Shown: in pieces, positions 1 through 64,000 of the stretch | Layout of the letters: the number at the start of each line of letters is the position of its first letter | Numbering within the stretch: position 1 is the stretch's first letter | Assembly (NCBI GenBank): GCA_902570035.1 | Contig: CACFWO010000004.1 | Span: 62,001 to 126,000, forward strand | Reading direction: 5' to 3' | Source: an uncultured SAR86 cluster bacterium | Lineage (GTDB): Bacteria; Pseudomonadota; Gammaproteobacteria; Magnimaribacterales; AG-339-G14 | Length of the DNA: 64,000 nt | Position numbers and translations under genes: made by a program | The notes under the pieces: model-generated | Told to the model about the DNA's origin: nothing | Database searches by the model: none | Seen by the model: only the letters and a program-made list of their open reading frames with translations

Positions 1-384
1 AAGTTCTTTGTATAAGGTTGCCATTTCGAAATCATCCTTGTAATTGTGTATCAAAGTATTGATATCATCATGAGATATAAATGGTTCATCACCTTGAACG
101 TTAATTATTAAATCTTCTTCATGACAATTTATTTTTGTTATTGCTTCGTGGATTCTATCTGTGCCTGTTTTATGATCTACTGAAGTCATAATCACTTGTC
201 CGTTAAATTCTAGAACTTGATCTCTTATCTTCTCAGAATCTGTTGCAATAAATATAAAATTGGCTTCAGACTTTCTACAAGATTCATACACCCATTGAAT
301 CATTGGCTTGCTACCAATTTTCTTTAACGGTTTACCGGGTAATCTAGATGAGGACCATCTAGCAGGGATCACTACATAATTCAT
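1..384 (-). CDS. kdsB: 3-deoxy-manno-octulosonate cytidylyltransferase (partial, C-terminus runs off the window start)
   Basis: Minus-strand translation from ATG at 384: MNYVVIPARWSSSRLPGKPLKKIGSKPMIQWVYE...INVQGDEPFI. This is the KdsB N-terminal signature. Its ATG overlaps the LpxK stop as ATGA. Not in the supplied ORF track. Confidence 0.93.
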   Translation of the reverse strand, partial: MNYVVIPARWSSSRLPGKPLKKIGSKPMIQWVYESCRKSEANFIFIATDSEKIRDQVLEFNGQVIMTSVDHKTGTDRIHEAITKINCHEEDLIINVQGDEPFISHDDINTLIHNYKDDFEMATLYKEL

Positions 385-3152
385 TTAGATTTAATTTCGG
401 CTAAGAAATCTTGTTCAAAGTTATCTGAAACTTCAGCTTCTATCTTTAAATACCAATAATTCGTATGGTCTAGAAATGAGCATTTTATTGCATCTTTTTC
501 TGTCATTACAGTAGGTTGATTATCCATAATTTCAAAATCTACGCTGTGAAAGTCATGATGATCAGGGAAAGCATATTCAGATATGTCAAAACCCAGTTGT
601 TTTAATAAATTAAAAAAATTAGATGGGTTTCCAATTCCTGCAACTGCATTTACTTCTTTTTTCAAGGGCCAGTCGAAAATATCGTATTCCTTTTGGCTTT
701 TCATATGAACCCACTTGAAAGGACGATATTTCATTTCATATTTTGCAACTGAAGGCCATTTTCTATTTGAGCTGATTGTAAAATCAACTGTTTCAATTCT
801 AGATTTTGGCTCTCTAAGTGGTCCTGCTGGAAGAAGTAGCTCGTTTCCAAACTTCCTATTTCCATCAATCATTAATATTTCTATATCTCTTCCAAGAGAA
901 AAGTGCTGCAAACCATCATCGCTTAAAATGACATTACTATCTGTATTTTCCATAAGATGTTTAGCTGCTTGTATCCTATTGGTACCAATGACCACTGGAC
1001 ATTGAGAATTTTTAAACATAATAGCCGGCTCATCTCCAGATTCTTCAATTGGGGTCTCTGAGTTAAGTAGCAGTGGATAGGTCTTTGATTTACTCAAATA
1101 ACCTCTTGAAATTATTCCTGGTTTAAGACCTTCTTTTTTAAGTAATTTGGCAAGGTAAATAATAATTGGAGTTTTTCCTGTGCCACCAACTGTTAGGTTA
1201 CCAACAACTATTGTAAGAAGATTGGGTTTCCATGAATTTGAAATTTGATGTCTTTTTTGTCTGTTAAAAAGAAATTGGTATATCCATGAAAAAGGAATAA
1301 GAAGTTTAGGCCAGAGGCTATTTTCGTACCATGCTTTTTCTAAGTTTGAAACATAGGATTTTGATGCATCTATATTTACTAGAAGATTAGAATTTGGTTC
1401 AGTATCAATATTTAATGTACCGTCATCAAAATCAAATTGATTTCTATAAAGTTGAAAATAAGGACCTTCAGATAATATTAATTGACTGTGCTTACCTCTT
1501 TCTACTATTTCTCCATTTTGAAGAACTAAAATTTCATCTGCTTGCTCTACTGTTGAAAGTCTGTGGGCAATAGTAATTGTAGTTTTACCTTCTTTTAAGT
1601 TAGTAATCGCATCTGTAATCAATCTTTCAGATTCAGAATCTAATGCAGAAGTAGCTTCGTCCAATATTAAAAAAGGTGAATTTTTTAAGATAGCTCTTGC
1701 AATGGCAATTCTCTGTTTCTGTCCTCCGGATAATAATGTTCCATTATCACCGATAACAGTTTTATACCCATCAGGAAAAGATTCTATGAATTGATGCGCA
1801 TTTGCTTTTTTTGCTGCTTCATAGACATCTTCTTCACTGGTGTCGATATCTCCATAAAAAATATTATTAAATATTGTGTCATTGAATAAAGTTATCTCTT
1901 GTCCTACGTAGGAGATTTGATCTCTTAAGGATTCCAAAGAAAGCTCTTCAATCCTTGTTCCATCGATAAAAATTCCGCCCTCTGTGGCGTCATAAAATCT
2001 AGGGATCAGATTAATTATGCTGCTTTTTCCTGCACCTGAGCTTCCAACAATAGCTAAATTAGAACCTTTTTCTAACTCAAAATTTATATTCTTAAGGGAA
2101 TATTCTTTTGAACTAGAATATTTAAGGGAGACATTATCAAATTTTATTTTTCCTTCAGAATTCTTAATTATTTTTGAGCCATCATCTTTTTCTGGAGTTT
2201 CATCAATTTGCTTGAAAATATCTTCTGCTGCTGCAATACCTTTTTGGAACATAACATTAGTAGAAGATAATTGTCTGATTGGTTTTGCTAGCATTCCTGC
2301 ACTACCAAAGAAAGCTATAAATGTTCCTGATGACATTGATGTGATTACAGAGGGATCTAAGGCAAACCAAGTGATTAATGCTAATGCCAGAGATATTATT
2401 AATTGAATAAGCGGAGAAGCAATTGAGTTTGTAGATTCTAATTTCAAATTTTGAATTCGATTTGCATCGCTCGCCTCATTAAATTTATCAATTTCAAGAT
2501 TTTCATTACCGAAAATTTTTAATTCTTTATGAGCATTTATAGATTCTGAACTCACATGAGTAACATCACCCATGGCAGATTGAATTTTTTTACTAAGACG
2601 TCTTAATCTTTTCCCAGCAATAGAAACAATAAAGCCAATTAAGGGTGCTGCAATTATTAAGACTAGGGTTAATTTCCAATTTAAGTAAATTAAGTAACCT
2701 AATAGTCCTATTACTATCAAGCCTTCTCTTATAATAATCTTGACTGCATCAGTAACTGCACTACTAACCTGCATTACATTAAAAGTAATTCTGGATAATA
2801 AATGACCACTGGAGGATTTATCATAAAAACTCACTGGCATCGAAATCAATGATTTGAATAAATCTACTCTCAAATTGTGAATTAATTTATTCGAAATAAA
2901 GGCCATAAAAAAATTTGAAAGATAAAAACCGATTCCTCTTATTAGAGCTATGGCTATAAGTGCAAGAGGTAAGATTGTTTGGACTGTTTGATTTGGATTT
3001 TCTATAAAATCAACTATTCTTCTTAACCATTCCGCTGCCCCTACTTGAGCTGCAGCAAATAATACAAATCCAAAAAAACTTATCAAGAAATAAGGAATGC
3101 TTGAAGAAACATAGCCAAAAAGACGTGCAAGATATGAAGTATTGCTTTTCAT
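381..3152 (-). CDS. Fused lipid A export ABC transporter (MsbA) and tetraacyldisaccharide 4'-kinase (LpxK)
   Basis: Single 923-aa ORF. The N-terminal half has the ABC exporter TM domain plus Walker A GSSGAGKSS, LSGGQKQR and ILDEATSALD. The C-terminal part has LpxK motifs VVGNLTVGGTGKTP, ISRGY, DDGLQH and LLPAGPLREP. Confidence 0.93.
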   Translation of the reverse strand: MKSNTSYLARLFGYVSSSIPYFLISFFGFVLFAAAQVGAAEWLRRIVDFIENPNQTVQTILPLALIAIALIRGIGFYLSNFFMAFISNKLIHNLRVDLFKSLISMPVSFYDKSSSGHLLSRITFNVMQVSSAVTDAVKIIIREGLIVIGLLGYLIYLNWKLTLVLIIAAPLIGFIVSIAGKRLRRLSKKIQSAMGDVTHVSSESINAHKELKIFGNENLEIDKFNEASDANRIQNLKLESTNSIASPLIQLIISLALALITWFALDPSVITSMSSGTFIAFFGSAGMLAKPIRQLSSTNVMFQKGIAAAEDIFKQIDETPEKDDGSKIIKNSEGKIKFDNVSLKYSSSKEYSLKNINFELEKGSNLAIVGSSGAGKSSIINLIPRFYDATEGGIFIDGTRIEELSLESLRDQISYVGQEITLFNDTIFNNIFYGDIDTSEEDVYEAAKKANAHQFIESFPDGYKTVIGDNGTLLSGGQKQRIAIARAILKNSPFLILDEATSALDSESERLITDAITNLKEGKTTITIAHRLSTVEQADEILVLQNGEIVERGKHSQLILSEGPYFQLYRNQFDFDDGTLNIDTEPNSNLLVNIDASKSYVSNLEKAWYENSLWPKLLIPFSWIYQFLFNRQKRHQISNSWKPNLLTIVVGNLTVGGTGKTPIIIYLAKLLKKEGLKPGIISRGYLSKSKTYPLLLNSETPIEESGDEPAIMFKNSQCPVVIGTNRIQAAKHLMENTDSNVILSDDGLQHFSLGRDIEILMIDGNRKFGNELLLPAGPLREPKSRIETVDFTISSNRKWPSVAKYEMKYRPFKWVHMKSQKEYDIFDWPLKKEVNAVAGIGNPSNFFNLLKQLGFDISEYAFPDHHDFHSVDFEIMDNQPTVMTEKDAIKCSFLDHTNYWYLKIEAEVSDNFEQDFLAEIKSK

Positions 3153-3197
3153 GCCTAAAAAAAGGGTTATTTTACCTTTTTAGAAGAATTTTATCTC

Positions 3198-3869
3198 TTA
3201 GCCCTGTATTAAATTGAGCTTACCTTGTTCAAGTAAATATTTTGAATTTGGCATAAATTTCAAATTTTCATCATGAGTAGCAATAACCACAGAAATATCA
3301 ATCTCATTAAATACATCGTCTATCAATTCCATGACTTCATCAGAAGTGTTTCTATCTAAATCTCCTGTCGGTTCATCCATGACTATTAATTTTGGTTTAT
3401 TAATTAATGCTCTTGCAATCGCGCATCTCTGTCTTTCTCCACCAGATAGTTGATCAGGTAAGTGATCTTTTCTGTCAGAAATTTTTAATTTATCAATAAG
3501 AAAGTTTGCAAAATCTTTATCAATATTATTAGCTATAGATCCTGGGAGAATGATGTTCTCATGAAGAGAAAATTCTTCTAAGAGATGATGAGATTGAAAA
3601 ACTACACCTATATCATTTAGCCTTAAATTTGAGAGCTCTTTATCCGATAAAGATTCTATAGGTTTGTCTGCAAAAATCATTGAACCATTAGAGGGAATTT
3701 CTAGAGTACTTAGAATATTTAACAGAGTAGTTTTTCCAGAACCTGACTTTCCATAAATAATTAATCTGTCGTTATCATTTATTTCAAGATTAAGGTTAAT
3801 AAGAGGAGAAATAACGTTCTCTCCAGTTTGATAATCTTTTCCAATATCTTGTAATTTAACTAAGTTCAT
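3198..3869 (-). CDS. lolD: Lipoprotein-releasing ABC transporter ATPase
   Basis: Walker A GKSGSGKTT, LSGGERQRCAIARAL, VMDEPTGDLD; adjacent to a LolC/E-type permease. Confidence 0.9.
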   Translation of the reverse strand: MNLVKLQDIGKDYQTGENVISPLINLNLEINDNDRLIIYGKSGSGKTTLLNILSTLEIPSNGSMIFADKPIESLSDKELSNLRLNDIGVVFQSHHLLEEFSLHENIILPGSIANNIDKDFANFLIDKLKISDRKDHLPDQLSGGERQRCAIARALINKPKLIVMDEPTGDLDRNTSDEVMELIDDVFNEIDISVVIATHDENLKFMPNSKYLLEQGKLNLIQG

Positions 3870-5101
3870 TATTTTAATATCTTAGCTGGGATAATTTTTG
3901 AAGCTGATCTAGCGGGATAGATGCTTGCAAATGATGTTATCAATAATGATCCTAATATAATTGAAATTATCCACTCAATTCGTAAGTCTGTAGGAAGATA
4001 ACTTATGAAATACCATTGCAAATAACCAGAAATAATGACATCAAAATATGATGAGGCTATAAAAAAAGAAATAAACAAACCTAAAAGAGTTCCAATAGAT
4101 ATTCCCCAAAAAGAGATTATCAAGCCAAGATATAAAAATATTTGAATAATTTTCATATCACTCATGCCTAGTGTTTTTAGGATTGCAATTTGTTCCTTTT
4201 TTTCATTAAGCATCATCATTAACATTGCCACTACATTAAAGGCTGCAATAACTATGATTAAACTAGTTAGCAAAAAAACTAAACTTCTTTCCATGCCAAC
4301 AGCTCTCCAAAGAGTCCCAAACTGAGAACTCCAATCATTAACTCTTAGAGGTTGTTTAGAATAATTCTGGGCTTCTATTAAAGCATCGTAAGTTAAATCT
4401 GGAGCGTCAAAAAGATCATCAAATTTCAGTCTAATGCCTGTCACATTTCCTGATAGTGAAAGAAGTTTCGAGGCATCATTAATGTTTATGAATGCATAAT
4501 TTGAATCTAGATCATTAGATCCCATGCTATAAATTCCAGAAATAGAAAAAACTTTCATTTTTGGATAAATTCCGGTTAAAGAAACTTTGGGATTTGGTAA
4601 TAATAAAGTTACTTTATCTCCAATAGAAACAGATAGCTGTCTTGCTAATAAATCACCTAAGATTAAGTTAAAACTGCCTTCGCTTAGATCATCAAATGAT
4701 CCAACGAACATATTGTTTGGAACATTAGAAACATTTGATTCATACGAAGGATCAACTCCATAAATCAGAGTTCCCTTCAATTTTGATTTAGAGCCAATAA
4801 GTGACTGAGTCTCTACATATGGTGCTGCACCTTTAAGTCTATCCATATCAGATAACGAATCAATAAGTTCAATTGGATTAGAAATTGATGAGTAACCGTA
4901 AATGTTTCCGTGAGGAATTGAGTTTAATATTTTCTCCTTTAGTTCTTTTTCAAATCCGTTAAATACCGAGGAAACAATTATAAGAACAGCTACTCCAAGA
5001 GATACTGAACCCAGGGATAATTTGGATACAAAAGATAAGAATCCTTCCTTTTTAGAATTGAAATATCTTAAAGCAATAAAAAAAGGAAGGTTTTGTCTCA
5101 A
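3869..5101 (-). CDS. Lipoprotein-releasing ABC transporter permease, LolC/LolE family
   Basis: 410 aa; N-term PFFIALRYFNSKKEGFLSFVSKLSLGSVSLGVAVLIIVSSVFNGFEKEL typical of LolC/E; FtsX-like C-terminal TM segments; coupled to lolD. Confidence 0.88.
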   Translation of the reverse strand: MRQNLPFFIALRYFNSKKEGFLSFVSKLSLGSVSLGVAVLIIVSSVFNGFEKELKEKILNSIPHGNIYGYSSISNPIELIDSLSDMDRLKGAAPYVETQSLIGSKSKLKGTLIYGVDPSYESNVSNVPNNMFVGSFDDLSEGSFNLILGDLLARQLSVSIGDKVTLLLPNPKVSLTGIYPKMKVFSISGIYSMGSNDLDSNYAFININDASKLLSLSGNVTGIRLKFDDLFDAPDLTYDALIEAQNYSKQPLRVNDWSSQFGTLWRAVGMERSLVFLLTSLIIVIAAFNVVAMLMMMLNEKKEQIAILKTLGMSDMKIIQIFLYLGLIISFWGISIGTLLGLFISFFIASSYFDVIISGYLQWYFISYLPTDLRIEWIISIILGSLLITSFASIYPARSASKIIPAKILK

Positions 5102-5107
5102 TAGATT

Positions 5108-6559
5108 TTATTTAAGAGCGTTCTTTTTGGCTGATTCAAACATTTTACCTTTATAAGGAGGCATCATGTTTTTCAATAAATCAGAACTAAATTGAGTTAG
5201 AACTGATTTTTGATGACTGAATCTCTTAAAACCTTCATGACCGTGATAAGAACCAATACCACTGTCTCCAACTCCACCAAAAGGCATATCTTCCTGACCG
5301 TAGTGCCAAACAACATCGTTAATAGTTGCTCCACCAGATGTGGTTCTATTAAGAATTTTATTTTGGGTATCTTTATTTTTGCCAAAATAATATAAGGCTA
5401 AAGGTCTAGGTTTTGAATTGACGTAACTTATAGTTTCATCGATATCCTCATATTCTTTGATAGGCATGACAGGCCCAAAGATTTCTTCCTGCATGATTTT
5501 CATATCATCAGTAGGATTTAAGACAAAAGTAGGAGGAATTTTATGTCCCTCTTGTTGCTCAAAATCTTCATTTGCAGGATTAATTGTTTTTATTTCAGCA
5601 CCTTTTTCTTTTGCATCTTCTATAAGGCTATTAATCCTTTCAAAATGTCGTTGATTAACAATTGAAGTGTAGTGTTCGTTGTATTTCATATCTGGATACA
5701 TTTCAGAAACAGCTTTAGTACTTTCATCTATAAATTCATCAACTTTACCTTTAGGCATCATCATGTAATCAGGAGCAATACAGATTTGACCTGCATTCAT
5801 TGTTTTACCACGCATCAATCTTGTAGCAGACAAAGAAACATCGGCAGTTTCATCCATAATTACTGGAGATTTACCACCTAGTTCAAGCGTAACTGGGACA
5901 AGGTTTCCCGAGGCGGATTGCATAACTTTTCTACCGTTATTAGTTGATCCAGTAAAAAGTAAGTGATCGAAGTTTAAATTTCCAAAAGCCTCTGCTACAT
6001 CTGGACCACCTAGAAAGACTTCAACTTCTGCTTTATCGTAAAATTCATTAAACATCTTTTTAGTTAGGTCTGATGTTTTCGGAGTTATTTCTGAGGGTTT
6101 AATCATTACTCTATTTCCGGCAGCAAATGCTTGTGCAATTGGAGAAATAATTAAATTGATTGGAAAATTCCATGGTTTAATCATTCCAATGGTTCCAAGA
6201 GGTTGATATTGAATTTCTGTCTTAGCACCCAATAAACGCATCATTAATCTTGCCACGAAAGGCTGACTTGAATTTGATTGTCTGGTTTCAGACTTCATCC
6301 ACTTTTTAAGGTTTTTGATTGAATAATCAACACTACCTAAGCTAGACATAACTTCTGATAAAAAAGTACTGTTCTTATCTCTAGTTCCATAATCTTCACT
6401 AATAGTATCTACTATCTCATCAGAATATTTTTTTAACATCAGAGAAAGTCTATTTAATCTATCCAAACGTAATTCATAACTTGCAGGCCCTTCATCGGTA
6501 TGAGCCTTTTTTTGCAAAGCTAAAACTTCCTTCATTTCATCAAAAACAGAATCAGTCAT
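5108..6559 (-). CDS. Aldehyde dehydrogenase family protein (coniferyl-aldehyde-dehydrogenase-like)
   Basis: VTLELGGKSPVI, MNAGQICIAPDY catalytic Cys motif, EIFGPVMPI. Confidence 0.87.
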   Translation of the reverse strand: MTDSVFDEMKEVLALQKKAHTDEGPASYELRLDRLNRLSLMLKKYSDEIVDTISEDYGTRDKNSTFLSEVMSSLGSVDYSIKNLKKWMKSETRQSNSSQPFVARLMMRLLGAKTEIQYQPLGTIGMIKPWNFPINLIISPIAQAFAAGNRVMIKPSEITPKTSDLTKKMFNEFYDKAEVEVFLGGPDVAEAFGNLNFDHLLFTGSTNNGRKVMQSASGNLVPVTLELGGKSPVIMDETADVSLSATRLMRGKTMNAGQICIAPDYMMMPKGKVDEFIDESTKAVSEMYPDMKYNEHYTSIVNQRHFERINSLIEDAKEKGAEIKTINPANEDFEQQEGHKIPPTFVLNPTDDMKIMQEEIFGPVMPIKEYEDIDETISYVNSKPRPLALYYFGKNKDTQNKILNRTTSGGATINDVVWHYGQEDMPFGGVGDSGIGSYHGHEGFKRFSHQKSVLTQFSSDLLKNMMPPYKGKMFESAKKNALK

Positions 6560-6582
6560 ATTTCCTCCTGTAAATTACAATT

Positions 6583-7476
6583 CTAAACAGTTCTTTGTTT
6601 TTTGTCTTTCTCGTTAGAGCCTTTTATTGTATTTTTGATGGCTACCCAATCTTCATCCTTAAAAGAGCTCATCATCGAAAAAGTGCCCCCACCAGTGATG
6701 TATTGTGCTCCATCAATAGCAATAGTTTGACCTGTAAGATATTCACAGCCATCTGCCATTAAGAAAGTAGCTAAATTCCCAAGTTCATCCATTTTTCCTA
6801 CTCTTCCTAATGGAACATTACTTCTTTCAGCATCCTCAGATATATCAGATTTTTTGTCCCCTGTTTGAGGCATCAACCTTGCCCAAGCTCCCTCTGTTGG
6901 AAACGGACCTGGAGCGATAGAGTTTAATCTTATGCCGTGAGGTCCCCATTCAACTGCTAATGATTTTGTCATGGCATTAATACCTGACTTTGACATTGCA
7001 GATGGAACAACAAATGGTGATCCGGTCCAAACCCATGTTGCTAGAATCGAGACAATACTTCCCTTATGGCCAAGTTCTAACCATCTTTTACCAACAGCAT
7101 TAGTAATATAGAAAGTACCGTGAAAGACAATTGATGCAATTGCATTAAAACCATTTGGTGATAAATCTTTAGTTCTTGAAATAAAATTTCCAGCGGCATT
7201 GTTTACTAGCCCATCTAGCGGTCCTTCATTAAAAATATTTTCAATATTTTCTTCAATTGACATTGCGTCTCTAATGTCGAGAGGGAAATAATTAACTTTT
7301 CCACCATGCTCAGACATTATTTCATCAGCAGCGTCCTTAAGAACGTTTTCCCTTCTACCACAAATGTAAACTTCCGCTCCGTGCTTGACGAAGTGCCTAG
7401 TCATTTCTTTACCGAGACCCGATCCACCTCCGGTTACTAAGATTCTTTTTCCTTTTAATACATTTTTATCAAACAT
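6583..7476 (-). CDS. SDR family oxidoreductase (2,4-dienoyl-CoA reductase-like)
   Basis: GGGSGLGKEMTRHF Rossmann motif, NNAAGNF, SLAVEWGPHGIRLNSIAPGPFPTEGAW. Start revised to ATG at 7476; the ORF-track extension to 7584 lies inside the upstream MFS gene. Confidence 0.85.
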   Translation of the reverse strand: MFDKNVLKGKRILVTGGGSGLGKEMTRHFVKHGAEVYICGRRENVLKDAADEIMSEHGGKVNYFPLDIRDAMSIEENIENIFNEGPLDGLVNNAAGNFISRTKDLSPNGFNAIASIVFHGTFYITNAVGKRWLELGHKGSIVSILATWVWTGSPFVVPSAMSKSGINAMTKSLAVEWGPHGIRLNSIAPGPFPTEGAWARLMPQTGDKKSDISEDAERSNVPLGRVGKMDELGNLATFLMADGCEYLTGQTIAIDGAQYITGGGTFSMMSSFKDEDWVAIKNTIKGSNEKDKKQRTV

Positions 7477-8698
7477 TAATTTCTCCCGTATGAAGCTTGT
7501 TAGTAAATTTTTTAGACAAGTTAATAAACATGATAATGAGTACAGATAGAATGGCAATAAATATAAAAGGATAATTTGGCGCAATCATATACAAAGGCAT
7601 GGTTATGATAGGCGTCAGAAGATGACCTAATGGCATTACACCCCCTAACAACCCATTTATTAAACCCTGTTCATTTTTATTTACCGATAAAGACAGTTGC
7701 GCTACATTTCCAGATCGCGTGAGAGCAGATCCCACTCCATGCAAAGTCAGATACACAAACAAAATGTAAATGCTTGGTGCAAACGCTATTCCTAAAAATG
7801 AAGCTAACATTATCAATGGTCCTACTCTTAATAATAAATAAGGAGAAAGTCTTAATCTATCAACCAAAAATAACTGAGTTAAAAGACCTGATATTGCTAT
7901 CAACGAAAAACCAAATGCAACGTAAGGATAAATATTATCAATTTCAGGACTTAGATCTTGAAAATAAAGAGATGCTGTAAGTACCATTGTTGCATTCGAC
8001 ATACCCATAAAAGCGGCAACGAACATCGATGGCCAAATTCTTTCATCTAAATAATTTATTTTTTTTACGCTTTTATCGACTTCTATATTCACATAAGAGT
8101 TCTTCATTAATCTAAAATTCATATATCCAGCAACTAAGCCAGCAAGACCAATGATTAAGAATGGGAGCGAAAAATCTCCATTACTAAGCCATAGTACTAA
8201 TCCAACAAAAATTGGGCCTACAATCACACCGAATTGCCAGCCTGCATCAAAACGGGCAAATCCAGCTGTCCGAAGTTCAGGCGTGGTAATATCTGCAATC
8301 CTGCCCCCTGCTGCTGGTCGAACGGCGCTTCCAAAAAGGCCATTTATTAATCTTGTTAAAATTAATAAGGGAAGTACAAGATAAAGAGGGATTAATAATT
8401 GTCTCGCAGATTCAATTAATGTCGTTATCAAAATAAGAGAGATTGCGAATCCAATCATTCCTATTAAAAAAATCCAGTGTCTGCCAAATTTATCACTTAA
8501 ATCACCCCAAAATGGACTGGAAATCATCCAAGCAACAGCAGAAATAGAGAAAATTAAACCTACTTGGAACTCATTAAAGCCTAAATTTCTGACTTCCGGA
8601 GGGATTAAAATAAACATTGTTGATTGCCCAGCACCAACAAACGCCAAAGCCATAGCTAACAACCATATTGATCGAGGTGCACTATTATTCGATGGCAT
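7469..8698 (-). CDS. MFS transporter
   Basis: Twelve-TM-like hydrophobic protein with MFS motif A-like GDLSDKFGRHWIFL. Confidence 0.83.
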   Translation of the reverse strand: MPSNNSAPRSIWLLAMALAFVGAGQSTMFILIPPEVRNLGFNEFQVGLIFSISAVAWMISSPFWGDLSDKFGRHWIFLIGMIGFAISLILITTLIESARQLLIPLYLVLPLLILTRLINGLFGSAVRPAAGGRIADITTPELRTAGFARFDAGWQFGVIVGPIFVGLVLWLSNGDFSLPFLIIGLAGLVAGYMNFRLMKNSYVNIEVDKSVKKINYLDERIWPSMFVAAFMGMSNATMVLTASLYFQDLSPEIDNIYPYVAFGFSLIAISGLLTQLFLVDRLRLSPYLLLRVGPLIMLASFLGIAFAPSIYILFVYLTLHGVGSALTRSGNVAQLSLSVNKNEQGLINGLLGGVMPLGHLLTPIITMPLYMIAPNYPFIFIAILSVLIIMFINLSKKFTNKLHTGEINV

Positions 8699-8705
8699 AG
8701 ATTTT

Positions 8706-9272
8706 TTAATCTCTAGCTAGAAAGATAAGGAAAAAAGAATTTTTACTTCGGGTAAAGCAAATAAACTCATCATAAGAAATTAGAGCATGAGACCACTCAT
8801 GCTCATATTTGATTGCCTTGATGTCTTTAAAAGATTCAGAATTTTCTAAAAATACAAATTTATAACTATCAAAATAAATTTTATTTACTCTTTCGTTAAA
8901 TTTTCCAATTGATTCATTATTAATGACATTCTTATATTTGGTTTTTGCATTAACTACAGAATCAACTGATTTAAAAAAAGAATTATTAGGAGGTATTTCA
9001 AGGTAATTTTCTACTTGAACGTTTTTAGATAGAAAAGGCCCATGATATTTTGGGAGATAATTAAAGAAATTCCCAGTTAGTTGGAAATTAAAAAAAGGAC
9101 TAGCCTTGTATATTTCTAATAATTTTTTTGATGAATAAGATTTATTATTATTAATGGAAAAAAAAGAAATTAAACATTGGAAATTTGTACCTAATCTAAG
9201 ATAGTCAGTACCATTTAAAAGTAAATCTTCATTTTTATGTGAAGAAGATTTTTTACTTTTTTCAAATTCCAA
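8706..9272 (-). CDS. Hypothetical protein of unknown family
   Basis: 188-aa ORF with an 11-bp overlap with the 3' end of trpS; no family recognised. Confidence 0.55.
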   Translation of the reverse strand: MEFEKSKKSSSHKNEDLLLNGTDYLRLGTNFQCLISFFSINNNKSYSSKKLLEIYKASPFFNFQLTGNFFNYLPKYHGPFLSKNVQVENYLEIPPNNSFFKSVDSVVNAKTKYKNVINNESIGKFNERVNKIYFDSYKFVFLENSESFKDIKAIKYEHEWSHALISYDEFICFTRSKNSFFLIFLARD

Positions 9273-10245
9273 TTTTTTCCTTAATTTGCTCTAAATTTTT
9301 ATTAGCTTCATCTCTAGCTTTAGTTTCACCAGCCTCTAATGTGTCTTCTATCAATTTAGGATTATCTATTAATTCGAAATATTTATCTCTAAGAGGTAAT
9401 ATTTCTTGATTAATTTTTGAAAATAATTTTTTCTTGGCGTCCCCCCAACCAATTCCGTCTTCAAACTCTTTTTTTATCTCATTTATTTCTTCTTCATCAG
9501 AAAAGTGATCAAAGTACTGAAAAATAATTGAATCTTTTGTTTCTTTTTTTTCACCAGGTTCTTTTGAATCGGTTTTAATTTTATTGATGGATTTTTGCAA
9601 AGTTTTTTCTGAGGAAAATAAATCTATAGAGTTATTGTAACTTTTGCTCATCTTTCTTCCGTCTGTACCAATTAATAAATCGAGAGATTCATTAATTATA
9701 GGCTCAGGTAATTGAAAAAAATTTTCATAAGTTTTGTTAAATTTATCTGCTATGTCACGAGTAATCTCTAAATGTTGTTTTTGGTCCTTTCCTACAGGAA
9801 CATATTTAGGATTGAACATCAAAATATCTGCTGACATCAACACTGGATAACTAAATAAACCGTGAGAAATGCCATAGTCTTCATCGTTTTTATTTTCTTT
9901 ATTTAGATCAACTGCAGCTTTGTATGCATGCGCCCTGTTAAGGAGTCCTTTAGGAGCCATACAAGACAAGATCCAATTTAATTCAAGTATTTGTGGAACT
10001 TTCGATTGCCTGTAAAAAAGAGAGTTTTTACTATCAAGTCCGCATGCTAACCATGTCGCAGCTATCTTCATGGAAGATTCTTTTACGGCGTTAGGATCAT
10101 TAACTTTTATCAGAGAATGATAGTCAGCTAGAAAGAGATAGGATTTGAATTTCTTACTTAGCTTTATAGCAGGTTTTATAGCTCCAACGTAATTGCCTAA
10201 ATGAGGCGTTCCAGTAGTTGTAATACCTGTAAGAGAGGAATCCAT
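9262..10245 (-). CDS. trpS: Tryptophanyl-tRNA synthetase
   Basis: GITTTGTPHLGNYVGAIKP (HIGH-like), KMSKSYNN (KMSKS), VPVGKDQKQHLE. Confidence 0.94.
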   Translation of the reverse strand: MDSSLTGITTTGTPHLGNYVGAIKPAIKLSKKFKSYLFLADYHSLIKVNDPNAVKESSMKIAATWLACGLDSKNSLFYRQSKVPQILELNWILSCMAPKGLLNRAHAYKAAVDLNKENKNDEDYGISHGLFSYPVLMSADILMFNPKYVPVGKDQKQHLEITRDIADKFNKTYENFFQLPEPIINESLDLLIGTDGRKMSKSYNNSIDLFSSEKTLQKSINKIKTDSKEPGEKKETKDSIIFQYFDHFSDEEEINEIKKEFEDGIGWGDAKKKLFSKINQEILPLRDKYFELIDNPKLIEDTLEAGETKARDEANKNLEQIKEKIGI

Positions 10246-10256
10246 TATATAAGTAT

Positions 10257-10285
10257 AAAAAAAAACACCACAAAAGTGGTGTTTT
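10257..10285 (-). terminator. Intrinsic terminator 11 nt upstream of the trpS start codon
   Basis: Minus strand AAAACACCAC-TTTT-GTGGTGTTTT followed by a U-tract. Confidence 0.8.
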
Positions 10286-10435
10286 ATCGAAGTTGAAGGG
10301 GTTCAGTGGGTTCTACTGATGCAGGCGATTGACCCGTCTCCCTGCAGGTGGCTGAGTTTCCTCAGTTCTTCTCACCCTTCTTCTTCTCATCTTTTACTTC
10401 TGTTTAATCGTCTCGAGTTAATTAAATTTAGTTAA
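10258..10435 (-). ncRNA. Candidate structured RNA / leader RNA upstream of trpS, ending in an intrinsic terminator
   Basis: GC-rich stretch (about 54% GC over 10291-10380) in an AT-rich intergenic gap. Minus-strand hairpins CTGAG-GAAA-CTCAG and TGCAGG-N15-CCTGCA are enclosed by a GAAGGG/CCCTTC closing stem, followed by a terminator. The 5' end is estimated from a TATAAA-like box. Confidence 0.5.
10313..10390 (-). CDS. Candidate Arg-rich leader peptide (25 aa)
   Basis: ATG...TAG reading MRRRRVRRTEETQPPAGRRVNRLHQ inside the candidate ncRNA. It could be coincidental. Confidence 0.25.
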   Translation of the reverse strand: MRRRRVRRTEETQPPAGRRVNRLHQ

Positions 10436-10563
10436 AAGACTGATATTTATACTAATGATTTTTTTGTTTGATTCAATACCTAAAATGCACTTTTTAAGAT
10501 TAATTTCTTATTAAAAAAGTTTTTTATATTTATATATAAGATAAAAAATAAATTGGTTAATTT

Positions 10564-11094
10564 TTAATCAATTATAGAAAAGATTTCTTCAATTGAGTCA
10601 TATAAATTGAACATATTGAATGTTTTTTCATTAAAAAAACCTTCATCTTTTGCGTGCTTAAGAAATATTTTTAGTGAATCATAAAAGCCGTTCGTGTTTA
10701 GGATAAAAATTGGTTTATCTATAATGTGAAGTTGATTCCATGCCATGATTTCAAAGATCTCCTCATATGATCCGACTCCTCCTGGTAACAAAATAAAACA
10801 ATCAGCAGCATCAGACATAAGTTGTTTTCTTTCATGCATGGTTTGAACAATTTTTAATTCCTGGATACTCTCATGGCCTGCCTCCATATCAAGCAGTCTT
10901 TCAGTAATAACTCCATAAACGTCACCTCCTTCAGAAAGACAGCCGTTTGCGAGCTCATTCATCAAGCCTACTCCTCCTCCTCCATAAACAAGTTTATGGT
11001 TTGAGATAGCAATTTGTTTACCTAATTCAAAGGCTGTTTCGGCATAAACAGAATCCTTACCAATTGATGAACTTAGAAAGACGCAAATATTCAT
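10564..11094 (-). CDS. LOG family protein (TIGR00730-type)
   Basis: VYGGGGVGLMNELANG, LLPGGVGSYEEIFEIMAWNQL. The first 12 residues of the ORF-track version are tRNA read-through; start revised to ATG at 11094. Confidence 0.88.
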   Translation of the reverse strand: MNICVFLSSSIGKDSVYAETAFELGKQIAISNHKLVYGGGGVGLMNELANGCLSEGGDVYGVITERLLDMEAGHESIQELKIVQTMHERKQLMSDAADCFILLPGGVGSYEEIFEIMAWNQLHIIDKPIFILNTNGFYDSLKIFLKHAKDEGFFNEKTFNMFNLYDSIEEIFSIID

Positions 11095-11102
11095 TTTTAT
11101 AA

Positions 11103-11194
11103 TGGCGGAGGGGGTGGGATTCGAACCCACGAGGCCATTTCTGACCTGCTGGTTTTCAAGACCAGTGCATTCAACCAGACTCTGCCACCCCTCC
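11103..11194 (-). tRNA. tRNA-Ser (anticodon TGA)
   Basis: GGAGGGGTGGCAGAGTCTGGTTGAATGCACTGGTCTTGAAAACCAG...GGTTCGAATCCCACCCCCTCCGCCA; acceptor stem, long variable arm, T-loop and encoded CCA. Confidence 0.95.
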
Positions 11195-11286
11195 TTTTTG
11201 GTTTGCCTATTCTATATGAGTTTCAGAACGATGAAAGATTTTACTCGGGGAAAGAATAAGAATTTGTATACCTATGGATTATTAGG

Positions 11287-11652
11287 TTATTCAAGGTCAA
11301 TTGCATATTTTTTTAAAATCTTAATATCAATTATTGATGTAGATTTTTGATGACTTTTTCTCAGATAGACCATAGGTGCTTTTCCTTTCTCGTATGCTTC
11401 AAGCCATCTATTTGCACAAACACACCATTTATCGCCTTCTTTTAACCCTGGGAAATCATATTCTGGCCTTGGAGTGGATAAATCGTTACCCATACTTTTT
11501 GAAAATTCTAAAAAATCATTTGTTATTAATGTACAAACTGTATGCGTTCCAAAATCTAATTTATCTGTATTACAAAAACCATCTCTGTAGAAACCTGTTA
11601 TTGGGTTTGTACAACATTCTTCTATGTCTTCATTAAATATATTTTTTTGCAT
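11287..11652 (-). CDS. DUF2237 family protein
   Basis: CCTNPITGFYRDGFCNT, HTVCTLITNDFLEFSKSMGNDLSTP, WCVCANRWLEA. Confidence 0.85.
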   Translation of the reverse strand: MQKNIFNEDIEECCTNPITGFYRDGFCNTDKLDFGTHTVCTLITNDFLEFSKSMGNDLSTPRPEYDFPGLKEGDKWCVCANRWLEAYEKGKAPMVYLRKSHQKSTSIIDIKILKKYAIDLE

Positions 11653-11653
11653 T

Positions 11654-12310
11654 TTATATCCAAGATTGAAAATCTTTGAAATCGAAGTAATTGATTCCAG
11701 ATTTACTTTTTATAGAATTGTTAACCACTTGCTTGGCAACCGCATTAGCAGAGATGCTCCTAAATTTTTTAAGTGGTCCGTATAGAAGAGGATCTACAAA
11801 TATTGATGCCATGTCTGCCAAAAGAATATCAAATCGATATTTATTCCCTCTTAAATGTCCTGGTTGGAATATATTTGTAGAATCAAATCCAATATTAATT
11901 ATTTCTTTCTCAACCATTCCCTTAGTTTTTAAATAATAATTCCAAGATTGGGAGTTAGCGCCAACTGCTGAAATAATCGATATATTTTTTGCTCCTGCAT
12001 CTTTAGCTTTTTTTGCTATTTCAAGTTGATAAGTGAAATCTACTAAGAATAAATTCTTCTTGAGGTTTTCATTCATGATCCCCATTACATTATGAAAGAA
12101 GAGCGGAAAACCTAGTGAAAGAAATACATGTTCTATTTGTGGAATTTCTAATTCCGAAAGTTTTTTAAAATCTATAATCAGTTGTTCTGTATTCTTGGGT
12201 AAGGTATTAATCTTCCTTCTACTTAGAGCCAAAGTCTCATTTTGACAAAGGCTTAATTCGTCAAGAATTCTATTTCCTAAAAATCCTGTCGATCCAGCTA
12301 ATAAATTCAT
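11654..12310 (-). CDS. NAD(P)-binding / epimerase-like oxidoreductase (HTATIP2/YwnB-like)
   Basis: LLAGSTGFLGNRIL Rossmann start; ISIISAVGANSQSWNYYLKTKGMVEKE. Confidence 0.75.
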   Translation of the reverse strand: MNLLAGSTGFLGNRILDELSLCQNETLALSRRKINTLPKNTEQLIIDFKKLSELEIPQIEHVFLSLGFPLFFHNVMGIMNENLKKNLFLVDFTYQLEIAKKAKDAGAKNISIISAVGANSQSWNYYLKTKGMVEKEIINIGFDSTNIFQPGHLRGNKYRFDILLADMASIFVDPLLYGPLKKFRSISANAVAKQVVNNSIKSKSGINYFDFKDFQSWI

Positions 12311-13056
12311 CCCTGAATATCCTTCATTAAATTATCTGCAACCCAGCTTATCGACCAATTATGTCCCAATTTATTATTTTTATATGTACCAGGAAGTCTA
12401 GTAACTTTGCTTCCTACAATCTCAACGTTTTGTGGATCATAATTAAGATTCTTAAAAGCACCATCCAATTTTTGAATTGTTCTCCATTCGAATAAAGAGG
12501 ATTTTTTAGGTATTTGAGTAGGTGTTTTGTAATTACAGTTGAGAGAAAGACTTCCTAAACCTCTAAGAGGTGCTGCTATAGTATGAACTTCCAAAGGTAA
12601 TTCACCTGTCCATTGCTCCATAAAAGATACGACTAATAAACCACCATAGCTATGGCCAAATAAAACTACGTTTTGAATATTCTTATTGTTCTTCAATTTA
12701 TCCTGTATAAATTCATTGAGTAAACTTACTGAAGGATTAACACAAGAATTATCATCCCATCTAAAAAATGTGATTAAGTTTGTATCTGTATCTATAACTT
12801 CAAGAGGATATACCCATTCATATCCCCTGCTATTATTTCCATGGACTGAAACTACCAAAGTATCTTGATTATTATCATTAAGCTCTAATTCATGAAGACC
12901 ATTAGGCATTGCCATCAATTTTAAGCCAGCTTCAAAAACATCATTAGTTGATTTCAATAGATCTATATTTACTTCGTTATGCTTATTTATAGATCTATCA
13001 TCCGAACAACTGATTGCCAGAAAAAATAAAGATAATTTAAATAAATTAATTTTCAT
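12307..13056 (-). CDS. Putative lipoprotein / secreted alpha-beta hydrolase
   Basis: N-terminal signal with AISCSDD lipobox; VVSVHGNNSRGYEW and VLFGHSYGGLLV nucleophile elbow. Confidence 0.7.
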   Translation of the reverse strand: MKINLFKLSLFFLAISCSDDRSINKHNEVNIDLLKSTNDVFEAGLKLMAMPNGLHELELNDNNQDTLVVSVHGNNSRGYEWVYPLEVIDTDTNLITFFRWDDNSCVNPSVSLLNEFIQDKLKNNKNIQNVVLFGHSYGGLLVVSFMEQWTGELPLEVHTIAAPLRGLGSLSLNCNYKTPTQIPKKSSLFEWRTIQKLDGAFKNLNYDPQNVEIVGSKVTRLPGTYKNNKLGHNWSISWVADNLMKDIQG

Positions 13057-13068
13057 AAAAATTTATGT

Positions 13069-13458
13069 CTATAATCTTTTTATTGCACATAATTTGTTTC
13101 CAGAAGGATCTCTTAAATAAGCTAAATAAATTTTAATATCATCGTATTGTCTTATTCCAGGTGGCTCTTCAATGGATACGCCGCCATTTTCTACACCAAC
13201 CTTGTGCCATTCATTACCCATAGCTTCGTCTTTTATATTAAAACCTATAGTGGATCCGTTCCCAGGTGTAGCAGGTTGATTATCTATTGGTTCAGAAATA
13301 CAAAAGGTCATTCCTTCTAAAAAATAAAAATATCTTTTTTGACCTGTTAAATTTGGAAACAACCTGCCTTCTTCTGCACCTAGGACTCCCATGACTTTGT
13401 CATAGAATTTTTTTGATTTTTCTATATTATTTGCTCCAACCATAATATGACTAAACAT
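13069..13458 (-). CDS. VOC (glyoxalase/bleomycin-resistance-like) family protein
   Basis: MFSHIMVGANNIEKSKKFYDKVMGVLG; YLAYLRDPSGNKLCAIKR. Confidence 0.83.
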   Translation of the reverse strand: MFSHIMVGANNIEKSKKFYDKVMGVLGAEEGRLFPNLTGQKRYFYFLEGMTFCISEPIDNQPATPGNGSTIGFNIKDEAMGNEWHKVGVENGGVSIEEPPGIRQYDDIKIYLAYLRDPSGNKLCAIKRL

Positions 13459-13481
13459 AATTTCCTCCGAATTATTTGTAA

Positions 13482-14261
13482 TTACAATTTATACCAATCT
13501 AAATAAGATCCCATAACAGATGAGAATTCTTCTTGCTCTGATAGATAAAGTAAATGATTAATAGATTTAGGATAAGTATCTTTGATGTCTAAAGAAATAA
13601 TATGGAATCCCTGATTTTTTAAAATTTCTTGATACTTCCCTTCACGCAAAAATTGAGAAAAATCACAAACAAAGGAAATATCAGCCAAAGTTAAATCATC
13701 GCCTGAGATATATTCTGATTTAGATAGTGCTGATTCAATTCCATCTAAATAAAATTCATAAGCTAACTTCATTCTGTCGTAAGTATATTTACTTAAAGAT
13801 TCAATAGAGAGAATGTAGACTTGGTGCTCCCTAGAAAAAACTAAATTTGCATCTAAAAAACTGTCAATCCGTGAACTTAATGATGGATCGTTCTTACCGT
13901 AGAGAGAGTCAGAATTACCTAATCTCGCTACTGACCTCATAATACTGTTGGATTCAAAAACACCAACCTTATCATCACCAACAAAAGCTGCGGGAACAGT
14001 TCCAAATGGATGAGCTTCTAAAAATTCATCCGTCTTGTAAAGATCTCCTGAAAATCCTCTTTTTCCTTTTCGAGCGTGTGGACTGACTGATTTTTCATCA
14101 TCCGACAAAGCTTTAGCATCATAATCCCATAACCAATTAGCAAGATTCTTTGGTTTATCTCCTATTACTTCAACATCTACGTTTGCAAATTTTGCAGTAA
14201 TTAAAGATTTCCAAACCCTCGGATTAGGTAGATAGGAAAAAATTCTTATTTTTGAAGACAT
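13482..14261 (-). CDS. Glutathione S-transferase family protein
   Basis: HPFGTVPAAFVGDDKVGVFESNSIMRSVAR; GDDLTLADISFVCD. Confidence 0.82.
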   Translation of the reverse strand: MSSKIRIFSYLPNPRVWKSLITAKFANVDVEVIGDKPKNLANWLWDYDAKALSDDEKSVSPHARKGKRGFSGDLYKTDEFLEAHPFGTVPAAFVGDDKVGVFESNSIMRSVARLGNSDSLYGKNDPSLSSRIDSFLDANLVFSREHQVYILSIESLSKYTYDRMKLAYEFYLDGIESALSKSEYISGDDLTLADISFVCDFSQFLREGKYQEILKNQGFHIISLDIKDTYPKSINHLLYLSEQEEFSSVMGSYLDWYKL

Positions 14262-14263
14262 AA

Positions 14264-14842
14264 TTATTTAAGTTGTTTAAGAAAAAAATGTTTGCGACAC
14301 AATGAAACATAGGATTCATTGCCACCGATCATTATTTGATCGCCTTTTGTAATAATTTTTCCATCCTTTGAAACTCGAACAATCATAGTAGCTTTTCTTC
14401 CGCACCAGCATATTGTCTTAATTTCTTTAATGTTATCTGCCCACGCTAAAAGAAATTTACTGCCTTCAAAAAGTTCCCCTCTAAAGTCAGTTCTAATACC
14501 AAATGTCAACACAGGAATATTTAAATTGTCTGCAATTTCAGAAAGTTGTTTGATTTGGTTTTTTTTTAAAAATTGTGCTTCGTCAACTAAGACACATGAA
14601 ATGTTCTTTTTAGAATTTTCTACATGAAATAAATCTAATATATTTGTACCCTCATCAAAAATTTTTGCTTTTTTAGTCAGCCCTATTCTAGAAGTAATAT
14701 TGCCCTTGCCAGATCTATTATCTTTTTTTGATGTGATGAGGAGAGTATGCATCCCTCTTTCTTGATAATTATGACTAGCTTGGAGCAATGCCGTTGATTT
14801 ACCAGCATTCATTGATGAATAATTAAAATATAATTTAGCCAA
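14264..14842 (-). CDS. tdk: Thymidine kinase
   Basis: [17 protein letters not shown]-loop; [38 protein letters not shown]. Confidence 0.93.
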
Positions 14843-14864
14843 GTCTAAAATGTTAAAAATACAA

Positions 14865-14870
14865 TATAAT
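14865..14870 (+). promoter_or_regulatory. -10 box TATAAT, 7 nt upstream of ATG 14878
   Basis: Perfect consensus hexamer in the divergent tdk/methyltransferase gap. Confidence 0.5.
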
Positions 14871-14877
14871 TGAATTG

Positions 14878-15498
14878 ATGAGTTTTTACGAAAAAAAAAT
14901 ATTGCCTAAGGTTCTTGATTTGCTTTGCGGATCATCCCCTATTATTTATCAGAGAAAAAAAATTGTTCCTAAAGTAAGTGGTAATGTTCTTGAAATTGGA
15001 ATTGGTTCTGGCTTGAATCTTCCACACTACAACGTATCTAATATAAGCAACATAACTGCTTTAGATCCTGCTGAAGAATTAACTGATATCGCAAAAAAAA
15101 GAATTTCTGAATTAGATCTTGATATCGATGTAATAAACTGTGGAGCTGAAGAAATCCCGCTAGAATCAAAATCCTTTGATTCAATACTTATTACTTATAC
15201 CTTGTGCTCTATTGAAAACTTAGATGACTCAATGAAAGAAATAAGAAGAGTGCTTAAGGATGATGGAACTCTATTTTTTTGTGAACACGGAATTGCTCCA
15301 GACCTAAAAACAAAGAATTGGCAAAATAAAATTAATCCTATCTGGAAAAAACTAATGGGTGGATGCAATATCAATAGAGACATACCTGAAATAATTTCTA
15401 ACTCAAAATTAGAAATAGTTGATCTTGAGACTATGTTTCTCCCAGGCACGCCTAGAATTGCGGGTTTTAATTATTGGGGCACAGCCAAAACCAATTAG
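14878..15498 (+). CDS. Class I SAM-dependent methyltransferase
   Basis: [15 protein letters not shown] motif [43 protein letters not shown] at 14878 is preferred over the ORF-track TTG at 14875. Confidence 0.85.
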
Positions 15499-15500
15499 AT

Positions 15501-15881
15501 TCAATAAGTCAGACATCTATATGTAATTTGGCTTTTATGTTTTCCTGAATCGAATATTTCTTTTATTTCTCCTTTTTCAATATCCAGCATCAAATTCCAA
15601 TTTCCATAAGAATTATTTAAATTTGAAATTTTCTTGTTAGCTTTTATAAATTTTTTACTCTTTCCTGTAATTTTGTATTTCAAAGGTGTTAACTTAAATT
15701 TTTGAGGATATTTTAAAATTTCATTTTTTTTAAAATCTATTTCATAAATTAATACCATCCTGGTCTGATCGATGGTTTTTTTTCCTTTTTCGTAATGAAT
15801 ACTTTGAACATTCTCACAATTTAATTTCATATCCATTGACAAAAGTGTGGGCGCAAATAAAAGAAAAATTAAATATTTCAT
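15501..15881 (-). CDS. Hypothetical secreted protein
   Basis: 126-aa ORF with an N-terminal hydrophobic signal; no family recognised. Confidence 0.55.
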   Translation of the reverse strand: MKYLIFLLFAPTLLSMDMKLNCENVQSIHYEKGKKTIDQTRMVLIYEIDFKKNEILKYPQKFKLTPLKYKITGKSKKFIKANKKISNLNNSYGNWNLMLDIEKGEIKEIFDSGKHKSQITYRCLTY

Positions 15882-16657
15882 TAGAATAAGGATGAAGAAT
15901 TACCTCCATCCACTGAAATATTTTGACCTGAAATATATGAAGCTTGTTCGGAGCATAAAAAGCATACAATGCTAGCAAATTCTTCTACTGTTCCCATTCG
16001 TCCAGCAGAAAGTTGTTTTTCCATTGAATCTTTAGCTTCTTCAAAAGATACCTTCATCAATTCTGATTGCATTTCAATTATTTGAGTTTGTCTGTCTGTA
16101 TCAATTCTTTCAGGGAGAACATTATTGATGGTTATATTATGTTTAGCTACATCTCTTGATAAGGCTTTGGATATCCCGTGAAGGCCTGATCTTGCGCTGG
16201 TTGATAATCCCAACAGAATATTTGGATTTTTTACCATAGCAGATGTGATATTAACTATTCTGCCAAATTTTCTTTTTTTCATGCCAGGAATTACATCCTG
16301 CATAAATAATGTAGAAGATAAAAAATTTGATTTAAAAGCATCAATGAAATCAGACTCGGTCCAGTCATAGAAATTCCCTGGAGGGGGGCCACCGGAATTA
16401 TTAATAAGTATGTCTGGATCAGTACACTTTTCTAAAAGTCCCTTTCTTGTATCTTCATCTTCAATTTTTCCTAAGACATAATCGACAATAAAACCAGCTT
16501 GAGTGAATTCTTTCACTGTCTGTTCTAGAGATTTTTCGTTTACTCCGTTAAGGAATATTTTGACTCCCTCTTTTGCAAGAGACCAAGCGCAGGCTTTCCC
16601 TAGACCTCTGCTTGATGCCGGAATAATTGCTTTTTTATCAATTAATCCAAAATCCAA
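15881..16657 (-). CDS. SDR family oxidoreductase
   Basis: PASSRGLGKACAWSLAKEG, NNSGGPPPG, ITINNVLPERIDT, ISGQNISVDGG. Confidence 0.85.
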   Translation of the reverse strand: MDFGLIDKKAIIPASSRGLGKACAWSLAKEGVKIFLNGVNEKSLEQTVKEFTQAGFIVDYVLGKIEDEDTRKGLLEKCTDPDILINNSGGPPPGNFYDWTESDFIDAFKSNFLSSTLFMQDVIPGMKKRKFGRIVNITSAMVKNPNILLGLSTSARSGLHGISKALSRDVAKHNITINNVLPERIDTDRQTQIIEMQSELMKVSFEEAKDSMEKQLSAGRMGTVEEFASIVCFLCSEQASYISGQNISVDGGNSSSLF

Positions 16658-17629
16658 TTAGACGCCCTCAGAATTACCAAATGTAGCTGTAATATCTGGT
16701 CCCCATTGCATTCCTGCAGCTTCTGAAATATCTATTATTCCTGGCTTAACTTTATTATCAAATAAATCTCCATCAGTTTGATGCTCATGTACATGACCGT
16801 ATGGAGAACGCCAATAATCAAAAATTTGACTGCCTGCAAAATGGCGTCCTATCCCCCACTCATGTCTATAACTTTTTTCCTTAAGAACCTCATGACCTAA
16901 AAAAATGTCATCCACTTCAACGACTTCATAGGCGCAATGATTGAAACCACTTTTAAGATCCGATGAAAGATTACTTTGTAGAAGAAAAGAATGATGATCA
17001 GTTAATTTATTTCCTAGATCACATCTACAAAAAAGTGCTACATAAATACCAGAGCCTTTACCGAGTTCTACCTTGTCAGAAGGTATAAGACCTAAATGTT
17101 TGTTATACCAATCAAAAGAAACCGATGGATCATTAACATTGATTGCAAGATGACCTAGTTTTTTTATTTTTGAACTTCGAGGTTTGCCAACCCTTCTTGG
17201 TTGATTTTTTCTTGGACTAGTTTCTTTGCCTATACCGCCAGAATTAAATGGTTCTGCAACGAGATCTTTCTTATTAAATTTTTTCGTTTTCATGCCAAAT
17301 ATCACTTCTACTTTTAGACCATCCGGATCCAAGGCTTCAACTACAAAACCACCTCCAGGTGATTTTAATTTTTTAACTTCACTAAAATCTTCTGTTTTAG
17401 ATAATTTGTTTAAGTCGTTCATAGATTTTGCATAAAAAGCAGATCCGATAAATTTCTTTTTTCCTTTGATCGTCTTATGAATAAATTTATGCGGCCCTAG
17501 ACCTTGCATATAAAGCTCAGTACTAGTCTTTTTTGTAGTAACTAATCCAAAATCTTTAAGAAATGCTTCTTGTTTATTTAAACTTGGTACTTGCAAAATA
17601 GGATATGCAACATCTATAACTTTAATCAT
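16658..17629 (-). CDS. Two-domain VOC / extradiol ring-cleavage dioxygenase-like protein
   Basis: Second VOC domain carries GHLAI...NHCAYEV...GHVHEHQTDGD, consistent with the His-His-Glu metal triad. Confidence 0.78.
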   Translation of the reverse strand: MIKVIDVAYPILQVPSLNKQEAFLKDFGLVTTKKTSTELYMQGLGPHKFIHKTIKGKKKFIGSAFYAKSMNDLNKLSKTEDFSEVKKLKSPGGGFVVEALDPDGLKVEVIFGMKTKKFNKKDLVAEPFNSGGIGKETSPRKNQPRRVGKPRSSKIKKLGHLAINVNDPSVSFDWYNKHLGLIPSDKVELGKGSGIYVALFCRCDLGNKLTDHHSFLLQSNLSSDLKSGFNHCAYEVVEVDDIFLGHEVLKEKSYRHEWGIGRHFAGSQIFDYWRSPYGHVHEHQTDGDLFDNKVKPGIIDISEAAGMQWGPDITATFGNSEGV

Positions 17630-17652
17630 GTTTTTATTCTAAAATATTTTAA

Positions 17653-19116
17653 ATGTCAGACAAAATTTTTGATATTGGAATTATTGGTTACGGTCCGGTT
17701 GGTGCAACTTTATCTGGCTTGCTATCATCACTTGGGCTTAGTGTGGTAGTTATAGATAAAAATAAAGGAGTTAGTCCAACAGCTAGAGCAATAAATACAG
17801 ATTCTGAGCAACTTAGAACGTTTAATTTTCTCAATATTACAACTGAAGTAATTGCTAATTCAAGAAAATTAAAAAAAGTACATTTTACAGATTCAGAGTT
17901 CAATCCATATTCAACGATTGATATTCCAGAAAAGGATAAATTAGGATGGCCCCCTACTCTTCTTTTTTATCAGCCAGAGCTAGAGACCATAATTAGAAGT
18001 AATAATCTAAACTACAAAAATTTAAAAATATTGGAAAATGCCGAGGCAGTAAATATTCAAAACACTAACCCTGTTCAGATAGATATTAAAAATAATAGAA
18101 AAGATTCAACAGTTTATTGTAAATATCTTGTAGGTTGTGACGGAGCAAATAGTTTTGTTAGGAAATATATTAAAGCAAAGTTAATTGATTTTGGTTTTGA
18201 TCAAGATTGGATTGTTATTGATGCTCATACAACAAAGCAAATAGATATTTCAAAAGATGAAGCTAAGCAAATATGTGATCCAAATCGATTAAAGACATAT
18301 GTTCCTGGCAGGAGAAATCACAAAAGATTTGAATTCAAACTTCTTAAGGGAGAAACAAAAAAAGACTTCTCTAATAAAAAAATATGGGAGCTTTTGTCTC
18401 CTTGGATAAATAAAAATAACAGCAAAATAGAAAGAGCAGTAGTTTATAAATTTCATGCCTGTATCGCAGATAAGTGGAGAGATAAAAATATATTTATTGC
18501 AGGCGATGCTGCACATCAAATGCCTCCGTTTCTTGGTGCTGGAATGGGGACAGGTATAAGAGACGCATTTAATTTAGCATGGAAAATTTATTTGATAATA
18601 AAAGGCATGGCTGAAGAGAACCTTCTAGAAACCTATCAACAAGAGAGAGAACCTCATGCAAATTGGACTATTCAACAGGCAAAACTAATTGGCCAAATGA
18701 TGGAGCAATTTTCATACAGAGAAAAGGGAGAAAAATATGTACCCTCTAGCAAAGGTTATGGTGAAGTTTTCCCTCACTTGACCAAAGGATATTATGGTGA
18801 TCCATCTGATGGACTTATCGCAACTCCATTTTGTAGATTTGATTTAGATCATTCCGGTAAAGATAGCGATGAATATTTTGGGTGGAATTTTGGATTGATT
18901 TCCAAAAAAAAATTACCGAAAGAAATAAACTTAATTTTAAAGAAAATGAATATTAAAGTTCTTTCAGTCAACGATAATAAACTTAAAAATTATTTCAAGG
19001 AAGCAAACTACTTATTAATAAGACCAGATAAATACTTATTTTCTCGGTCGAAAACCAACTCTGATTTAAAGAAAGCTTTAAGTGAATTAGAAAACCAATT
19101 TTCTCTAATTACATAA
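17653..19116 (+). CDS. FAD-dependent aromatic-ring monooxygenase (MhpA/PheA-TfdB family-like)
   Basis: IIGYGPVGATLSGLLSSLGLSVVVIDK; GCDGANSFVRK; FIAGDAAHQMPPFLGAGMGTGIRDAFNLAWK. Confidence 0.85.
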   Translation: MSDKIFDIGIIGYGPVGATLSGLLSSLGLSVVVIDKNKGVSPTARAINTDSEQLRTFNFLNITTEVIANSRKLKKVHFTDSEFNPYSTIDIPEKDKLGWPPTLLFYQPELETIIRSNNLNYKNLKILENAEAVNIQNTNPVQIDIKNNRKDSTVYCKYLVGCDGANSFVRKYIKAKLIDFGFDQDWIVIDAHTTKQIDISKDEAKQICDPNRLKTYVPGRRNHKRFEFKLLKGETKKDFSNKKIWELLSPWINKNNSKIERAVVYKFHACIADKWRDKNIFIAGDAAHQMPPFLGAGMGTGIRDAFNLAWKIYLIIKGMAEENLLETYQQEREPHANWTIQQAKLIGQMMEQFSYREKGEKYVPSSKGYGEVFPHLTKGYYGDPSDGLIATPFCRFDLDHSGKDSDEYFGWNFGLISKKKLPKEINLILKKMNIKVLSVNDNKLKNYFKEANYLLIRPDKYLFSRSKTNSDLKKALSELENQFSLIT

Positions 19117-20131
19117 ATTTTTGTTTAGAAAAATTCTCAAAAATTTTATTGATAGTCCTAGTAATAGAAAAACTTAGGAATCTAGAAAACCTATCTTGCA
19201 TATTTTTTTTAGGTTTGAAGGAAACTTCAAAAATATCAAATTTCTTATTTTGTTCAATAAGATAAGAATCACTTGTCTGAATTTTATCAACTAAACCGAC
19301 ATCTATAGCCTCAATACCTTGCCAAACTTCTCCGGTGGCAACTTTATCAACATCCAAAGATGGACGATATTTAGAGACATGTTTTTTAAATAGTTCATGA
19401 ATATTTGCCAAGTCATCTTTGAATTTTTCTCGACCTTCGTCTGAATTTTCTCCGAACATAGTTATTGTTCTTTTATATTCTCCTGCTGTATGCATTTCGT
19501 ATTCAATATTATTTTTCTTAAGCAGTTTATTGAAATTTGGAACCGCTCCTATAACTCCAATCGACCCAATAATCGCGAATGGTGAAGCAATAATTTTATC
19601 TGCAATACATGCCATCATATAACCACCTGATGCAGCAACCTTATCAATACAAACAGTCAATTTAATTTTTGAATCTTTAAGACGAGATAATTGAGCAGCT
19701 GCAAGTCCATATCCGATAACTGTTCCTCCTCCGCTTTCTAAGTTCAATATGACTTCCTGACATTTAGTATCTGCATTAAGGATTGATGATATTTCTTCTC
19801 TTAACTCGGCGACTTGGGATGCCTCAATGTCACCATTGAAATTTAAAACAAAAATATGCTTTCTAGATACCTTCTCTTTTTTTTTGTTCTTATTTTCTTT
19901 TTTTATGTTTTTTTCTAAAACTTTTCTCTCTTTCGCTGATAAAACTGAAAGTTTTAAGTCATCGGCAGTATTAGCGAATTTAGTTGAAAGATTTTTAACA
20001 CGCAGTCCTCCTGAAGAAGAACCAGAACTAGATCTTATAGAACTAATAATGATTAAAATTGGTATAACGATAGCTACGACTATTGTGAGTGCTTTTAATA
20101 AGAAGATTAAATACTCAAATAAGATTTCCAT
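19109..20131 (-). CDS. sohB: Signal peptide peptidase SohB-like protease (S49 family)
   Basis: NLESGGGTVIGYGLAAAQL, CIDKVAASGGYMMACIADKIIASPFAIIGSIGVIG. Confidence 0.9.
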   Translation of the reverse strand: MEILFEYLIFLLKALTIVVAIVIPILIIISSIRSSSGSSSGGLRVKNLSTKFANTADDLKLSVLSAKERKVLEKNIKKENKNKKKEKVSRKHIFVLNFNGDIEASQVAELREEISSILNADTKCQEVILNLESGGGTVIGYGLAAAQLSRLKDSKIKLTVCIDKVAASGGYMMACIADKIIASPFAIIGSIGVIGAVPNFNKLLKKNNIEYEMHTAGEYKRTITMFGENSDEGREKFKDDLANIHELFKKHVSKYRPSLDVDKVATGEVWQGIEAIDVGLVDKIQTSDSYLIEQNKKFDIFEVSFKPKKNMQDRFSRFLSFSITRTINKIFENFSKQKFM

Positions 20132-20134
20132 AAT

Positions 20135-21376
20135 TTATACAAAAAGACTGACTACTGTTCCGGTTAAGCAAGAAGCAAGTGTAGCAGCAAAAAGTGCTCT
20201 GAAAGCAATTTTTAATAACGTTCCTCTGATATCTGGACAAATTGCTGAAAGACCTCCAAGAAGAATCCCAACACTAGATATATTTGCAAAACCACAGATT
20301 CCATAAAGCATAATTAACTGACTTCTCTCGCTTAATATATTTGTATCTAAATCTCTTAAATCATTGAAAGCAATTAGTTCGTTAAAAATTGTTTTTGTGC
20401 CAAGAAGGTTTCCAGCAGGAATAATTTCACTAAAAGGTATTCCCATTAACCATGCAATAGGAGCAAATATAAAAGCTGCTGTCCTTTGAAGAGATATAGG
20501 CTCTCCATATACGTTTGGAAAGATACTTAAAATAAAATCTGCTAAAGCTACTAAGCTTAAAAAAACTATAAGAGAGGCAATCACAGATAGGAACATATTT
20601 AATCCATCTTTTGTACCAACGCTAATAGCATCCATTGAACTCTCATACATTTTCAAATCTTCTTTGGCAGTTTTTAATTCAGTTTGTGCAGAAGGTATCA
20701 ATATATTTGAGAACATTATTGCTGCGGGAACGGATAAAATAGATGCAGTTAAAAAATGACCAATGACACCAGTAAATTTATCGTCTAACCAAGTAATGTA
20801 TAAAACCATAACGCTTCCTGCAATGGTCGACATACCGACAGTCATAATAATAAGCAAATCCCTCTGATTCATTTTATTCAAATAAGGCTTAATCAATAAA
20901 GGAGCCTCTAATTGTCCTAAAAATATATTAGCCGAAGCAGCTAGCCCAATAGGTCCTTTTGCATCCAAAGGTTTCTCAAATAGTTTTGCTAAAAGCTTTA
21001 TCAGAAAAGGTAATATTTTCCAATGCCACAACAAAGCAGAAAGAGCTGATAAGAAAATTAACATTGGCAAGAAAGTAAATGCGAAGATTGGTAAATTCTG
21101 ATTATTCGAAACTTCAAATGGTGCATCCCCTCCTCCGAGATAACCAAAAACAAAAGAGCTTCCTTCAATTGCTGATAATCTTAACGACTCTACAGCCATA
21201 CTCATCACATCAAAAAAGGAGGAAATGAAAGGTATTTCTAGAAGGATAAAGGCTAAAGATGTTTGAATTAATAAAGCATAAACTATGAATTTAACTTTTA
21301 TTTTTTGTATAGATTCACTGAACGGAATAGCTATGAAAATCAATGTAACAATTCCTATAAGTGATTGAATAATCAT
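20135..21376 (-). CDS. NupC/CNT family nucleoside transporter
   Basis: SANIFLGQLEAPLLIKPYL; TVGMSTIAGSVMVLY; GICGFANISSVGILLGGL. Confidence 0.9.
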   Translation of the reverse strand: MIIQSLIGIVTLIFIAIPFSESIQKIKVKFIVYALLIQTSLAFILLEIPFISSFFDVMSMAVESLRLSAIEGSSFVFGYLGGGDAPFEVSNNQNLPIFAFTFLPMLIFLSALSALLWHWKILPFLIKLLAKLFEKPLDAKGPIGLAASANIFLGQLEAPLLIKPYLNKMNQRDLLIIMTVGMSTIAGSVMVLYITWLDDKFTGVIGHFLTASILSVPAAIMFSNILIPSAQTELKTAKEDLKMYESSMDAISVGTKDGLNMFLSVIASLIVFLSLVALADFILSIFPNVYGEPISLQRTAAFIFAPIAWLMGIPFSEIIPAGNLLGTKTIFNELIAFNDLRDLDTNILSERSQLIMLYGICGFANISSVGILLGGLSAICPDIRGTLLKIAFRALFAATLASCLTGTVVSLFV

Positions 21377-21378
21377 TT

Positions 21379-22290
21379 TTATTTCAATTTAATATCAGCC
21401 AACCTTTGATTTAAGTAATCGTCAGCTGTTATCGGATCTGGATAGTGATTATGACTACCTAGCAGGGATTCAAGAGGCTTTATTAAAAAATCGGGCCTTG
21501 GATGAAGAAAAAATGGAATAGATATTCTTTGAGTGTTCATCTCTTCTCCATTTGTCACTCTATGAGTTGCAGAGATAAGGTATTTATTTGTATATCTTTG
21601 CAACATATCACCAACATTAACTACTATTTCATCCCTAGAAAAATCTGCTTTGAGCCACTTATTTCCATTAAGCACTTCAAGTCCAGGCTGATGTCCACCA
21701 ATTAGAAGAGTTATGAAGTTAATATCTTCATGAGGGGAAGCTCTTAAGGAATCTGTATTAAAATTTTCAATTTTAGGATAATTGATTATTCTCATAATAC
21801 TGTTACCTTTTTCTATGATCTCATTAAAGAAGTTACTTTCTAAACCCAAGCCTATAGATATAAGCTCCATAATATCTCGACCTAAAAGATCAAACTGATT
21901 ATATAAATCCAAAGAGAGCTGTTTATGATTTTCTAAATCATCAATCCATATATTTTTTGGGTTATTTATATTATCTCTCCCAACGTGCCAAAATTCCTTC
22001 AAATCTGGCTGATCATAATTTTTGGCAGTTTCTGTTTTAAATTTGGTAAAACCTCTTGCTCCTCCAATATTAGGAACTATAAAAGATTCTTTAATATCAT
22101 CAGAATAATTAAAAAATTTCTGATACATATTCAAACAATTAGAAATAAGATCTTTATGGATAGTATGGTTTGAGAAAACACAAAAACCATAATTATGAAG
22201 TGCATTTATGGTACCTTTTGCAAGCAATGATTTATCTTTACTAAACAAGTCAAAATCTAGATGAGGAATACTTTCGTTACTTGAATTCAT
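21379..22290 (-). CDS. 2-oxoglutarate/Fe(II)-dependent dioxygenase, isopenicillin-N-synthase-like
   Basis: SPHEDINFITLL (HxD), GDMLQRYTNKYLISATHRVTN distal His, RISIPFFLHP. Confidence 0.87.
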   Translation of the reverse strand: MNSSNESIPHLDFDLFSKDKSLLAKGTINALHNYGFCVFSNHTIHKDLISNCLNMYQKFFNYSDDIKESFIVPNIGGARGFTKFKTETAKNYDQPDLKEFWHVGRDNINNPKNIWIDDLENHKQLSLDLYNQFDLLGRDIMELISIGLGLESNFFNEIIEKGNSIMRIINYPKIENFNTDSLRASPHEDINFITLLIGGHQPGLEVLNGNKWLKADFSRDEIVVNVGDMLQRYTNKYLISATHRVTNGEEMNTQRISIPFFLHPRPDFLIKPLESLLGSHNHYPDPITADDYLNQRLADIKLK

Positions 22291-22291
22291 A

Positions 22292-23287
22292 ATGACCGAA
22301 GATTATAGCAATAAAAATGTTTCCATCCTGAATGTTGGCAATGTTCTAGTTGATATTGAAATTAAAATCACAGATGAAGATTTATCTAATTTACCTGTTA
22401 AAAAAGGAGGAGCAATTGATATTAATTTAGATGAATTAAATTATTTCCTCAAAAAGTATAAATCTCAAATTACTAATAAATATCTAGGTGGTTCAGTTTT
22501 TTCTACTGCTGCTACTTCGTCTGTATTTAATGTAACAAATTCCTTTCTTGGATCGGTTGGTAAAGACTCAAATTCTAAGTTTTTAATTGACGTTATGAAC
22601 ACCTACCCAGTCAAAACATATTTAAATGTTGATTTCAGAGAAACTGGCTGTTGTTTGATTTTCTTAACTCCTGATAAAGAAAGATCAATGGCAGCTTATT
22701 CTGGAGCTAGCAGTCAATTAACTTTAGCTAATCTAGATGAAATTGATCAAATAGATTTAATTTTCACAGACCTTTACTCTCTTAATTCGGAAATTAACAA
22801 AAAGACAATTGATCATTTACTTAAATTAAATAACAAATTAATTCTAAGTCTTTCTGATGTTAGCGTTATGAAAAAACATTTTGATTTCATAAAAAAATAC
22901 ACTGATCAGATATTTTTAGTTGCCGGCAATGAAAAAGAAATGTCATTTCTAGAACAATCAATGCCTTTTAGTTTTAAAGAAACATCGTTAACAAACAATA
23001 AAATATATCTAATTACCAAAGGGGAAAAAGGATCTTCAGTCTTTTACAAAGGTAATGAAGTTTATTCATCTGCCATAGATTCTTCCGTAAAGTCTTTAAA
23101 TGGAGCAGGTGATACATTTTTGGGAGCTTTTATAGGAAACTATTTGGAAACAAATGATTTACAAGCTTCTTCTGATGTTGCAAATTTCTTTTCTCACGTC
23201 TCTGTTGAAAGTTTTGAAGCTTGTTTACCTTATTCAAAATTAATGCAAACAAAAAACGCCGCAATTGCGGCGTCTTTTGAGAATTAG
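22292..23287 (+). CDS. PfkB-family carbohydrate kinase (adenosine kinase-like)
   Basis: NVGNVLVDIEIKI N-term; SVKSLNGAGDTFLGAFIGNYL catalytic motif. Confidence 0.86.
   Translation: MTEDYSNKNVSILNVGNVLVDIEIKITDEDLSNLPVKKGGAIDINLDELNYFLKKYKSQITNKYLGGSVFSTAATSSVFNVTNSFLGSVGKDSNSKFLIDVMNTYPVKTYLNVDFRETGCCLIFLTPDKERSMAAYSGASSQLTLANLDEIDQIDLIFTDLYSLNSEINKKTIDHLLKLNNKLILSLSDVSVMKKHFDFIKKYTDQIFLVAGNEKEMSFLEQSMPFSFKETSLTNNKIYLITKGEKGSSVFYKGNEVYSSAIDSSVKSLNGAGDTFLGAFIGNYLETNDLQASSDVANFFSHVSVESFEACLPYSKLMQTKNAAIAASFEN
23251..23277. terminator. Bidirectional intrinsic terminator inside the last codons of the PfkB gene
   Basis: AAAAA-ACGCCGCAATTGCGGCGT-CTTTT: 18-nt perfect palindrome with A-tract and T-tract, between convergent genes. 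Confidence 0.8.
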
Positions 23288-23294
23288 AATTATT

Positions 23295-26200
23295 CTAGAA
23301 CCTGTAGTAAAAACCTACCTTAATTTGATAAAGCGATCTTTCTGAATCTATGGATGATCCATTCGGAGAACCTACATTTGAATATGTAAAAGTCCCTGTA
23401 TCTGATACGTCAACATCAACTACATTTTGTTGAGGATTTGCATCTCTGTACACTCCGTACTTACTATCAAGCAAGTTACCTAAATTCTTTATAGTTAAAT
23501 AAAGCTCAGCCATGTGACCTGCTACAAATCCAGGAAATTCCTGAGCTATCTTTAAGTCATACACAGTATTCCATGAGCCATCTATTGAATTTCTAGGACA
23601 TATTGAACCACGAGCACAACCAAGACTATCTGTTAATGCTAATAGTTCAGTAATGTCTCCAGCAACCCCCGGATCTGATTCGCCTGTAGGCACATAAATT
23701 AGAAATCCATTTTCAAAGCCATAGCCACTACCTGCGTATCCGTCCATCATGATTGAATAAGGATTACTTTGAAAATGATCCAAAAATAATGAAACTTTTG
23801 TTCGATATTGACCCTCTATAGTTATCGGTGTCCAGCTTAAAGTAGCGGTAACTCTTTCTGGAATATTAAATCTTGAAATACCTATTTCTGGATCTTGTTT
23901 ATTGAAAGTTGCATAATTTGTAGCATTCGTAAAAGCAACGCTTGACGACATAGGAGCTACATTTTCAGAAAAGTTTTTTGCATATCCTAGTGAGATTGAT
24001 AAAGATTGATCAAACCATTCCTTTGAAAAAGAAGTTGAATATGTAAGGTCTTGAGGTCTTTTATCAGAATTAGTAAGCATCCAGTCTTGGCCTCTGTTAA
24101 CCCTACCGCTGCTGTCGTATTGTGGAAATCCATTAAAAGTATCCCCACTAAAAGTGTACATTAAATCTCTAATGTAATAAGGGTTTTCTGTTTCAGCGTA
24201 CATTACATCTAAATTGAAGACCAAACCTTCTTCGCCAAAAGATGAAGAATAACCAAATGCAATTTTATGGATAATTGGAATTTCAAGATTTGGGTCCATA
24301 GAATTTGTTGAAGAAATTGTTCCGGGAACTATTTGGGAAGTAAGGCTGCACGGTACGTTATATCCAGGTAGACCGGCACCTGATACCGCTGATCCATCAG
24401 CTGGGCTACACATTGCATCGTTAAATGCATCTATTCCTCTTTCATTAACTTGAATGGCGGTAACTCCATCATTTGCAAACATGTTGTAAAACCAAACATT
24501 TGGATTTCCACCAGAATATCCTCCGTATCCACCATATAATGTTGAGAAATCATCTATATCCCATTCAAATCCTGCTCTCAACATCAAAGCATCAACGCCA
24601 TCGTGATTAACGGTGTTTGAATAACCGTAAGCAGATAGAAACCCAGAATTAGCAGCTGGAGCATCCGGGACCATGTAGGTGTCGTATCTAAAGCCAATGA
24701 TGACGCTTAAATCATCGCTAGCTTGAATTTCATCTTGAACATATACGGTTGCAGTACCAAGACTAGCAGTTGGAGCAGCATCTAGCTCTCTGTAGCTTGG
24801 TGTATTTCCAAAATAAACTCTTGCAGCTCCAGACTCTAAGTCAGCGATGCTATTAAAATCCCATTCCCCACCTTGAGAATGCTGTAAAAAAAGATTAAAA
24901 ACATCACTTATTTCGTAATCTATTCCGTAAGAAATGAGATGGTTGCCTACAAGTTGGTCAAGAGAATACGAAATGGTAGTAGAGGTATATGCTAACTTGT
25001 TTGCTTGTCTCGAGTCATCAGTACCACCAAAATAAACCGTACCTCTTTCACCGTTATCAGGATTGGTTACTCTTATTTGGAAATCACCAAAAGGGCCGCC
25101 TAATCCAATCTGTCTGTTATCAACATCTTTATAACCCACAGAAAATTTACTGCTGAGATCGTCTCTGATGTCAGAAAATAAATTAAAATTGAAGGCGTAC
25201 ATTTCATGTCCTCTCTCATAAAAGTGCTTGGAAAATTCAAATTCATTGTTGTCATTATCTGATGGAGTGTTATTAAAACCATCGTTGTAATTCAAACTCA
25301 TTGAAATAGAATTATTGTCGTCTACTTCGATATCAAATTTAGCTAAAAACTTATTATCATAACTATCTTGAGCTCCTGCAAGGCCTCCAGGATTAAATCC
25401 GTAAAGATCGGTAGCTGCAGTCACAATTCTGTTGTAATCACTAAGACTTAGAAAGGATCTCTCTTCTGGCATTCCTGAGCCTAAATATCCCATCTTACTG
25501 ACATCAACGTCATCGTATCTTTCAGCAGAGATAAAAAAGAAAGCTTTATCTTCAACAATGGGTCCACCAAGAGTGAATCCTATTTTTTGTTCTTCATAAG
25601 GAACAGCTTGAACTTTCGATCCATCAATCATCGAACCAACCATTTCATCATTGGTAAACTCATAGTAAGCAGCTCCTTCAATTTCGTTACTTCCCGTTTT
25701 AGTAACAGCATTGATGACACATGCAGAAAAACCGCCATACCTAACATCAAATGGAGCTAGCTCAACTGAAACTTGTTCAATTGAATCGTAAGAAAAAGGT
25801 TGTCGATTCGTTGGATAACCGTTTGTGTTAAGTCCAAAAGAATCATTCAAGGCGATGCCATCAACCATAATGCTGTTGTACCTAGGATTAGCGCCGTTAC
25901 ATTGGAATCCTCTGTCATCTCCTTCGTTGATAAATAATCTTGGATCTTGACGAATAACATCTTTAATATCTTTTTCAAATGAGATGGCTGAATCTAACTC
26001 AGTCAAGCCAAAGACTCTATTGGGTCCTACCGCTGTTTGAGAAATAGCAATTGAATCTCCCATCACAACTAGTTGTTCAAAATCTGTTAAGACAACAGTT
26101 AAAGAGAGCGTTTTACCAAGATTTAAATATACATCTTCATATGTTTGTCTACCTTCGGAAGAATTAACTACTATGGTGTAAGGACCGCCAACTTCTAAAT

Positions 26201-26408
26201 TTGAGATTACAAAATTTCCAGAATCATTCGAAGAAGAAGTTGAACTTATGTTAGTGGATTCGTTAGTTATTCTGATCGTTGCGTTCTCTAGTGGGTTACC
26301 AGATTGATCTACAACCCTACCTCTAAAATCGGAAGTGGTTTCAATAGAAAACAAGGCGCTGCTTAATAGAGCTAGTGCCAAATATTTTAAAAGTTTATTA
26401 GGGATCAT
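23295..26408 (-). CDS. TonB-dependent receptor with N-terminal carboxypeptidase-regulatory-like domain (Oar-like)
   Basis: GRVVDQSGNPLENATIRITNE repeat domain; plug motif YNSIMVDGIALNDSFGL; C-terminal YQIKVGFYYRF beta-strand. Confidence 0.9.
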   Translation of the reverse strand: MIPNKLLKYLALALLSSALFSIETTSDFRGRVVDQSGNPLENATIRITNESTNISSTSSSNDSGNFVISNLEVGGPYTIVVNSSEGRQTYEDVYLNLGKTLSLTVVLTDFEQLVVMGDSIAISQTAVGPNRVFGLTELDSAISFEKDIKDVIRQDPRLFINEGDDRGFQCNGANPRYNSIMVDGIALNDSFGLNTNGYPTNRQPFSYDSIEQVSVELAPFDVRYGGFSACVINAVTKTGSNEIEGAAYYEFTNDEMVGSMIDGSKVQAVPYEEQKIGFTLGGPIVEDKAFFFISAERYDDVDVSKMGYLGSGMPEERSFLSLSDYNRIVTAATDLYGFNPGGLAGAQDSYDNKFLAKFDIEVDDNNSISMSLNYNDGFNNTPSDNDNNEFEFSKHFYERGHEMYAFNFNLFSDIRDDLSSKFSVGYKDVDNRQIGLGGPFGDFQIRVTNPDNGERGTVYFGGTDDSRQANKLAYTSTTISYSLDQLVGNHLISYGIDYEISDVFNLFLQHSQGGEWDFNSIADLESGAARVYFGNTPSYRELDAAPTASLGTATVYVQDEIQASDDLSVIIGFRYDTYMVPDAPAANSGFLSAYGYSNTVNHDGVDALMLRAGFEWDIDDFSTLYGGYGGYSGGNPNVWFYNMFANDGVTAIQVNERGIDAFNDAMCSPADGSAVSGAGLPGYNVPCSLTSQIVPGTISSTNSMDPNLEIPIIHKIAFGYSSSFGEEGLVFNLDVMYAETENPYYIRDLMYTFSGDTFNGFPQYDSSGRVNRGQDWMLTNSDKRPQDLTYSTSFSKEWFDQSLSISLGYAKNFSENVAPMSSSVAFTNATNYATFNKQDPEIGISRFNIPERVTATLSWTPITIEGQYRTKVSLFLDHFQSNPYSIMMDGYAGSGYGFENGFLIYVPTGESDPGVAGDITELLALTDSLGCARGSICPRNSIDGSWNTVYDLKIAQEFPGFVAGHMAELYLTIKNLGNLLDSKYGVYRDANPQQNVVDVDVSDTGTFTYSNVGSPNGSSIDSERSLYQIKVGFYYRF

Positions 26409-26495
26409 GTTTTTGCTCCAGTGTTTTAAAGGATATTAATTCAAAAATGTAATTTTAATGTTACAACTTAGAAAAATTATTAAGTCAGTATTATA

Positions 26496-28298
<1,803 letters not shown>

Positions 28299-28312
<14 letters not shown>

Positions 28313-30662
28313 TTTTTTGAGATAAAACTTCTCTATTCCCGTTAGAGTTCATTTCGCTCACAATTCCTGCGCTTTCCATTGTTTCAATTAATCTTGCAGC
28401 TCTGTTGTAACCTATTCTAAATTTTCTTTGCACAGCAGATATAGATGCCCTTCTAGAATCTATTACAAATGCAACTGCCTGATCGTAAAATTCATCTTTC
28501 TCTTCATCTGAATCGCCGTTTGGACCTTCGGATAATTCTGGTGATTTTGTAACTTCTTCTAAATAGCTAACTGACTGTCTGTTTTTCCAATCATTAACCA
28601 CTCTAATGATTTCTTCCTCGCCGACATAGGCGCCATGAACTCTTAAAGGAATTGAAGTACCTGAACCTATATAAAGCATATCTCCTTTTCCGAGTAGCTG
28701 CTCTGCACCTACTTGATCTAATACAACCCTTGAATCCATTGAAGAGGCAACATTGAAAGCCATTCTTGCAGAGATGTTTGCCTTTATTAAACCGGTAATT
28801 ACATCAACAGAAGGTCTTTGCGTAGCCAAAAGCATATGAATACCGGCCGCTCTAGCTTTCTGAGCAAGACGCGCAATCAGATGTTCTACTTTTTTACCAA
28901 CCACCATCATAAGATCAGCTAATTCGTCTACAGCGATAACTATTAAAGGTAATTCCTCTAATTCGGGCGGATTGTCATCTTCTTTTTCTGGATTCCTCTT
29001 CCAAAGAGGATCCGTTAAGGGTTCCCCGTCTTCTTTGGCTTTTCTTATTTTAGAATTGAGACCGTTTAAATTTCTAACGGAAAGTGATGCCATTAGTCGG
29101 TATCTTTTTTCCATTTCATTTACGCACCATCTAAGACCATTTGCAGCTTCAGACATATCGGTTATGACTGGACAAAGTAGATGAGGTAAATCTTCATAAA
29201 CGGACAGTTCTAACATTTTAGGATCGATAAGGACTAATTTAACTTGCTCAGGAGTTGCTTTATAAAGAATACTCATCAACATTGAATTTAGAGCAACAGA
29301 TTTTCCGGAACCTGTTGTACCTGCAACCAGCATGTGTGGAAGCCCAGCAAGATCTTCAACCACCGGAACACCTTCGATATTTTTACCAAAGGCCAAAGAT
29401 ACAGTGCTTTTTGCATCCTCGAATAATTTGGAAGCAATTATTTCGCTTAGCAGAACGTTTTCTCTCTCTGAATTTGGAACCTCGATACCAATGGTTTCTC
29501 TACCCTCTATAACTTCAACAATTCTGATGCTTCCAACACCTAAAGATCTAGCTAAATCTTTATTCAAGTTTGAAACTTGAGAAACCTTTATGCCTTTTGG
29601 CAATTCAACTTCAAACCTTGTCACAACAGGCCCTCGCATAGTCTCCTTGACAACTGCATATTCACCCTCGGGGCCAGTAATTTTGAATTCAGCCAGCTTG
29701 GTAATTAAAGCTTCCTTTAGGATTTCAAGCTCATACTTCTCTTTTGAAGATATTTCTTTTCCTATTGTTTCTTTTTCATCGAGTAATCCAATCTTAGGCA
29801 TATCGCCTGGAGCAGGATCTTTAAACAATTCTTGTTGCTTTTCTTTATTAAGCTTTTTTCCCTCTTCGACTTTTTTCTCTGATTCGATAATTTTAGGTTC
29901 TGGCATCTCCTTAATCTTGGCTTTGTGTTCATCTAGAAATTTTTGCCTATTATTTTTTTCTTTTCTTTTTTCTATAAAAACTTGAAGAGATTCTCTTAGA
30001 GAGAGTGATGATTGTTTGATATAAAAGGATGAATTAACTATAAAATCTAAAAAATTTGAAACAAAGTTTTTCCAATTGATTTTGAAAAAAGCTGTTATTC
30101 CTAAAAGAAATAAAAATAATACAAAGATAGATGCACCAATTTTATTTAAGTACAAAATCAATGGAGAAGAGATAATTTTTCCTAAAATTCCTTCGGAGCC
30201 TTGAGGAAAGTAACTTACTCCAAAGTTGAAATGTATTGCTACAAGAGCACTGGATGAAATAGCAATTAACACCAAACCAAATGGCATTGCTACAAAAAAT
30301 CTTACCCATGAAGATTTCGTTACTACCTCTTTAGTCTCTTTATTAAATAAATAGGCAAAGGCAACTAAATAAAATAATGAAGGAACTATCCATGCTACGA
30401 CACCAAAAAAAGAATAAAGAAGATCGCTTATCCACGCACCTATCAATCCTATTGCATTTTGATAAGAAGTTTCTCCAACTATATTTTGAGTTGTCCAAGC
30501 AGCATCTTCTCTAGTAAAAGAAGCAAGTGCGATTGTGCTTATAATAGCTACTAAAAGTAAAAAAAGTATAAAAGCATCAATTAAGTAAGTTTTTATTGAT
30601 GGGCTTAAAGATATAGAATTGAATCCGTTAAAAGATCTTTTTTTTGATTTGCGTTTGTTCAC
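28299..30662 (-). CDS. ftsK: DNA translocase FtsK
   Basis: 4-TM N-terminus; PHMLVAGTTGSGKSVALNSML; LLATQRPSVDVITGLIKANI; C-terminal winged-helix gamma domain SISAVQRKFRIGYNRAARLIETMESAGIVS. Confidence 0.95.
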
Positions 30663-30696
30663 TAGTTTTTAAGTATTTTAACATTTTTAAAGATAG

Positions 30697-31638
<942 letters not shown>

Positions 31639-31659
31639 TTCTCTAAGAGTAACTAATAC

Positions 31660-32388
31660 ATGAATAAGTATAAATATTTAAAAACTGAGCTTAAAAGTGG
31701 TGTTTACTATATTGAACTAACTCGGAAGAAATCTATGAATGCTTTGAATACAGCAACTTTAGATGAGTTAAAAAGAGTTTTTTTAGAAGCATCAAAAAAC
31801 AGTAAAGTTAAAATAATTGTACTCCATTCTAACGAAAAAAATTTCTCAGCTGGAGCTGATATAAAAGAAAAACAAAAGAAACAGAATAACTTAGAAAGAT
31901 GGCAAAAGAATTATGGGAAAGAATGCATTGAAGCTATTCTCTCTTCTCCTCAAATAACAATATGTGTCACCAATGGGTATACCTTGGGTGGTGCTGCAGT
32001 TATAGCGACAGCTTTTGATTTTAGGATAGGTAACAAAGATACAATTATTGGCTATCCAGAAATTATTTTAGGAATGAACCTAAATTGGCTTGGACTTCCT
32101 TTATTACAAAATCTAGTAGGGTCATCAAAAACAAAAGAAATGGTCATATCTGGTTCAAATTACTCAACGAAAGAATTAGAAAAATATAATTTTTTTGATG
32201 AATTGTTTGATGGGGATAACAAAATTGAAGTTATTAATAAATGGATCAAGAAATTTAAATCGAGATCCCCTTTAGCTTCTCAAATGATAAAAAGAAGTAT
32301 AAATGTTCTGGCTTTCCACGATGCACTAGCAATAATGCATATGGATTATGATCAATTTCTATTAACTCAAAATTATCTAGACAGCTAA
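31660..32388 (+). CDS. Enoyl-CoA hydratase/isomerase family protein
   Basis: FSAGADIKEKQKK; TLGGAAVIATAFDFRIGN oxyanion region. Confidence 0.86.
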   Translation: MNKYKYLKTELKSGVYYIELTRKKSMNALNTATLDELKRVFLEASKNSKVKIIVLHSNEKNFSAGADIKEKQKKQNNLERWQKNYGKECIEAILSSPQITICVTNGYTLGGAAVIATAFDFRIGNKDTIIGYPEIILGMNLNWLGLPLLQNLVGSSKTKEMVISGSNYSTKELEKYNFFDELFDGDNKIEVINKWIKKFKSRSPLASQMIKRSINVLAFHDALAIMHMDYDQFLLTQNYLDS

Positions 32389-33348
32389 TTTTGTTTTCAT
32401 GGTTTGATATTCTTCTACCATCTGATCAACCACCTCTTTAACAGGTGGAGCATTTTTGATCGTTCCAATACCTTGGCCAGAACCCCATATGTCTTTCCAT
32501 GCTTTGGAAGAGTTATCTTTCATAGCTGAGCCAGATGAGCCAAAATTCATATCATCTTTTCCAGAAACCGGAAGATTATCTGGATCTAATCCAGCTTTGA
32601 CAACGCTTGGCTTTAAGTAATTGCCGTGAACTCCTGTAAAAGTTGAAGAATACATAATATCGTTAGCAGCACTTTCAACAATCATTTGTTTGTAGCCTTC
32701 TGAAGCATTTGCTTCCTCAGTAGCTATAAATCTTGTACCAACGTAAGCAAAATCAGCACCCATCGCTTGAGCTGATAATACTGATGATCCTTGAGATATT
32801 GATCCTGATAATGCTATTGGCCCATCAAAAAATTCTCTTACTTCGCTTACCAATGCAAATGGACTTAATGTACCAGCATGCCCTCCAGCTCCTGCACAAA
32901 CAAGAATTAATCCATCAGCGCCTTCATCAATCGCCTTTTTAGCATGTCTGATATTGATTACATCATGCATAACGACTCCGCCGTAACTGTGAACGGCATC
33001 CACAACGAATTTTGGTGCTCTTAAGCTTGTGATAATCATTGGAACTTTATATTCAACACATACTTCAACATCGTGTTCCAACCTGTCATTTGATTTGTGG
33101 CAGATTTGGTTTACTGCAAAAGGCGCTGCAGGTGAATCAGGATTGTCTTTTGTATGTTGTTCTAGTTCTGCAGATATCCTTTGAAACCATTTTTCTAATT
33201 CTTCGGCAGGTCTAGCATTTAGAGCAGGAAAACTTCCAACAATACCTGCTTTGCATTGAGCGATCACAAGCTCCGGATATGAAACTGTAAACAATGGTGC
33301 TCCTATAACTGGAATTCTTAAATCTTTAAGTAATTCTTTTACTTCCAT
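32377..33348 (-). CDS. Nitronate monooxygenase / 2-nitropropane dioxygenase-like FMN protein
   Basis: PVIGAPLFTVSYPELVIAQCKAGIVGSFPALNARP; CAGAGGHAGTLSPFALV; GADFAYVGTRFIATEEA. Confidence 0.88.
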   Translation of the reverse strand: MEVKELLKDLRIPVIGAPLFTVSYPELVIAQCKAGIVGSFPALNARPAEELEKWFQRISAELEQHTKDNPDSPAAPFAVNQICHKSNDRLEHDVEVCVEYKVPMIITSLRAPKFVVDAVHSYGGVVMHDVINIRHAKKAIDEGADGLILVCAGAGGHAGTLSPFALVSEVREFFDGPIALSGSISQGSSVLSAQAMGADFAYVGTRFIATEEANASEGYKQMIVESAANDIMYSSTFTGVHGNYLKPSVVKAGLDPDNLPVSGKDDMNFGSSGSAMKDNSSKAWKDIWGSGQGIGTIKNAPPVKEVVDQMVEEYQTMKTKLAV

Positions 33349-33365
33349 TGATTTTCTCCTTTAAA

Positions 33366-33488
33366 TTATTGAGATGAAACATAAAGAACGATTGCTGCAG
33401 TCACAGCCAAGATAACAACAACAGATACGATTGCATCAAATTTGCTATCTTCCTTATCGGTCTTTTTTTCATAAAATTCGTCGTTCAT
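33366..33488 (-). CDS. Small single-TM protein (40 aa)
   Basis: Minus-strand MNDEFYEKKTDKEDSKFDAIVSVVVILAVTAAIVLYVSSQ*; fills the gap between two operonic genes. Not in the ORF track. Confidence 0.6.
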   Translation of the reverse strand: MNDEFYEKKTDKEDSKFDAIVSVVVILAVTAAIVLYVSSQ

Positions 33489-33491
33489 AAT

Positions 33492-34481
33492 TTATCCTAA
33501 GTTCACTCTAATCCTACCAATTTGCTCTCCTTTTAAGATCTTATCTACTTCTTCAGATAAAGATTCGAGTCGAACCTCTTTGGTAATTTTTTCTAAATCT
33601 ATCTTCCAATCATTAGAAAAATTGTTCCAAATTTCTTTTTTAACTTCCAATAAAGATTCAGCTGAATCAATACCTATTAATGCCACCCCTCTAAGGATGA
33701 AAGGAAAAACACTAGTTTGTAGTTTATCGCTGGCTACATTACCGCAACAAGTTATCGCCCCTCTTTGAGATGTTTGACTTATGAAATTAGATAAAATGTT
33801 TCCTCCGACTGTATCGACCCCTCCTTGATAAATCCCTTTTTGAAGCGGTTTTCCCTGTTCTTCCATTTCGCTTCTCATAATTACCGAGGATGCACCCAAT
33901 GACTCTAAATAATCAGCTTGATCTTTTTTTCCAGTTAGTGCGACAACTTTAAAACCTAATTTTGATAAAACCATGACAGCAACTGAACCAACTCCTCCAG
34001 ATGCTCCAGTGACCAAAACATTTCCAGAATCTGGAGTAAAGTCATTCATAAGTAACTTTCTTACGCACAGTCCAGCAGTTAACCCAGCTGTACCAATTGA
34101 CATAGCTTCAGCTTCGGACAATTTTTTAGGAAGTGGTATAGCCCAATTAGCTGAAATTGAAATATATTGACCGAAGCCGCCAAATGTATTCATGCCAAGG
34201 TCATAACCAGTAACTATAATCTTTTCACCGCTTTTAAAATCTGATGAATTGCTCTCTATCACTTCACCTACAGCGTCTATTCCAGGTGTGTGGGGATATT
34301 CTCTAGTTACTCCTCTGTTTCCAGAAGCTGAAAGAGCATCTTTATAATTCAATGAAGAGTAGGAAACTTTTACAATTAAGTCATTATCTTTTAAATCAGC
34401 GACTGATAAATTTTCTATTGAATTGCTAAAACCAGAATCTGATTCTTTAGTAACGAAAGCTTTGTATTTGGTATCTTCCAT
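33492..34481 (-). CDS. YhdH/AcuI family quinone oxidoreductase (acryloyl-CoA reductase-like)
   Basis: SSLNYKDALSASGNRGVTREYPHTPGIDAVGEV; GASGGVGSVAVMVLSKLGFKVVALTGK. Start revised to MEDTKYKAF. Confidence 0.85.
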   Translation of the reverse strand: MEDTKYKAFVTKESDSGFSNSIENLSVADLKDNDLIVKVSYSSLNYKDALSASGNRGVTREYPHTPGIDAVGEVIESNSSDFKSGEKIIVTGYDLGMNTFGGFGQYISISANWAIPLPKKLSEAEAMSIGTAGLTAGLCVRKLLMNDFTPDSGNVLVTGASGGVGSVAVMVLSKLGFKVVALTGKKDQADYLESLGASSVIMRSEMEEQGKPLQKGIYQGGVDTVGGNILSNFISQTSQRGAITCCGNVASDKLQTSVFPFILRGVALIGIDSAESLLEVKKEIWNNFSNDWKIDLEKITKEVRLESLSEEVDKILKGEQIGRIRVNLG

Positions 34482-34546
34482 GAAGAGTGTATTAAACATC
34501 AATAAAACTCTTTTTTAAAGGGATCAAAGCACTTTATATAAGATTA

Positions 34547-34680
34547 TTGACATAACTATAAAAAGTGTATGCATTTGGAGCATTATTTATACAAAAATGT
34601 TTCAAAAGTGTATGATGACGCCTTATAAATGCTTATAAATAGTGCACTTAAGTCAATGTTTATAGTGTTTAATAGTTTTT
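34547..34680 (+). promoter_or_regulatory. Promoter/operator region upstream of the TorF-like gene, with direct repeats
   Basis: TTGACA at 34547-34552; AAAAGTGTATG at 34561-34571 and 34604-34614; tandem CTTATAAATR at 34622-34641. Confidence 0.4.
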
Positions 34681-34699
34681 TTCTCTTAAAGGAGTTTAT

Positions 34700-35338
34700 A
34701 TGAAAAATTTACAAACGTTTGTTATAGCCCTTCCTTTGCTAATAGTATCTTCTATGGCAAGTGCTGTTTCTGTGTCTGGAAATATTGCACTTACTTCAGA
34801 TTATATTTGGAGAGGGATGACTCAAAGCGCAGGCGGTCCTGCTGTAGCTGGTGGATTTGATCTATCAACTGATAGCGGATTTTACATCGGAACTTGGGGA
34901 TCAAGTGTTCAATTCGGTGACGCTGCTACCAGCGATCTAACTGAGCTAGAACTCGATCTTTACCTTGGGTACAGTACTGACATTGCAGATAATATCTCAC
35001 TAGATGTTGGTTACATTACTTACACTTATCCTGGTGCAACAGATGCTAATTTTGACGAAGCTTACATAGGTTTTGATATCTATGGCTTTGGAATTAGCTA
35101 CGCTGCTGGTATTGACGATGCTGCTGATTATGTATCAGTAGGTTACGGTATCGATGCCGGTCCAGGTAGTTTCTCAGTTGCTTACGGTGATTACGAAGAT
35201 ACTAGTAACGACTTCCTAATTGGTTACGATTGGGGTGTGGGTGGTGATTTCGGTATTGGTGTTTACTACTATGATCTAGAAATGGATGATGGTACTGCTG
35301 ATAGTGGTGTTACTCTTACTATTAGCTACGCGCCGTAA
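34700..35338 (+). CDS. TorF-family putative porin
   Basis: Signal peptide then VSVSGNIALTSDYIWRGMTQSAGGPAVAGGFDLSTDSGFYIGTWGSSV; Shine-Dalgarno AAAGGAG upstream. Confidence 0.87.
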   Translation: MKNLQTFVIALPLLIVSSMASAVSVSGNIALTSDYIWRGMTQSAGGPAVAGGFDLSTDSGFYIGTWGSSVQFGDAATSDLTELELDLYLGYSTDIADNISLDVGYITYTYPGATDANFDEAYIGFDIYGFGISYAAGIDDAADYVSVGYGIDAGPGSFSVAYGDYEDTSNDFLIGYDWGVGGDFGIGVYYYDLEMDDGTADSGVTLTISYAP

Positions 35339-35351
35339 ATCTTAAAGATTT

Positions 35352-35388
35352 AAAAAAAAACCCTCTTTATAAAGAGGGTTTTTTTTAT
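35352..35388. terminator. Bidirectional intrinsic terminator
   Basis: AAAAAAAAACCCTCTTTATAAAGAGGGTTTTTTTT between convergent genes. Confidence 0.9.
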
Positions 35389-36794
35389 TCTCTTATCACA
35401 AATCCAATCTCTTCTTGCAGCTGTTCTAGATCAGTTTCTTTTTTAGAACCTTTCTTAAGGAAAAAATCTTCTACAACATTAGGGAAGAAAATATAGCTCA
35501 GAACATTCTCTTCTCTTTGTGAAAAATCCTTTATTTTATTTTCTTTGCAAAAAGATCTTAATTTAGATTTAGCAGAATCTAAATCCTCAAGAATTTCTTC
35601 TTCTTGCTTAACTTTTTTAGCAAGATTAGAAAGATTCTTATTTATTTTGCCAGGAACTTTACCGTATTTTCCTAAAATCAAGTTTACAGTTTCAATATTT
35701 AGATGTTTGTATCGTTCATCATCAAGAACATTGAACAATGCCTGAGCACCAACTATTTGCGAAGTAGGAGTGACTAAAGGAATGAAACCCAAGTCTTGCC
35801 TTACCCTTGGTATTTCATTCAATACTTCTTCAAATCTATCATCAGCATCCATTTCTCTTAATTGTGATTCTAAATTTGAAAGCATGCCTCCAGGAACTTG
35901 ATTAATTAACATGCTCGCATCAACACCTTTAAGTGATCCTTCATACAATTCATATTTTTTTCTTACTTTTTTAAAATGAGATGATAATTCTGGAAATAAA
36001 TTCTTATCGATAGCTGAAAAAATCTTTGTATCATCGAACATCGAGACAATAGTTTCTGTTGCAGTGTGTCCATAAGTCATGCTCATAGATGAAATAGAAG
36101 TATCAATATTATCAATGCCAGCTTCTATAGCTTTCATATTTGTTGCAGTTGAAAATCCTGTTGTTGCGTGAGTTTGCATATGCACAGGAATGGAAATGTT
36201 TTGTTTTAATTCTGAGACTAGTTCAAACGCTGCATTTGGTTTTAACAATCCAGCCATGTCTTTAATAGCAACTGAATCCGCACCAGCATCTTCAATTTGT
36301 TTTGCCAGATCTAACCAACTGTTTAATGTATGTACAGGTGATACTGTATAAGCCATTGCTCCTTGAGCATGCATACCATTTTTTTTTACTTCCTTGATGG
36401 ATAATTCAATGTTTGAGAAATCGTTCAATGCATCAAATGTTCTAAATACATCAATGCCATTCCTAGATGATTTTTCAATAAATGCTTTAACAATTTCGTC
36501 AGAATATGGTTTATAGCCAACAAGATTTTTGCCTCTTATAAGCATTTGAAGCTTTGTTTTTTTGAAAATTTTCTTGAGTTCCCTGAGTCTATGCCAAGGG
36601 TCTTCATTTAAATATCTTAGACAAGAATCGTAAGTCGCCCCACCCCACATTTCGACGGACCAATAACCAACTTGATCCATTTTTTTTGCAACCTCGAGCA
36701 TATCATCGAGTCTCATTCTTGTTGCTATTAAAGACTGTTGGCCGTCTCTTAAAACTAATTCTGTTATACCAACTTTTCTTTTGTTTTTATTCAA
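35385..36794 (-). CDS. Pyruvate carboxylase subunit B / oxaloacetate decarboxylase alpha-like carboxyltransferase (no biotinyl domain)
   Basis: ITELVLRDGQQSLIATRMRLDDML; WGGATYDSCLRYLNEDPWHRLRELK; VHMQTHATTGFSTATNMKAIEAG; ends without an MKM biotinylation motif. Confidence 0.9.
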   Translation of the reverse strand: MNKNKRKVGITELVLRDGQQSLIATRMRLDDMLEVAKKMDQVGYWSVEMWGGATYDSCLRYLNEDPWHRLRELKKIFKKTKLQMLIRGKNLVGYKPYSDEIVKAFIEKSSRNGIDVFRTFDALNDFSNIELSIKEVKKNGMHAQGAMAYTVSPVHTLNSWLDLAKQIEDAGADSVAIKDMAGLLKPNAAFELVSELKQNISIPVHMQTHATTGFSTATNMKAIEAGIDNIDTSISSMSMTYGHTATETIVSMFDDTKIFSAIDKNLFPELSSHFKKVRKKYELYEGSLKGVDASMLINQVPGGMLSNLESQLREMDADDRFEEVLNEIPRVRQDLGFIPLVTPTSQIVGAQALFNVLDDERYKHLNIETVNLILGKYGKVPGKINKNLSNLAKKVKQEEEILEDLDSAKSKLRSFCKENKIKDFSQREENVLSYIFFPNVVEDFFLKKGSKKETDLEQLQEEIGFVIRE

Positions 36795-36829
36795 GGCAAA
36801 AAATGCTATTTTTTAAATTATATATAAAA

Positions 36830-37558
36830 ATGCATCCTTTTTTCAGTTCATCATTTCAGCCTTTTGTTCATAGAGGTAATTCTGTCAATTTTACTGAAAA
36901 TACTCTTGAAGCTTTCCAAGATGCGGTCAATTTAGGTTATAAGTACATTGAAACTGATTTAAGAATGACCAAAGATGGAGAAGTTGTAACGTTTCATGAT
37001 GAAAGCATTCTTAGAGTCACAGGAGAACATAAAAATATACGCGATCTTACTTATGCAGAGTTAAGAAATATTCCCCTATTAAGAGGCGGTCATATTCCAA
37101 AGTTAACTGAAGTAATGGAACAGTTCCCTGAGACAAGATTCAATGTAGATCTTAAAATTCAGGGTCTTATAAACAAAGTTGCAAAAATTATTGATAGTCA
37201 TAACGCTTATAACAGGGTATGCATTGCTTCATTTGATACTAAAAGATTAAGGGCATTTAAAAGGTTAAGAAATCAAGCCTGTATTTCAATGGGGATTCTA
37301 GATGTTGTCTTTTTAAAATTGTTTAAATACCTTATTAGTTCTGTTGACTGTATTCAAATACCTCTTCATTGGAAGGGGATTAAGGTTCTTGATGATAATC
37401 TGATTAAAACTGCTCAATCAAATGATCTTAAAGTTCATGTATGGACCATAAATTCACAAGAAACAATGGAGTCTTTAATAAATATGAAAGTTGATGGAAT
37501 AATGACAGATGATGCCGAGTTGCTTAAAAATGTATGCTTGAAATCAAATTTATTTTGA
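36830..37558 (+). CDS. Glycerophosphodiester phosphodiesterase family protein
   Basis: PFVHRGNSVNFTENTLEAFQDAVNLGYKYIETDLRMTKDGEVVTFHD. Start likely ATG at 36830; the longer ORF runs antisense into the neighbouring gene. Confidence 0.9.
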   Translation: MHPFFSSSFQPFVHRGNSVNFTENTLEAFQDAVNLGYKYIETDLRMTKDGEVVTFHDESILRVTGEHKNIRDLTYAELRNIPLLRGGHIPKLTEVMEQFPETRFNVDLKIQGLINKVAKIIDSHNAYNRVCIASFDTKRLRAFKRLRNQACISMGILDVVFLKLFKYLISSVDCIQIPLHWKGIKVLDDNLIKTAQSNDLKVHVWTINSQETMESLINMKVDGIMTDDAELLKNVCLKSNLF

Positions 37559-38794
37559 TTTTGGTACTAGCAATAAAACGATCAGTCCTGGTATGAAAAG
37601 AGCAAGTAGACTGAATATTCCGTTTCTTGGATCACCGGTTAAGTAAGCTACCCATCCAACCAGGGCAGGTCCGAAAACAACAGCGCTTTTTCCTACGAAA
37701 TTATAGAAACCAAAAAACTCTGCTACTTTGTCTGGAGGAACCATTTTGCTAAATATTGCTCTACTAACAGACTGAACTCCACCCTGAACCAAACCAATTG
37801 CGACAGCTAATGTATAAAAGTCTCTAGCTGTTTCCATAAAGTAAGAATTGATAGTGATCAATATGTAGGCAACAATGCCAATAGCTAAAAATAAAAATTG
37901 TCCGTAACGTTCTGCGAGATATCCATAAATTATTGCTGAAGGGAATGCAATAAATTGGACAACTATTAAGGCAGTAATCATTGTTGAAGCTTCCAGACCA
38001 ATATCTGATCCGTAAGCAACTGACATCCGAGTAATCGTATCTACGCCGTCAATATACAACCAGTAAGCAATTAGGAAAATTGTAATATTTTTATACTTTG
38101 AGATATTAGAAATTGTATTAACGAGTTCTTTTAAAGAGGATCTTATTAAACGATCCGTTTTGATAGATGGTTTTTGTTCTTGGACATTAATAAAAAGTGG
38201 AATCGTAAAAATAAACCACCATATTGATACGGTAAGGAAACTTACCAATATAGCTTGAACTTCATTTTCAAATCCAAACCAAGTGGGATACAAATAAAAT
38301 AAAACATTAAATACAAAGAGTATTCCTCCTCCCAAGTAACCTAGGCCATAACCAAAACCTGAAATGATATTTCTTTTTTTCTCATCGCTTACATCAACAA
38401 TCAATGAATCATAAAAAATATTAGATCCAGATCCTCCTAACAAAGAAATACCAAACAATATTGAAGCAGTGATCCAGTATCCGCTAGGGATAAAGAAGAA
38501 AGAACCGGTTGCAATTATTCCCAAGAGAGCAAAGAAAACAAGAAAGTTTTTTTTTGCACCTGCCTTATCTGCAATTGTTCCTAGAATTGGGGCCATCAGA
38601 ACGATACAAAATCCTGCTATTGAATTTGTAGTTCCTAGAACTGCTGAGCTTGAAGGTCCATCAAGTTCTGCCGCCCAATAAGACTTAAAAAAAATCGGAA
38701 AGAAACCTGCAACTACTGTTGTCCAGAACGCGCTATTAGCCCAATCGTATAGCGCCCATGAAAATCTTTCTTTATTTAATAGGTATCTCAACAT
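37550..38794 (-). CDS. MFS transporter, UMF1/Atg22-like
   Basis: FSWALYDWANSAFWTTVVAGFFPIFFKSYW; VAYGSDIGLEASTMITALI; VQGGVQSVSRAIFSKMVP. Confidence 0.88.
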   Translation of the reverse strand: MLRYLLNKERFSWALYDWANSAFWTTVVAGFFPIFFKSYWAAELDGPSSSAVLGTTNSIAGFCIVLMAPILGTIADKAGAKKNFLVFFALLGIIATGSFFFIPSGYWITASILFGISLLGGSGSNIFYDSLIVDVSDEKKRNIISGFGYGLGYLGGGILFVFNVLFYLYPTWFGFENEVQAILVSFLTVSIWWFIFTIPLFINVQEQKPSIKTDRLIRSSLKELVNTISNISKYKNITIFLIAYWLYIDGVDTITRMSVAYGSDIGLEASTMITALIVVQFIAFPSAIIYGYLAERYGQFLFLAIGIVAYILITINSYFMETARDFYTLAVAIGLVQGGVQSVSRAIFSKMVPPDKVAEFFGFYNFVGKSAVVFGPALVGWVAYLTGDPRNGIFSLLALFIPGLIVLLLVPKSK

Positions 38795-38828
38795 AAAATG
38801 GGTTTAAAAAAATCTGTCGAGAATTAGT

Positions 38829-38996
38829 ATGTCACAAAATATGAAAGACTCTGAAATAGTAAGAAATTTAGTTGTTTTCTTTGGTTTAATTGCCATCTTG
38901 GGAATACTTTCAGGGATACTTGGTCTTTATATACAAAATTCTGAATTTAGGGAAAATGTTGAAGCTGAATATCGAGAGAATTTAGATAAAAAATAA
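38829..38996 (+). CDS. Small single-TM protein (55 aa)
   Basis: MSQNMKDSEIVRNLVVFFGLIAILGILSGILGLYIQNSEFRENVEAEYRENLDKK*; stop abuts the convergent dihydroorotase stop. Not in the ORF track. Confidence 0.6.
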   Translation: MSQNMKDSEIVRNLVVFFGLIAILGILSGILGLYIQNSEFRENVEAEYRENLDKK

Positions 38997-40337
38997 TTAT
39001 TTATTAAAAACTAACCTCTCGCTAGATTTTCTTTCAGGATGAAGCTCTCTATCTTCAAGCAAAACATCACCATTCACTATAGTTGAGTTAACTTTTGAAC
39101 TTAATTCCCAACCTTCAAAAGGAGTCCATCCGCACTTAGATTTTTGCTCTTCATTTGTAACTGTTTGTTTTATTCCAGTTTCAAAAACGACCAAATCTGC
39201 AAAATATCCTTCCCTTACATACCCTCTATCGACTATTTTAAATCTATCTGCAGTGTTGTGAGATGCAAATTTAATTACCTCTTCAATTGTAAAAATACCC
39301 TTATTAGCTAATTCGAGCATTAATTGAAAACTATGTTGAATTAATGGTATCCCAGCAGGGGCTTCTGAATATGGTAAAGATTTTTCATCTCTGGTATGTG
39401 GAGCATGATCTGTTGCAATAATATCAATTTGATTTTTCTTCAAAGCCTGTCTCAATGCTTCTCTGTTGTTAGGAGCCTTAATTGAAGGATTACATTTGAT
39501 GAAATTCCCCCATTCTTCATAATCATCAGAAGTAAAAATAAGATGATGAATACAAGCTTCTGTCGTAATCTTTTTATCTTTGGTTGGTTTGGCTTCAAAG
39601 AGTTCAATTTCTCTTTCAGTAGTGAGATGAAGGACGTGTAAATCTGCTGAGTATTTTTTTGCCAAACTTGTTGCTTTTTCAGAGGATATATAACAGGCCA
39701 ACTCATCTCTGATAAGAGCGTGATCAGGAGGCGATAACTTACCGTTACGCTGAGCTGATATTTTTTCTAAATTAGTTTCTATCGTTTTATTATCCTCACA
39801 ATGAGTGACAATTAATATTGGCGATTCTTTGAAGATTAAATCAAGAGCATTATCATCATTAACTAATAGATCACCTGTTGATGACCCCATAAAAATTTTT
39901 AATCCGCAAATATCTCTAGGATTAGCTTTTTTAATTTCATCAATGTTATCCGGTGTAGCTCCTAGATAAAAAGAGTAATTCGTCCAGCTTTTTTCTTTAG
40001 CTAATTGAAATCTTTCCTCTAATAAATCTAAAGTAGTGCTTGCTGGGGATACATTTGGCATATCCATGGTCGAAGTAATACCACCGTATAGCGCAGCTAA
40101 TGATTCTGTTTTAATTTCGCCTTTTTTTGTTAACCCTGGCTCTCTAAAATGCACTTGATCGTCAATTACTCCGGGTGCAACATTTTTCCCATTAACATCA
40201 ATTTCTTTATTAGCTTTCTCGCTAATCGAGGAGGAAATTTTTTCTATTCTTTTATCTTTAATAGCAATATCAACTTGTGAAATTGAATTTTCATTAATCA
40301 AGTTACAGTTTCTAAGGACAAGGTCAAAGGTAGGCAT
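38997..40337 (-). CDS. pyrC: Dihydroorotase / allantoinase-type amidohydrolase
   Basis: APGVIDDQVHFREPGLTKKGEIKTESLAALYGGITSTMDMPN; HLLH-type DLHVLHLTTE; IIATDHAPHTRDEK. Confidence 0.88.
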   Translation of the reverse strand: MPTFDLVLRNCNLINENSISQVDIAIKDKRIEKISSSISEKANKEIDVNGKNVAPGVIDDQVHFREPGLTKKGEIKTESLAALYGGITSTMDMPNVSPASTTLDLLEERFQLAKEKSWTNYSFYLGATPDNIDEIKKANPRDICGLKIFMGSSTGDLLVNDDNALDLIFKESPILIVTHCEDNKTIETNLEKISAQRNGKLSPPDHALIRDELACYISSEKATSLAKKYSADLHVLHLTTEREIELFEAKPTKDKKITTEACIHHLIFTSDDYEEWGNFIKCNPSIKAPNNREALRQALKKNQIDIIATDHAPHTRDEKSLPYSEAPAGIPLIQHSFQLMLELANKGIFTIEEVIKFASHNTADRFKIVDRGYVREGYFADLVVFETGIKQTVTNEEQKSKCGWTPFEGWELSSKVNSTIVNGDVLLEDRELHPERKSSERLVFNK

Positions 40338-40339
40338 GG

Positions 40340-40564
40340 TTAGATTTTACGAACAATAATACATCCATAGTTTATCCCAGAACCTATCTCAAAAGTACAA
40401 TCAATACCTTCAAGAACATCTTTTACTATATTTATCATCTTTTGACTGTTACCACAGATGATAAGAATGGGCATATTTTCTTGGTTAAGATATAAAAAAT
40501 TTTCAACCTTTAAATGAACCTCGTGGTGACGAAACCCATGTAGATCTAATTTTAGATTAGTCAT
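40340..40564 (-). CDS. Small Smr-domain-like protein
   Basis: LKLDLHGFRHHEVHLKVENFL and ILIICGNS / IGSGINYGCIIV resemble the Smr core. Confidence 0.6.
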   Translation of the reverse strand: MTNLKLDLHGFRHHEVHLKVENFLYLNQENMPILIICGNSQKMINIVKDVLEGIDCTFEIGSGINYGCIIVRKI

Positions 40565-41276
40565 CTTTATTAAATATTGAAATCTCTATTCCATCTGGCT
40601 GAGTCTTCGAATATTCTCTCATTGTTGATATAAATTTACTTTCGAAAGTTGATGAATTTCTTACGTATGATAAATAATCTTCCATATTGAATAAGACAAC
40701 GTTATCGGCAAATATTACAGCCTTATCATTCAGTAATCCTTGTCTTTGTATCGTTTTTAAATCAGATAAATATTCATCTTTCCAATGATCTAAAAACACA
40801 AAATCATATTTTTCTTTTAACGATGGGATAACATCCTTAGACTTACCTTTCATAGGTTTCCATCGATTGCTGAGACCTGAGTGAGAAACAATTTTTTGAG
40901 AAATTTCAAAATATTTATTACTAGCTTCTATAGAAGTTAACTTCGAGTTTTCATGGAGATTTCTTAAAATCCTAATTGATGAATATCCCAAATAGACTCC
41001 CAGCTCCAGACAATTTGCTGGATTTTTTTCTCTAATAGCTTTTTCTAGCAAAAGGCCTTTTTCATCGCCAATGTTCATCAAAAAGGCTTCATTCCAAGCG
41101 TAATAATCTATCGTATCTAGAATAGCTTGTGGGTTATTTTTATTTGCGTTTTTTAAGGCAAGATTTTCAACGATATCGACCTTGAATTTTTTTACTCTAA
41201 AATAAGAAGCACCATAATCAATTATTTCATTAATTATAATTTTGGTTAGATCTAACAGTCGATAAAGATTTTTCAT
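40557..41276 (-). CDS. Class I SAM-dependent O-methyltransferase (COMT-like)
   Basis: NCLELGVYLGYSSIRILRNL; YDFVFLDHWKDEYLSDLKTI; IFADNVV. Confidence 0.82.
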   Translation of the reverse strand: MKNLYRLLDLTKIIINEIIDYGASYFRVKKFKVDIVENLALKNANKNNPQAILDTIDYYAWNEAFLMNIGDEKGLLLEKAIREKNPANCLELGVYLGYSSIRILRNLHENSKLTSIEASNKYFEISQKIVSHSGLSNRWKPMKGKSKDVIPSLKEKYDFVFLDHWKDEYLSDLKTIQRQGLLNDKAVIFADNVVLFNMEDYLSYVRNSSTFESKFISTMREYSKTQPDGIEISIFNKDD

Positions 41277-41339
41277 TGAATAAAGAATTAATTAAAAATT
41301 ATAGTTAGTGAGTCTATAATAGCCACCCTGATGGTGTTT

Positions 41340-43844
41340 ATGAAAAGTAATATTTTATTAGTCCTTTTAAGTTTGTTTTTCTCTATTGCATTAATGGCGG
41401 ATGATTCAAACGGTGATTCAACAAAAGAGGAAACCAAAGAAGAGTCTAAAGAAGAGTCAAAAAAAGATGATCGAGAACTAATCTCAGAATTTGTTGAAGA
41501 ATTTATTATCTATGAGGGCTTGATAAAAAGTTACCAAGATCCAGAAAATGGAAATACTTACTTAGAATTAAGTGAAGAAGATATCTCAAAAGAATTTATT
41601 TATTTTGCTCATATTATTAATGGGACTGTAGAAGCAGGCCTTTTTAAAGGGAGTCATATAGATCAAGCAGTTATTAAATTCGAAAAACAATTTAATAGCT
41701 TAAATCTCGTTAGAGTGAATACGGAATATTATTTTGATCCTAATTCAGAACTCAGCAGGCAATCTCAATCTAACATAAGCGATTCGGTTATTGAAAATTT
41801 TGAAATTACTCACAAGAATGAGGATGAAAATACCTATCTTATTGATATAACCAAATTATTGAAAAGTGATAATTTAACCAAGTTAAAATCTGAACCAAGA
41901 GATTATGAGTCAGATAATTTTGGTATTGGATCTTTATCAAGATCTAAAACCGCTATTTCCAAAATTTACAACTATCCGAATAATACCGATTTTGAAGTCG
42001 ATTATGTTTTTTCAAATCCTGCAAGTTATGAATCATTAAGAAATACTTCGGTAAAATTAAGATATACATTTCTTGAAATGCCTCAAGAAAATGGTTTTGA
42101 AATACGTTTTGAAGATCCAAGAATAGGTTATTTTACGGATAGAGTAACGGATTTAAGTTCAACAGAAATTACTCCTTATAGAGACTTAGTTCAGAAATGG
42201 AATCTTCAAAAACAAAACCCTGATGCTGCTAAATCAAAGCCAATCAAACCTATCAAATTTTGGTTAGAGAATACTACTCCTAATGAATTAAGACCTCTGA
42301 TAAAAAATGCTGTGCTTGCATGGAACATAGCTTTCGAAAAAGCTGGTTTTATTGATGCTATCGAAGTTGATGTTCAACCAGATGATGCTGACTGGGATGC
42401 TGGTGATATTAGATACAACGTATTGAGGTGGACTTCATCTCCCAACCCACCGTTTGGGGGTTATGGTCCTAGTTTTTCTAACCCTAGAACTGGGGAAATA
42501 TTATCTGCGGATATTATGTTGGAATGGATTTTTCTAACCAATAGAATGAGATACGAAGATATATTTCTTTCATCTGAAGTTTCATCTGAACGCTGTAATT
42601 TTTCATCGTTGAGAAACGAACAAAGAATTTTTGGTAATTTAGTTGCTAATTCAATGAACTTCTCTCTTGAAGATACTGATAAATTATTTGAAGAAGAATT
42701 AACCATGTTAATACTTCATGAAGTTGGCCATACCCTTGGACTTAATCATAATATGGGAGCAACGACTCTTCACAATAATAAAGATGTTCACAATCCTGAA
42801 ATAACTTACAAAGAAGGACTATCTGCCTCAGTTATGGATTATCATGCAATCAACATAGCGCCACCAGGCGTAAAACAAGGTCAATTCTCTGATATCAAAC
42901 CTGGTCTTTATGATAAATGGGCGATCGAGTTTGCATATACTCCAGATCTATCTGAAGAAGAAATACAGAAAATATTAAACAGGTCTCAAGAAAAAGGTCA
43001 TTTTTTTGGCAATGACGCTGATGATATGAGATCGCCTGGCAGAGGTATTGACCCAAGAGTAAATATAGGAGACATGAGTGATGATCCTGTTGAATATGCC
43101 ATCGGAAGATACAAGCTTGTTCAGGAAATAATGCCAGACATAGTTGAAAAAATTAAATCTAAATCAGACACTTGGGAATCTGTCTATCAATCTTATTTCA
43201 TATTAATGAGACAAATTATGACCAGCATGGATGTCGTATCCAGGCAGATTGGAGGTGTCTATGTCACGCGTCATCCTTCGAATACAAAATCGGCAAAAAA
43301 ACCTTATGAAGCCGTTCCTTATAGAACCCAAAAAAAAGCTATGGAAACTCTAAATAAATACGCTTTTAACAGCGAAGGATTTAAGCCTCTTGAGTCTGTT
43401 GCAGCTTACATGCAACGAGAAAGAAGAGGATTTGATTTTTATGATGAGAATGAAGATCCTAAATTTCATGATTACATTCTTTCAGGACACAAAGGAATTC
43501 TTAATCATTTAACTAATAAAGATGTATTGAGAAGAATTACGGATTCCTCTTTTTATGGAAATGACTATAACGTTTCAGAGATGATGAGCGACTTAACAAA
43601 AGGAATCTTTCCAAGAGAAAAAATGAAAGAAATAGATACCATTAGCCAGAATCTCCAAGCAACTTATGTTAGTAAACTTATATCCATCACTAATCTGAAA
43701 AAATACGATGAGGTTGCTCAATCTGCTGCATTTGGTGAACTATTAAAAATTCAAAAGCTACTAAGAAGGCAATCTTCTAATGATGAGACTAAAAATCACA
43801 AAAAGAGACTTAGTCTCCAAATAAATAAAAAACTAGCAGCCTAA
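41340..43844 (+). CDS. Secreted zinc-dependent metalloprotease (DUF5117/DUF4953-like)
   Basis: Signal peptide; HEVGHTLGLNHNMGA zinc motif; SASVMDYHAINIAPPG Met-turn. Start probably MKSNILL at 41340. Confidence 0.88.
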   Translation: MKSNILLVLLSLFFSIALMADDSNGDSTKEETKEESKEESKKDDRELISEFVEEFIIYEGLIKSYQDPENGNTYLELSEEDISKEFIYFAHIINGTVEAGLFKGSHIDQAVIKFEKQFNSLNLVRVNTEYYFDPNSELSRQSQSNISDSVIENFEITHKNEDENTYLIDITKLLKSDNLTKLKSEPRDYESDNFGIGSLSRSKTAISKIYNYPNNTDFEVDYVFSNPASYESLRNTSVKLRYTFLEMPQENGFEIRFEDPRIGYFTDRVTDLSSTEITPYRDLVQKWNLQKQNPDAAKSKPIKPIKFWLENTTPNELRPLIKNAVLAWNIAFEKAGFIDAIEVDVQPDDADWDAGDIRYNVLRWTSSPNPPFGGYGPSFSNPRTGEILSADIMLEWIFLTNRMRYEDIFLSSEVSSERCNFSSLRNEQRIFGNLVANSMNFSLEDTDKLFEEELTMLILHEVGHTLGLNHNMGATTLHNNKDVHNPEITYKEGLSASVMDYHAINIAPPGVKQGQFSDIKPGLYDKWAIEFAYTPDLSEEEIQKILNRSQEKGHFFGNDADDMRSPGRGIDPRVNIGDMSDDPVEYAIGRYKLVQEIMPDIVEKIKSKSDTWESVYQSYFILMRQIMTSMDVVSRQIGGVYVTRHPSNTKSAKKPYEAVPYRTQKKAMETLNKYAFNSEGFKPLESVAAYMQRERRGFDFYDENEDPKFHDYILSGHKGILNHLTNKDVLRRITDSSFYGNDYNVSEMMSDLTKGIFPREKMKEIDTISQNLQATYVSKLISITNLKKYDEVAQSAAFGELLKIQKLLRRQSSNDETKNHKKRLSLQINKKLAA

Positions 43845-43846
43845 AC

Positions 43847-44878
43847 TTATAAACCCTTCAAAAACTTTTTGAAGTTTTCATTGACTATGTCAGGTGCTTC
43901 TTGTTGCGTCCAATGGCCTACACCATCGATAAATTTAACGATTTGTAGATCTTCATATAAGTCGCTTCTCTTCTCTAGCATTTCTTTTGCCATTGATTCA
44001 GCAGTTGGGCCATGAAATGCTCCTTTCCCTGCTCCATCTTCAATAGAATTTTTTAAAAAAAATGCAACTGGATCTAATGTTCCAGAAATAAAACAAGAAG
44101 GTTGAGATATTTTTGCAGTTTCTAACTCAACTAATTCTTCATAATCAATAGTTTGAGCACGATATCTATTGAGTGGGCCCCTCATTCCAGAGTTTTCAAA
44201 TTCTTTTACAAAGAACATTAATTCTTCCTTGTTAATCCAATCTGGGTAATTATCAAATACAGGCAGACAATCCAAAAATTTTGAATTTACGTTTTTTTGA
44301 TATTTTGGATTATCAGCATTTTCAGCTAAGAAAGACATCCCTCTTCCATCGCTTGAGAAATATGTAAGCTCTAAAGCATTTTTTAAATCCTTTTCAAATT
44401 CTTCTTCAGCAACACCTTCTTCTTGAAAATAAAGTTGATAGAAAAATTTCCCTTTGTACAGCATTTTCCATAAATCAATGGAAGACATTGGTCCTCTGCC
44501 TGTATAGGGAACTGATAATGCACCAACAGCAGAAATTTTATCAGGGTAAAGAGCCGCAGTATTCCAGACTATTGGTGCTCCCCAATCATGGCCAAATAGA
44601 ATTGCATCAGAGTATCCAAGATCTTCTATTACTGAAATGATATCCGAAGTTAAATTTTTCATCGAATATTCAGAAATTTCGTAAGGCTTATCAGATTGGC
44701 CATATCCTCTTACATCGATTGCGGCAACTTTATAACCTAGCGATGCTAGAAAAGGTATTTGATGTCTCCAGCTATACCAACTTTCAGGCCATCCGTGAAC
44801 CAAAACAATTAAAGGACCTTCACCTTCAATTGCTGCGCCTATTTTTAATCCATTTCCATTAAGATGTTTATATTCCAT
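43847..44878 (-). CDS. Alpha/beta hydrolase, epoxide hydrolase-like
   Basis: LVHGWPESWYSWRHQIPFLASLGYKVAAIDVRGYGQSDKP; LFGHDWGAPIVW; GVGHWTQQEAPD. Confidence 0.9.
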   Translation of the reverse strand: MEYKHLNGNGLKIGAAIEGEGPLIVLVHGWPESWYSWRHQIPFLASLGYKVAAIDVRGYGQSDKPYEISEYSMKNLTSDIISVIEDLGYSDAILFGHDWGAPIVWNTAALYPDKISAVGALSVPYTGRGPMSSIDLWKMLYKGKFFYQLYFQEEGVAEEEFEKDLKNALELTYFSSDGRGMSFLAENADNPKYQKNVNSKFLDCLPVFDNYPDWINKEELMFFVKEFENSGMRGPLNRYRAQTIDYEELVELETAKISQPSCFISGTLDPVAFFLKNSIEDGAGKGAFHGPTAESMAKEMLEKRSDLYEDLQIVKFIDGVGHWTQQEAPDIVNENFKKFLKGL

Positions 44879-44881
44879 ATG

Positions 44882-44887
44882 TATAAT
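44882..44887 (+). promoter_or_regulatory. -10 box TATAAT, 6 nt upstream of ATG 44894
   Basis: Perfect hexamer in the 15-bp divergent gap; TTAAGA sits 17 bp upstream as a weak -35. Confidence 0.55.
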
Positions 44888-44893
44888 TAGATC

Positions 44894-45550
44894 ATGGAAA
44901 ACCTAAAAGTAGCAATTATCCCTGTCACTCCATTAATGCAAAACAGCTGTGTTATTTGGAATGAAAATACTAAAAATGCAGCGGTCACAGATCCAGGTGG
45001 CGATTTAGATAAAATCAATGATTTTTTATCGAAAAATAATTTGAACCTAGTTAAAATCTTTATTACTCATGGGCACTTGGATCACGCTGGAGGAGCTTTT
45101 AATTTGTCTCAGGAACACGATGTAAAAATAGAAGGTCCTCATCCTGATGATGAATTTTTAATTACGGGTTTAGAAGATCAGGGCAAAGTGTATGGTGTGC
45201 CTGGAACAAAAAATTTTCTGCCTGATAGATGGTTAGATGACGGGGACAAGATTGAATTAGATGGAATTTCTTTTGATGTATATCACTGTCCAGGTCATAC
45301 TCCTGGCCACGTTATATTCCACCAAGCTGATGCAAAAATTGCTATCGTCGGTGATGTACTATTTCAAGGTTCTATAGGACGAACTGATCTACCAAGGGGA
45401 AATACTCAGAGCCTTATAGACTCGATTAGAAATAAACTTTGGAAGTTAGATGATGATACTACTTTTGTACCGGGCCATGGTCCTTTATCAACATTTGGTC
45501 AGGAAAAGAAAACTAACCCTTATGTTGCTGATCAGTTATTCAAAGATTAA
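44894..45550 (+). CDS. MBL-fold metallo-hydrolase (glyoxalase II-like)
   Basis: ITHGHLDHAGGAFNLS; YHCPGHTPGHVIFH; GDVLFQGSIGRTDLPRG. Confidence 0.92.
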   Translation: MENLKVAIIPVTPLMQNSCVIWNENTKNAAVTDPGGDLDKINDFLSKNNLNLVKIFITHGHLDHAGGAFNLSQEHDVKIEGPHPDDEFLITGLEDQGKVYGVPGTKNFLPDRWLDDGDKIELDGISFDVYHCPGHTPGHVIFHQADAKIAIVGDVLFQGSIGRTDLPRGNTQSLIDSIRNKLWKLDDDTTFVPGHGPLSTFGQEKKTNPYVADQLFKD

Positions 45551-46687
45551 TTACATCTCTTCATAAACAGCTTTTTCCATTACTTCTAGCAAACCCTTAC
45601 ATTTTTCGTCGTAATGCGGTGATAATTGCATCATTACAGTACCAGCAATTTTTGATTGTGGATCAATCCAAAAATAAGTGTTAAAAATACCTGACCATGA
45701 TAAAGATCCTTTTTTTCTTCTATCAGGTATATCCTCTTCGTTGATCAAAAAACCGTATCCCCATTTTTTCTTTATTTCCGGAAACCATTCGTTTCCATGA
45801 ACCAGAACAGGGTTAAACGTAGGTTGATAGGAATAATTTAAATCGCCTATTTGATTTGTGGTCATAAGAGAAGTGAGTGAATCAGATAAAAGTGGATTTG
45901 TATCTGAAAGGAAAATTCTCATAAATTTACAATAATCTGATGGATTAGAAAGAATTCCACCGCCGCCGCTAAAAAATGACTGAACAGAATCATCAAAAAG
46001 ACCGGTGGAATGAATAAAATTTCCATTATCCATAAGGTGCATCTCTGCCAACCTATCTTTTCCTAAAAAGTCGGGATCGAAAGACGTATCGTTCATCCCC
46101 AGAGGATCAAAAACAAATTCCCTACAAATCTCTTCTAAATTTTTATTTAATAATTTTTCTATGATGACTCCAACCCAATCAAGACCGACCCCATATTCCC
46201 ATCTAGAGTCAGGATGATATGAAAGCGGAACGTTTATAAAGTTACCTTCTTTATCTGTGAGAGGAGCAATCTTTTCTTCTAAGATGAGGTGAGCAAGCAG
46301 AGGATCATGAAAATCATATGCAAATCCTGAAGTATGAGCTAGCAAATGATGAAGTGTGATGTCCTTGTTAGCTTTTTCATAAATAACTTTTCCATCTTGA
46401 AGTTTTCCTACCTCTAAATCTTTTAGATCTGAATGAAAATTATGAACAGGTTTATCTAAATCAATCAGTCCTAGTTCAACACACTTAAGTGCTGCAAAAG
46501 TAACTATAGGCTTTGTCATCGAAGCAATTCTATAAAGAGTACTATTCGAAGGTGGTTTATCTTCTCCTTCGAGTTGGTTGCCATAGTGCTCTAGAAAAAC
46601 TGTTTCGTGTTCATTAGTAACCGCAAAGGATGCAAAAGGAATGTTTTCTTGATCTATTTTCTCTTTTATTTTATTTTGAATATTCAT
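45551..46687 (-). CDS. Beta-lactamase-family serine hydrolase
   Basis: YRIASMTKPIV (SxxK), YGVGLDWVG (Yx[NG]-like), HGNEWF region. The N-terminal MRVRSPLPAPLIN is tRNA read-through; start revised to 46687. Confidence 0.87.
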   Translation of the reverse strand: MNIQNKIKEKIDQENIPFASFAVTNEHETVFLEHYGNQLEGEDKPPSNSTLYRIASMTKPIVTFAALKCVELGLIDLDKPVHNFHSDLKDLEVGKLQDGKVIYEKANKDITLHHLLAHTSGFAYDFHDPLLAHLILEEKIAPLTDKEGNFINVPLSYHPDSRWEYGVGLDWVGVIIEKLLNKNLEEICREFVFDPLGMNDTSFDPDFLGKDRLAEMHLMDNGNFIHSTGLFDDSVQSFFSGGGGILSNPSDYCKFMRIFLSDTNPLLSDSLTSLMTTNQIGDLNYSYQPTFNPVLVHGNEWFPEIKKKWGYGFLINEEDIPDRRKKGSLSWSGIFNTYFWIDPQSKIAGTVMMQLSPHYDEKCKGLLEVMEKAVYEEM

Positions 46688-46696
46688 ATTAATTAG

Positions 46697-46771
46697 TGGA
46701 GCGGGCAGCGGGGATCGAACCCGCATCGTCAGCTTGGAAGGCTGAAGTAATAGCCATTATACCATGCCCGC
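46697..46771 (-). tRNA. tRNA-Gly (anticodon TCC)
   Basis: GCGGGCATGGTATAATGGCTATTACTTCAGCCTTCCAAGCTGACGATGCGGGTTCGATCCCCGCTGCCCGCTCCA. Confidence 0.95.
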
Positions 46772-46867
46772 TTTGTGTGAAAATTGATTATACACTTTCT
46801 GTTAAAACTATAATTGAACTTCTCAATACTAAAAAAAAAGGTTTAAATATGAAACAAAAGGAGAATT

Positions 46868-47479
46868 ATGAAATATTTAGCGTTAATATTTTTCGTTTTT
46901 GTGCTCTCTTGTTCTAAGTCTGTGAGTGATGAGCCTAGTGCTCCTCATAATTCTGCAGAATGGCAAATTTGGGCTTACTCGACTGCTGCTCCAAGTTATA
47001 TTGGAGACTATGCAACGATCATTGGCGGTGATGGTTCAATCTTAAGAGAAGGCTCAAACGGCTGGACTTGCATGTCAGGAAACCCAAGGCCTTTTCCTTC
47101 AGTTGGTTGGAATAATCCACATCAAGCGATGCCTACCTGTTCTGATACTGAGGCAATGAAATGGATGGCTGCCTTTATGAACAACGTTGATCCTATCATG
47201 GATAGAGATGGCTATATGTGGATGCTTCACGGAGACGTTGGTGAAGACAATTTAGTTCCAGGAGTTCTTTCGAAAAGTGATTCTACACCAGGACAATTTA
47301 TTGAATCTGGTCCACACTTTATGGTTGTACCAAAGGATCCTGATACTTTAAAGAACTTCACATCTGATTTTACTCGAGGAGAACCTTACGTTATGTTTCC
47401 TGATTCAAAATGGGCGCATTTAATGGTACCTGTAGGAGATTACTATAAATATCAGCCTGAATCGTCTCCTTCAAACTAA
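46868..47479 (+). CDS. Putative lipoprotein, tandem paralogue 1
   Basis: MKYLALIFFVFVLSCSKS lipobox; SD AAAGGAG; EWQIWAYSTAAPSYIGDYATIIGGDGSILREGSNGWTC. Confidence 0.75.
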   Translation: MKYLALIFFVFVLSCSKSVSDEPSAPHNSAEWQIWAYSTAAPSYIGDYATIIGGDGSILREGSNGWTCMSGNPRPFPSVGWNNPHQAMPTCSDTEAMKWMAAFMNNVDPIMDRDGYMWMLHGDVGEDNLVPGVLSKSDSTPGQFIESGPHFMVVPKDPDTLKNFTSDFTRGEPYVMFPDSKWAHLMVPVGDYYKYQPESSPSN

Positions 47480-47494
47480 ATTAACGGAGTAATT

Positions 47495-48109
47495 ATGAAA
47501 TATTTATTTAGCATACTTTTTATTATTCTTATTTCTTGTTCAAGTTCGACATCTGATGAGCCTAACGTGTCTCGTGATTCTGATGAGTGGCAAATTTGGG
47601 CTTACAGTAAGGCTGCACCTGATTTTATTGGGGAATTTGCAACAATTGTTGGAGGAGACGGTAAAGTGATTCGAGAAGGATCTAATGGATGGACCTGCAC
47701 CGCCACATTAGAAATGCCTGAAGGCGGATTTGAAACTCCTCAGCATGGAAATACCCTTTGTGCCGATGAAGAAGGTTTTAAATGGGCTGAAGCTTACATG
47801 ACTGGCGGCAAACCTAACATGAAAAGAGATGCTTATATTTGGATGCTTAATGGTGATATGGGAGAAGATAATATGAATTCAAGCTTCTATGGAGGTGATC
47901 ACGATAAAGCAAAAATGATGGGGCACTTTATCGAGTCAGGGCCTCACTTAATGTTGATGCCGAAAGATACAAAAACTATAGAAAATTTCCCTACAGATTT
48001 CACGACAGGAGCTCCGTACCAGATGTTTAAAGGAACTCCTTATGCTCACTTAATGATTCCTGTAGAAGGTTACTATGAGTTTCAACCTGATTCTAATCCG
48101 CTAAACTAA
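47495..48109 (+). CDS. Putative lipoprotein, tandem paralogue 2
   Basis: MKYLFSILFIILISCSSS lipobox; EWQIWAYSKAAPDFIGEFATIVGGDGKVIREGSNGWTC, colinear with paralogue 1. Confidence 0.75.
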   Translation: MKYLFSILFIILISCSSSTSDEPNVSRDSDEWQIWAYSKAAPDFIGEFATIVGGDGKVIREGSNGWTCTATLEMPEGGFETPQHGNTLCADEEGFKWAEAYMTGGKPNMKRDAYIWMLNGDMGEDNMNSSFYGGDHDKAKMMGHFIESGPHLMLMPKDTKTIENFPTDFTTGAPYQMFKGTPYAHLMIPVEGYYEFQPDSNPLN

Positions 48110-48118
48110 ATAAAAGTT

Positions 48119-48153
48119 TTAAAGAAAGGAGATTTTTAAATCTCCTTTCTTTA
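48119..48153. terminator. Intrinsic terminator hairpin
   Basis: AAAGAAAGGAGATTTTTAAATCTCCTTTCTTT after the lipoprotein pair. Confidence 0.75.
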
Positions 48154-49107
48154 TGCAATAAATAAATTTAAAGTTCTTTCAATAAACCAATAACTGCTTA
48201 TGCCTCCTATCGCAAAAGCAGATATTATTTTGAATTCATTTCGTAGATTTACTTTTGAAAAAAGAAAAAACAAAGAAAAAATTATCGGCAGCAAACTCAG
48301 CTGGGCTAATTCAATGCCTACATTAAACAACAATAAAGTTTGAAATAAGCTTTGCCCTGAAAATCCAATTTCCATTAAAGCACCAGCAAATCCAAATCCG
48401 TGAATCAATCCAAAGCCAAAAGGTATATGCCATGGGATTTCTCTTAAATCTTTTTTATCTAAAATCTCATAGGCTAAATAAATTATTGTTAAAGCAATCA
48501 CCGCTTCGGTTGCAGTTTGAGGTAATCTAACTACGCCCAAAGAAGACAAAGCCAAAGTGATGCTATGAGCAACCGTAAAGGATGTAATTGTTTTTATTAA
48601 ATTAAACCAACCGCTAATTAGAAAAACTAAGCCAAATACAAATAAGATATGATCATACCCTCCTAACAGATGTTCAAATCCCATAAATAAATATGAAAAG
48701 TTAGAGTATTCAACTTCATTTGGTATGACTAAATCTGTATTTTCCGAAGTAATGTAGTCTTGAAAGACTTCATCGTTAATAAATCTAATTGTTACCATCA
48801 CATCAGTCATAAATGACATATTAGTGACATTTAAAGTGGATCCCTTAAGCATCTCTGAACAATTTAATTCAATAATTTCTAACAGATATTTCCCACTTCT
48901 TTTTGGAAATAAATCATCTTCAAATGAACAAAATTCAGGAAAATTTATCTTTGATTTAGAAGATTGATTTAAGGGAAATTTCCAGTTAACTAGATAGTCA
49001 GATTCGGAAATTTGAGTAATTTCAAGTTGCGCAGGTGTAAATTCATGCGAATTAACCTCAAAGCTCGCAAAAACCAATAAAAAAAAATAAAGAGCTAATT
49101 TACTCAA
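48151..49107 (-). CDS. HupE/UreJ family membrane protein
   Basis: GFEHLLGGYDHILFVFGLVFLISGW; FTVAHSITLALSSLGVVRLP; PFGFGLIHGFGFAGAL. Confidence 0.86.
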   Translation of the reverse strand: MSKLALYFFLLVFASFEVNSHEFTPAQLEITQISESDYLVNWKFPLNQSSKSKINFPEFCSFEDDLFPKRSGKYLLEIIELNCSEMLKGSTLNVTNMSFMTDVMVTIRFINDEVFQDYITSENTDLVIPNEVEYSNFSYLFMGFEHLLGGYDHILFVFGLVFLISGWFNLIKTITSFTVAHSITLALSSLGVVRLPQTATEAVIALTIIYLAYEILDKKDLREIPWHIPFGFGLIHGFGFAGALMEIGFSGQSLFQTLLLFNVGIELAQLSLLPIIFSLFFLFSKVNLRNEFKIISAFAIGGISSYWFIERTLNLFIA

Positions 49108-49885
49108 AACTATATTTTTTGCTTAACGATACGTCGTAAGATTTTATTAAATCCTCTGTATACTTTTTTAAAACTTCATCCTTTTTTACTAATAAATAAG
49201 TATCTAAAAGTTTATCCTTGATGAAACTAAACTCAGGTAAATACGAATTTTCAATGTTTGATACATTTACTATGTGCCACCCATAAATAGATTCAATTAT
49301 TTGATCTTTTTTTAGAGTTGTTAATTCATCCAATGAAGCAGCGAATTTATCACCAAAATCTCTCTGTAATTGTCTTATTGTTTTATCTGAAAAATTTCTT
49401 CCTAATAAAAACGGATCACTCTTAATATTCTTATCTACCAGATATTGTTTTACTTCTTCTAATGAGCGAGATTCTTTTGAGAAAAAGACATGATTAAAGC
49501 TTAATCTTTTAGGAATCCTAAACTCACCTTTATTCTCATCAAAATATTTTTTTAACTCGTTATCATTCGGAATTTTCACACCTTCTTCTTGTTTCAAAAA
49601 ACCTAATTTTTGAACTAGTCTTCTTTTGACAATAATATCTCCTCTATCTAAATTAAGTTTCAAAGCTTCTCGATATAAAACTTCGTTTTGTATGAAGTTT
49701 TCTATGATGGTCTTTAGTTCTTCTTTACTTGGGGGTCTTTGCATTTGATCGTTCCAAGTAGCTATCAGAAAATCAATGTCGTTATCGCTAACGTAAATTA
49801 TATTTTCATCATCACTATTTAAAAGCCAATCCAATAAGTAAAGAGAAATTGCAATTGATAAAAAAATAAATATTTTTTTTGACAT
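49100..49885 (-). CDS. Membrane-anchored parvulin-type peptidylprolyl isomerase
   Basis: N-terminal TM; FIQNEVLYREALKLNLDRGDIIVKRRLVQKL; RIPKRLSFNHVFFSKE; YGWHIVNV. Confidence 0.8.
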   Translation of the reverse strand: MSKKIFIFLSIAISLYLLDWLLNSDDENIIYVSDNDIDFLIATWNDQMQRPPSKEELKTIIENFIQNEVLYREALKLNLDRGDIIVKRRLVQKLGFLKQEEGVKIPNDNELKKYFDENKGEFRIPKRLSFNHVFFSKESRSLEEVKQYLVDKNIKSDPFLLGRNFSDKTIRQLQRDFGDKFAASLDELTTLKKDQIIESIYGWHIVNVSNIENSYLPEFSFIKDKLLDTYLLVKKDEVLKKYTEDLIKSYDVSLSKKYSFE

Positions 49886-49926
49886 ATTTTTTAACGTTCT
49901 ATTTTTTTATTTTTGAAACAGGTAGA

Positions 49927-50934
49927 TCATAAATTATTTTTAATAACTACCTTTCCAACTAATTTTCTTTTAGATAAATACTTCAAAGCTTCTTTAGCAT
50001 CAGTTAAATTAAATTCTTTACATATGTGGGGTTTTAAATTTCCTGTCTCTGCAAGTTCATAGATAATTTTTTTTGTTTCTGCTCCTTTTTCAGGGTCTCT
50101 AATACCATATTCACCAGCTCTGACGCCTATAACCGAAAATCCTTTTATCAAGGCAATATTTACTGGCAAGGTGGGTAATCTTCCGCTAGTAAAACCAACA
50201 ATCAATAATCTTCCATTCCAATTTATACATCGAATAGATTCATCAAAAACATCTCCACCGACAGGATCGTAAATTAAATCAGCTCCCTTCCCATTGGTTA
50301 AATCTTTAACCTCCTCTCTAAAAGCAGTAATGCCATCCTTAAGGGTATTCACAACATGATCTGCTCCCCAAGATTTAACAATTTCAAGTTTCTTACCAGA
50401 AGTTCCTGTTGCAATTACCCTATTTCCAAACATTTTTGCAAGTTGAACCGCTGCCATGCCTACTCCACCCGATGAACCATGAATAAGAACAGTATCATCA
50501 GGTTTCATCTCCCCTCTCCAAATTAATGAAACGTATGCAGTGGTATAAGCTGTAGCGAATGCAGCTGCTTCTGCCATGTTTAAAGCATTAGGTTTTTTTG
50601 ATATTTTAGATGCAGGCAAAACAATGAAATTTGCCATTGCACCATGACCCCATCCGCCAAACATTACCTCATCATCAATTTTTAAATCTTTTACATCCGG
50701 ACCAATAGATTCTATGATTCCAGAACCTTCCATGCCCAAGAAAAAAGGTAATTCTGGTTTTCTTTGATATTTACCTTGAGACATCAACCAATCTGGAAAA
50801 TTTAATGAAGCGTGTGAGATTTTTATTTTTACCAAATCTTTTTCTATTTTTGGTAATTCTAAATTTCCTAAATTGATCCCGGACATATCCTCGGATAAAT
50901 AATGGCAAAGAAGACCTTGGGCTTGAAAAGACAT
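49927..50934 (-). CDS. NADPH:quinone oxidoreductase family protein
   Basis: FFLGMEGSGIIESIGPDVKDLKIDDEVM; VLIHGSSGGVGMAAVQLAKMFGNRVIATG. Confidence 0.88.
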   Translation of the reverse strand: MSFQAQGLLCHYLSEDMSGINLGNLELPKIEKDLVKIKISHASLNFPDWLMSQGKYQRKPELPFFLGMEGSGIIESIGPDVKDLKIDDEVMFGGWGHGAMANFIVLPASKISKKPNALNMAEAAAFATAYTTAYVSLIWRGEMKPDDTVLIHGSSGGVGMAAVQLAKMFGNRVIATGTSGKKLEIVKSWGADHVVNTLKDGITAFREEVKDLTNGKGADLIYDPVGGDVFDESIRCINWNGRLLIVGFTSGRLPTLPVNIALIKGFSVIGVRAGEYGIRDPEKGAETKKIIYELAETGNLKPHICKEFNLTDAKEALKYLSKRKLVGKVVIKNNL

Positions 50935-50936
50935 TT

Positions 50937-51335
50937 TTAAAATCTACCTATTATTTGTCTGCTTCTTTTTAAATCTGCCAATCTCAAAACAACTGCTGTT
51001 CCGATTGTTACTATGAAACAGAAGATTTGAGCAATCGTAATTCCCATAAAGAAAATAGCTACAAATTGGGTAATAACAAACGAAGTTATCACAATATAAA
51101 TAGGCCACAATGTTGAAGTTGGATTTTTTCCTGCAAAATATCTATAAATAAAATAACAAATGGTCAGATAAAGAGAAGGAATAATGGTTCTCAATCTCCA
51201 TTCATACATTGTCTCTTCAGTAAAACCCGCTCCAGGAAAAACACTTATTAAATTAGGATCAATGATAAAGAAGAGAGAAAGTGTTGCAAAAAACACAAAT
51301 AAGATAATCAAAATAACTTTAATAGATAAGTCCAT
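50937..51335 (-). CDS. Hypothetical multi-TM membrane protein
   Basis: 132 aa with about four hydrophobic segments. Confidence 0.6.
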   Translation of the reverse strand: MDLSIKVILIILFVFFATLSLFFIIDPNLISVFPGAGFTEETMYEWRLRTIIPSLYLTICYFIYRYFAGKNPTSTLWPIYIVITSFVITQFVAIFFMGITIAQIFCFIVTIGTAVVLRLADLKRSRQIIGRF

Positions 51336-51381
51336 TTCTCCCTCTGAATGTTAAAATTATAACAATTTACTTATAAAAATT

Positions 51382-51555
51382 ATGAATCCTTTTACTATTG
51401 CAAAAGACATAAAAAATATTGAAAAGATCCTAAAACCTGCCTTAGAAAAATATATTCAAGGCGCGGGTTTTGCAAAAAGCGCAGAAATTGATGAAATTCT
51501 TAAAAAGGTTGATGATCTGGAAAAGAGAATAAAAAATCTAGAAGAAAAACTATAA
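51382..51555 (+). CDS. Small coiled-coil protein (57 aa)
   Basis: MNPFTIAKDIKNIEKILKPALEKYIQGAGFAKSAEIDEILKKVDDLEKRIKNLEEKL*. Not in the ORF track; 3' end overlaps the convergent gene by 6 bp. Confidence 0.6.
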   Translation: MNPFTIAKDIKNIEKILKPALEKYIQGAGFAKSAEIDEILKKVDDLEKRIKNLEEKL

Positions 51556-52296
51556 CAGTCCAGGAATTACAGCTTTTCTATCTTTAGGATAATCTTCAAA
51601 GTTTTCTTTATACCAATTGTGGTTCGCGACAGCTCTAGGCAATAAATTGGCTACTGTCCAAAAGAAGAATACAAACCCGGCTGTACTGAATGTCATTATT
51701 GCCCAACCTAACCATTCTATAAACTCACCTAAATAGTTCGGGCATGATACATATTTATACAAAAATCCTTTAGGCACTTGATATCCTTCTTTTTTCTTTC
51801 TCAAAGAAAATAAAATTTCATCTGATTTGATGTTTATAAACATTCCTATAAAAAATAAGCTCAGACCTAAGAAAAATGGTATTGAGAAAAAGTGACTAGA
51901 TGTATAGTCTGATATATCAAATAACCAAGTTCCTTGGATATATACATTTACAAAATTAAATAGAAATGCTGACAAAGCTATAGTTACTGGCATGCTCTTA
52001 TTTTTTATTTTTGCTCTAATTGGCCATATAAAACTTCGATTAAAATAATGAATCATAAATAGGACAGCAGCAAAAATTGAAAAATTTGAACTGTTTGAAA
52101 AATTTAAAATCAAAAATATTAACATCAAGTAGAAAGCTGGAGATTCCATGAGAATCCAACCCCATCTAGAACTTATTTCAAACCCCCATCCTTTTTCTTG
52201 ATGTCTTCCGTAAGGAGCAGTTTGAAAAAATAAATAAATGAATACAGATAGACCAACCAAACTCCAAACCAGCATTACTAATTGGTGAGTAGTCAT
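51550..52296 (-). CDS. 3-oxo-5-alpha-steroid 4-dehydrogenase (SRD5A) family protein
   Basis: APYGRH near the N-terminus; C-terminal YVSCPNYLGEFIEWLGWAIMT...NWYKENFEDYPKDRKAVIPGLL matches the SRD5A1/2-DET2 C-terminal signature. Confidence 0.87.
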   Translation of the reverse strand: MTTHQLVMLVWSLVGLSVFIYLFFQTAPYGRHQEKGWGFEISSRWGWILMESPAFYLMLIFLILNFSNSSNFSIFAAVLFMIHYFNRSFIWPIRAKIKNKSMPVTIALSAFLFNFVNVYIQGTWLFDISDYTSSHFFSIPFFLGLSLFFIGMFINIKSDEILFSLRKKKEGYQVPKGFLYKYVSCPNYLGEFIEWLGWAIMTFSTAGFVFFFWTVANLLPRAVANHNWYKENFEDYPKDRKAVIPGLL

Positions 52297-53162
52297 TTCT
52301 TGCTTGGTAGAAGCATCAAAGAGGAAGTTTTTTCCATATAGTCTGCATAATCGGGTCTATTTTCTAGACTTCTGTTATCCATCATTGGAATAGATGCAAA
52401 TAAAAACATCATTAACATAGCTATAGGACAAATTAAAAGAAAAATAGAGCCATTTGATCCGATTAATCCAAATCCACATAATCCAAACCAAAAACCCACT
52501 TCACCCAGATAATTTGGATGACGAGAATATTTCCATAAACCTTCATTCATAGTTTTGCCCTTATTCTCAATGTTTGCTTTAAAAATATGCATCTGTTCAT
52601 CGGATATCTGTTCAAGTAACACCATAGAAAGAGCAAATATACACATCAAATAGTCTAATGAACTTACGCTTGAAGAATTTTCAATAAAGTAAAAATACAA
52701 AGGAAATAGACACAAATTTACAATTAAAGTAGGAAAAAGGTGAATACCAAAAAGATTAATAAACCATTTAAAAGATCCAAAAGTTTCGTATAGATTGACA
52801 TATCTAAAGTCCTCCTTTGATAAACCCGGCCAAGTACGTAACCAATTATGTGTTAATCTAAAAGCCCAATAACAAACTGGGATACCTACTAAAAATATGC
52901 GTTCCAAATTTAACCCATTTTGATCGGATAAAGCGATGAAAAAATAAATAGGCACTGGTGCTATCGACCAATAAGGATCATACAAACTAGAATTTGAATA
53001 GAAAGTACTAATTAAAAAAATTACTAAAGTGCTAACAACATGCGCAATAACAATATCTGCCCACAGATGAAATCCAAAAGGATCGGTAGCACTCAAACTA
53101 ACTGCTGCAGCTGAAAGACTAAGCGAATAGCAAAATATACATAAAATATGATGTGATTTCAT
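52293..53162 (-). CDS. DUF1295 / steroid-reductase-superfamily membrane protein
   Basis: YSRHPNYLGEVGFWFGLCGFGLI...RPDYADYMEKTSSLMLLPSKK. Confidence 0.83.
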   Translation of the reverse strand: MKSHHILCIFCYSLSLSAAAVSLSATDPFGFHLWADIVIAHVVSTLVIFLISTFYSNSSLYDPYWSIAPVPIYFFIALSDQNGLNLERIFLVGIPVCYWAFRLTHNWLRTWPGLSKEDFRYVNLYETFGSFKWFINLFGIHLFPTLIVNLCLFPLYFYFIENSSSVSSLDYLMCIFALSMVLLEQISDEQMHIFKANIENKGKTMNEGLWKYSRHPNYLGEVGFWFGLCGFGLIGSNGSIFLLICPIAMLMMFLFASIPMMDNRSLENRPDYADYMEKTSSLMLLPSKK

Positions 53163-53171
53163 AAATGTGAA

Positions 53172-54548
53172 CTATTTTTCTGGCTTAAATTTAACTGGTA
53201 CGTCTTGAATGGCGTTAACAAAATTATTTGGAGTTAAAATCATTTCACCGTCCTGCTCCATTTCAGGAAACCTTGCGAATATTTTTTCATAGACAACCTC
53301 TAACTGCATGTTAGCTGTGTGCTTTCCTAAACATAAATGTCGTCCGTAACCAAAAGCAAGATGTTTTTTTGCATTTTCTCTAGTTACATCGAATTTATTA
53401 GGGTTGGTGAAAATTTCTGGATCTCTGTTTGCCGCACCGTACCATAATGATACCTTTTCATTTGGTCCAATATCTTGAACTCCAATCTTTGTATCGCATT
53501 TTGTCGTTCTTCTCATAAACCTAACAGGAGAAACCATTCTGATTGATTCATGAACCATATTTGGTAAAAGACTTTTATCATTCAAAACTAGGTTTTTTTG
53601 ATCGGGATGCTCAGATAGTAAATTCATCGTTCCGCTAATAGAATTTCTAGTAGTATCATTTCCTGCGAAAATAATTAATAACCAAGAACCATCTAAATAC
53701 TCATTTGGCAGTTTTTCTCCTTCAATTTCGATGTTTGCAATAACAGATAAAAGATCATCTTTAGGATCCTTTCTTCTAGATTCGAGAATAGATCTTCCAT
53801 AATCAAACATCTCTGCGACCATATTAGTAAACATTTCTACTAAAGCTGGATCAGGAGCAGCTTGAGTGTGCTCTTCAGAAAATTCAATATCACCTTTTTC
53901 TGCTGCTTGGGTAGCTGCAATGAGTTGAGCCATTTCAAGAAATTTCATCCATTCGATGATTTTTGGTCTATCTTCTTCAGGTACTCCTAACATTTCACAC
54001 AATGTAAACATAGGAACTTCTGCAGAAACTGTGTCAACAAGATTACATCTTCCCAGAGGCGCAATTTGATCCAATAGCTGATCTACTTTTAGCTCTACTT
54101 TCTTTCTCAAATTAGATACGTACTTTGGATTAAAAAAAGCCATGTGTGGATTACGCATACTTAAGTGCAGCATGCCATCAAGGCTAAGCATATGATCCAT
54201 GGTTGATCTATACAAAGGTAAGTCATCTTGCTGCTCAAAACCATGAGTAAGTGCAGTACCGCCAGCTAGTTGAGATGAAAAAATTTCCTGATTTTTTGAT
54301 ACAAACTCAATATCTTTATATTTAGTCAAAACCCAAAATCCTGGTTCTGAGTCTTCAGTGCCCGTTTCATGATAATAAACAGGAGCATTATCTCTTAAAT
54401 CTGCAAAATGTTGATATGGCTCGTCACCTTTAGTAAAAAGCATGAGATCTGTTAAATCAAAATTTCTTTCAAATGGGAATTTTAGATTATATTTTGGAGA
54501 ATTAATCTTTACGAAGGGTTGCTTATCGCTGTTTAACTCTAGAGCCAT
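53172..54548 (-). CDS. Cytochrome P450
   Basis: AGNDTTR I-helix, ESIR ExxR, FGYGRHLCLGKHTA heme-Cys loop. Confidence 0.95.
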   Translation of the reverse strand: MALELNSDKQPFVKINSPKYNLKFPFERNFDLTDLMLFTKGDEPYQHFADLRDNAPVYYHETGTEDSEPGFWVLTKYKDIEFVSKNQEIFSSQLAGGTALTHGFEQQDDLPLYRSTMDHMLSLDGMLHLSMRNPHMAFFNPKYVSNLRKKVELKVDQLLDQIAPLGRCNLVDTVSAEVPMFTLCEMLGVPEEDRPKIIEWMKFLEMAQLIAATQAAEKGDIEFSEEHTQAAPDPALVEMFTNMVAEMFDYGRSILESRRKDPKDDLLSVIANIEIEGEKLPNEYLDGSWLLIIFAGNDTTRNSISGTMNLLSEHPDQKNLVLNDKSLLPNMVHESIRMVSPVRFMRRTTKCDTKIGVQDIGPNEKVSLWYGAANRDPEIFTNPNKFDVTRENAKKHLAFGYGRHLCLGKHTANMQLEVVYEKIFARFPEMEQDGEMILTPNNFVNAIQDVPVKFKPEK

Positions 54549-54570
54549 ATCTTATTTTACTACAAAAAAA

Positions 54571-54647
54571 TGGCACGCCCGGAAGGATTCGAACCTCCGA
54601 CACCCAAGTTCGTAGCCTGGTGCTCTATCCAACTGAGCTACGGGCGC
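54571..54647 (-). tRNA. tRNA-Arg (anticodon ACG)
   Basis: GCGCCCGTAGCTCAGTTGGATAGAGCACCAGGCTACGAACTTGGGTGTCGGAGGTTCGAATCCTTCCGGGCGTGCCA. Confidence 0.96.
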
Positions 54648-54678
54648 CCGTTAGATAACTAGTATAGAGCAGAAATAG

Positions 54679-54843
54679 TTAAATAGTCTTTTCTAAAGAT
54701 ACTATCTCTTCTCTATGCACAGGTACTTGATTTGGTGCAGTGATTCCTAATCTAACTTGACTGCCCTTGATTTCAAGAACTGTAATAGTTACATTTTCTC
54801 CAATCAATAATTTTTGATCTTTTTTTCTGCTTAAAACTAACAT
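54679..54843 (-). CDS. csrA: Carbon storage regulator CsrA
   Basis: [54 protein letters not shown] read on the minus strand. Not in the ORF track. Confidence 0.95.
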
Positions 54844-54928
54844 CTCCCCCCAGAAATATTAATAAAACTAATTTATTAGGAAAACTAATATATTTCAAGA
54901 TATTTATAATTCTATTAATTAGAGTTTT

Positions 54929-55783
54929 TTATAACTCCATACCAAGAGGCGGATCTGGCGGTAGATCGGGGTCTAAAGAATAGGTTAAAGTTCTTAAATT
55001 TTTAACTAGATCCTGATTGGATATATTTTCATCAAAATCTTGGAGTTTTAATGGATTACCAATCGTTACGGGAACATCAGTGCCCATTCTTCTTTTTACT
55101 TCTCTGAATAGAAGTGCAGATCTAAGCATTAATCCAAAACGACTGGCTAAGTGAAATAACTCAGAATTTTGACCTTGAAAATAAATAGGAACTATTGTTG
55201 CATCAGTTAGTTTAATAAGCCGAGAAGTAAAAACTTTCCATTCACAATCAAATGCAATTTTTTCGTTCATTTTCATCTTAGTCGACACACAACCACTTGG
55301 AAAAATAACAATTGAACCACCGCTAGAAAGAAATTCTCTAGAAAGTTTTCTTGTTTCTAAATTAGTCTTAACTGCTTCTTTTGTTAATGCAAAATCTACT
55401 GGCAAAAGATATCTCTTAGTTTCAGGCGCTCTGAGCAATAAGGAATGAGTGAGAACTTTAAAATCATCTCTTACAAGGCTCATTAACCAACAGATAACCA
55501 ATCCATCCAATACGCCAAAGGGATGGTTGGCAACAACTACCAGCGGACCTTCTTTAGGTATCTGTTTTAAAGCTTGTTCGGAAAAATTTACATTCAAATT
55601 CAACTTCTTAACGCTTCCTTCCCAAAAGTTTGTATATAACTCTGGAGATCTTTGATATTCGTTATAAAGTTTATAAAGCTCAGGTTGACCTGAAAGACTT
55701 TCAATTGTCCTAATGATTAACCTTTTTAGATAAGGATCATCCGGATCGGCGTAACTAAAATATTTTGAATCTATATATTCCAT
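54929..55783 (-). CDS. Lysophospholipid acyltransferase (PlsC/hemolysin-like)
   Basis: VVVANHPFGVLDGLVICWL (HX4D-type motif), GGSIVIFPSGCVS. Confidence 0.85.
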   Translation of the reverse strand: MEYIDSKYFSYADPDDPYLKRLIIRTIESLSGQPELYKLYNEYQRSPELYTNFWEGSVKKLNLNVNFSEQALKQIPKEGPLVVVANHPFGVLDGLVICWLMSLVRDDFKVLTHSLLLRAPETKRYLLPVDFALTKEAVKTNLETRKLSREFLSSGGSIVIFPSGCVSTKMKMNEKIAFDCEWKVFTSRLIKLTDATIVPIYFQGQNSELFHLASRFGLMLRSALLFREVKRRMGTDVPVTIGNPLKLQDFDENISNQDLVKNLRTLTYSLDPDLPPDPPLGMEL

Positions 55784-55791
55784 TTTAATGA

Positions 55792-55881
55792 TGGCGGAGA
55801 GAAAGGGATTCGAACCCTTGAAGGAGTTTCCCCCTTACCCGCTTTCCAAGCGAGCGCATTCGACCACTCTGCCATCTCTCC
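55792..55881 (-). tRNA. tRNA-Ser (anticodon GGA)
   Basis: GGAGAGATGGCAGAGTGGTCGAATGCGCTCGCTTGGAAAGCGGGTAAGGGGGAAACTCCTTCAAGGGTTCGAATCCCTTTCTCTCCGCCA. Confidence 0.95.
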
Positions 55882-55883
55882 AT

Positions 55884-56057
55884 TTATTTCAATTCGAAGC
55901 TGGCTATTCTATCTCCATGAAATGATCCAAGCCAAATCTTATTTTTATAAGGAAGCGCAACTATTGCAACACCCATTTGTTCTTTTGAAAAGCTATAGAC
56001 ACTTAGCACATCTAAATTCTCCAAAGCTAAAAGATGAAGCGAAAAATAATATACCAA
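55884..56057 (-). pseudogene. Apparent C-terminal remnant of a strictosidine-synthase/SMP-30-like secreted beta-propeller
   Basis: Open frame without ATG ending ...LENLDVLSVYSFSKEQMGVAIVALPYKNKIWLGSFHGDRIASFELK*. A second frame starting at an upstream ATG gives a signal-peptide-like MFNFFIGILFFASSFSFGE then stops. Confidence 0.4.
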
Positions 56058-56073
56058 TAAAAAAATTAAACAT

Positions 56074-56847
56074 TTAAGTCCTAATCCCTATTCCTCTTTT
56101 TAAGAGAACATAAACAAAAATGGAAAAGATTAAAATGAATAAACAGATCATTAAAATGGCATAGTCAATGCTGATATCTGATATTCCAATCATCCCATAA
56201 CGAAAGGAATTTACCATATACAAGATTGGATTAATCTTAGAAACACCTTGCCAGAAATCTGAAAGAAGTTCGATAGAATAAAAAACTCCGCCTAAATAAA
56301 TTAATGGAGTAAGGACAAAGGTTGGAACAATGCTTATATCATCAAAGCTGTTTGCAAAGATTGCATTAATCATTCCGGCTAGAGAAAATAGAATTGCAGT
56401 AAGAATTACTATCAAAAGAGTCAAAGATATATTCTGAACCTCAAGGTTAGTAAAAAACAGAGCTGTTATCATAACCAGAAGGCCAACTATTATTCCTCTT
56501 GCCACTCCACCAACAACAAATCCGATAATAATCAAATATATAGGCATTGGAGAAACTAGAAGCTCCTCTATGCTTTTTTGAAATTTAACTCCAAAAAAAG
56601 AAGAGACCACATTGGAATAAGAATTTGTAATAACTGACAACATGACTAATCCAGGTGCCATAAATTGCATGTAATCTACTCCACCCATATCTCCTATTCT
56701 TTTTCCTATTAGAGAACCAAAGATTACAAAGTATAAAACTGAGGTAGCTACAGGAGGAATTAAACTTTGTGTCCAGATTCTAAAAAACCTATGTAATTCT
56801 TTTTTTATGAGACTGAGTAGAGCGTTGATCTGTTCTGTGTAATTCAT
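56074..56847 (-). CDS. ABC-2 type transporter permease
   Basis: FFRIWTQSLIPPVATSVLYFVIFG; six-TM ABC-2 pattern; paired with the ATPase upstream. Confidence 0.9.
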   Translation of the reverse strand: MNYTEQINALLSLIKKELHRFFRIWTQSLIPPVATSVLYFVIFGSLIGKRIGDMGGVDYMQFMAPGLVMLSVITNSYSNVVSSFFGVKFQKSIEELLVSPMPIYLIIIGFVVGGVARGIIVGLLVMITALFFTNLEVQNISLTLLIVILTAILFSLAGMINAIFANSFDDISIVPTFVLTPLIYLGGVFYSIELLSDFWQGVSKINPILYMVNSFRYGMIGISDISIDYAILMICLFILIFSIFVYVLLKRGIGIRT

Positions 56848-57761
56848 TTTTCTGTTAAGTCCAAAAATAATTCTTCCAACCTATTTGTTTCATTTCGCAT
56901 GCTTAGAATATTTAAATTATTTTCATTCAAATATCTAAAAATTTCATTCAAACTTTGTGATTTATTTATCTCAACTGAAATTTGATATGTATCTAATATC
57001 TTAATGTCAAAGGGACTATTCGAAATACTTTTAGGATCAATTTGATTTTTTAAGTCAAATATGAAAATCTCCGTATCTAACTCTCTTAGCAAGGACTGCA
57101 TTGATGAAGTTTTTACTATCTCTCCCTTATCAATTATGGAAATATTTTTGCATAGCTTTTCTGCCTCCTCTAGATAGTGAGTAGTTAAAATGATGGTTGT
57201 CCCGTTGTTATTAATTTCAATTAAAAAATCCCAAAGTGATCTCCTAAGCTCAATATCTACTCCAGCAGTTGGTTCATCTAAAATTAAAAGATCTGGATTA
57301 TTTATTAGGGCTTTTGCGACCATAAGTCTTCGTTTCATTCCACCAGAAAGATTTCTACCTTGTTCTTTTCTCTTATCCCAGAGGCCTAGATTTTTTAAAT
57401 AGTATTCAGATCTTTCTTTGATTATCTTTCTGGGCAAGCCAAAGTAACCAGCTTGTTGTTCCAAAATTTGCGATACTGTTTCAAACTGATTGAAATTAAC
57501 TTCCTGACCAACAACACCAAGATTCTTTTTAGCCTTACTATGATTTACATCAATATCAATTCCCATCAACTCAACTAAACCGGATGTTTTAGTTACTAAT
57601 GAACTGATTATTCCAATCGTGGTTGATTTTCCAGCTCCGTTTGGACCAAGCAATGCATAAAAATCTCCTTTTTTAACTTCTAGAGAAATATTATTAAGCG
57701 CAACAAGATCTCCTGGATAGATCTTGGAAAGATTTTCTATTTTTAAAGCGTTCTCAGACAA
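56844..57761 (-). CDS. ABC transporter ATPase (ABC-2 exporter type)
   Basis: GPNGAGKSTTIGII; NLSGGMKRRLMVAKALINNPDLLILDEPTAGVD; TTHYLEEAEKLC. Confidence 0.93.
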   Translation of the reverse strand: MSENALKIENLSKIYPGDLVALNNISLEVKKGDFYALLGPNGAGKSTTIGIISSLVTKTSGLVELMGIDIDVNHSKAKKNLGVVGQEVNFNQFETVSQILEQQAGYFGLPRKIIKERSEYYLKNLGLWDKRKEQGRNLSGGMKRRLMVAKALINNPDLLILDEPTAGVDIELRRSLWDFLIEINNNGTTIILTTHYLEEAEKLCKNISIIDKGEIVKTSSMQSLLRELDTEIFIFDLKNQIDPKSISNSPFDIKILDTYQISVEINKSQSLNEIFRYLNENNLNILSMRNETNRLEELFLDLTEK

Positions 57762-57763
57762 AT

Positions 57764-58939
57764 TTATTTTGATAAATAAGACATACTATCTTCAAGGCCT
57801 TTCAGAGTAAGACCATACATTCGATCTTCGATTAAAGTTCTTGTTATGTCTATGGATGCAGAGTAATCCCAGTGTTCAGACGGCACAGGATTGAGCCAAG
57901 CAACCTTATCGTAAATAGTTGTAATTTTTTTCATCCACAATGAGCCAGCTTCTTCATTCCAATGTTCAATACTACCTCCTGGATTAGTTATCTCATAAGG
58001 AGCCATTGTTGCATCGCCAACAAAGATAACTTTGTAATCAGCTCCATACTTATGGAGGATATCGTCTGTTTTAATTCTTTCATTATGTCTGCGTTTATTA
58101 TCCTTCCATACAGATTCATAAATAAAATTATGGAAGTAAAAATATTCGAGATGCTTAAATTCAGTTTTTACAGCTGAAAAGAGTTCCTCACAAACCTTAA
58201 TATGAGGATCCATAGAACCACCAACATCAAAGAAAACAAGAACCTTCACTGCATTTTGTTTTTCTGCAATCATTTTTATATCCAACAGGCCGGCGTTTTT
58301 TGCAGTATGCTTAATGGTGCCATCCAAATCGAATTCTTCTTCTATACCTTGACGAGCAAATTTTCTTAATCTTCTTAAAGCCATTTTTATATTTCTTGTT
58401 CCTAGCTCTATAGAGTCATCTAGATTTTTGTAATCTCTTTGTTGCCAGACTTTTACTGCTTTATTTTGTTTTCCTTCACCATCTACTCTTATACCTTCAG
58501 GATTAGAACCTGCATTACCGTAAGGTGAAGTTCCTCCAGTACCCACCCATTTGTCTCCTTTTTCATGTCTTTCCTTTTGTTCTTCTAGTCTTTTCTTAAA
58601 TTCTTCTAATAGTTTTTCTAAACCACCAAGAGATTTAATTTTTTTTAATTCATCTTCAGATAAGAACTTCTCAAACTCTTTACGCAACCAATCTTCTGGA
58701 ACAAGAGCTTCAATAATGTCATCGAGAGTTTCTAAACCTTTGAAATATATATCGAATGCTCTATCAAACTTATCGTAATGTTTCTCATCTTTAACGAGTG
58801 TAGCTCTTGATAAGTAATAAAAGTCTTCAGAATTAGCAAAAGCTAACTGTTTTTCTAATCCTGCTAAAAGATCTAGAAATTCCCTTAGGGTGCAAGGAAC
58901 TCCTGTATTTCTAAGTGTGCCAAATAGGTTTAAAAGCAT
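57764..58939 (-). CDS. VWA domain-containing CoxE-like protein
   Basis: VKVLVFFDVGGSMDPHIKVCEELFSA (MIDAS-like); downstream of MoxR ATPase. Confidence 0.87.
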   Translation of the reverse strand: MLLNLFGTLRNTGVPCTLREFLDLLAGLEKQLAFANSEDFYYLSRATLVKDEKHYDKFDRAFDIYFKGLETLDDIIEALVPEDWLRKEFEKFLSEDELKKIKSLGGLEKLLEEFKKRLEEQKERHEKGDKWVGTGGTSPYGNAGSNPEGIRVDGEGKQNKAVKVWQQRDYKNLDDSIELGTRNIKMALRRLRKFARQGIEEEFDLDGTIKHTAKNAGLLDIKMIAEKQNAVKVLVFFDVGGSMDPHIKVCEELFSAVKTEFKHLEYFYFHNFIYESVWKDNKRRHNERIKTDDILHKYGADYKVIFVGDATMAPYEITNPGGSIEHWNEEAGSLWMKKITTIYDKVAWLNPVPSEHWDYSASIDITRTLIEDRMYGLTLKGLEDSMSYLSK

Positions 58940-59793
58940 TATTGTTGGTTTCCAGATTCTCTCCTTGCCATAAATGCAAGTCTTTCAAGTAATTGAACAT
59001 CCTGTTCATTTTTAATTAATGCACCGTAAAGAGGAGGAATTGCTTTAGTAGCATCCCTATTCTTGAGTATTTCATCTGGAAGATCATCAGACATTAGAAG
59101 TTTTAACCAATCAACTAATTCAGAGGTCGACGGTTTCTTTTTTAGTCCAGGAACTTTTCTTACATCAAAGAAAATATCTAGAGCCTCTTTAACCAACTTT
59201 TGTTTTATCTTCGGATGATGGACTTTCACAATTTCCTGCATTGTTTCTCTATCAGGAAAAGAAATGTAATGGAAAAAACATCTCCTTAAGAATGCATCTG
59301 GTAATTCTTTTTCATTATTACTGGTAATAATGACAATTGGTCTATGAAGAGCTTTAACTGTTTCCTTTGTTTCATAAACATAGAATTCCATTCGGTCTAT
59401 TTCTTGCAATAGGTCATTAGGAAACTCAATGTCGGCTTTATCTATTTCATCAATGAGCAACACAGCCCTTTCCTCTGACACAAAAGCTTCCCATAATTTA
59501 CCTTTTTCTATGTAATTAGAGATATCTTTTACCCTTTCATCTCCAAGTTGAGAGTCTCTTAATCTTGTCACAGCATCGTACTCGTATAATCCCTGTTGAG
59601 CTTTAGTGGTAGATTTAATATTCCATTCATATAAAGGTAATCCTAGTGATTCAGCCACCTCGAGAGCAAGCATAGTTTTACCTGTTCCCGGCTCTCCTTT
59701 AATCAGTAAAGGTCTTTCTAAGTTAATAGCAGCATTGACTGCCATACTGAGATCTTCTGTAGAGATATATGATTTAGTTCCTTCAAATTTCAT
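58939..59793 (-). CDS. MoxR-family AAA ATPase
   Basis: LIKGEPGTGKTMLALEVAE; AVLLIDEIDKADIEFPNDLLQEID; VIITSNNEKELPDAFLRRC. Confidence 0.92.
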   Translation of the reverse strand: MKFEGTKSYISTEDLSMAVNAAINLERPLLIKGEPGTGKTMLALEVAESLGLPLYEWNIKSTTKAQQGLYEYDAVTRLRDSQLGDERVKDISNYIEKGKLWEAFVSEERAVLLIDEIDKADIEFPNDLLQEIDRMEFYVYETKETVKALHRPIVIITSNNEKELPDAFLRRCFFHYISFPDRETMQEIVKVHHPKIKQKLVKEALDIFFDVRKVPGLKKKPSTSELVDWLKLLMSDDLPDEILKNRDATKAIPPLYGALIKNEQDVQLLERLAFMARRESGNQQ

Positions 59794-59836
59794 AATAATT
59801 TCCTATTTGTAGTCTCTTCTTAAAGAATTATGAGAC

Positions 59837-60643
59837 TTATTTTTTAAGTCTTAGTTTAGCCATCTGTTTAGACTGACCGACTAACTTACCTGAACTATCC
59901 CAAATTTCTCTATCTTCTTCCATAAAGCCACCTGTCACAAATTCAGTCTTGGCTATTACTTTTAGAGGCCCTTCAGATGGTAACCCTCTTACGTGAGAAG
60001 CCAAAGATATGGTTGGAACCCAACCAACAGTTCCAAGTTTATTATAAATTGGCGGAGTAGTCGCATCCAGGAACAATACTAAATCAAATAAGTCAACATT
60101 GTCTTTTTCAGGCCAAGACATATAAAGATTTAATGTAGACGACGAGTTGTCTATGTCTTTTTTCCACCACAAAGAATCTTGAGCATAAGCTTTTTCAATA
60201 TTTTTATCTAATTTAGGATTAAAGCCTTCTTTGTAAGGAATTACCTCACATGAGTTATATTCAGGGAAGTTAGGAACGTCCCTCTCATAAATATTCATAT
60301 CGTTTTTGAAGGAAAAGTCAGTGAACGTTCCAACAAATATTATTTTTATTTTATTATCCTGGATCAATTCTACCCTTGCCGTAGATAAACTTTTGCTGCT
60401 GCTAAGGTGAGTTACATGAAATTCTGTTGATCCAAAATCTACCCTATCTAGATAGTGTGCAGATATGCTTAAAGGATCTTTATGTTCTAAGAATTCTGAC
60501 ATTGCTTTTGCTGCAAGAGTCATTGAATAACCACCATTTGCGGTATTTCCAATACTCCAATTTTCAGAAACTTCTGCTGTATATAAATTATCTGACTGTT
60601 TTATTACAGTTGTGTCTCTTACGAATAATTCTTTAGAATTCAT
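59837..60643 (-). CDS. Thioesterase superfamily (acyl-CoA thioesterase-like) protein
   Basis: NWSIGNTANGGYSMTLAAKAM; PLSISAHYLDRVDFG; FLDATTPPIYNKLG. Confidence 0.8.
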   Translation of the reverse strand: MNSKELFVRDTTVIKQSDNLYTAEVSENWSIGNTANGGYSMTLAAKAMSEFLEHKDPLSISAHYLDRVDFGSTEFHVTHLSSSKSLSTARVELIQDNKIKIIFVGTFTDFSFKNDMNIYERDVPNFPEYNSCEVIPYKEGFNPKLDKNIEKAYAQDSLWWKKDIDNSSSTLNLYMSWPEKDNVDLFDLVLFLDATTPPIYNKLGTVGWVPTISLASHVRGLPSEGPLKVIAKTEFVTGGFMEEDREIWDSSGKLVGQSKQMAKLRLKK

Positions 60644-60690
60644 ATTTTTATATTAAAGGTATGAGCTAATTAATAAAGTTAAAATTAATA

Positions 60691-61455
60691 ATGTTTGATA
60701 TTGGAGCAAATTTAACAAGCAGTCATTTCTCAGATGACCTTGATTCAGTCCTTGATGAATCCCTTGAAGCCGGTGTGAAGAAGGTATGCATTACCTCATC
60801 AAATCTAGAAGACGTTAGGAAAGCAAAAAAAATTACCGAGAAATACGAAAACCTCTATTATTCTGTTGGCTTTCATCCACACAACGCAAAAGATTTTAAA
60901 GTTGAATTTTTAAAAGATATGTCAATCTATTTGGAAGATCCCAAGGCAATATGTTTGGGTGAGATGGGTCTCGATTTTAATCGAAATTTTTCATCTAAAA
61001 AGGAGCAAATTTTATGCTTTGAGTCCCAATTAAGTTTAGCTAATTCAATAAGTAAACCATTGTTTCTTCATCAAAGAGATGCCCATGAAGAATTTTTAAG
61101 TGTTCTGGACAATCATAAGTTTAATCAAAAATTAATTGTTCATTGTTTTACTGGGAACTTGTCTGAATTAGAAGACTATTTAAAAAGAGATTTTTATATT
61201 GGAATTACAGGGTGGGTTTGTGATCTAAAACGAGGTTTAGAGTTAAGAGAATGTATCAACCATATTCCTCAAGATAAGCTTCTGATTGAAACTGATTCTC
61301 CCTATTTAAGCCCAAGGAAAAAAATAAGGCGGAATGAACCAAAATTTTTAATTGATGTCGCAGAGGAAGTGGCTACATTAAGACAAGAAACAAAAGAAAG
61401 CATTATTAAATCTTCTTATGAGAACTCTTTAAATTTCTTTAATCTCCGCCAATAA
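60691..61455 (+). CDS. tatD: TatD family hydrolase
   Basis: MFDIGANLTSSHF; GFHPHNAKDF; CLGEMGLDFNRN; IETDSPYLSPR. Confidence 0.93.
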   Translation: MFDIGANLTSSHFSDDLDSVLDESLEAGVKKVCITSSNLEDVRKAKKITEKYENLYYSVGFHPHNAKDFKVEFLKDMSIYLEDPKAICLGEMGLDFNRNFSSKKEQILCFESQLSLANSISKPLFLHQRDAHEEFLSVLDNHKFNQKLIVHCFTGNLSELEDYLKRDFYIGITGWVCDLKRGLELRECINHIPQDKLLIETDSPYLSPRKKIRRNEPKFLIDVAEEVATLRQETKESIIKSSYENSLNFFNLRQ

Positions 61456-62572
61456 CGTTTGATGATATAAGGTCATCTATTTGTTCAGTCCATCCTATTG
61501 AATCTAATATTTCCTTTGTATCTCTTCCAATGGGATTCTGAAGGTGTTTGATTTTTGAGGGCGTTTCTGAAAATAAAGGAGCGGGTGAAGGCTGGGTAAC
61601 TTCATCTATAGTGCTAAAGGAATTTCTTTCCTTATTGTGAGGGTGATTGATTGCTTCATCCATAGAAAGCACAGGCGCAAAACAAATATCTGTCCCTTCC
61701 ATAATTTCACACCATTCATCGCGAGTTTTAGAAAGAAAAACTTTTGTAAATTTAGCTTTATATTCATTCCATTTCTCTTTATTCATTTGCTCTGAGAATT
61801 CATTTTTATCTAATTCCATCTTATCTAAAAGGATTGAGTAAAATTGAGGTTCAATTGATCCGAGTGAAACAAACTTACCGTCTTTGCATTCATAACTATC
61901 ATAAAAATGTGTTGCTCCATCAAGAAGATTGCTTTGTTGTTGATCAGTCCAAAATCCAGATGCTTTCATTCCATAAATCATAGACATTAATTGAGCAGTG
62001 CCTTCAGTCATTGCTGCATCTATAACTTGTCCTTTCCCACCATTTTTGACATTAACTAATGCAGCACATATTCCAAGAGCTAATAACATTCCACCTCCAC
62101 CAAAATCTCCAATTAGATTTAAAGGAGGAGCAGGAGGTTCCCCATTCCTTCCTGTGGAGCCTAGAGCTCCAGCAAGCGATATGTAATTGATATCGTGTCC
62201 GGCTGCATTTGCTAGGGGACCGGTTTGGCCCCAGCCTGTCATTCTTCCATATATTAGAATTTCATTTTTTTGCAAACAAAGTTCTGGGCCTAAGCCTAAT
62301 CTTTCCATTACCCCTGGTCTAAATCCCTCTATCAATGCATCGGCAGATTCTATTAACTTTAGAACAAGCTCTATTCCCTTTTCGGACTTTAAATCTACAG
62401 CTATGGATTTTTTTCCTCGACCGGATACTTCAAATTTTGAACCTTTGCCATAATTTTGTTTACGGTCTACTAAAATTACCTCAGCTCCCATATCAGCTAA
62501 CAACATCCCTGCGAAAGGAGCTGGTCCAATTCCAGCGATTTCAATAATTTTTGTTCCTTTTAATGCGCTCAT
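61439..62572 (-). CDS. CaiB/BaiF family CoA-transferase (alpha-methylacyl-CoA racemase-like)
   Basis: GTKIIEIAGIGPAPFAGMLLADMGAEVILVDR; LIEGFRPGVMERLGLGPE; GHDINYISLAGAL. Confidence 0.92.
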   Translation of the reverse strand: MSALKGTKIIEIAGIGPAPFAGMLLADMGAEVILVDRKQNYGKGSKFEVSGRGKKSIAVDLKSEKGIELVLKLIESADALIEGFRPGVMERLGLGPELCLQKNEILIYGRMTGWGQTGPLANAAGHDINYISLAGALGSTGRNGEPPAPPLNLIGDFGGGGMLLALGICAALVNVKNGGKGQVIDAAMTEGTAQLMSMIYGMKASGFWTDQQQSNLLDGATHFYDSYECKDGKFVSLGSIEPQFYSILLDKMELDKNEFSEQMNKEKWNEYKAKFTKVFLSKTRDEWCEIMEGTDICFAPVLSMDEAINHPHNKERNSFSTIDEVTQPSPAPLFSETPSKIKHLQNPIGRDTKEILDSIGWTEQIDDLISSNVIGGD

Positions 62573-62574
62573 AA

Positions 62575-64000
62575 TTACTTTAATGGTTTTAGATAATATA
62601 AAAGAGTTGGCAATAAAAGTAACGAACCTAAGATTGCCATGATCATAGCTAATGAAGTGAAAATTCCAAAGAATACAGAAGGATTAAAATTTGACGACAA
62701 CAAAATTAAAAATCCAATGACTATTGTAGATGATGTATAAAACATCGCTCTTCCTATAGTTGTGTGACTATTCTTGAGGCATTCTTCATAGTCTTTTGAT
62801 AAATCAAATTCTCTTTTAAACCTATGCAGGTAATGAATAGTATTATCAACACCAATCCCGATGCTTATCGCAGCAACGGTAACGGTCATAATATCCAATG
62901 GAACACCAGAAAACCCTATGGAACCCATGACAAATCCAGCTGCAAGAAAATTTGGAATCATACCAATCAAAGCTAGGCTGACAGACCTAAAAAGAAATAA
63001 AAACATAACAAAAATTGCAATAAAAACTATTCCCACACTGCCAATCAAAGATGAGAAAAGACTCTGAAGTAAATTATTATAAATAACTGATATTCCTGTA
63101 AGTCTAAATTGTTGGTTATCAAGACCAAATTTATTTTCTAAGTCATAATTTATTTCATCGATGAGATTCTTTCTATTCAATCCATCTAGAGATTCTTTCA
63201 CTCTTGCTTGAAGCCTTACTTGATTATCGTCATCAGAGATATAAGAATTAAGTAAACTTTCCTTAATATCCTCTGGTAACAGTTCTCTCATGAATGCTAA
63301 TTCAAGATCATTAAGTTTTTTTCCATTAGCTATTTCAGCAAGTTTTATTCCACTTGATACAGATAAAACTTTTCCTATCTCAGTTCTTGATTCTAAATAG
63401 TCGTGAATTTCTTCTAACCTATCTAAATTTTGACTTGTAAACCAATACCCGCTGGCAGAGTCATCCATACCAAAAGGATCATCAAAATCTTCAAAGTCAC
63501 TATCAATCTGCTCTGTTATAGGAGCGTTTATTACTAAATCAAGGGGTGCTGTTCCTCCCAGTTTCTCATCAATTAAAGACAGTCCTTTATAAATTTCTGT
63601 ATCCGACTTGAAGTAGTCTATGAATTTATTCTCAACAGATAGCATAGATATTCCAAGAGCAGATAATCCAAAAACTATTAATGAAAAGAAAACAATTTTA
63701 ATTCTGGAATTCTTAAAAATTTGGAATATAAATAATGTTATTCCGGAGGACTGATCTTCTACAAAATCTTTCTCTTTTTTTGGTAACTTAGAAATAACTG
63801 CGGGAAAAAAGGAAAAAGTCACTAAGAAAGCGATGACAATACTGATAGCCATCAATAAACCGAAATCTGTAATAGGTTTAATATCACTAACAATCAGTGA
63901 GAGAAATGCGACTATTGTTGTTAGGGCGGTATAAAGACATGGCACAAACATTTGTGTCGAAGCCATTAACACTATCTCCTTTTGGGTTAGCTCAGAGTTT
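62575..64000 (-). CDS. RND/MMPL superfamily exporter (partial; N-terminus beyond the window end)
   Basis: Frame stays open from 63972 to the edge (NSELTQKEIVLMASTQMFVPCLYTALTTIVAFLSLIVSDIKPI); GIGVDNTIHYLHRFKRE; TSSTIVIGFLILLSS. Confidence 0.9.
   Translation of the reverse strand, partial: NSELTQKEIVLMASTQMFVPCLYTALTTIVAFLSLIVSDIKPITDFGLLMAISIVIAFLVTFSFFPAVISKLPKKEKDFVEDQSSGITLFIFQIFKNSRIKIVFFSLIVFGLSALGISMLSVENKFIDYFKSDTEIYKGLSLIDEKLGGTAPLDLVINAPITEQIDSDFEDFDDPFGMDDSASGYWFTSQNLDRLEEIHDYLESRTEIGKVLSVSSGIKLAEIANGKKLNDLELAFMRELLPEDIKESLLNSYISDDDNQVRLQARVKESLDGLNRKNLIDEINYDLENKFGLDNQQFRLTGISVIYNNLLQSLFSSLIGSVGIVFIAIFVMFLFLFRSVSLALIGMIPNFLAAGFVMGSIGFSGVPLDIMTVTVAAISIGIGVDNTIHYLHRFKREFDLSKDYEECLKNSHTTIGRAMFYTSSTIVIGFLILLSSNFNPSVFFGIFTSLAMIMAILGSLLLLPTLLYYLKPLK

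Follow-up and report, generated by a model that had tools for sequence, protein, structure and literature searches.

An IMES-5 family RNA upstream of trpS in an uncultured SAR86 cluster bacterium and its predicted independent transcription unit

The intergenic region upstream of trpS in an uncultured SAR86 cluster bacterium encodes a member of the IMES-5 RNA family, which is already catalogued in Rfam. The RNA lies on the minus strand of the window, i.e. the whole stretch of 64,000 nucleotides that was analysed and to which all coordinates refer (Table 1). A cmscan search against Rfam 15 returned RF02995 with 137.3 bits (gathering score 96.1; E = 4e-27 over the whole window), and this full-length match above the gathering score, which contains few non-standard pairs, identifies the RNA as a member of a known family. 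All consensus helices are present and are supported by covariation. A hit to a known Rfam family had been listed in the preliminary description of this region, made from the letters and open reading frames, as an outcome speaking against its reading, and RF02995 is such a hit. Taking the IMES-5 identity and the status as a free RNA together, we are close to certain of both. The additions made here to the known family—its transcription unit, its host range of two families, a loop–loop contact and the failure to find Hfq—are small, yet a free unit with these properties narrows what IMES-5 can be.

Table 1. Features of the IMES-5 locus and its neighbours, in window coordinates.
Feature	Position	Strand	Basis
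IMES-5 RNA gene, predicted transcript of ~180–185 nt	10257..10442	(-)	Promoter geometry and terminator
IMES-5 core	10288..10438	(-)	RF02995, model positions 1–150 of 150; own model R1, 138.9 bits
−35 box TTGAAT	10471..10476	(-)	Fixed distance from the RNA in 49/50 homologues
−10 box TAGTAT, 16-nt spacer from −35	10449..10454	(-)	Conserved position in 49/50 homologues
5′ domain: outer stem (10432–10438 with 10391–10397) and inner hairpin	10391..10438	(-)	Covariation
Apical loop CUCGAGAC of the 5′ hairpin, with palindrome CUCGAG inside	10410..10417	(-)	Same in 49/50 copies
3′ domain, closed by long stem GAAG-AA-GAAGGG/CCCUUC-AA-CUUC (10375–10386 with 10289–10300)	10289..10386	(-)	
Hairpin CUGAG-GAAA-CUCAG	10352..10365	(-)	Both-side changes in 5/5 pairs
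Hairpin UGCAGG...CCUGCA, loop GGGU at 10332–10335	10320..10346	(-)	Both-side changes in 8/10 pairs
Third hairpin of the 3′ domain, loop ACCC at 10308–10311 pairing with GGGU	10302..10319	(-)	Loop–loop helix
Intrinsic terminator, stem 10262–10285, run of 9 U	10257..10285	(-)	Terminator scan
TATACT, likely trpS −10 box, 6 nt before ATG	10252..10257	(-)	29/29 f1 loci
trpS, tryptophan--tRNA ligase, neighbour	9262..10245	(-)	TIGR00233, 299.5 bits
TIGR00730 (LOG-like) protein, upstream neighbour	10564..11094	(-)	TIGR00730, 167.3 bits

Among 200 genomes of the host's order, IMES-5 was found above the cut-off in 50, all of them from two families, with 29 loci in the host's own family (f1) and 21 in the second (f2); the host genome carries a single copy. 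Five f1/f2 genomes that were checked and lack IMES-5 (G007, G013, G016, G020 and G031) also lack a true match to trpS, so that these absences look like assembly gaps. No IMES-5 was found in 10 f3/f4 genomes using a filter-free model on the trpS loci, a whole-genome model and a motif pattern. Two weak matches (17.7 and 13.9 bits) were rejected as homologues because the conserved strings are missing from them. Under stricter filters, 369 genomes sampled from the class gave matches solely in the host's own family, and none were found in viral contigs or phages. Genome sizes of 1.1–1.8 Mb, a low GC content, 6S RNA and CsrA are in keeping with a host that is probably a marine gammaproteobacterium of the SAR86 type.

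The RNA occupies a gap of 318 bp between the ATG of trpS at 10245 and the end of the upstream gene at 10564. In 90-nt windows, the GC content inside this gap is 0.50–0.53 as compared with 0.12–0.22 just upstream, confirming the GC-rich stretch in an AT-rich gap that had first drawn attention to the region. Signals for transcription are placed in a regular manner around the RNA: a motif of the form TTGnnn-(16 or 17 nt)-TAnnnT ends 9–13 nt before the core in 49/50 loci, compared with 2.7% of shuffled upstream sequences. The upstream promoter of the preliminary description, which is sigma-70-like and keeps its place in 49/50 homologues, stands as far as its TTGAAT box is concerned; the −10 box, however, is best read as TAGTAT, slightly different from TATAAA. 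A generic promoter scan of the window made no call for the IMES-5 promoter.

Downstream of the core, a terminator scan found one site on this strand where 0.1 were expected, and this terminator is conserved in all 29 f1 loci. The strong intrinsic terminator claimed earlier is present where it had been placed: its U-run ends at 10257, leaving 11 nt to the ATG of trpS. In f2, a convergent gene encoding an RNA 2′,3′-cyclic phosphodiesterase (TIGR02258) is located between IMES-5 and trpS in 21/21 loci. In 16 of these (L026, L028, L029, L033, L035, L043–L050 and L059–L061), the stop codon of the convergent gene overlaps the RNA core or lies no more than 5 nt from it; no terminator is visible there, and the RNA 3′ ends must therefore form in another way. 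As read from its promoter and terminator signals, IMES-5 is an independent transcription unit, whose ends (5′ near 10442, 3′ in the U-run) are inferred from the positions of these elements. By its Rfam E value and its covariation the RNA is far removed from a chance finding. The original proposal of a noncoding, structured RNA that has a promoter and a terminator of its own is supported.

That proposal had allowed for two readings of the RNA, namely a free sRNA or a cis-acting attenuator or riboswitch for trpS. As a trpS leader, the RNA would have its terminator opened or closed by tryptophan, a tRNA or another signal, and the arrangement in f1, where IMES-5 and its terminator directly precede trpS on the same strand in 29/29 loci, is compatible with such a role. 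Yet, the gene intervening in all 21 f2 loci is encoded on the opposite strand and leaves the RNA outside the trpS transcript. In f1, TATACT-N6/7-ATG precedes trpS in 29/29 loci, with the TATACT starting at the last T of the terminator U-run in every one of them; this box is probably the promoter of trpS, from which a leaderless mRNA would arise. Moreover, the fold contains no antiterminator that competes with the terminator stem, and none of the regulatory families in Rfam, T-box included, exceeds its threshold. Because trpS is preceded by an opposite-strand gene in f2 and by its own −10 box in f1, a free RNA is supported and a leader is not: of the two original readings the free sRNA holds, and a cis leader, whether attenuator, riboswitch or T-box, was rejected as extremely unlikely. 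We regard trpS as a neighbour outside the IMES-5 system and, judging from synteny and promoter position, very probably not what IMES-5 controls. In f3/f4 genomes, trpS follows an unrelated, opposite-strand gene, and a TATAAT-like box is found shortly before its ATG in most of them.

The minimum-energy fold of the minus strand contains both hairpins of the preliminary description, CUGAG-GAAA-CUCAG and UGCAGG...CCUGCA, exactly where they had been placed, as well as the GAAGGG/CCCTTC closing stem (10375–10380 with 10295–10300) that had been considered possible. Its z-score is −4.09 with the terminator (0/200 shuffles as good) and −2.37 without it (2/200). Covariation among relatives, which had been named as a check, was assessed using a covariance model (R1), to which all 50 copies from both families were realigned; the structure in R1 is that of the window copy as aligned by Rfam. 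Covariation proved strong in the stems: 87.0% of cells are paired compared with 68.9% in shuffles, 29/42 pairs have changes on both sides and the covariation score reaches 0.483 compared with 0.171 for shuffled and at most 0.125 for slid versions—counts that lean towards the structure since the R1 alignment is fitted to it, although the margin is still large. In the 5′ domain, both-side changes affect 11/13 pairs of helices 1 and 2. The long stem closing the 3′ domain has 100% of its cells paired among 48 distinct sequences, with 9/10 pairs invariant and one covarying.

This invariance is also relevant to the idea that the RNA is a small mRNA, the product of which would be the ORF MRRRRVRRTEETQPPAGRRVNRLHQ starting at an ATG in the linker. 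An Arg-rich frame is present in the host's genus and f2 copies begin alike (MDRRRRV), but the letters that relatives share in this ORF can be attributed to the invariant closing stem, the C-terminal parts differ, and both ATG and frame are missing in g3 (GAATAGAAG). The start codon not being conserved, a small protein was rejected, and we assign a coding function next to no probability.

A further helix, GGGU with ACCC, joins two loops of the 3′ domain, those of its second and third hairpins. It is absent from both R1 and the structure line that Rfam prints. Of its cells, 99.5% are paired, and both-side changes occur in 2/4 pairs; two variants from different genomes, AGGU/ACCU and GGUU/GACC, keep the pairing. 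RNAalifold independently chose the same contact on the first alignment. We infer from these sequence patterns that the two loops form a kissing-loop or pseudoknot contact. The most divergent IMES-5, L052 from genome G025, has its second 3′-domain hairpin rewritten (UAUCAACUAU/AUAGUUGAUA) with pairing kept.

The apical loop of the 5′ hairpin is exposed and nearly invariant. Its sole exception among the 50 copies, L059, reads CUAGAGAC, where a CUAGAG breaks the palindrome. From its conservation, the loop might be where the RNA binds a partner or pairs with itself. When the 5′ hairpin is cofolded with a second copy, pairing via the palindrome is favoured (−10.9 to −18.7 kcal/mol for the pair); such a result is expected for any palindrome, making predicted dimerisation only a lead.

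With 8 nt exposed and kept in 49/50 copies across two families, this loop looks like a seed, as would befit a regulatory RNA of the antisense type, in which the CUCGAGAC loop or the purine-rich strand would pair with mRNAs. However, the purine-rich strand is already paired in every copy, and the exact loop complement GTCTCGAG is not enriched in three genomes, in which 5–8 sites were counted as compared with 14–22 for the reversed control. None of these sites is at a gene start and, apart from the RNA gene itself, all are within genes, for which reason an antisense seed via the exact loop complement was rejected. In addition, Hfq (PF17209) was found in 0/41 genomes of the order (G000–G040, with a completeness of 90% or more in 25), whereas five control genomes were positive; the Hfq that an Hfq-dependent sRNA calls for is thus not detected in the host. 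Altogether, antisense pairing appears unlikely.

Hfq is not detectable, it is chiefly the fold of the RNA that is conserved, and gene starts carry no target of the loop; this combination rather points to a protein partner, which we tentatively put forward as the most likely way in which IMES-5 works. On this reading, IMES-5 is a free-standing, stable structured RNA whose transcription starts at a sigma-70-type promoter of its own and, in the host's family, stops at an intrinsic terminator; it acts in trans and very probably does not regulate trpS. It would work through the protein partner instead of antisense pairing, and the CUCGAGAC loop might serve as the contact site, either for the protein or, via the CUCGAG palindrome, for another IMES-5 molecule in a kissing dimer. 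The combined explanation, i.e. IMES-5 identity and free RNA plus a protein-partner mechanism, we consider fairly probable. A bolder version is a long shot: IMES-5 would be abundant and housekeeping-like in a streamlined marine lineage that has no Hfq, would be kept compact by the loop–loop contact and dimerise through CUCGAG, and would serve a protein whose RNA binding has so far gone unrecognised.

Sequestration of CsrA, in the manner of CsrB or RsmZ, was considered as well. CsrA is encoded in the host genome and IMES-5 RNAs contain 1–6 GGA triplets, but these vary in number and place, AnGGA mostly occurs 1–3 times per RNA and the window RNA has just two GGA, and hairpin loops repeating the triplet are not where they lie. 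The Rfam matches include no CsrB/RsmY/RsmZ-type family either, and with too few GGA in hairpin loops, a sponge of this type was rejected as very unlikely. The csrA gene itself is located at 54700–54843 (-) of the window, beside tRNA-Arg(ACG).

The preliminary description had further stated that the RNA is not 6S, 4.5S, tmRNA or RNase P RNA, and indeed none of the four is among the Rfam matches at this locus. A divergent 6S RNA was rejected since RF00013 does not match and the host has a separate 6S gene (G000:C1:227207-227377), as have 40/41 genomes of the order, host included. The same applies to a divergent RNase P RNA, with no match to RF00010 and a separate RNase P RNA in 39/41 genomes. 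The host assembly (G000, 87.5% complete) is missing RNase P RNA, which is present in 8/8 relatives of the same genus; the absence is most likely a gap. In G017, two equal-scoring 6S matches in inverse orientation on one contig (G017:C10:5876-6047 and 24185-24356) reflect a duplicated gene or else an artefact of the assembly.

Compared with known systems, IMES-5 shares with 6S RNA a length of ~180 nt, a stand-alone gene and an own promoter, but does not match its model and lacks the large central bubble. The CsrB/RsmZ sponge RNAs are likewise stand-alone and structured, and IMES-5 has a host with CsrA, yet it lacks the series of GGA hairpin loops that marks them. A terminator directly preceding the gene of an aminoacyl-tRNA ligase, as seen in f1, is a feature in common with T-box and trp leader attenuators; IMES-5 differs from them in giving no family match, in not being adjacent to trpS in f2 and in standing before a trpS with a probable promoter of its own. 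The closest comparison is with the IMES families themselves, which were reportedly defined by Weinberg and colleagues in 2009 and 2017 through computational comparison of marine metagenome sequences. The window copy has the helix order of RF02995 and the strings CUCGAGAC, AGAAGAAGAAGGGUGA and CCCCUUCAACUUCG in common with it, while its loop–loop pairing is not part of the structure line, nor its terminator of the length, in the cmscan output for IMES-5. It departs from the family in a weakened outer 5′ stem and an AU-rich 5′ hairpin, and its membership is unbroken by either.

What the first reader, a model, noticed from the sequence alone, without database searches (positions are those of the whole stretch)
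49927..54548. P450, SRD5A-type steroid 5-alpha-reductase, DUF1295 and oxidoreductase cluster
Seen: on one strand, a cytochrome P450 (AGNDTTR, ESIR, FGYGRHLCLG), two overlapping membrane reductase-superfamily genes (4-bp overlap), a small membrane protein and a quinone oxidoreductase. The 248-aa protein carries the SRD5A C-terminal block SCPNYLGEFIEWLGWA...FEDYPKDRKAVIPGLL that I recognise from animal and plant steroid 5-alpha-reductases. Inference: a compact pathway that oxidises and reduces a sterol, steroid or isoprenoid-like lipid in an AT-rich marine bacterium. This is the window's best candidate for an undescribed metabolic system.
Basis: partly seen in the sequence, partly recalled or inferred. 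Interest (0 to 1): 0.7.

Follow-up and report, generated by a model that had tools for sequence, protein, structure and literature searches.

The report
SAR86 P450–steroid-reductase gene cluster
A group of five genes in an abundant, mostly uncultured ocean bacterium (SAR86) pairs an oxygenase resembling those that attack cholesterol side chains with a reductase of the human and plant steroid 5-alpha-reductase family, which suggests that these bacteria remodel sterols in seawater; the chemistry is untested.

Summary
Five intact minus-strand genes (49927-54548) encode a P450, a DUF1295 protein, an SRD5A-family (PF02544) protein, a 132-aa membrane protein without a known family, and a PIG3-type oxidoreductase. 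The window is SAR86.

The five-gene order is restricted to the genus (9/9 genomes). It joins two older blocks, but pairs of the same genes are also linked elsewhere in SAR86.

The SRD5A protein is closest to PbSRD5A, an assayed bacterial progesterone 5-alpha-reductase (E=2.5e-57). It keeps the NADPH ligands (N for H at one) and catalytic E and Y, but the Q of the "QEY" signature is M. No SAR86 homologue tested has Q (0/41), nor does any of seven other bacterial homologues.

The P450 is the only one in the genome and under 40% identical to every named reference tested; CYP125 (steroid C26-hydroxylase) ancestors score best. DUF1295 relatives sit 1-6 kb from a 3-ketosteroid delta1-dehydrogenase-like gene (KstD) in 10 of 12 SAR86 genomes that have one. 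No genome has both that gene and SRD5A.

Steroid catabolism in SAR86 is already proposed in the literature. The new part is a possible reductive, 5-alpha-type branch alternative to the KstD route. Function is inferred; substrates are unknown.

The parts
53172..54548 (-). Cytochrome P450, 458 aa, CYP125-like but under 40% identical to every named reference tested; proposed side-chain/terminal hydroxylase
   Evidence: only P450 in the genome; 54-98% identical copies across two SAR86 families
52293..53162 (-). DUF1295 (PF06966) membrane protein of the steroid-reductase-like fold group, 289 aa
   Evidence: adjacent to P450 in two genera; relatives 1-6 kb from KstD-like genes
51550..52296 (-). SRD5A-family (PF02544) reductase, 248 aa, MEY instead of QEY signature (M50, E51, Y84); 4-bp overlap with DUF1295
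   Evidence: 65 of 121 SAR86 genomes, rare in other Gammaproteobacteria
50937..51335 (-). 132-aa four-helix membrane protein without a known family; adjacent to SRD5A in two genera and about 4 kb downstream of the P450 in a third
49927..50934 (-). Zinc-type/PIG3-family quinone (enoyl) oxidoreductase, 335 aa
   Evidence: linked to SRD5A at 8-11 kb, same strand, in another SAR86 family
51382..51555 (+). 57-aa coiled-coil ORF convergent with and overlapping the 3' end of the SRD5A gene; conserved in the genus; role unknown, may separate the cluster into two transcripts
   Evidence: 79-100% identity in genus loci; weak phasin/coiled-coil similarity only

Best explanation
A genus-level cluster that modifies an imported sterol or steroid-like lipid. 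Proposed chemistry, all steps inferred from homology and linkage: the P450 hydroxylates the lipid at or near the end of its side chain, opening it to the beta-oxidation that SAR86 is reported to encode. The SRD5A-family protein uses NADPH to reduce the double bond of a 3-oxo-delta4 ring to the 5-alpha form. DUF1295 is a second membrane reductase of the same fold group acting on the same kind of substrate. The PIG3-type protein reduces or oxidises a further carbonyl/enoyl intermediate. The 132-aa membrane protein is an accessory of unknown role. In SAR86 this reductive branch replaces the oxidative one: genomes with a KstD-like delta1-dehydrogenase lack SRD5A and vice versa. Shown here: gene identity, cofactor-site conservation, linkage and the exclusion pattern. 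Not shown: any substrate or activity.
For: SRD5A: best solved relatives are PbSRD5A 7c83 (2.5e-57) and human SRD5A2 7bw1 (2.9e-38), far ahead of an enoyl-CoA reductase (7e-12). PbSRD5A reduces progesterone in vitro (PMC7815742). E54 and Y87 equivalents and most NADPH contacts are invariant in 41/41 SAR86 sequences. P450: best score to CYP125 ancestors, 375 bits against 275 for the next; CYP142/125/124 among other hits. Linkage: P450-DUF1295 adjacent in 9/9 and 13/13 genomes of two genera; SRD5A-132-aa gene in 9/9 and 12/12; SRD5A-QOR at 8-11 kb in 11 genomes of another family; P450-132-aa gene about 4 kb apart in 3/3 of another genus. DUF1295 relatives lie 1-6 kb from KstD-like genes in 10 of 12 genomes with one. 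SRD5A and KstD: 65 and 12 of 121 genomes, overlap 0. SAR86 steroid side-chain beta-oxidation genes and cyp125 reported (PMC11582366); steroid pathway in three SAR86 genomes (PMC4810484).
Against: QEY is MEY; Q56A/L abolished human SRD5A2 activity (PMC7815742). The P450 is under 40% identical to any named reference, and I could not build a tree with extant CYP125/124/142 proteins. The order is not kept outside the genus, where the genes often stand alone. The exclusion pattern rests on few lineages (two genera of one family, two of another), so the naive P of 5e-5 overstates it. KstD-like hits are below the NCBIfam cut-off (about 535 of 789 bits). The DUF1295 relatives beside KstD also follow an F420-biosynthesis operon, so their link could be to F420. 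No KstD-like hit at E<=1e-30 in this genus, so ring degradation is not supported here.
Confidence: 0.5

Rival explanations
1. The P450 and reductases act on non-steroid isoprenoids or branched lipids (phytol derivatives, carotenoid fragments, polyprenals) that SAR86 takes up; the reductases saturate alpha,beta-unsaturated carbonyls of those chains.
For: The CYP125 neighbourhood includes CYP124 (methyl-branched lipid hydroxylase) and CYP108 (terpineol) among the hits. The SRD5A family also holds the human polyprenol-pathway member SRD5A3 (stated in PMC7815742). The QEY glutamine is replaced. Phytanoyl-CoA dioxygenase genes are reported in SAR86 (PMC11582366).
Against: The SRD5A protein is much closer to steroid-active 7c83 and 7bw1 than to an enoyl-CoA reductase; SRD5A3 could not be compared. 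KstD-like genes neighbour the DUF1295 relatives.
Confidence: 0.25
2. No pathway: unrelated housekeeping or lipid-remodelling enzymes brought side by side when two conserved blocks joined in this genus.
For: Left block (thioesterase-MoxR-VWA-ABC-acyltransferase-P450) and right block (SRD5A-132 aa ... beta-lactamase-like/MBL/hydrolase) occur separately in sister genera. SAR86 genomes are compact and synteny is inherited.
Against: Four pairwise links among the same five genes recur in different SAR86 lineages, and the reductase pair overlaps by 4 bp in 9/9 genomes.
Confidence: 0.2
3. A biosynthetic role: the genes modify an endogenous sterol or hopanoid of the bacterium's own membrane.
For: Membrane reductases and one P450 resemble parts of sterol biosynthesis pathways (established knowledge of those pathways; the domains are).
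Against: No squalene/oxidosqualene cyclase domain over the Pfam cut-off in any of 61 SAR86 genomes, none at all in this genus.
Confidence: 0.05

Closest known systems
PbSRD5A (7c83) and human SRD5A2 (7bw1), NADPH steroid 5-alpha-reductases, PF02544
   Same: Full-length homology (41% and 37% identity), catalytic E and Y, NADPH ligands, C-terminal block
   Different: M in place of the signature Q; W and A for F94 and M98 near NADPH; encoded next to a P450 and DUF1295
[quoted passage not shown]
   Same: PF02544 protein with the same MEY motif, 39% identical; Bacteroides 5-alpha/5-beta-reductase and 3-beta-HSDH convert 3-oxoLCA to isoalloLCA (review PMC11271093)
   Different: Partners are an old-yellow-enzyme-type reductase and a short-chain dehydrogenase, not P450/DUF1295; that this plasmid gene is the assayed enzyme was not established
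CYP125 steroid C26-monooxygenase family
   Same: Highest-scoring P450 relative (ancestral CYP125, 375 bits by profile, 37% identity); same motifs
   Different: Below the usual 40% family threshold; longer F-G region; single P450, no ferredoxin beside it; extant CYP125 scores lower than several other families
SAR86 steroid catabolism described from genomes (PMC4810484, PMC11582366)
   Same: Same order of bacteria; cyp125-like and side-chain beta-oxidation genes reported
   Different: A text search of PMC11582366 for 5-alpha and DUF1295 found nothing; KstD-like hits absent in this genus

Membership tests
SRD5A / steroid 5-alpha-reductase (PF02544) | PF02544 domain over curated cut-off | tested here: met
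   166 bits against 22.6
SRD5A / steroid 5-alpha-reductase (PF02544) | NADPH-binding residues of PbSRD5A | tested here: met
   Y32, R34, W50, N159, D163, R170, Y177, N192, Y193, E196, T219, N222, R226 kept in the window protein; H230 is N
SRD5A / steroid 5-alpha-reductase (PF02544) | Q-E-Y signature described for steroid 5-alpha-reductases | tested here: not met
   M-E-Y; Q absent in 41/41 SAR86 and 7/7 other bacterial homologues. E and Y kept. It is therefore not filed as an authenticated steroid 5-alpha-reductase, only as an SRD5A-family member that may work like one
SRD5A / steroid 5-alpha-reductase (PF02544) | NADPH-dependent reduction of 3-oxo-delta4 steroids | not testable with these tools
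   needs assay
CYP125 | At least 40% identity to a CYP125 member | tested here: inconclusive
   37% to CYP125MRCA, below the threshold; only the reconstructed ancestor was aligned, extant CYP125A1 was not
CYP125 | Groups with CYP125 rather than CYP153/108/126/268 | tested here: inconclusive
   best profile score by 100 bits, but small reference set and forks with low support
CYP153 alkane hydroxylase | Groups with CYP153 | tested here: inconclusive
   31% identity, lower score
KstD-dependent (9,10-seco) steroid ring degradation | 3-ketosteroid delta1-dehydrogenase in the genome | tested here: not met
   no match at E<=1e-30 in this genus; present in 12 other SAR86 genomes; the window's genome is 87.5% complete
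Sterol/hopanoid biosynthesis | squalene-hopene/oxidosqualene cyclase | tested here: not met
   none over cut-off in 61 genomes

The most novel reading that the evidence does not exclude
SAR86 carries a previously undescribed aerobic-reductive sterol route in which a new CYP125-like P450 family opens the side chain while an MEY-type SRD5A enzyme and a DUF1295 reductase saturate the nucleus to 5-alpha-stanols/stanones. It is mutually exclusive with the KstD oxidative ring-opening route, and would be a surface-ocean source of 5-alpha-stanol-like, hard-to-degrade products.
Probability: 0.2. Interest if true: 0.8.

Novelty: new variant of a known kind. Interest (0 to 1): 0.5.

Why it matters
[quoted passage not shown] If these genes reduce sterols to 5-alpha products, that would explain part of the fate of algal sterols in seawater, add a bacterial counterpart of plant and animal 5-alpha-reduction, and give DUF1295 and the MEY form of SRD5A a testable function. 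It would also show that the published QEY signature does not mark all members of the family.

Tried and rejected
PDB search with DUF1295: no hit. Plasmid search for SRD5A relatives: two records only, without gene annotation. A P450 tree with extant CYP125/124/142/153A references was not possible; a five-reference tree left the position unresolved. Considered and rejected: endogenous sterol synthesis; the whole cluster as an order-wide SAR86 operon; the Q-to-M change as proof of lost steroid activity, because all seven other bacterial homologues tested also lack Q (M or F), including one in a gut bile-acid-type gene set. From memory only, not tested: plant DET2 also seems to carry MESP at that place. 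Paper searches found no study joining DUF1295 with bacterial steroid metabolism.

Full report
WHAT IS THERE. DUF1295 and SRD5A overlap by 4 bp, and hit coordinates show the same in all nine genomes of the genus. A 214-bp gap separates the SRD5A gene from the 132-aa gene. It holds a convergent 57-aa plus-strand ORF, 79-100% identical across the genus, so a single transcript cannot be assumed. The organism is SAR86 (named relatives).

THE SRD5A PROTEIN. PF02544 scores 166 bits. The best solved relatives are PbSRD5A (7c83, 2.5e-57) and human SRD5A2 (7bw1, 2.9e-38); a very-long-chain enoyl-CoA reductase follows at 7e-12. PbSRD5A is a bacterial enzyme with measured progesterone 5-alpha-reductase activity, and its paper defines a Q53-E54-Y87 signature and the NADPH contacts (PMC7815742). 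Aligned to it, 41 SAR86 sequences keep E54, Y87 and most NADPH contacts without exception. Position 53 is M (34), E (5) or F (2), never Q. Seven other bacterial homologues, from other Gammaproteobacteria, another member of the phylum, a Nocardia and a Phocaeicola, have M or F too. The Phocaeicola gene is followed by an old-yellow-enzyme-type reductase and a short-chain dehydrogenase (types judged from the sequences). [quoted passage not shown] So MEY appears to be the common bacterial form, but because Q56A/L inactivates the human enzyme, the signature test counts as not met and steroid activity remains to be shown.

THE P450. It has the expected P450 motifs and is the only PF00067 hit in the genome. 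Orthologous copies of 54-98% identity run through two SAR86 families; 155 of 203 genomes have some match. Against solved structures the single sequence and a SAR86 profile score best with an ancestral CYP125 (375 bits by profile; next CYP268, CYP153-like and CYP126 at 271-275). Identity to CYP125MRCA is 37%, to the others 30-33%. It is best described as a probable new family in the CYP125-containing group. Ancestral sequences attract distant relatives, so the CYP125 assignment is a lead.

NEIGHBOURHOOD AND HISTORY. The five-gene order occurs throughout the genus (four loci read; coordinates for all nine) and was found nowhere else. In sister genera the P450 ends a block thioesterase-MoxR-VWA-ABC-ABC-acyltransferase-P450, while SRD5A lies elsewhere, in one genus followed by the 132-aa gene and further by MBL and hydrolase genes of the window's right flank. 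The cluster is therefore a junction of two older blocks. Still, pairs of the same genes are linked in other lineages: P450-DUF1295 adjacent in a second genus (13/13), SRD5A-132-aa gene adjacent in a second genus (12/12), SRD5A and the oxidoreductase 8-11 kb apart on the same strand in another family (11 genomes with both on one contig), P450 and the 132-aa gene about 4 kb apart in a third lineage (3/3). Each is probably one evolutionary event, so the count of independent links is about four.

LINK TO STEROID GENES. A KstD-type model finds long matches in 12 of 121 SAR86 genomes, below its strict cut-off, and none at E<=1e-30 in this genus. In 10 of the 12 the nearest relative of the window's DUF1295 (about 38-49% identical) lies 1.1-5.6 kb away; one more is 50 kb away and one is on another contig. 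SnoaL-fold proteins and short-chain dehydrogenases stand beside these KstD-like genes. SRD5A (65 genomes) and KstD (12) never occur together (naive hypergeometric P 4.8e-5); shared ancestry weakens this, as the KstD carriers are two genera of one family and two of another. SRD5A is found in over half of the SAR86 genomes searched, but in only 4 genomes outside SAR86 among 369 drawn from the class and 1 among 399 drawn from the phylum, so it marks the order.

LITERATURE. Bergstrand et al. 2016 found steroid degradation genes in three SAR86 genomes (PMC4810484). The 2024 SAR86 isolate paper reports steroid side-chain beta-oxidation across three families, cyp125-like genes in one family and ring-degradation genes in a few genera (PMC11582366). 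A search of its main text for 5-alpha and DUF1295 finds nothing. No squalene cyclase domain passes cut-off in 61 genomes, which argues for use of external rather than self-made sterols.

INTERPRETATION. Most likely (about 0.5) the genes act on an imported sterol or steroid-like lipid: the P450 on the side chain, SRD5A and DUF1295 as membrane reductases of the ring or an enone intermediate, the PIG3 protein on another carbonyl or enoyl step. The exclusion with KstD suggests a reductive alternative to delta1-dehydrogenation. Which steps occur, and on which compound, cannot be read from sequence. Rivals are isoprenoid or branched-lipid substrates (0.25) and a chance juxtaposition of unrelated enzymes (0.2).

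VERDICT. Real, well-formed and worth an enzyme assay; a new variant within a known theme (SAR86 and bacterial steroid metabolism), not a categorically new system.

Noticed in passing
L162:1005-7209 (also L161, L165-L168, L176, in part L163, L164): Several SAR86 genera carry what looks like a full coenzyme F420 biosynthesis operon (F420-NADP oxidoreductase, CofE, CofD, CofC, FbiC-type fused radical SAM) ending in a DUF1295 gene that overlaps it by 4 bp and is followed by a KstD-like gene. A paper search for SAR86 with F420 gave no study of it judging by titles and abstracts.
   Followed up: partly
window 381-3152 (-): One 923-aa ORF reads as an MsbA-type ABC exporter fused to an LpxK-type kinase (judged from the sequence by eye).
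   Followed up: no
window 15881-19116: A short-chain dehydrogenase and an extradiol-dioxygenase-like protein, with a divergent MhpA-like FAD hydroxylase: a possible small aromatic ring-cleavage cluster.
   Followed up: partly
window 51382-51555 (+): 57-aa coiled-coil/phasin-like ORF convergent with the SRD5A gene, conserved across the genus.
   Followed up: partly
L040:37-7983: In a sister genus the SRD5A gene follows a voltage-gated-type ion channel and a 2333-aa cadherin-repeat protein.
   Followed up: no
window 45551-46771 and 10564-11194: The listed ORF starts run into tRNA genes (tRNA-Gly 46697-46771, tRNA-Ser 11103-11194), so the true starts are probably downstream.
   Followed up: no
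L060:6992-10500 and L051:8810-11088: In one other SAR86 family SRD5A is flanked by a GMC oxidoreductase and a 3-beta-HSD/HpnA-like dehydrogenase on the opposite strand; in another it is followed by a pair of acyl-CoA dehydrogenases similar to PimC/PimD.
   Followed up: partly
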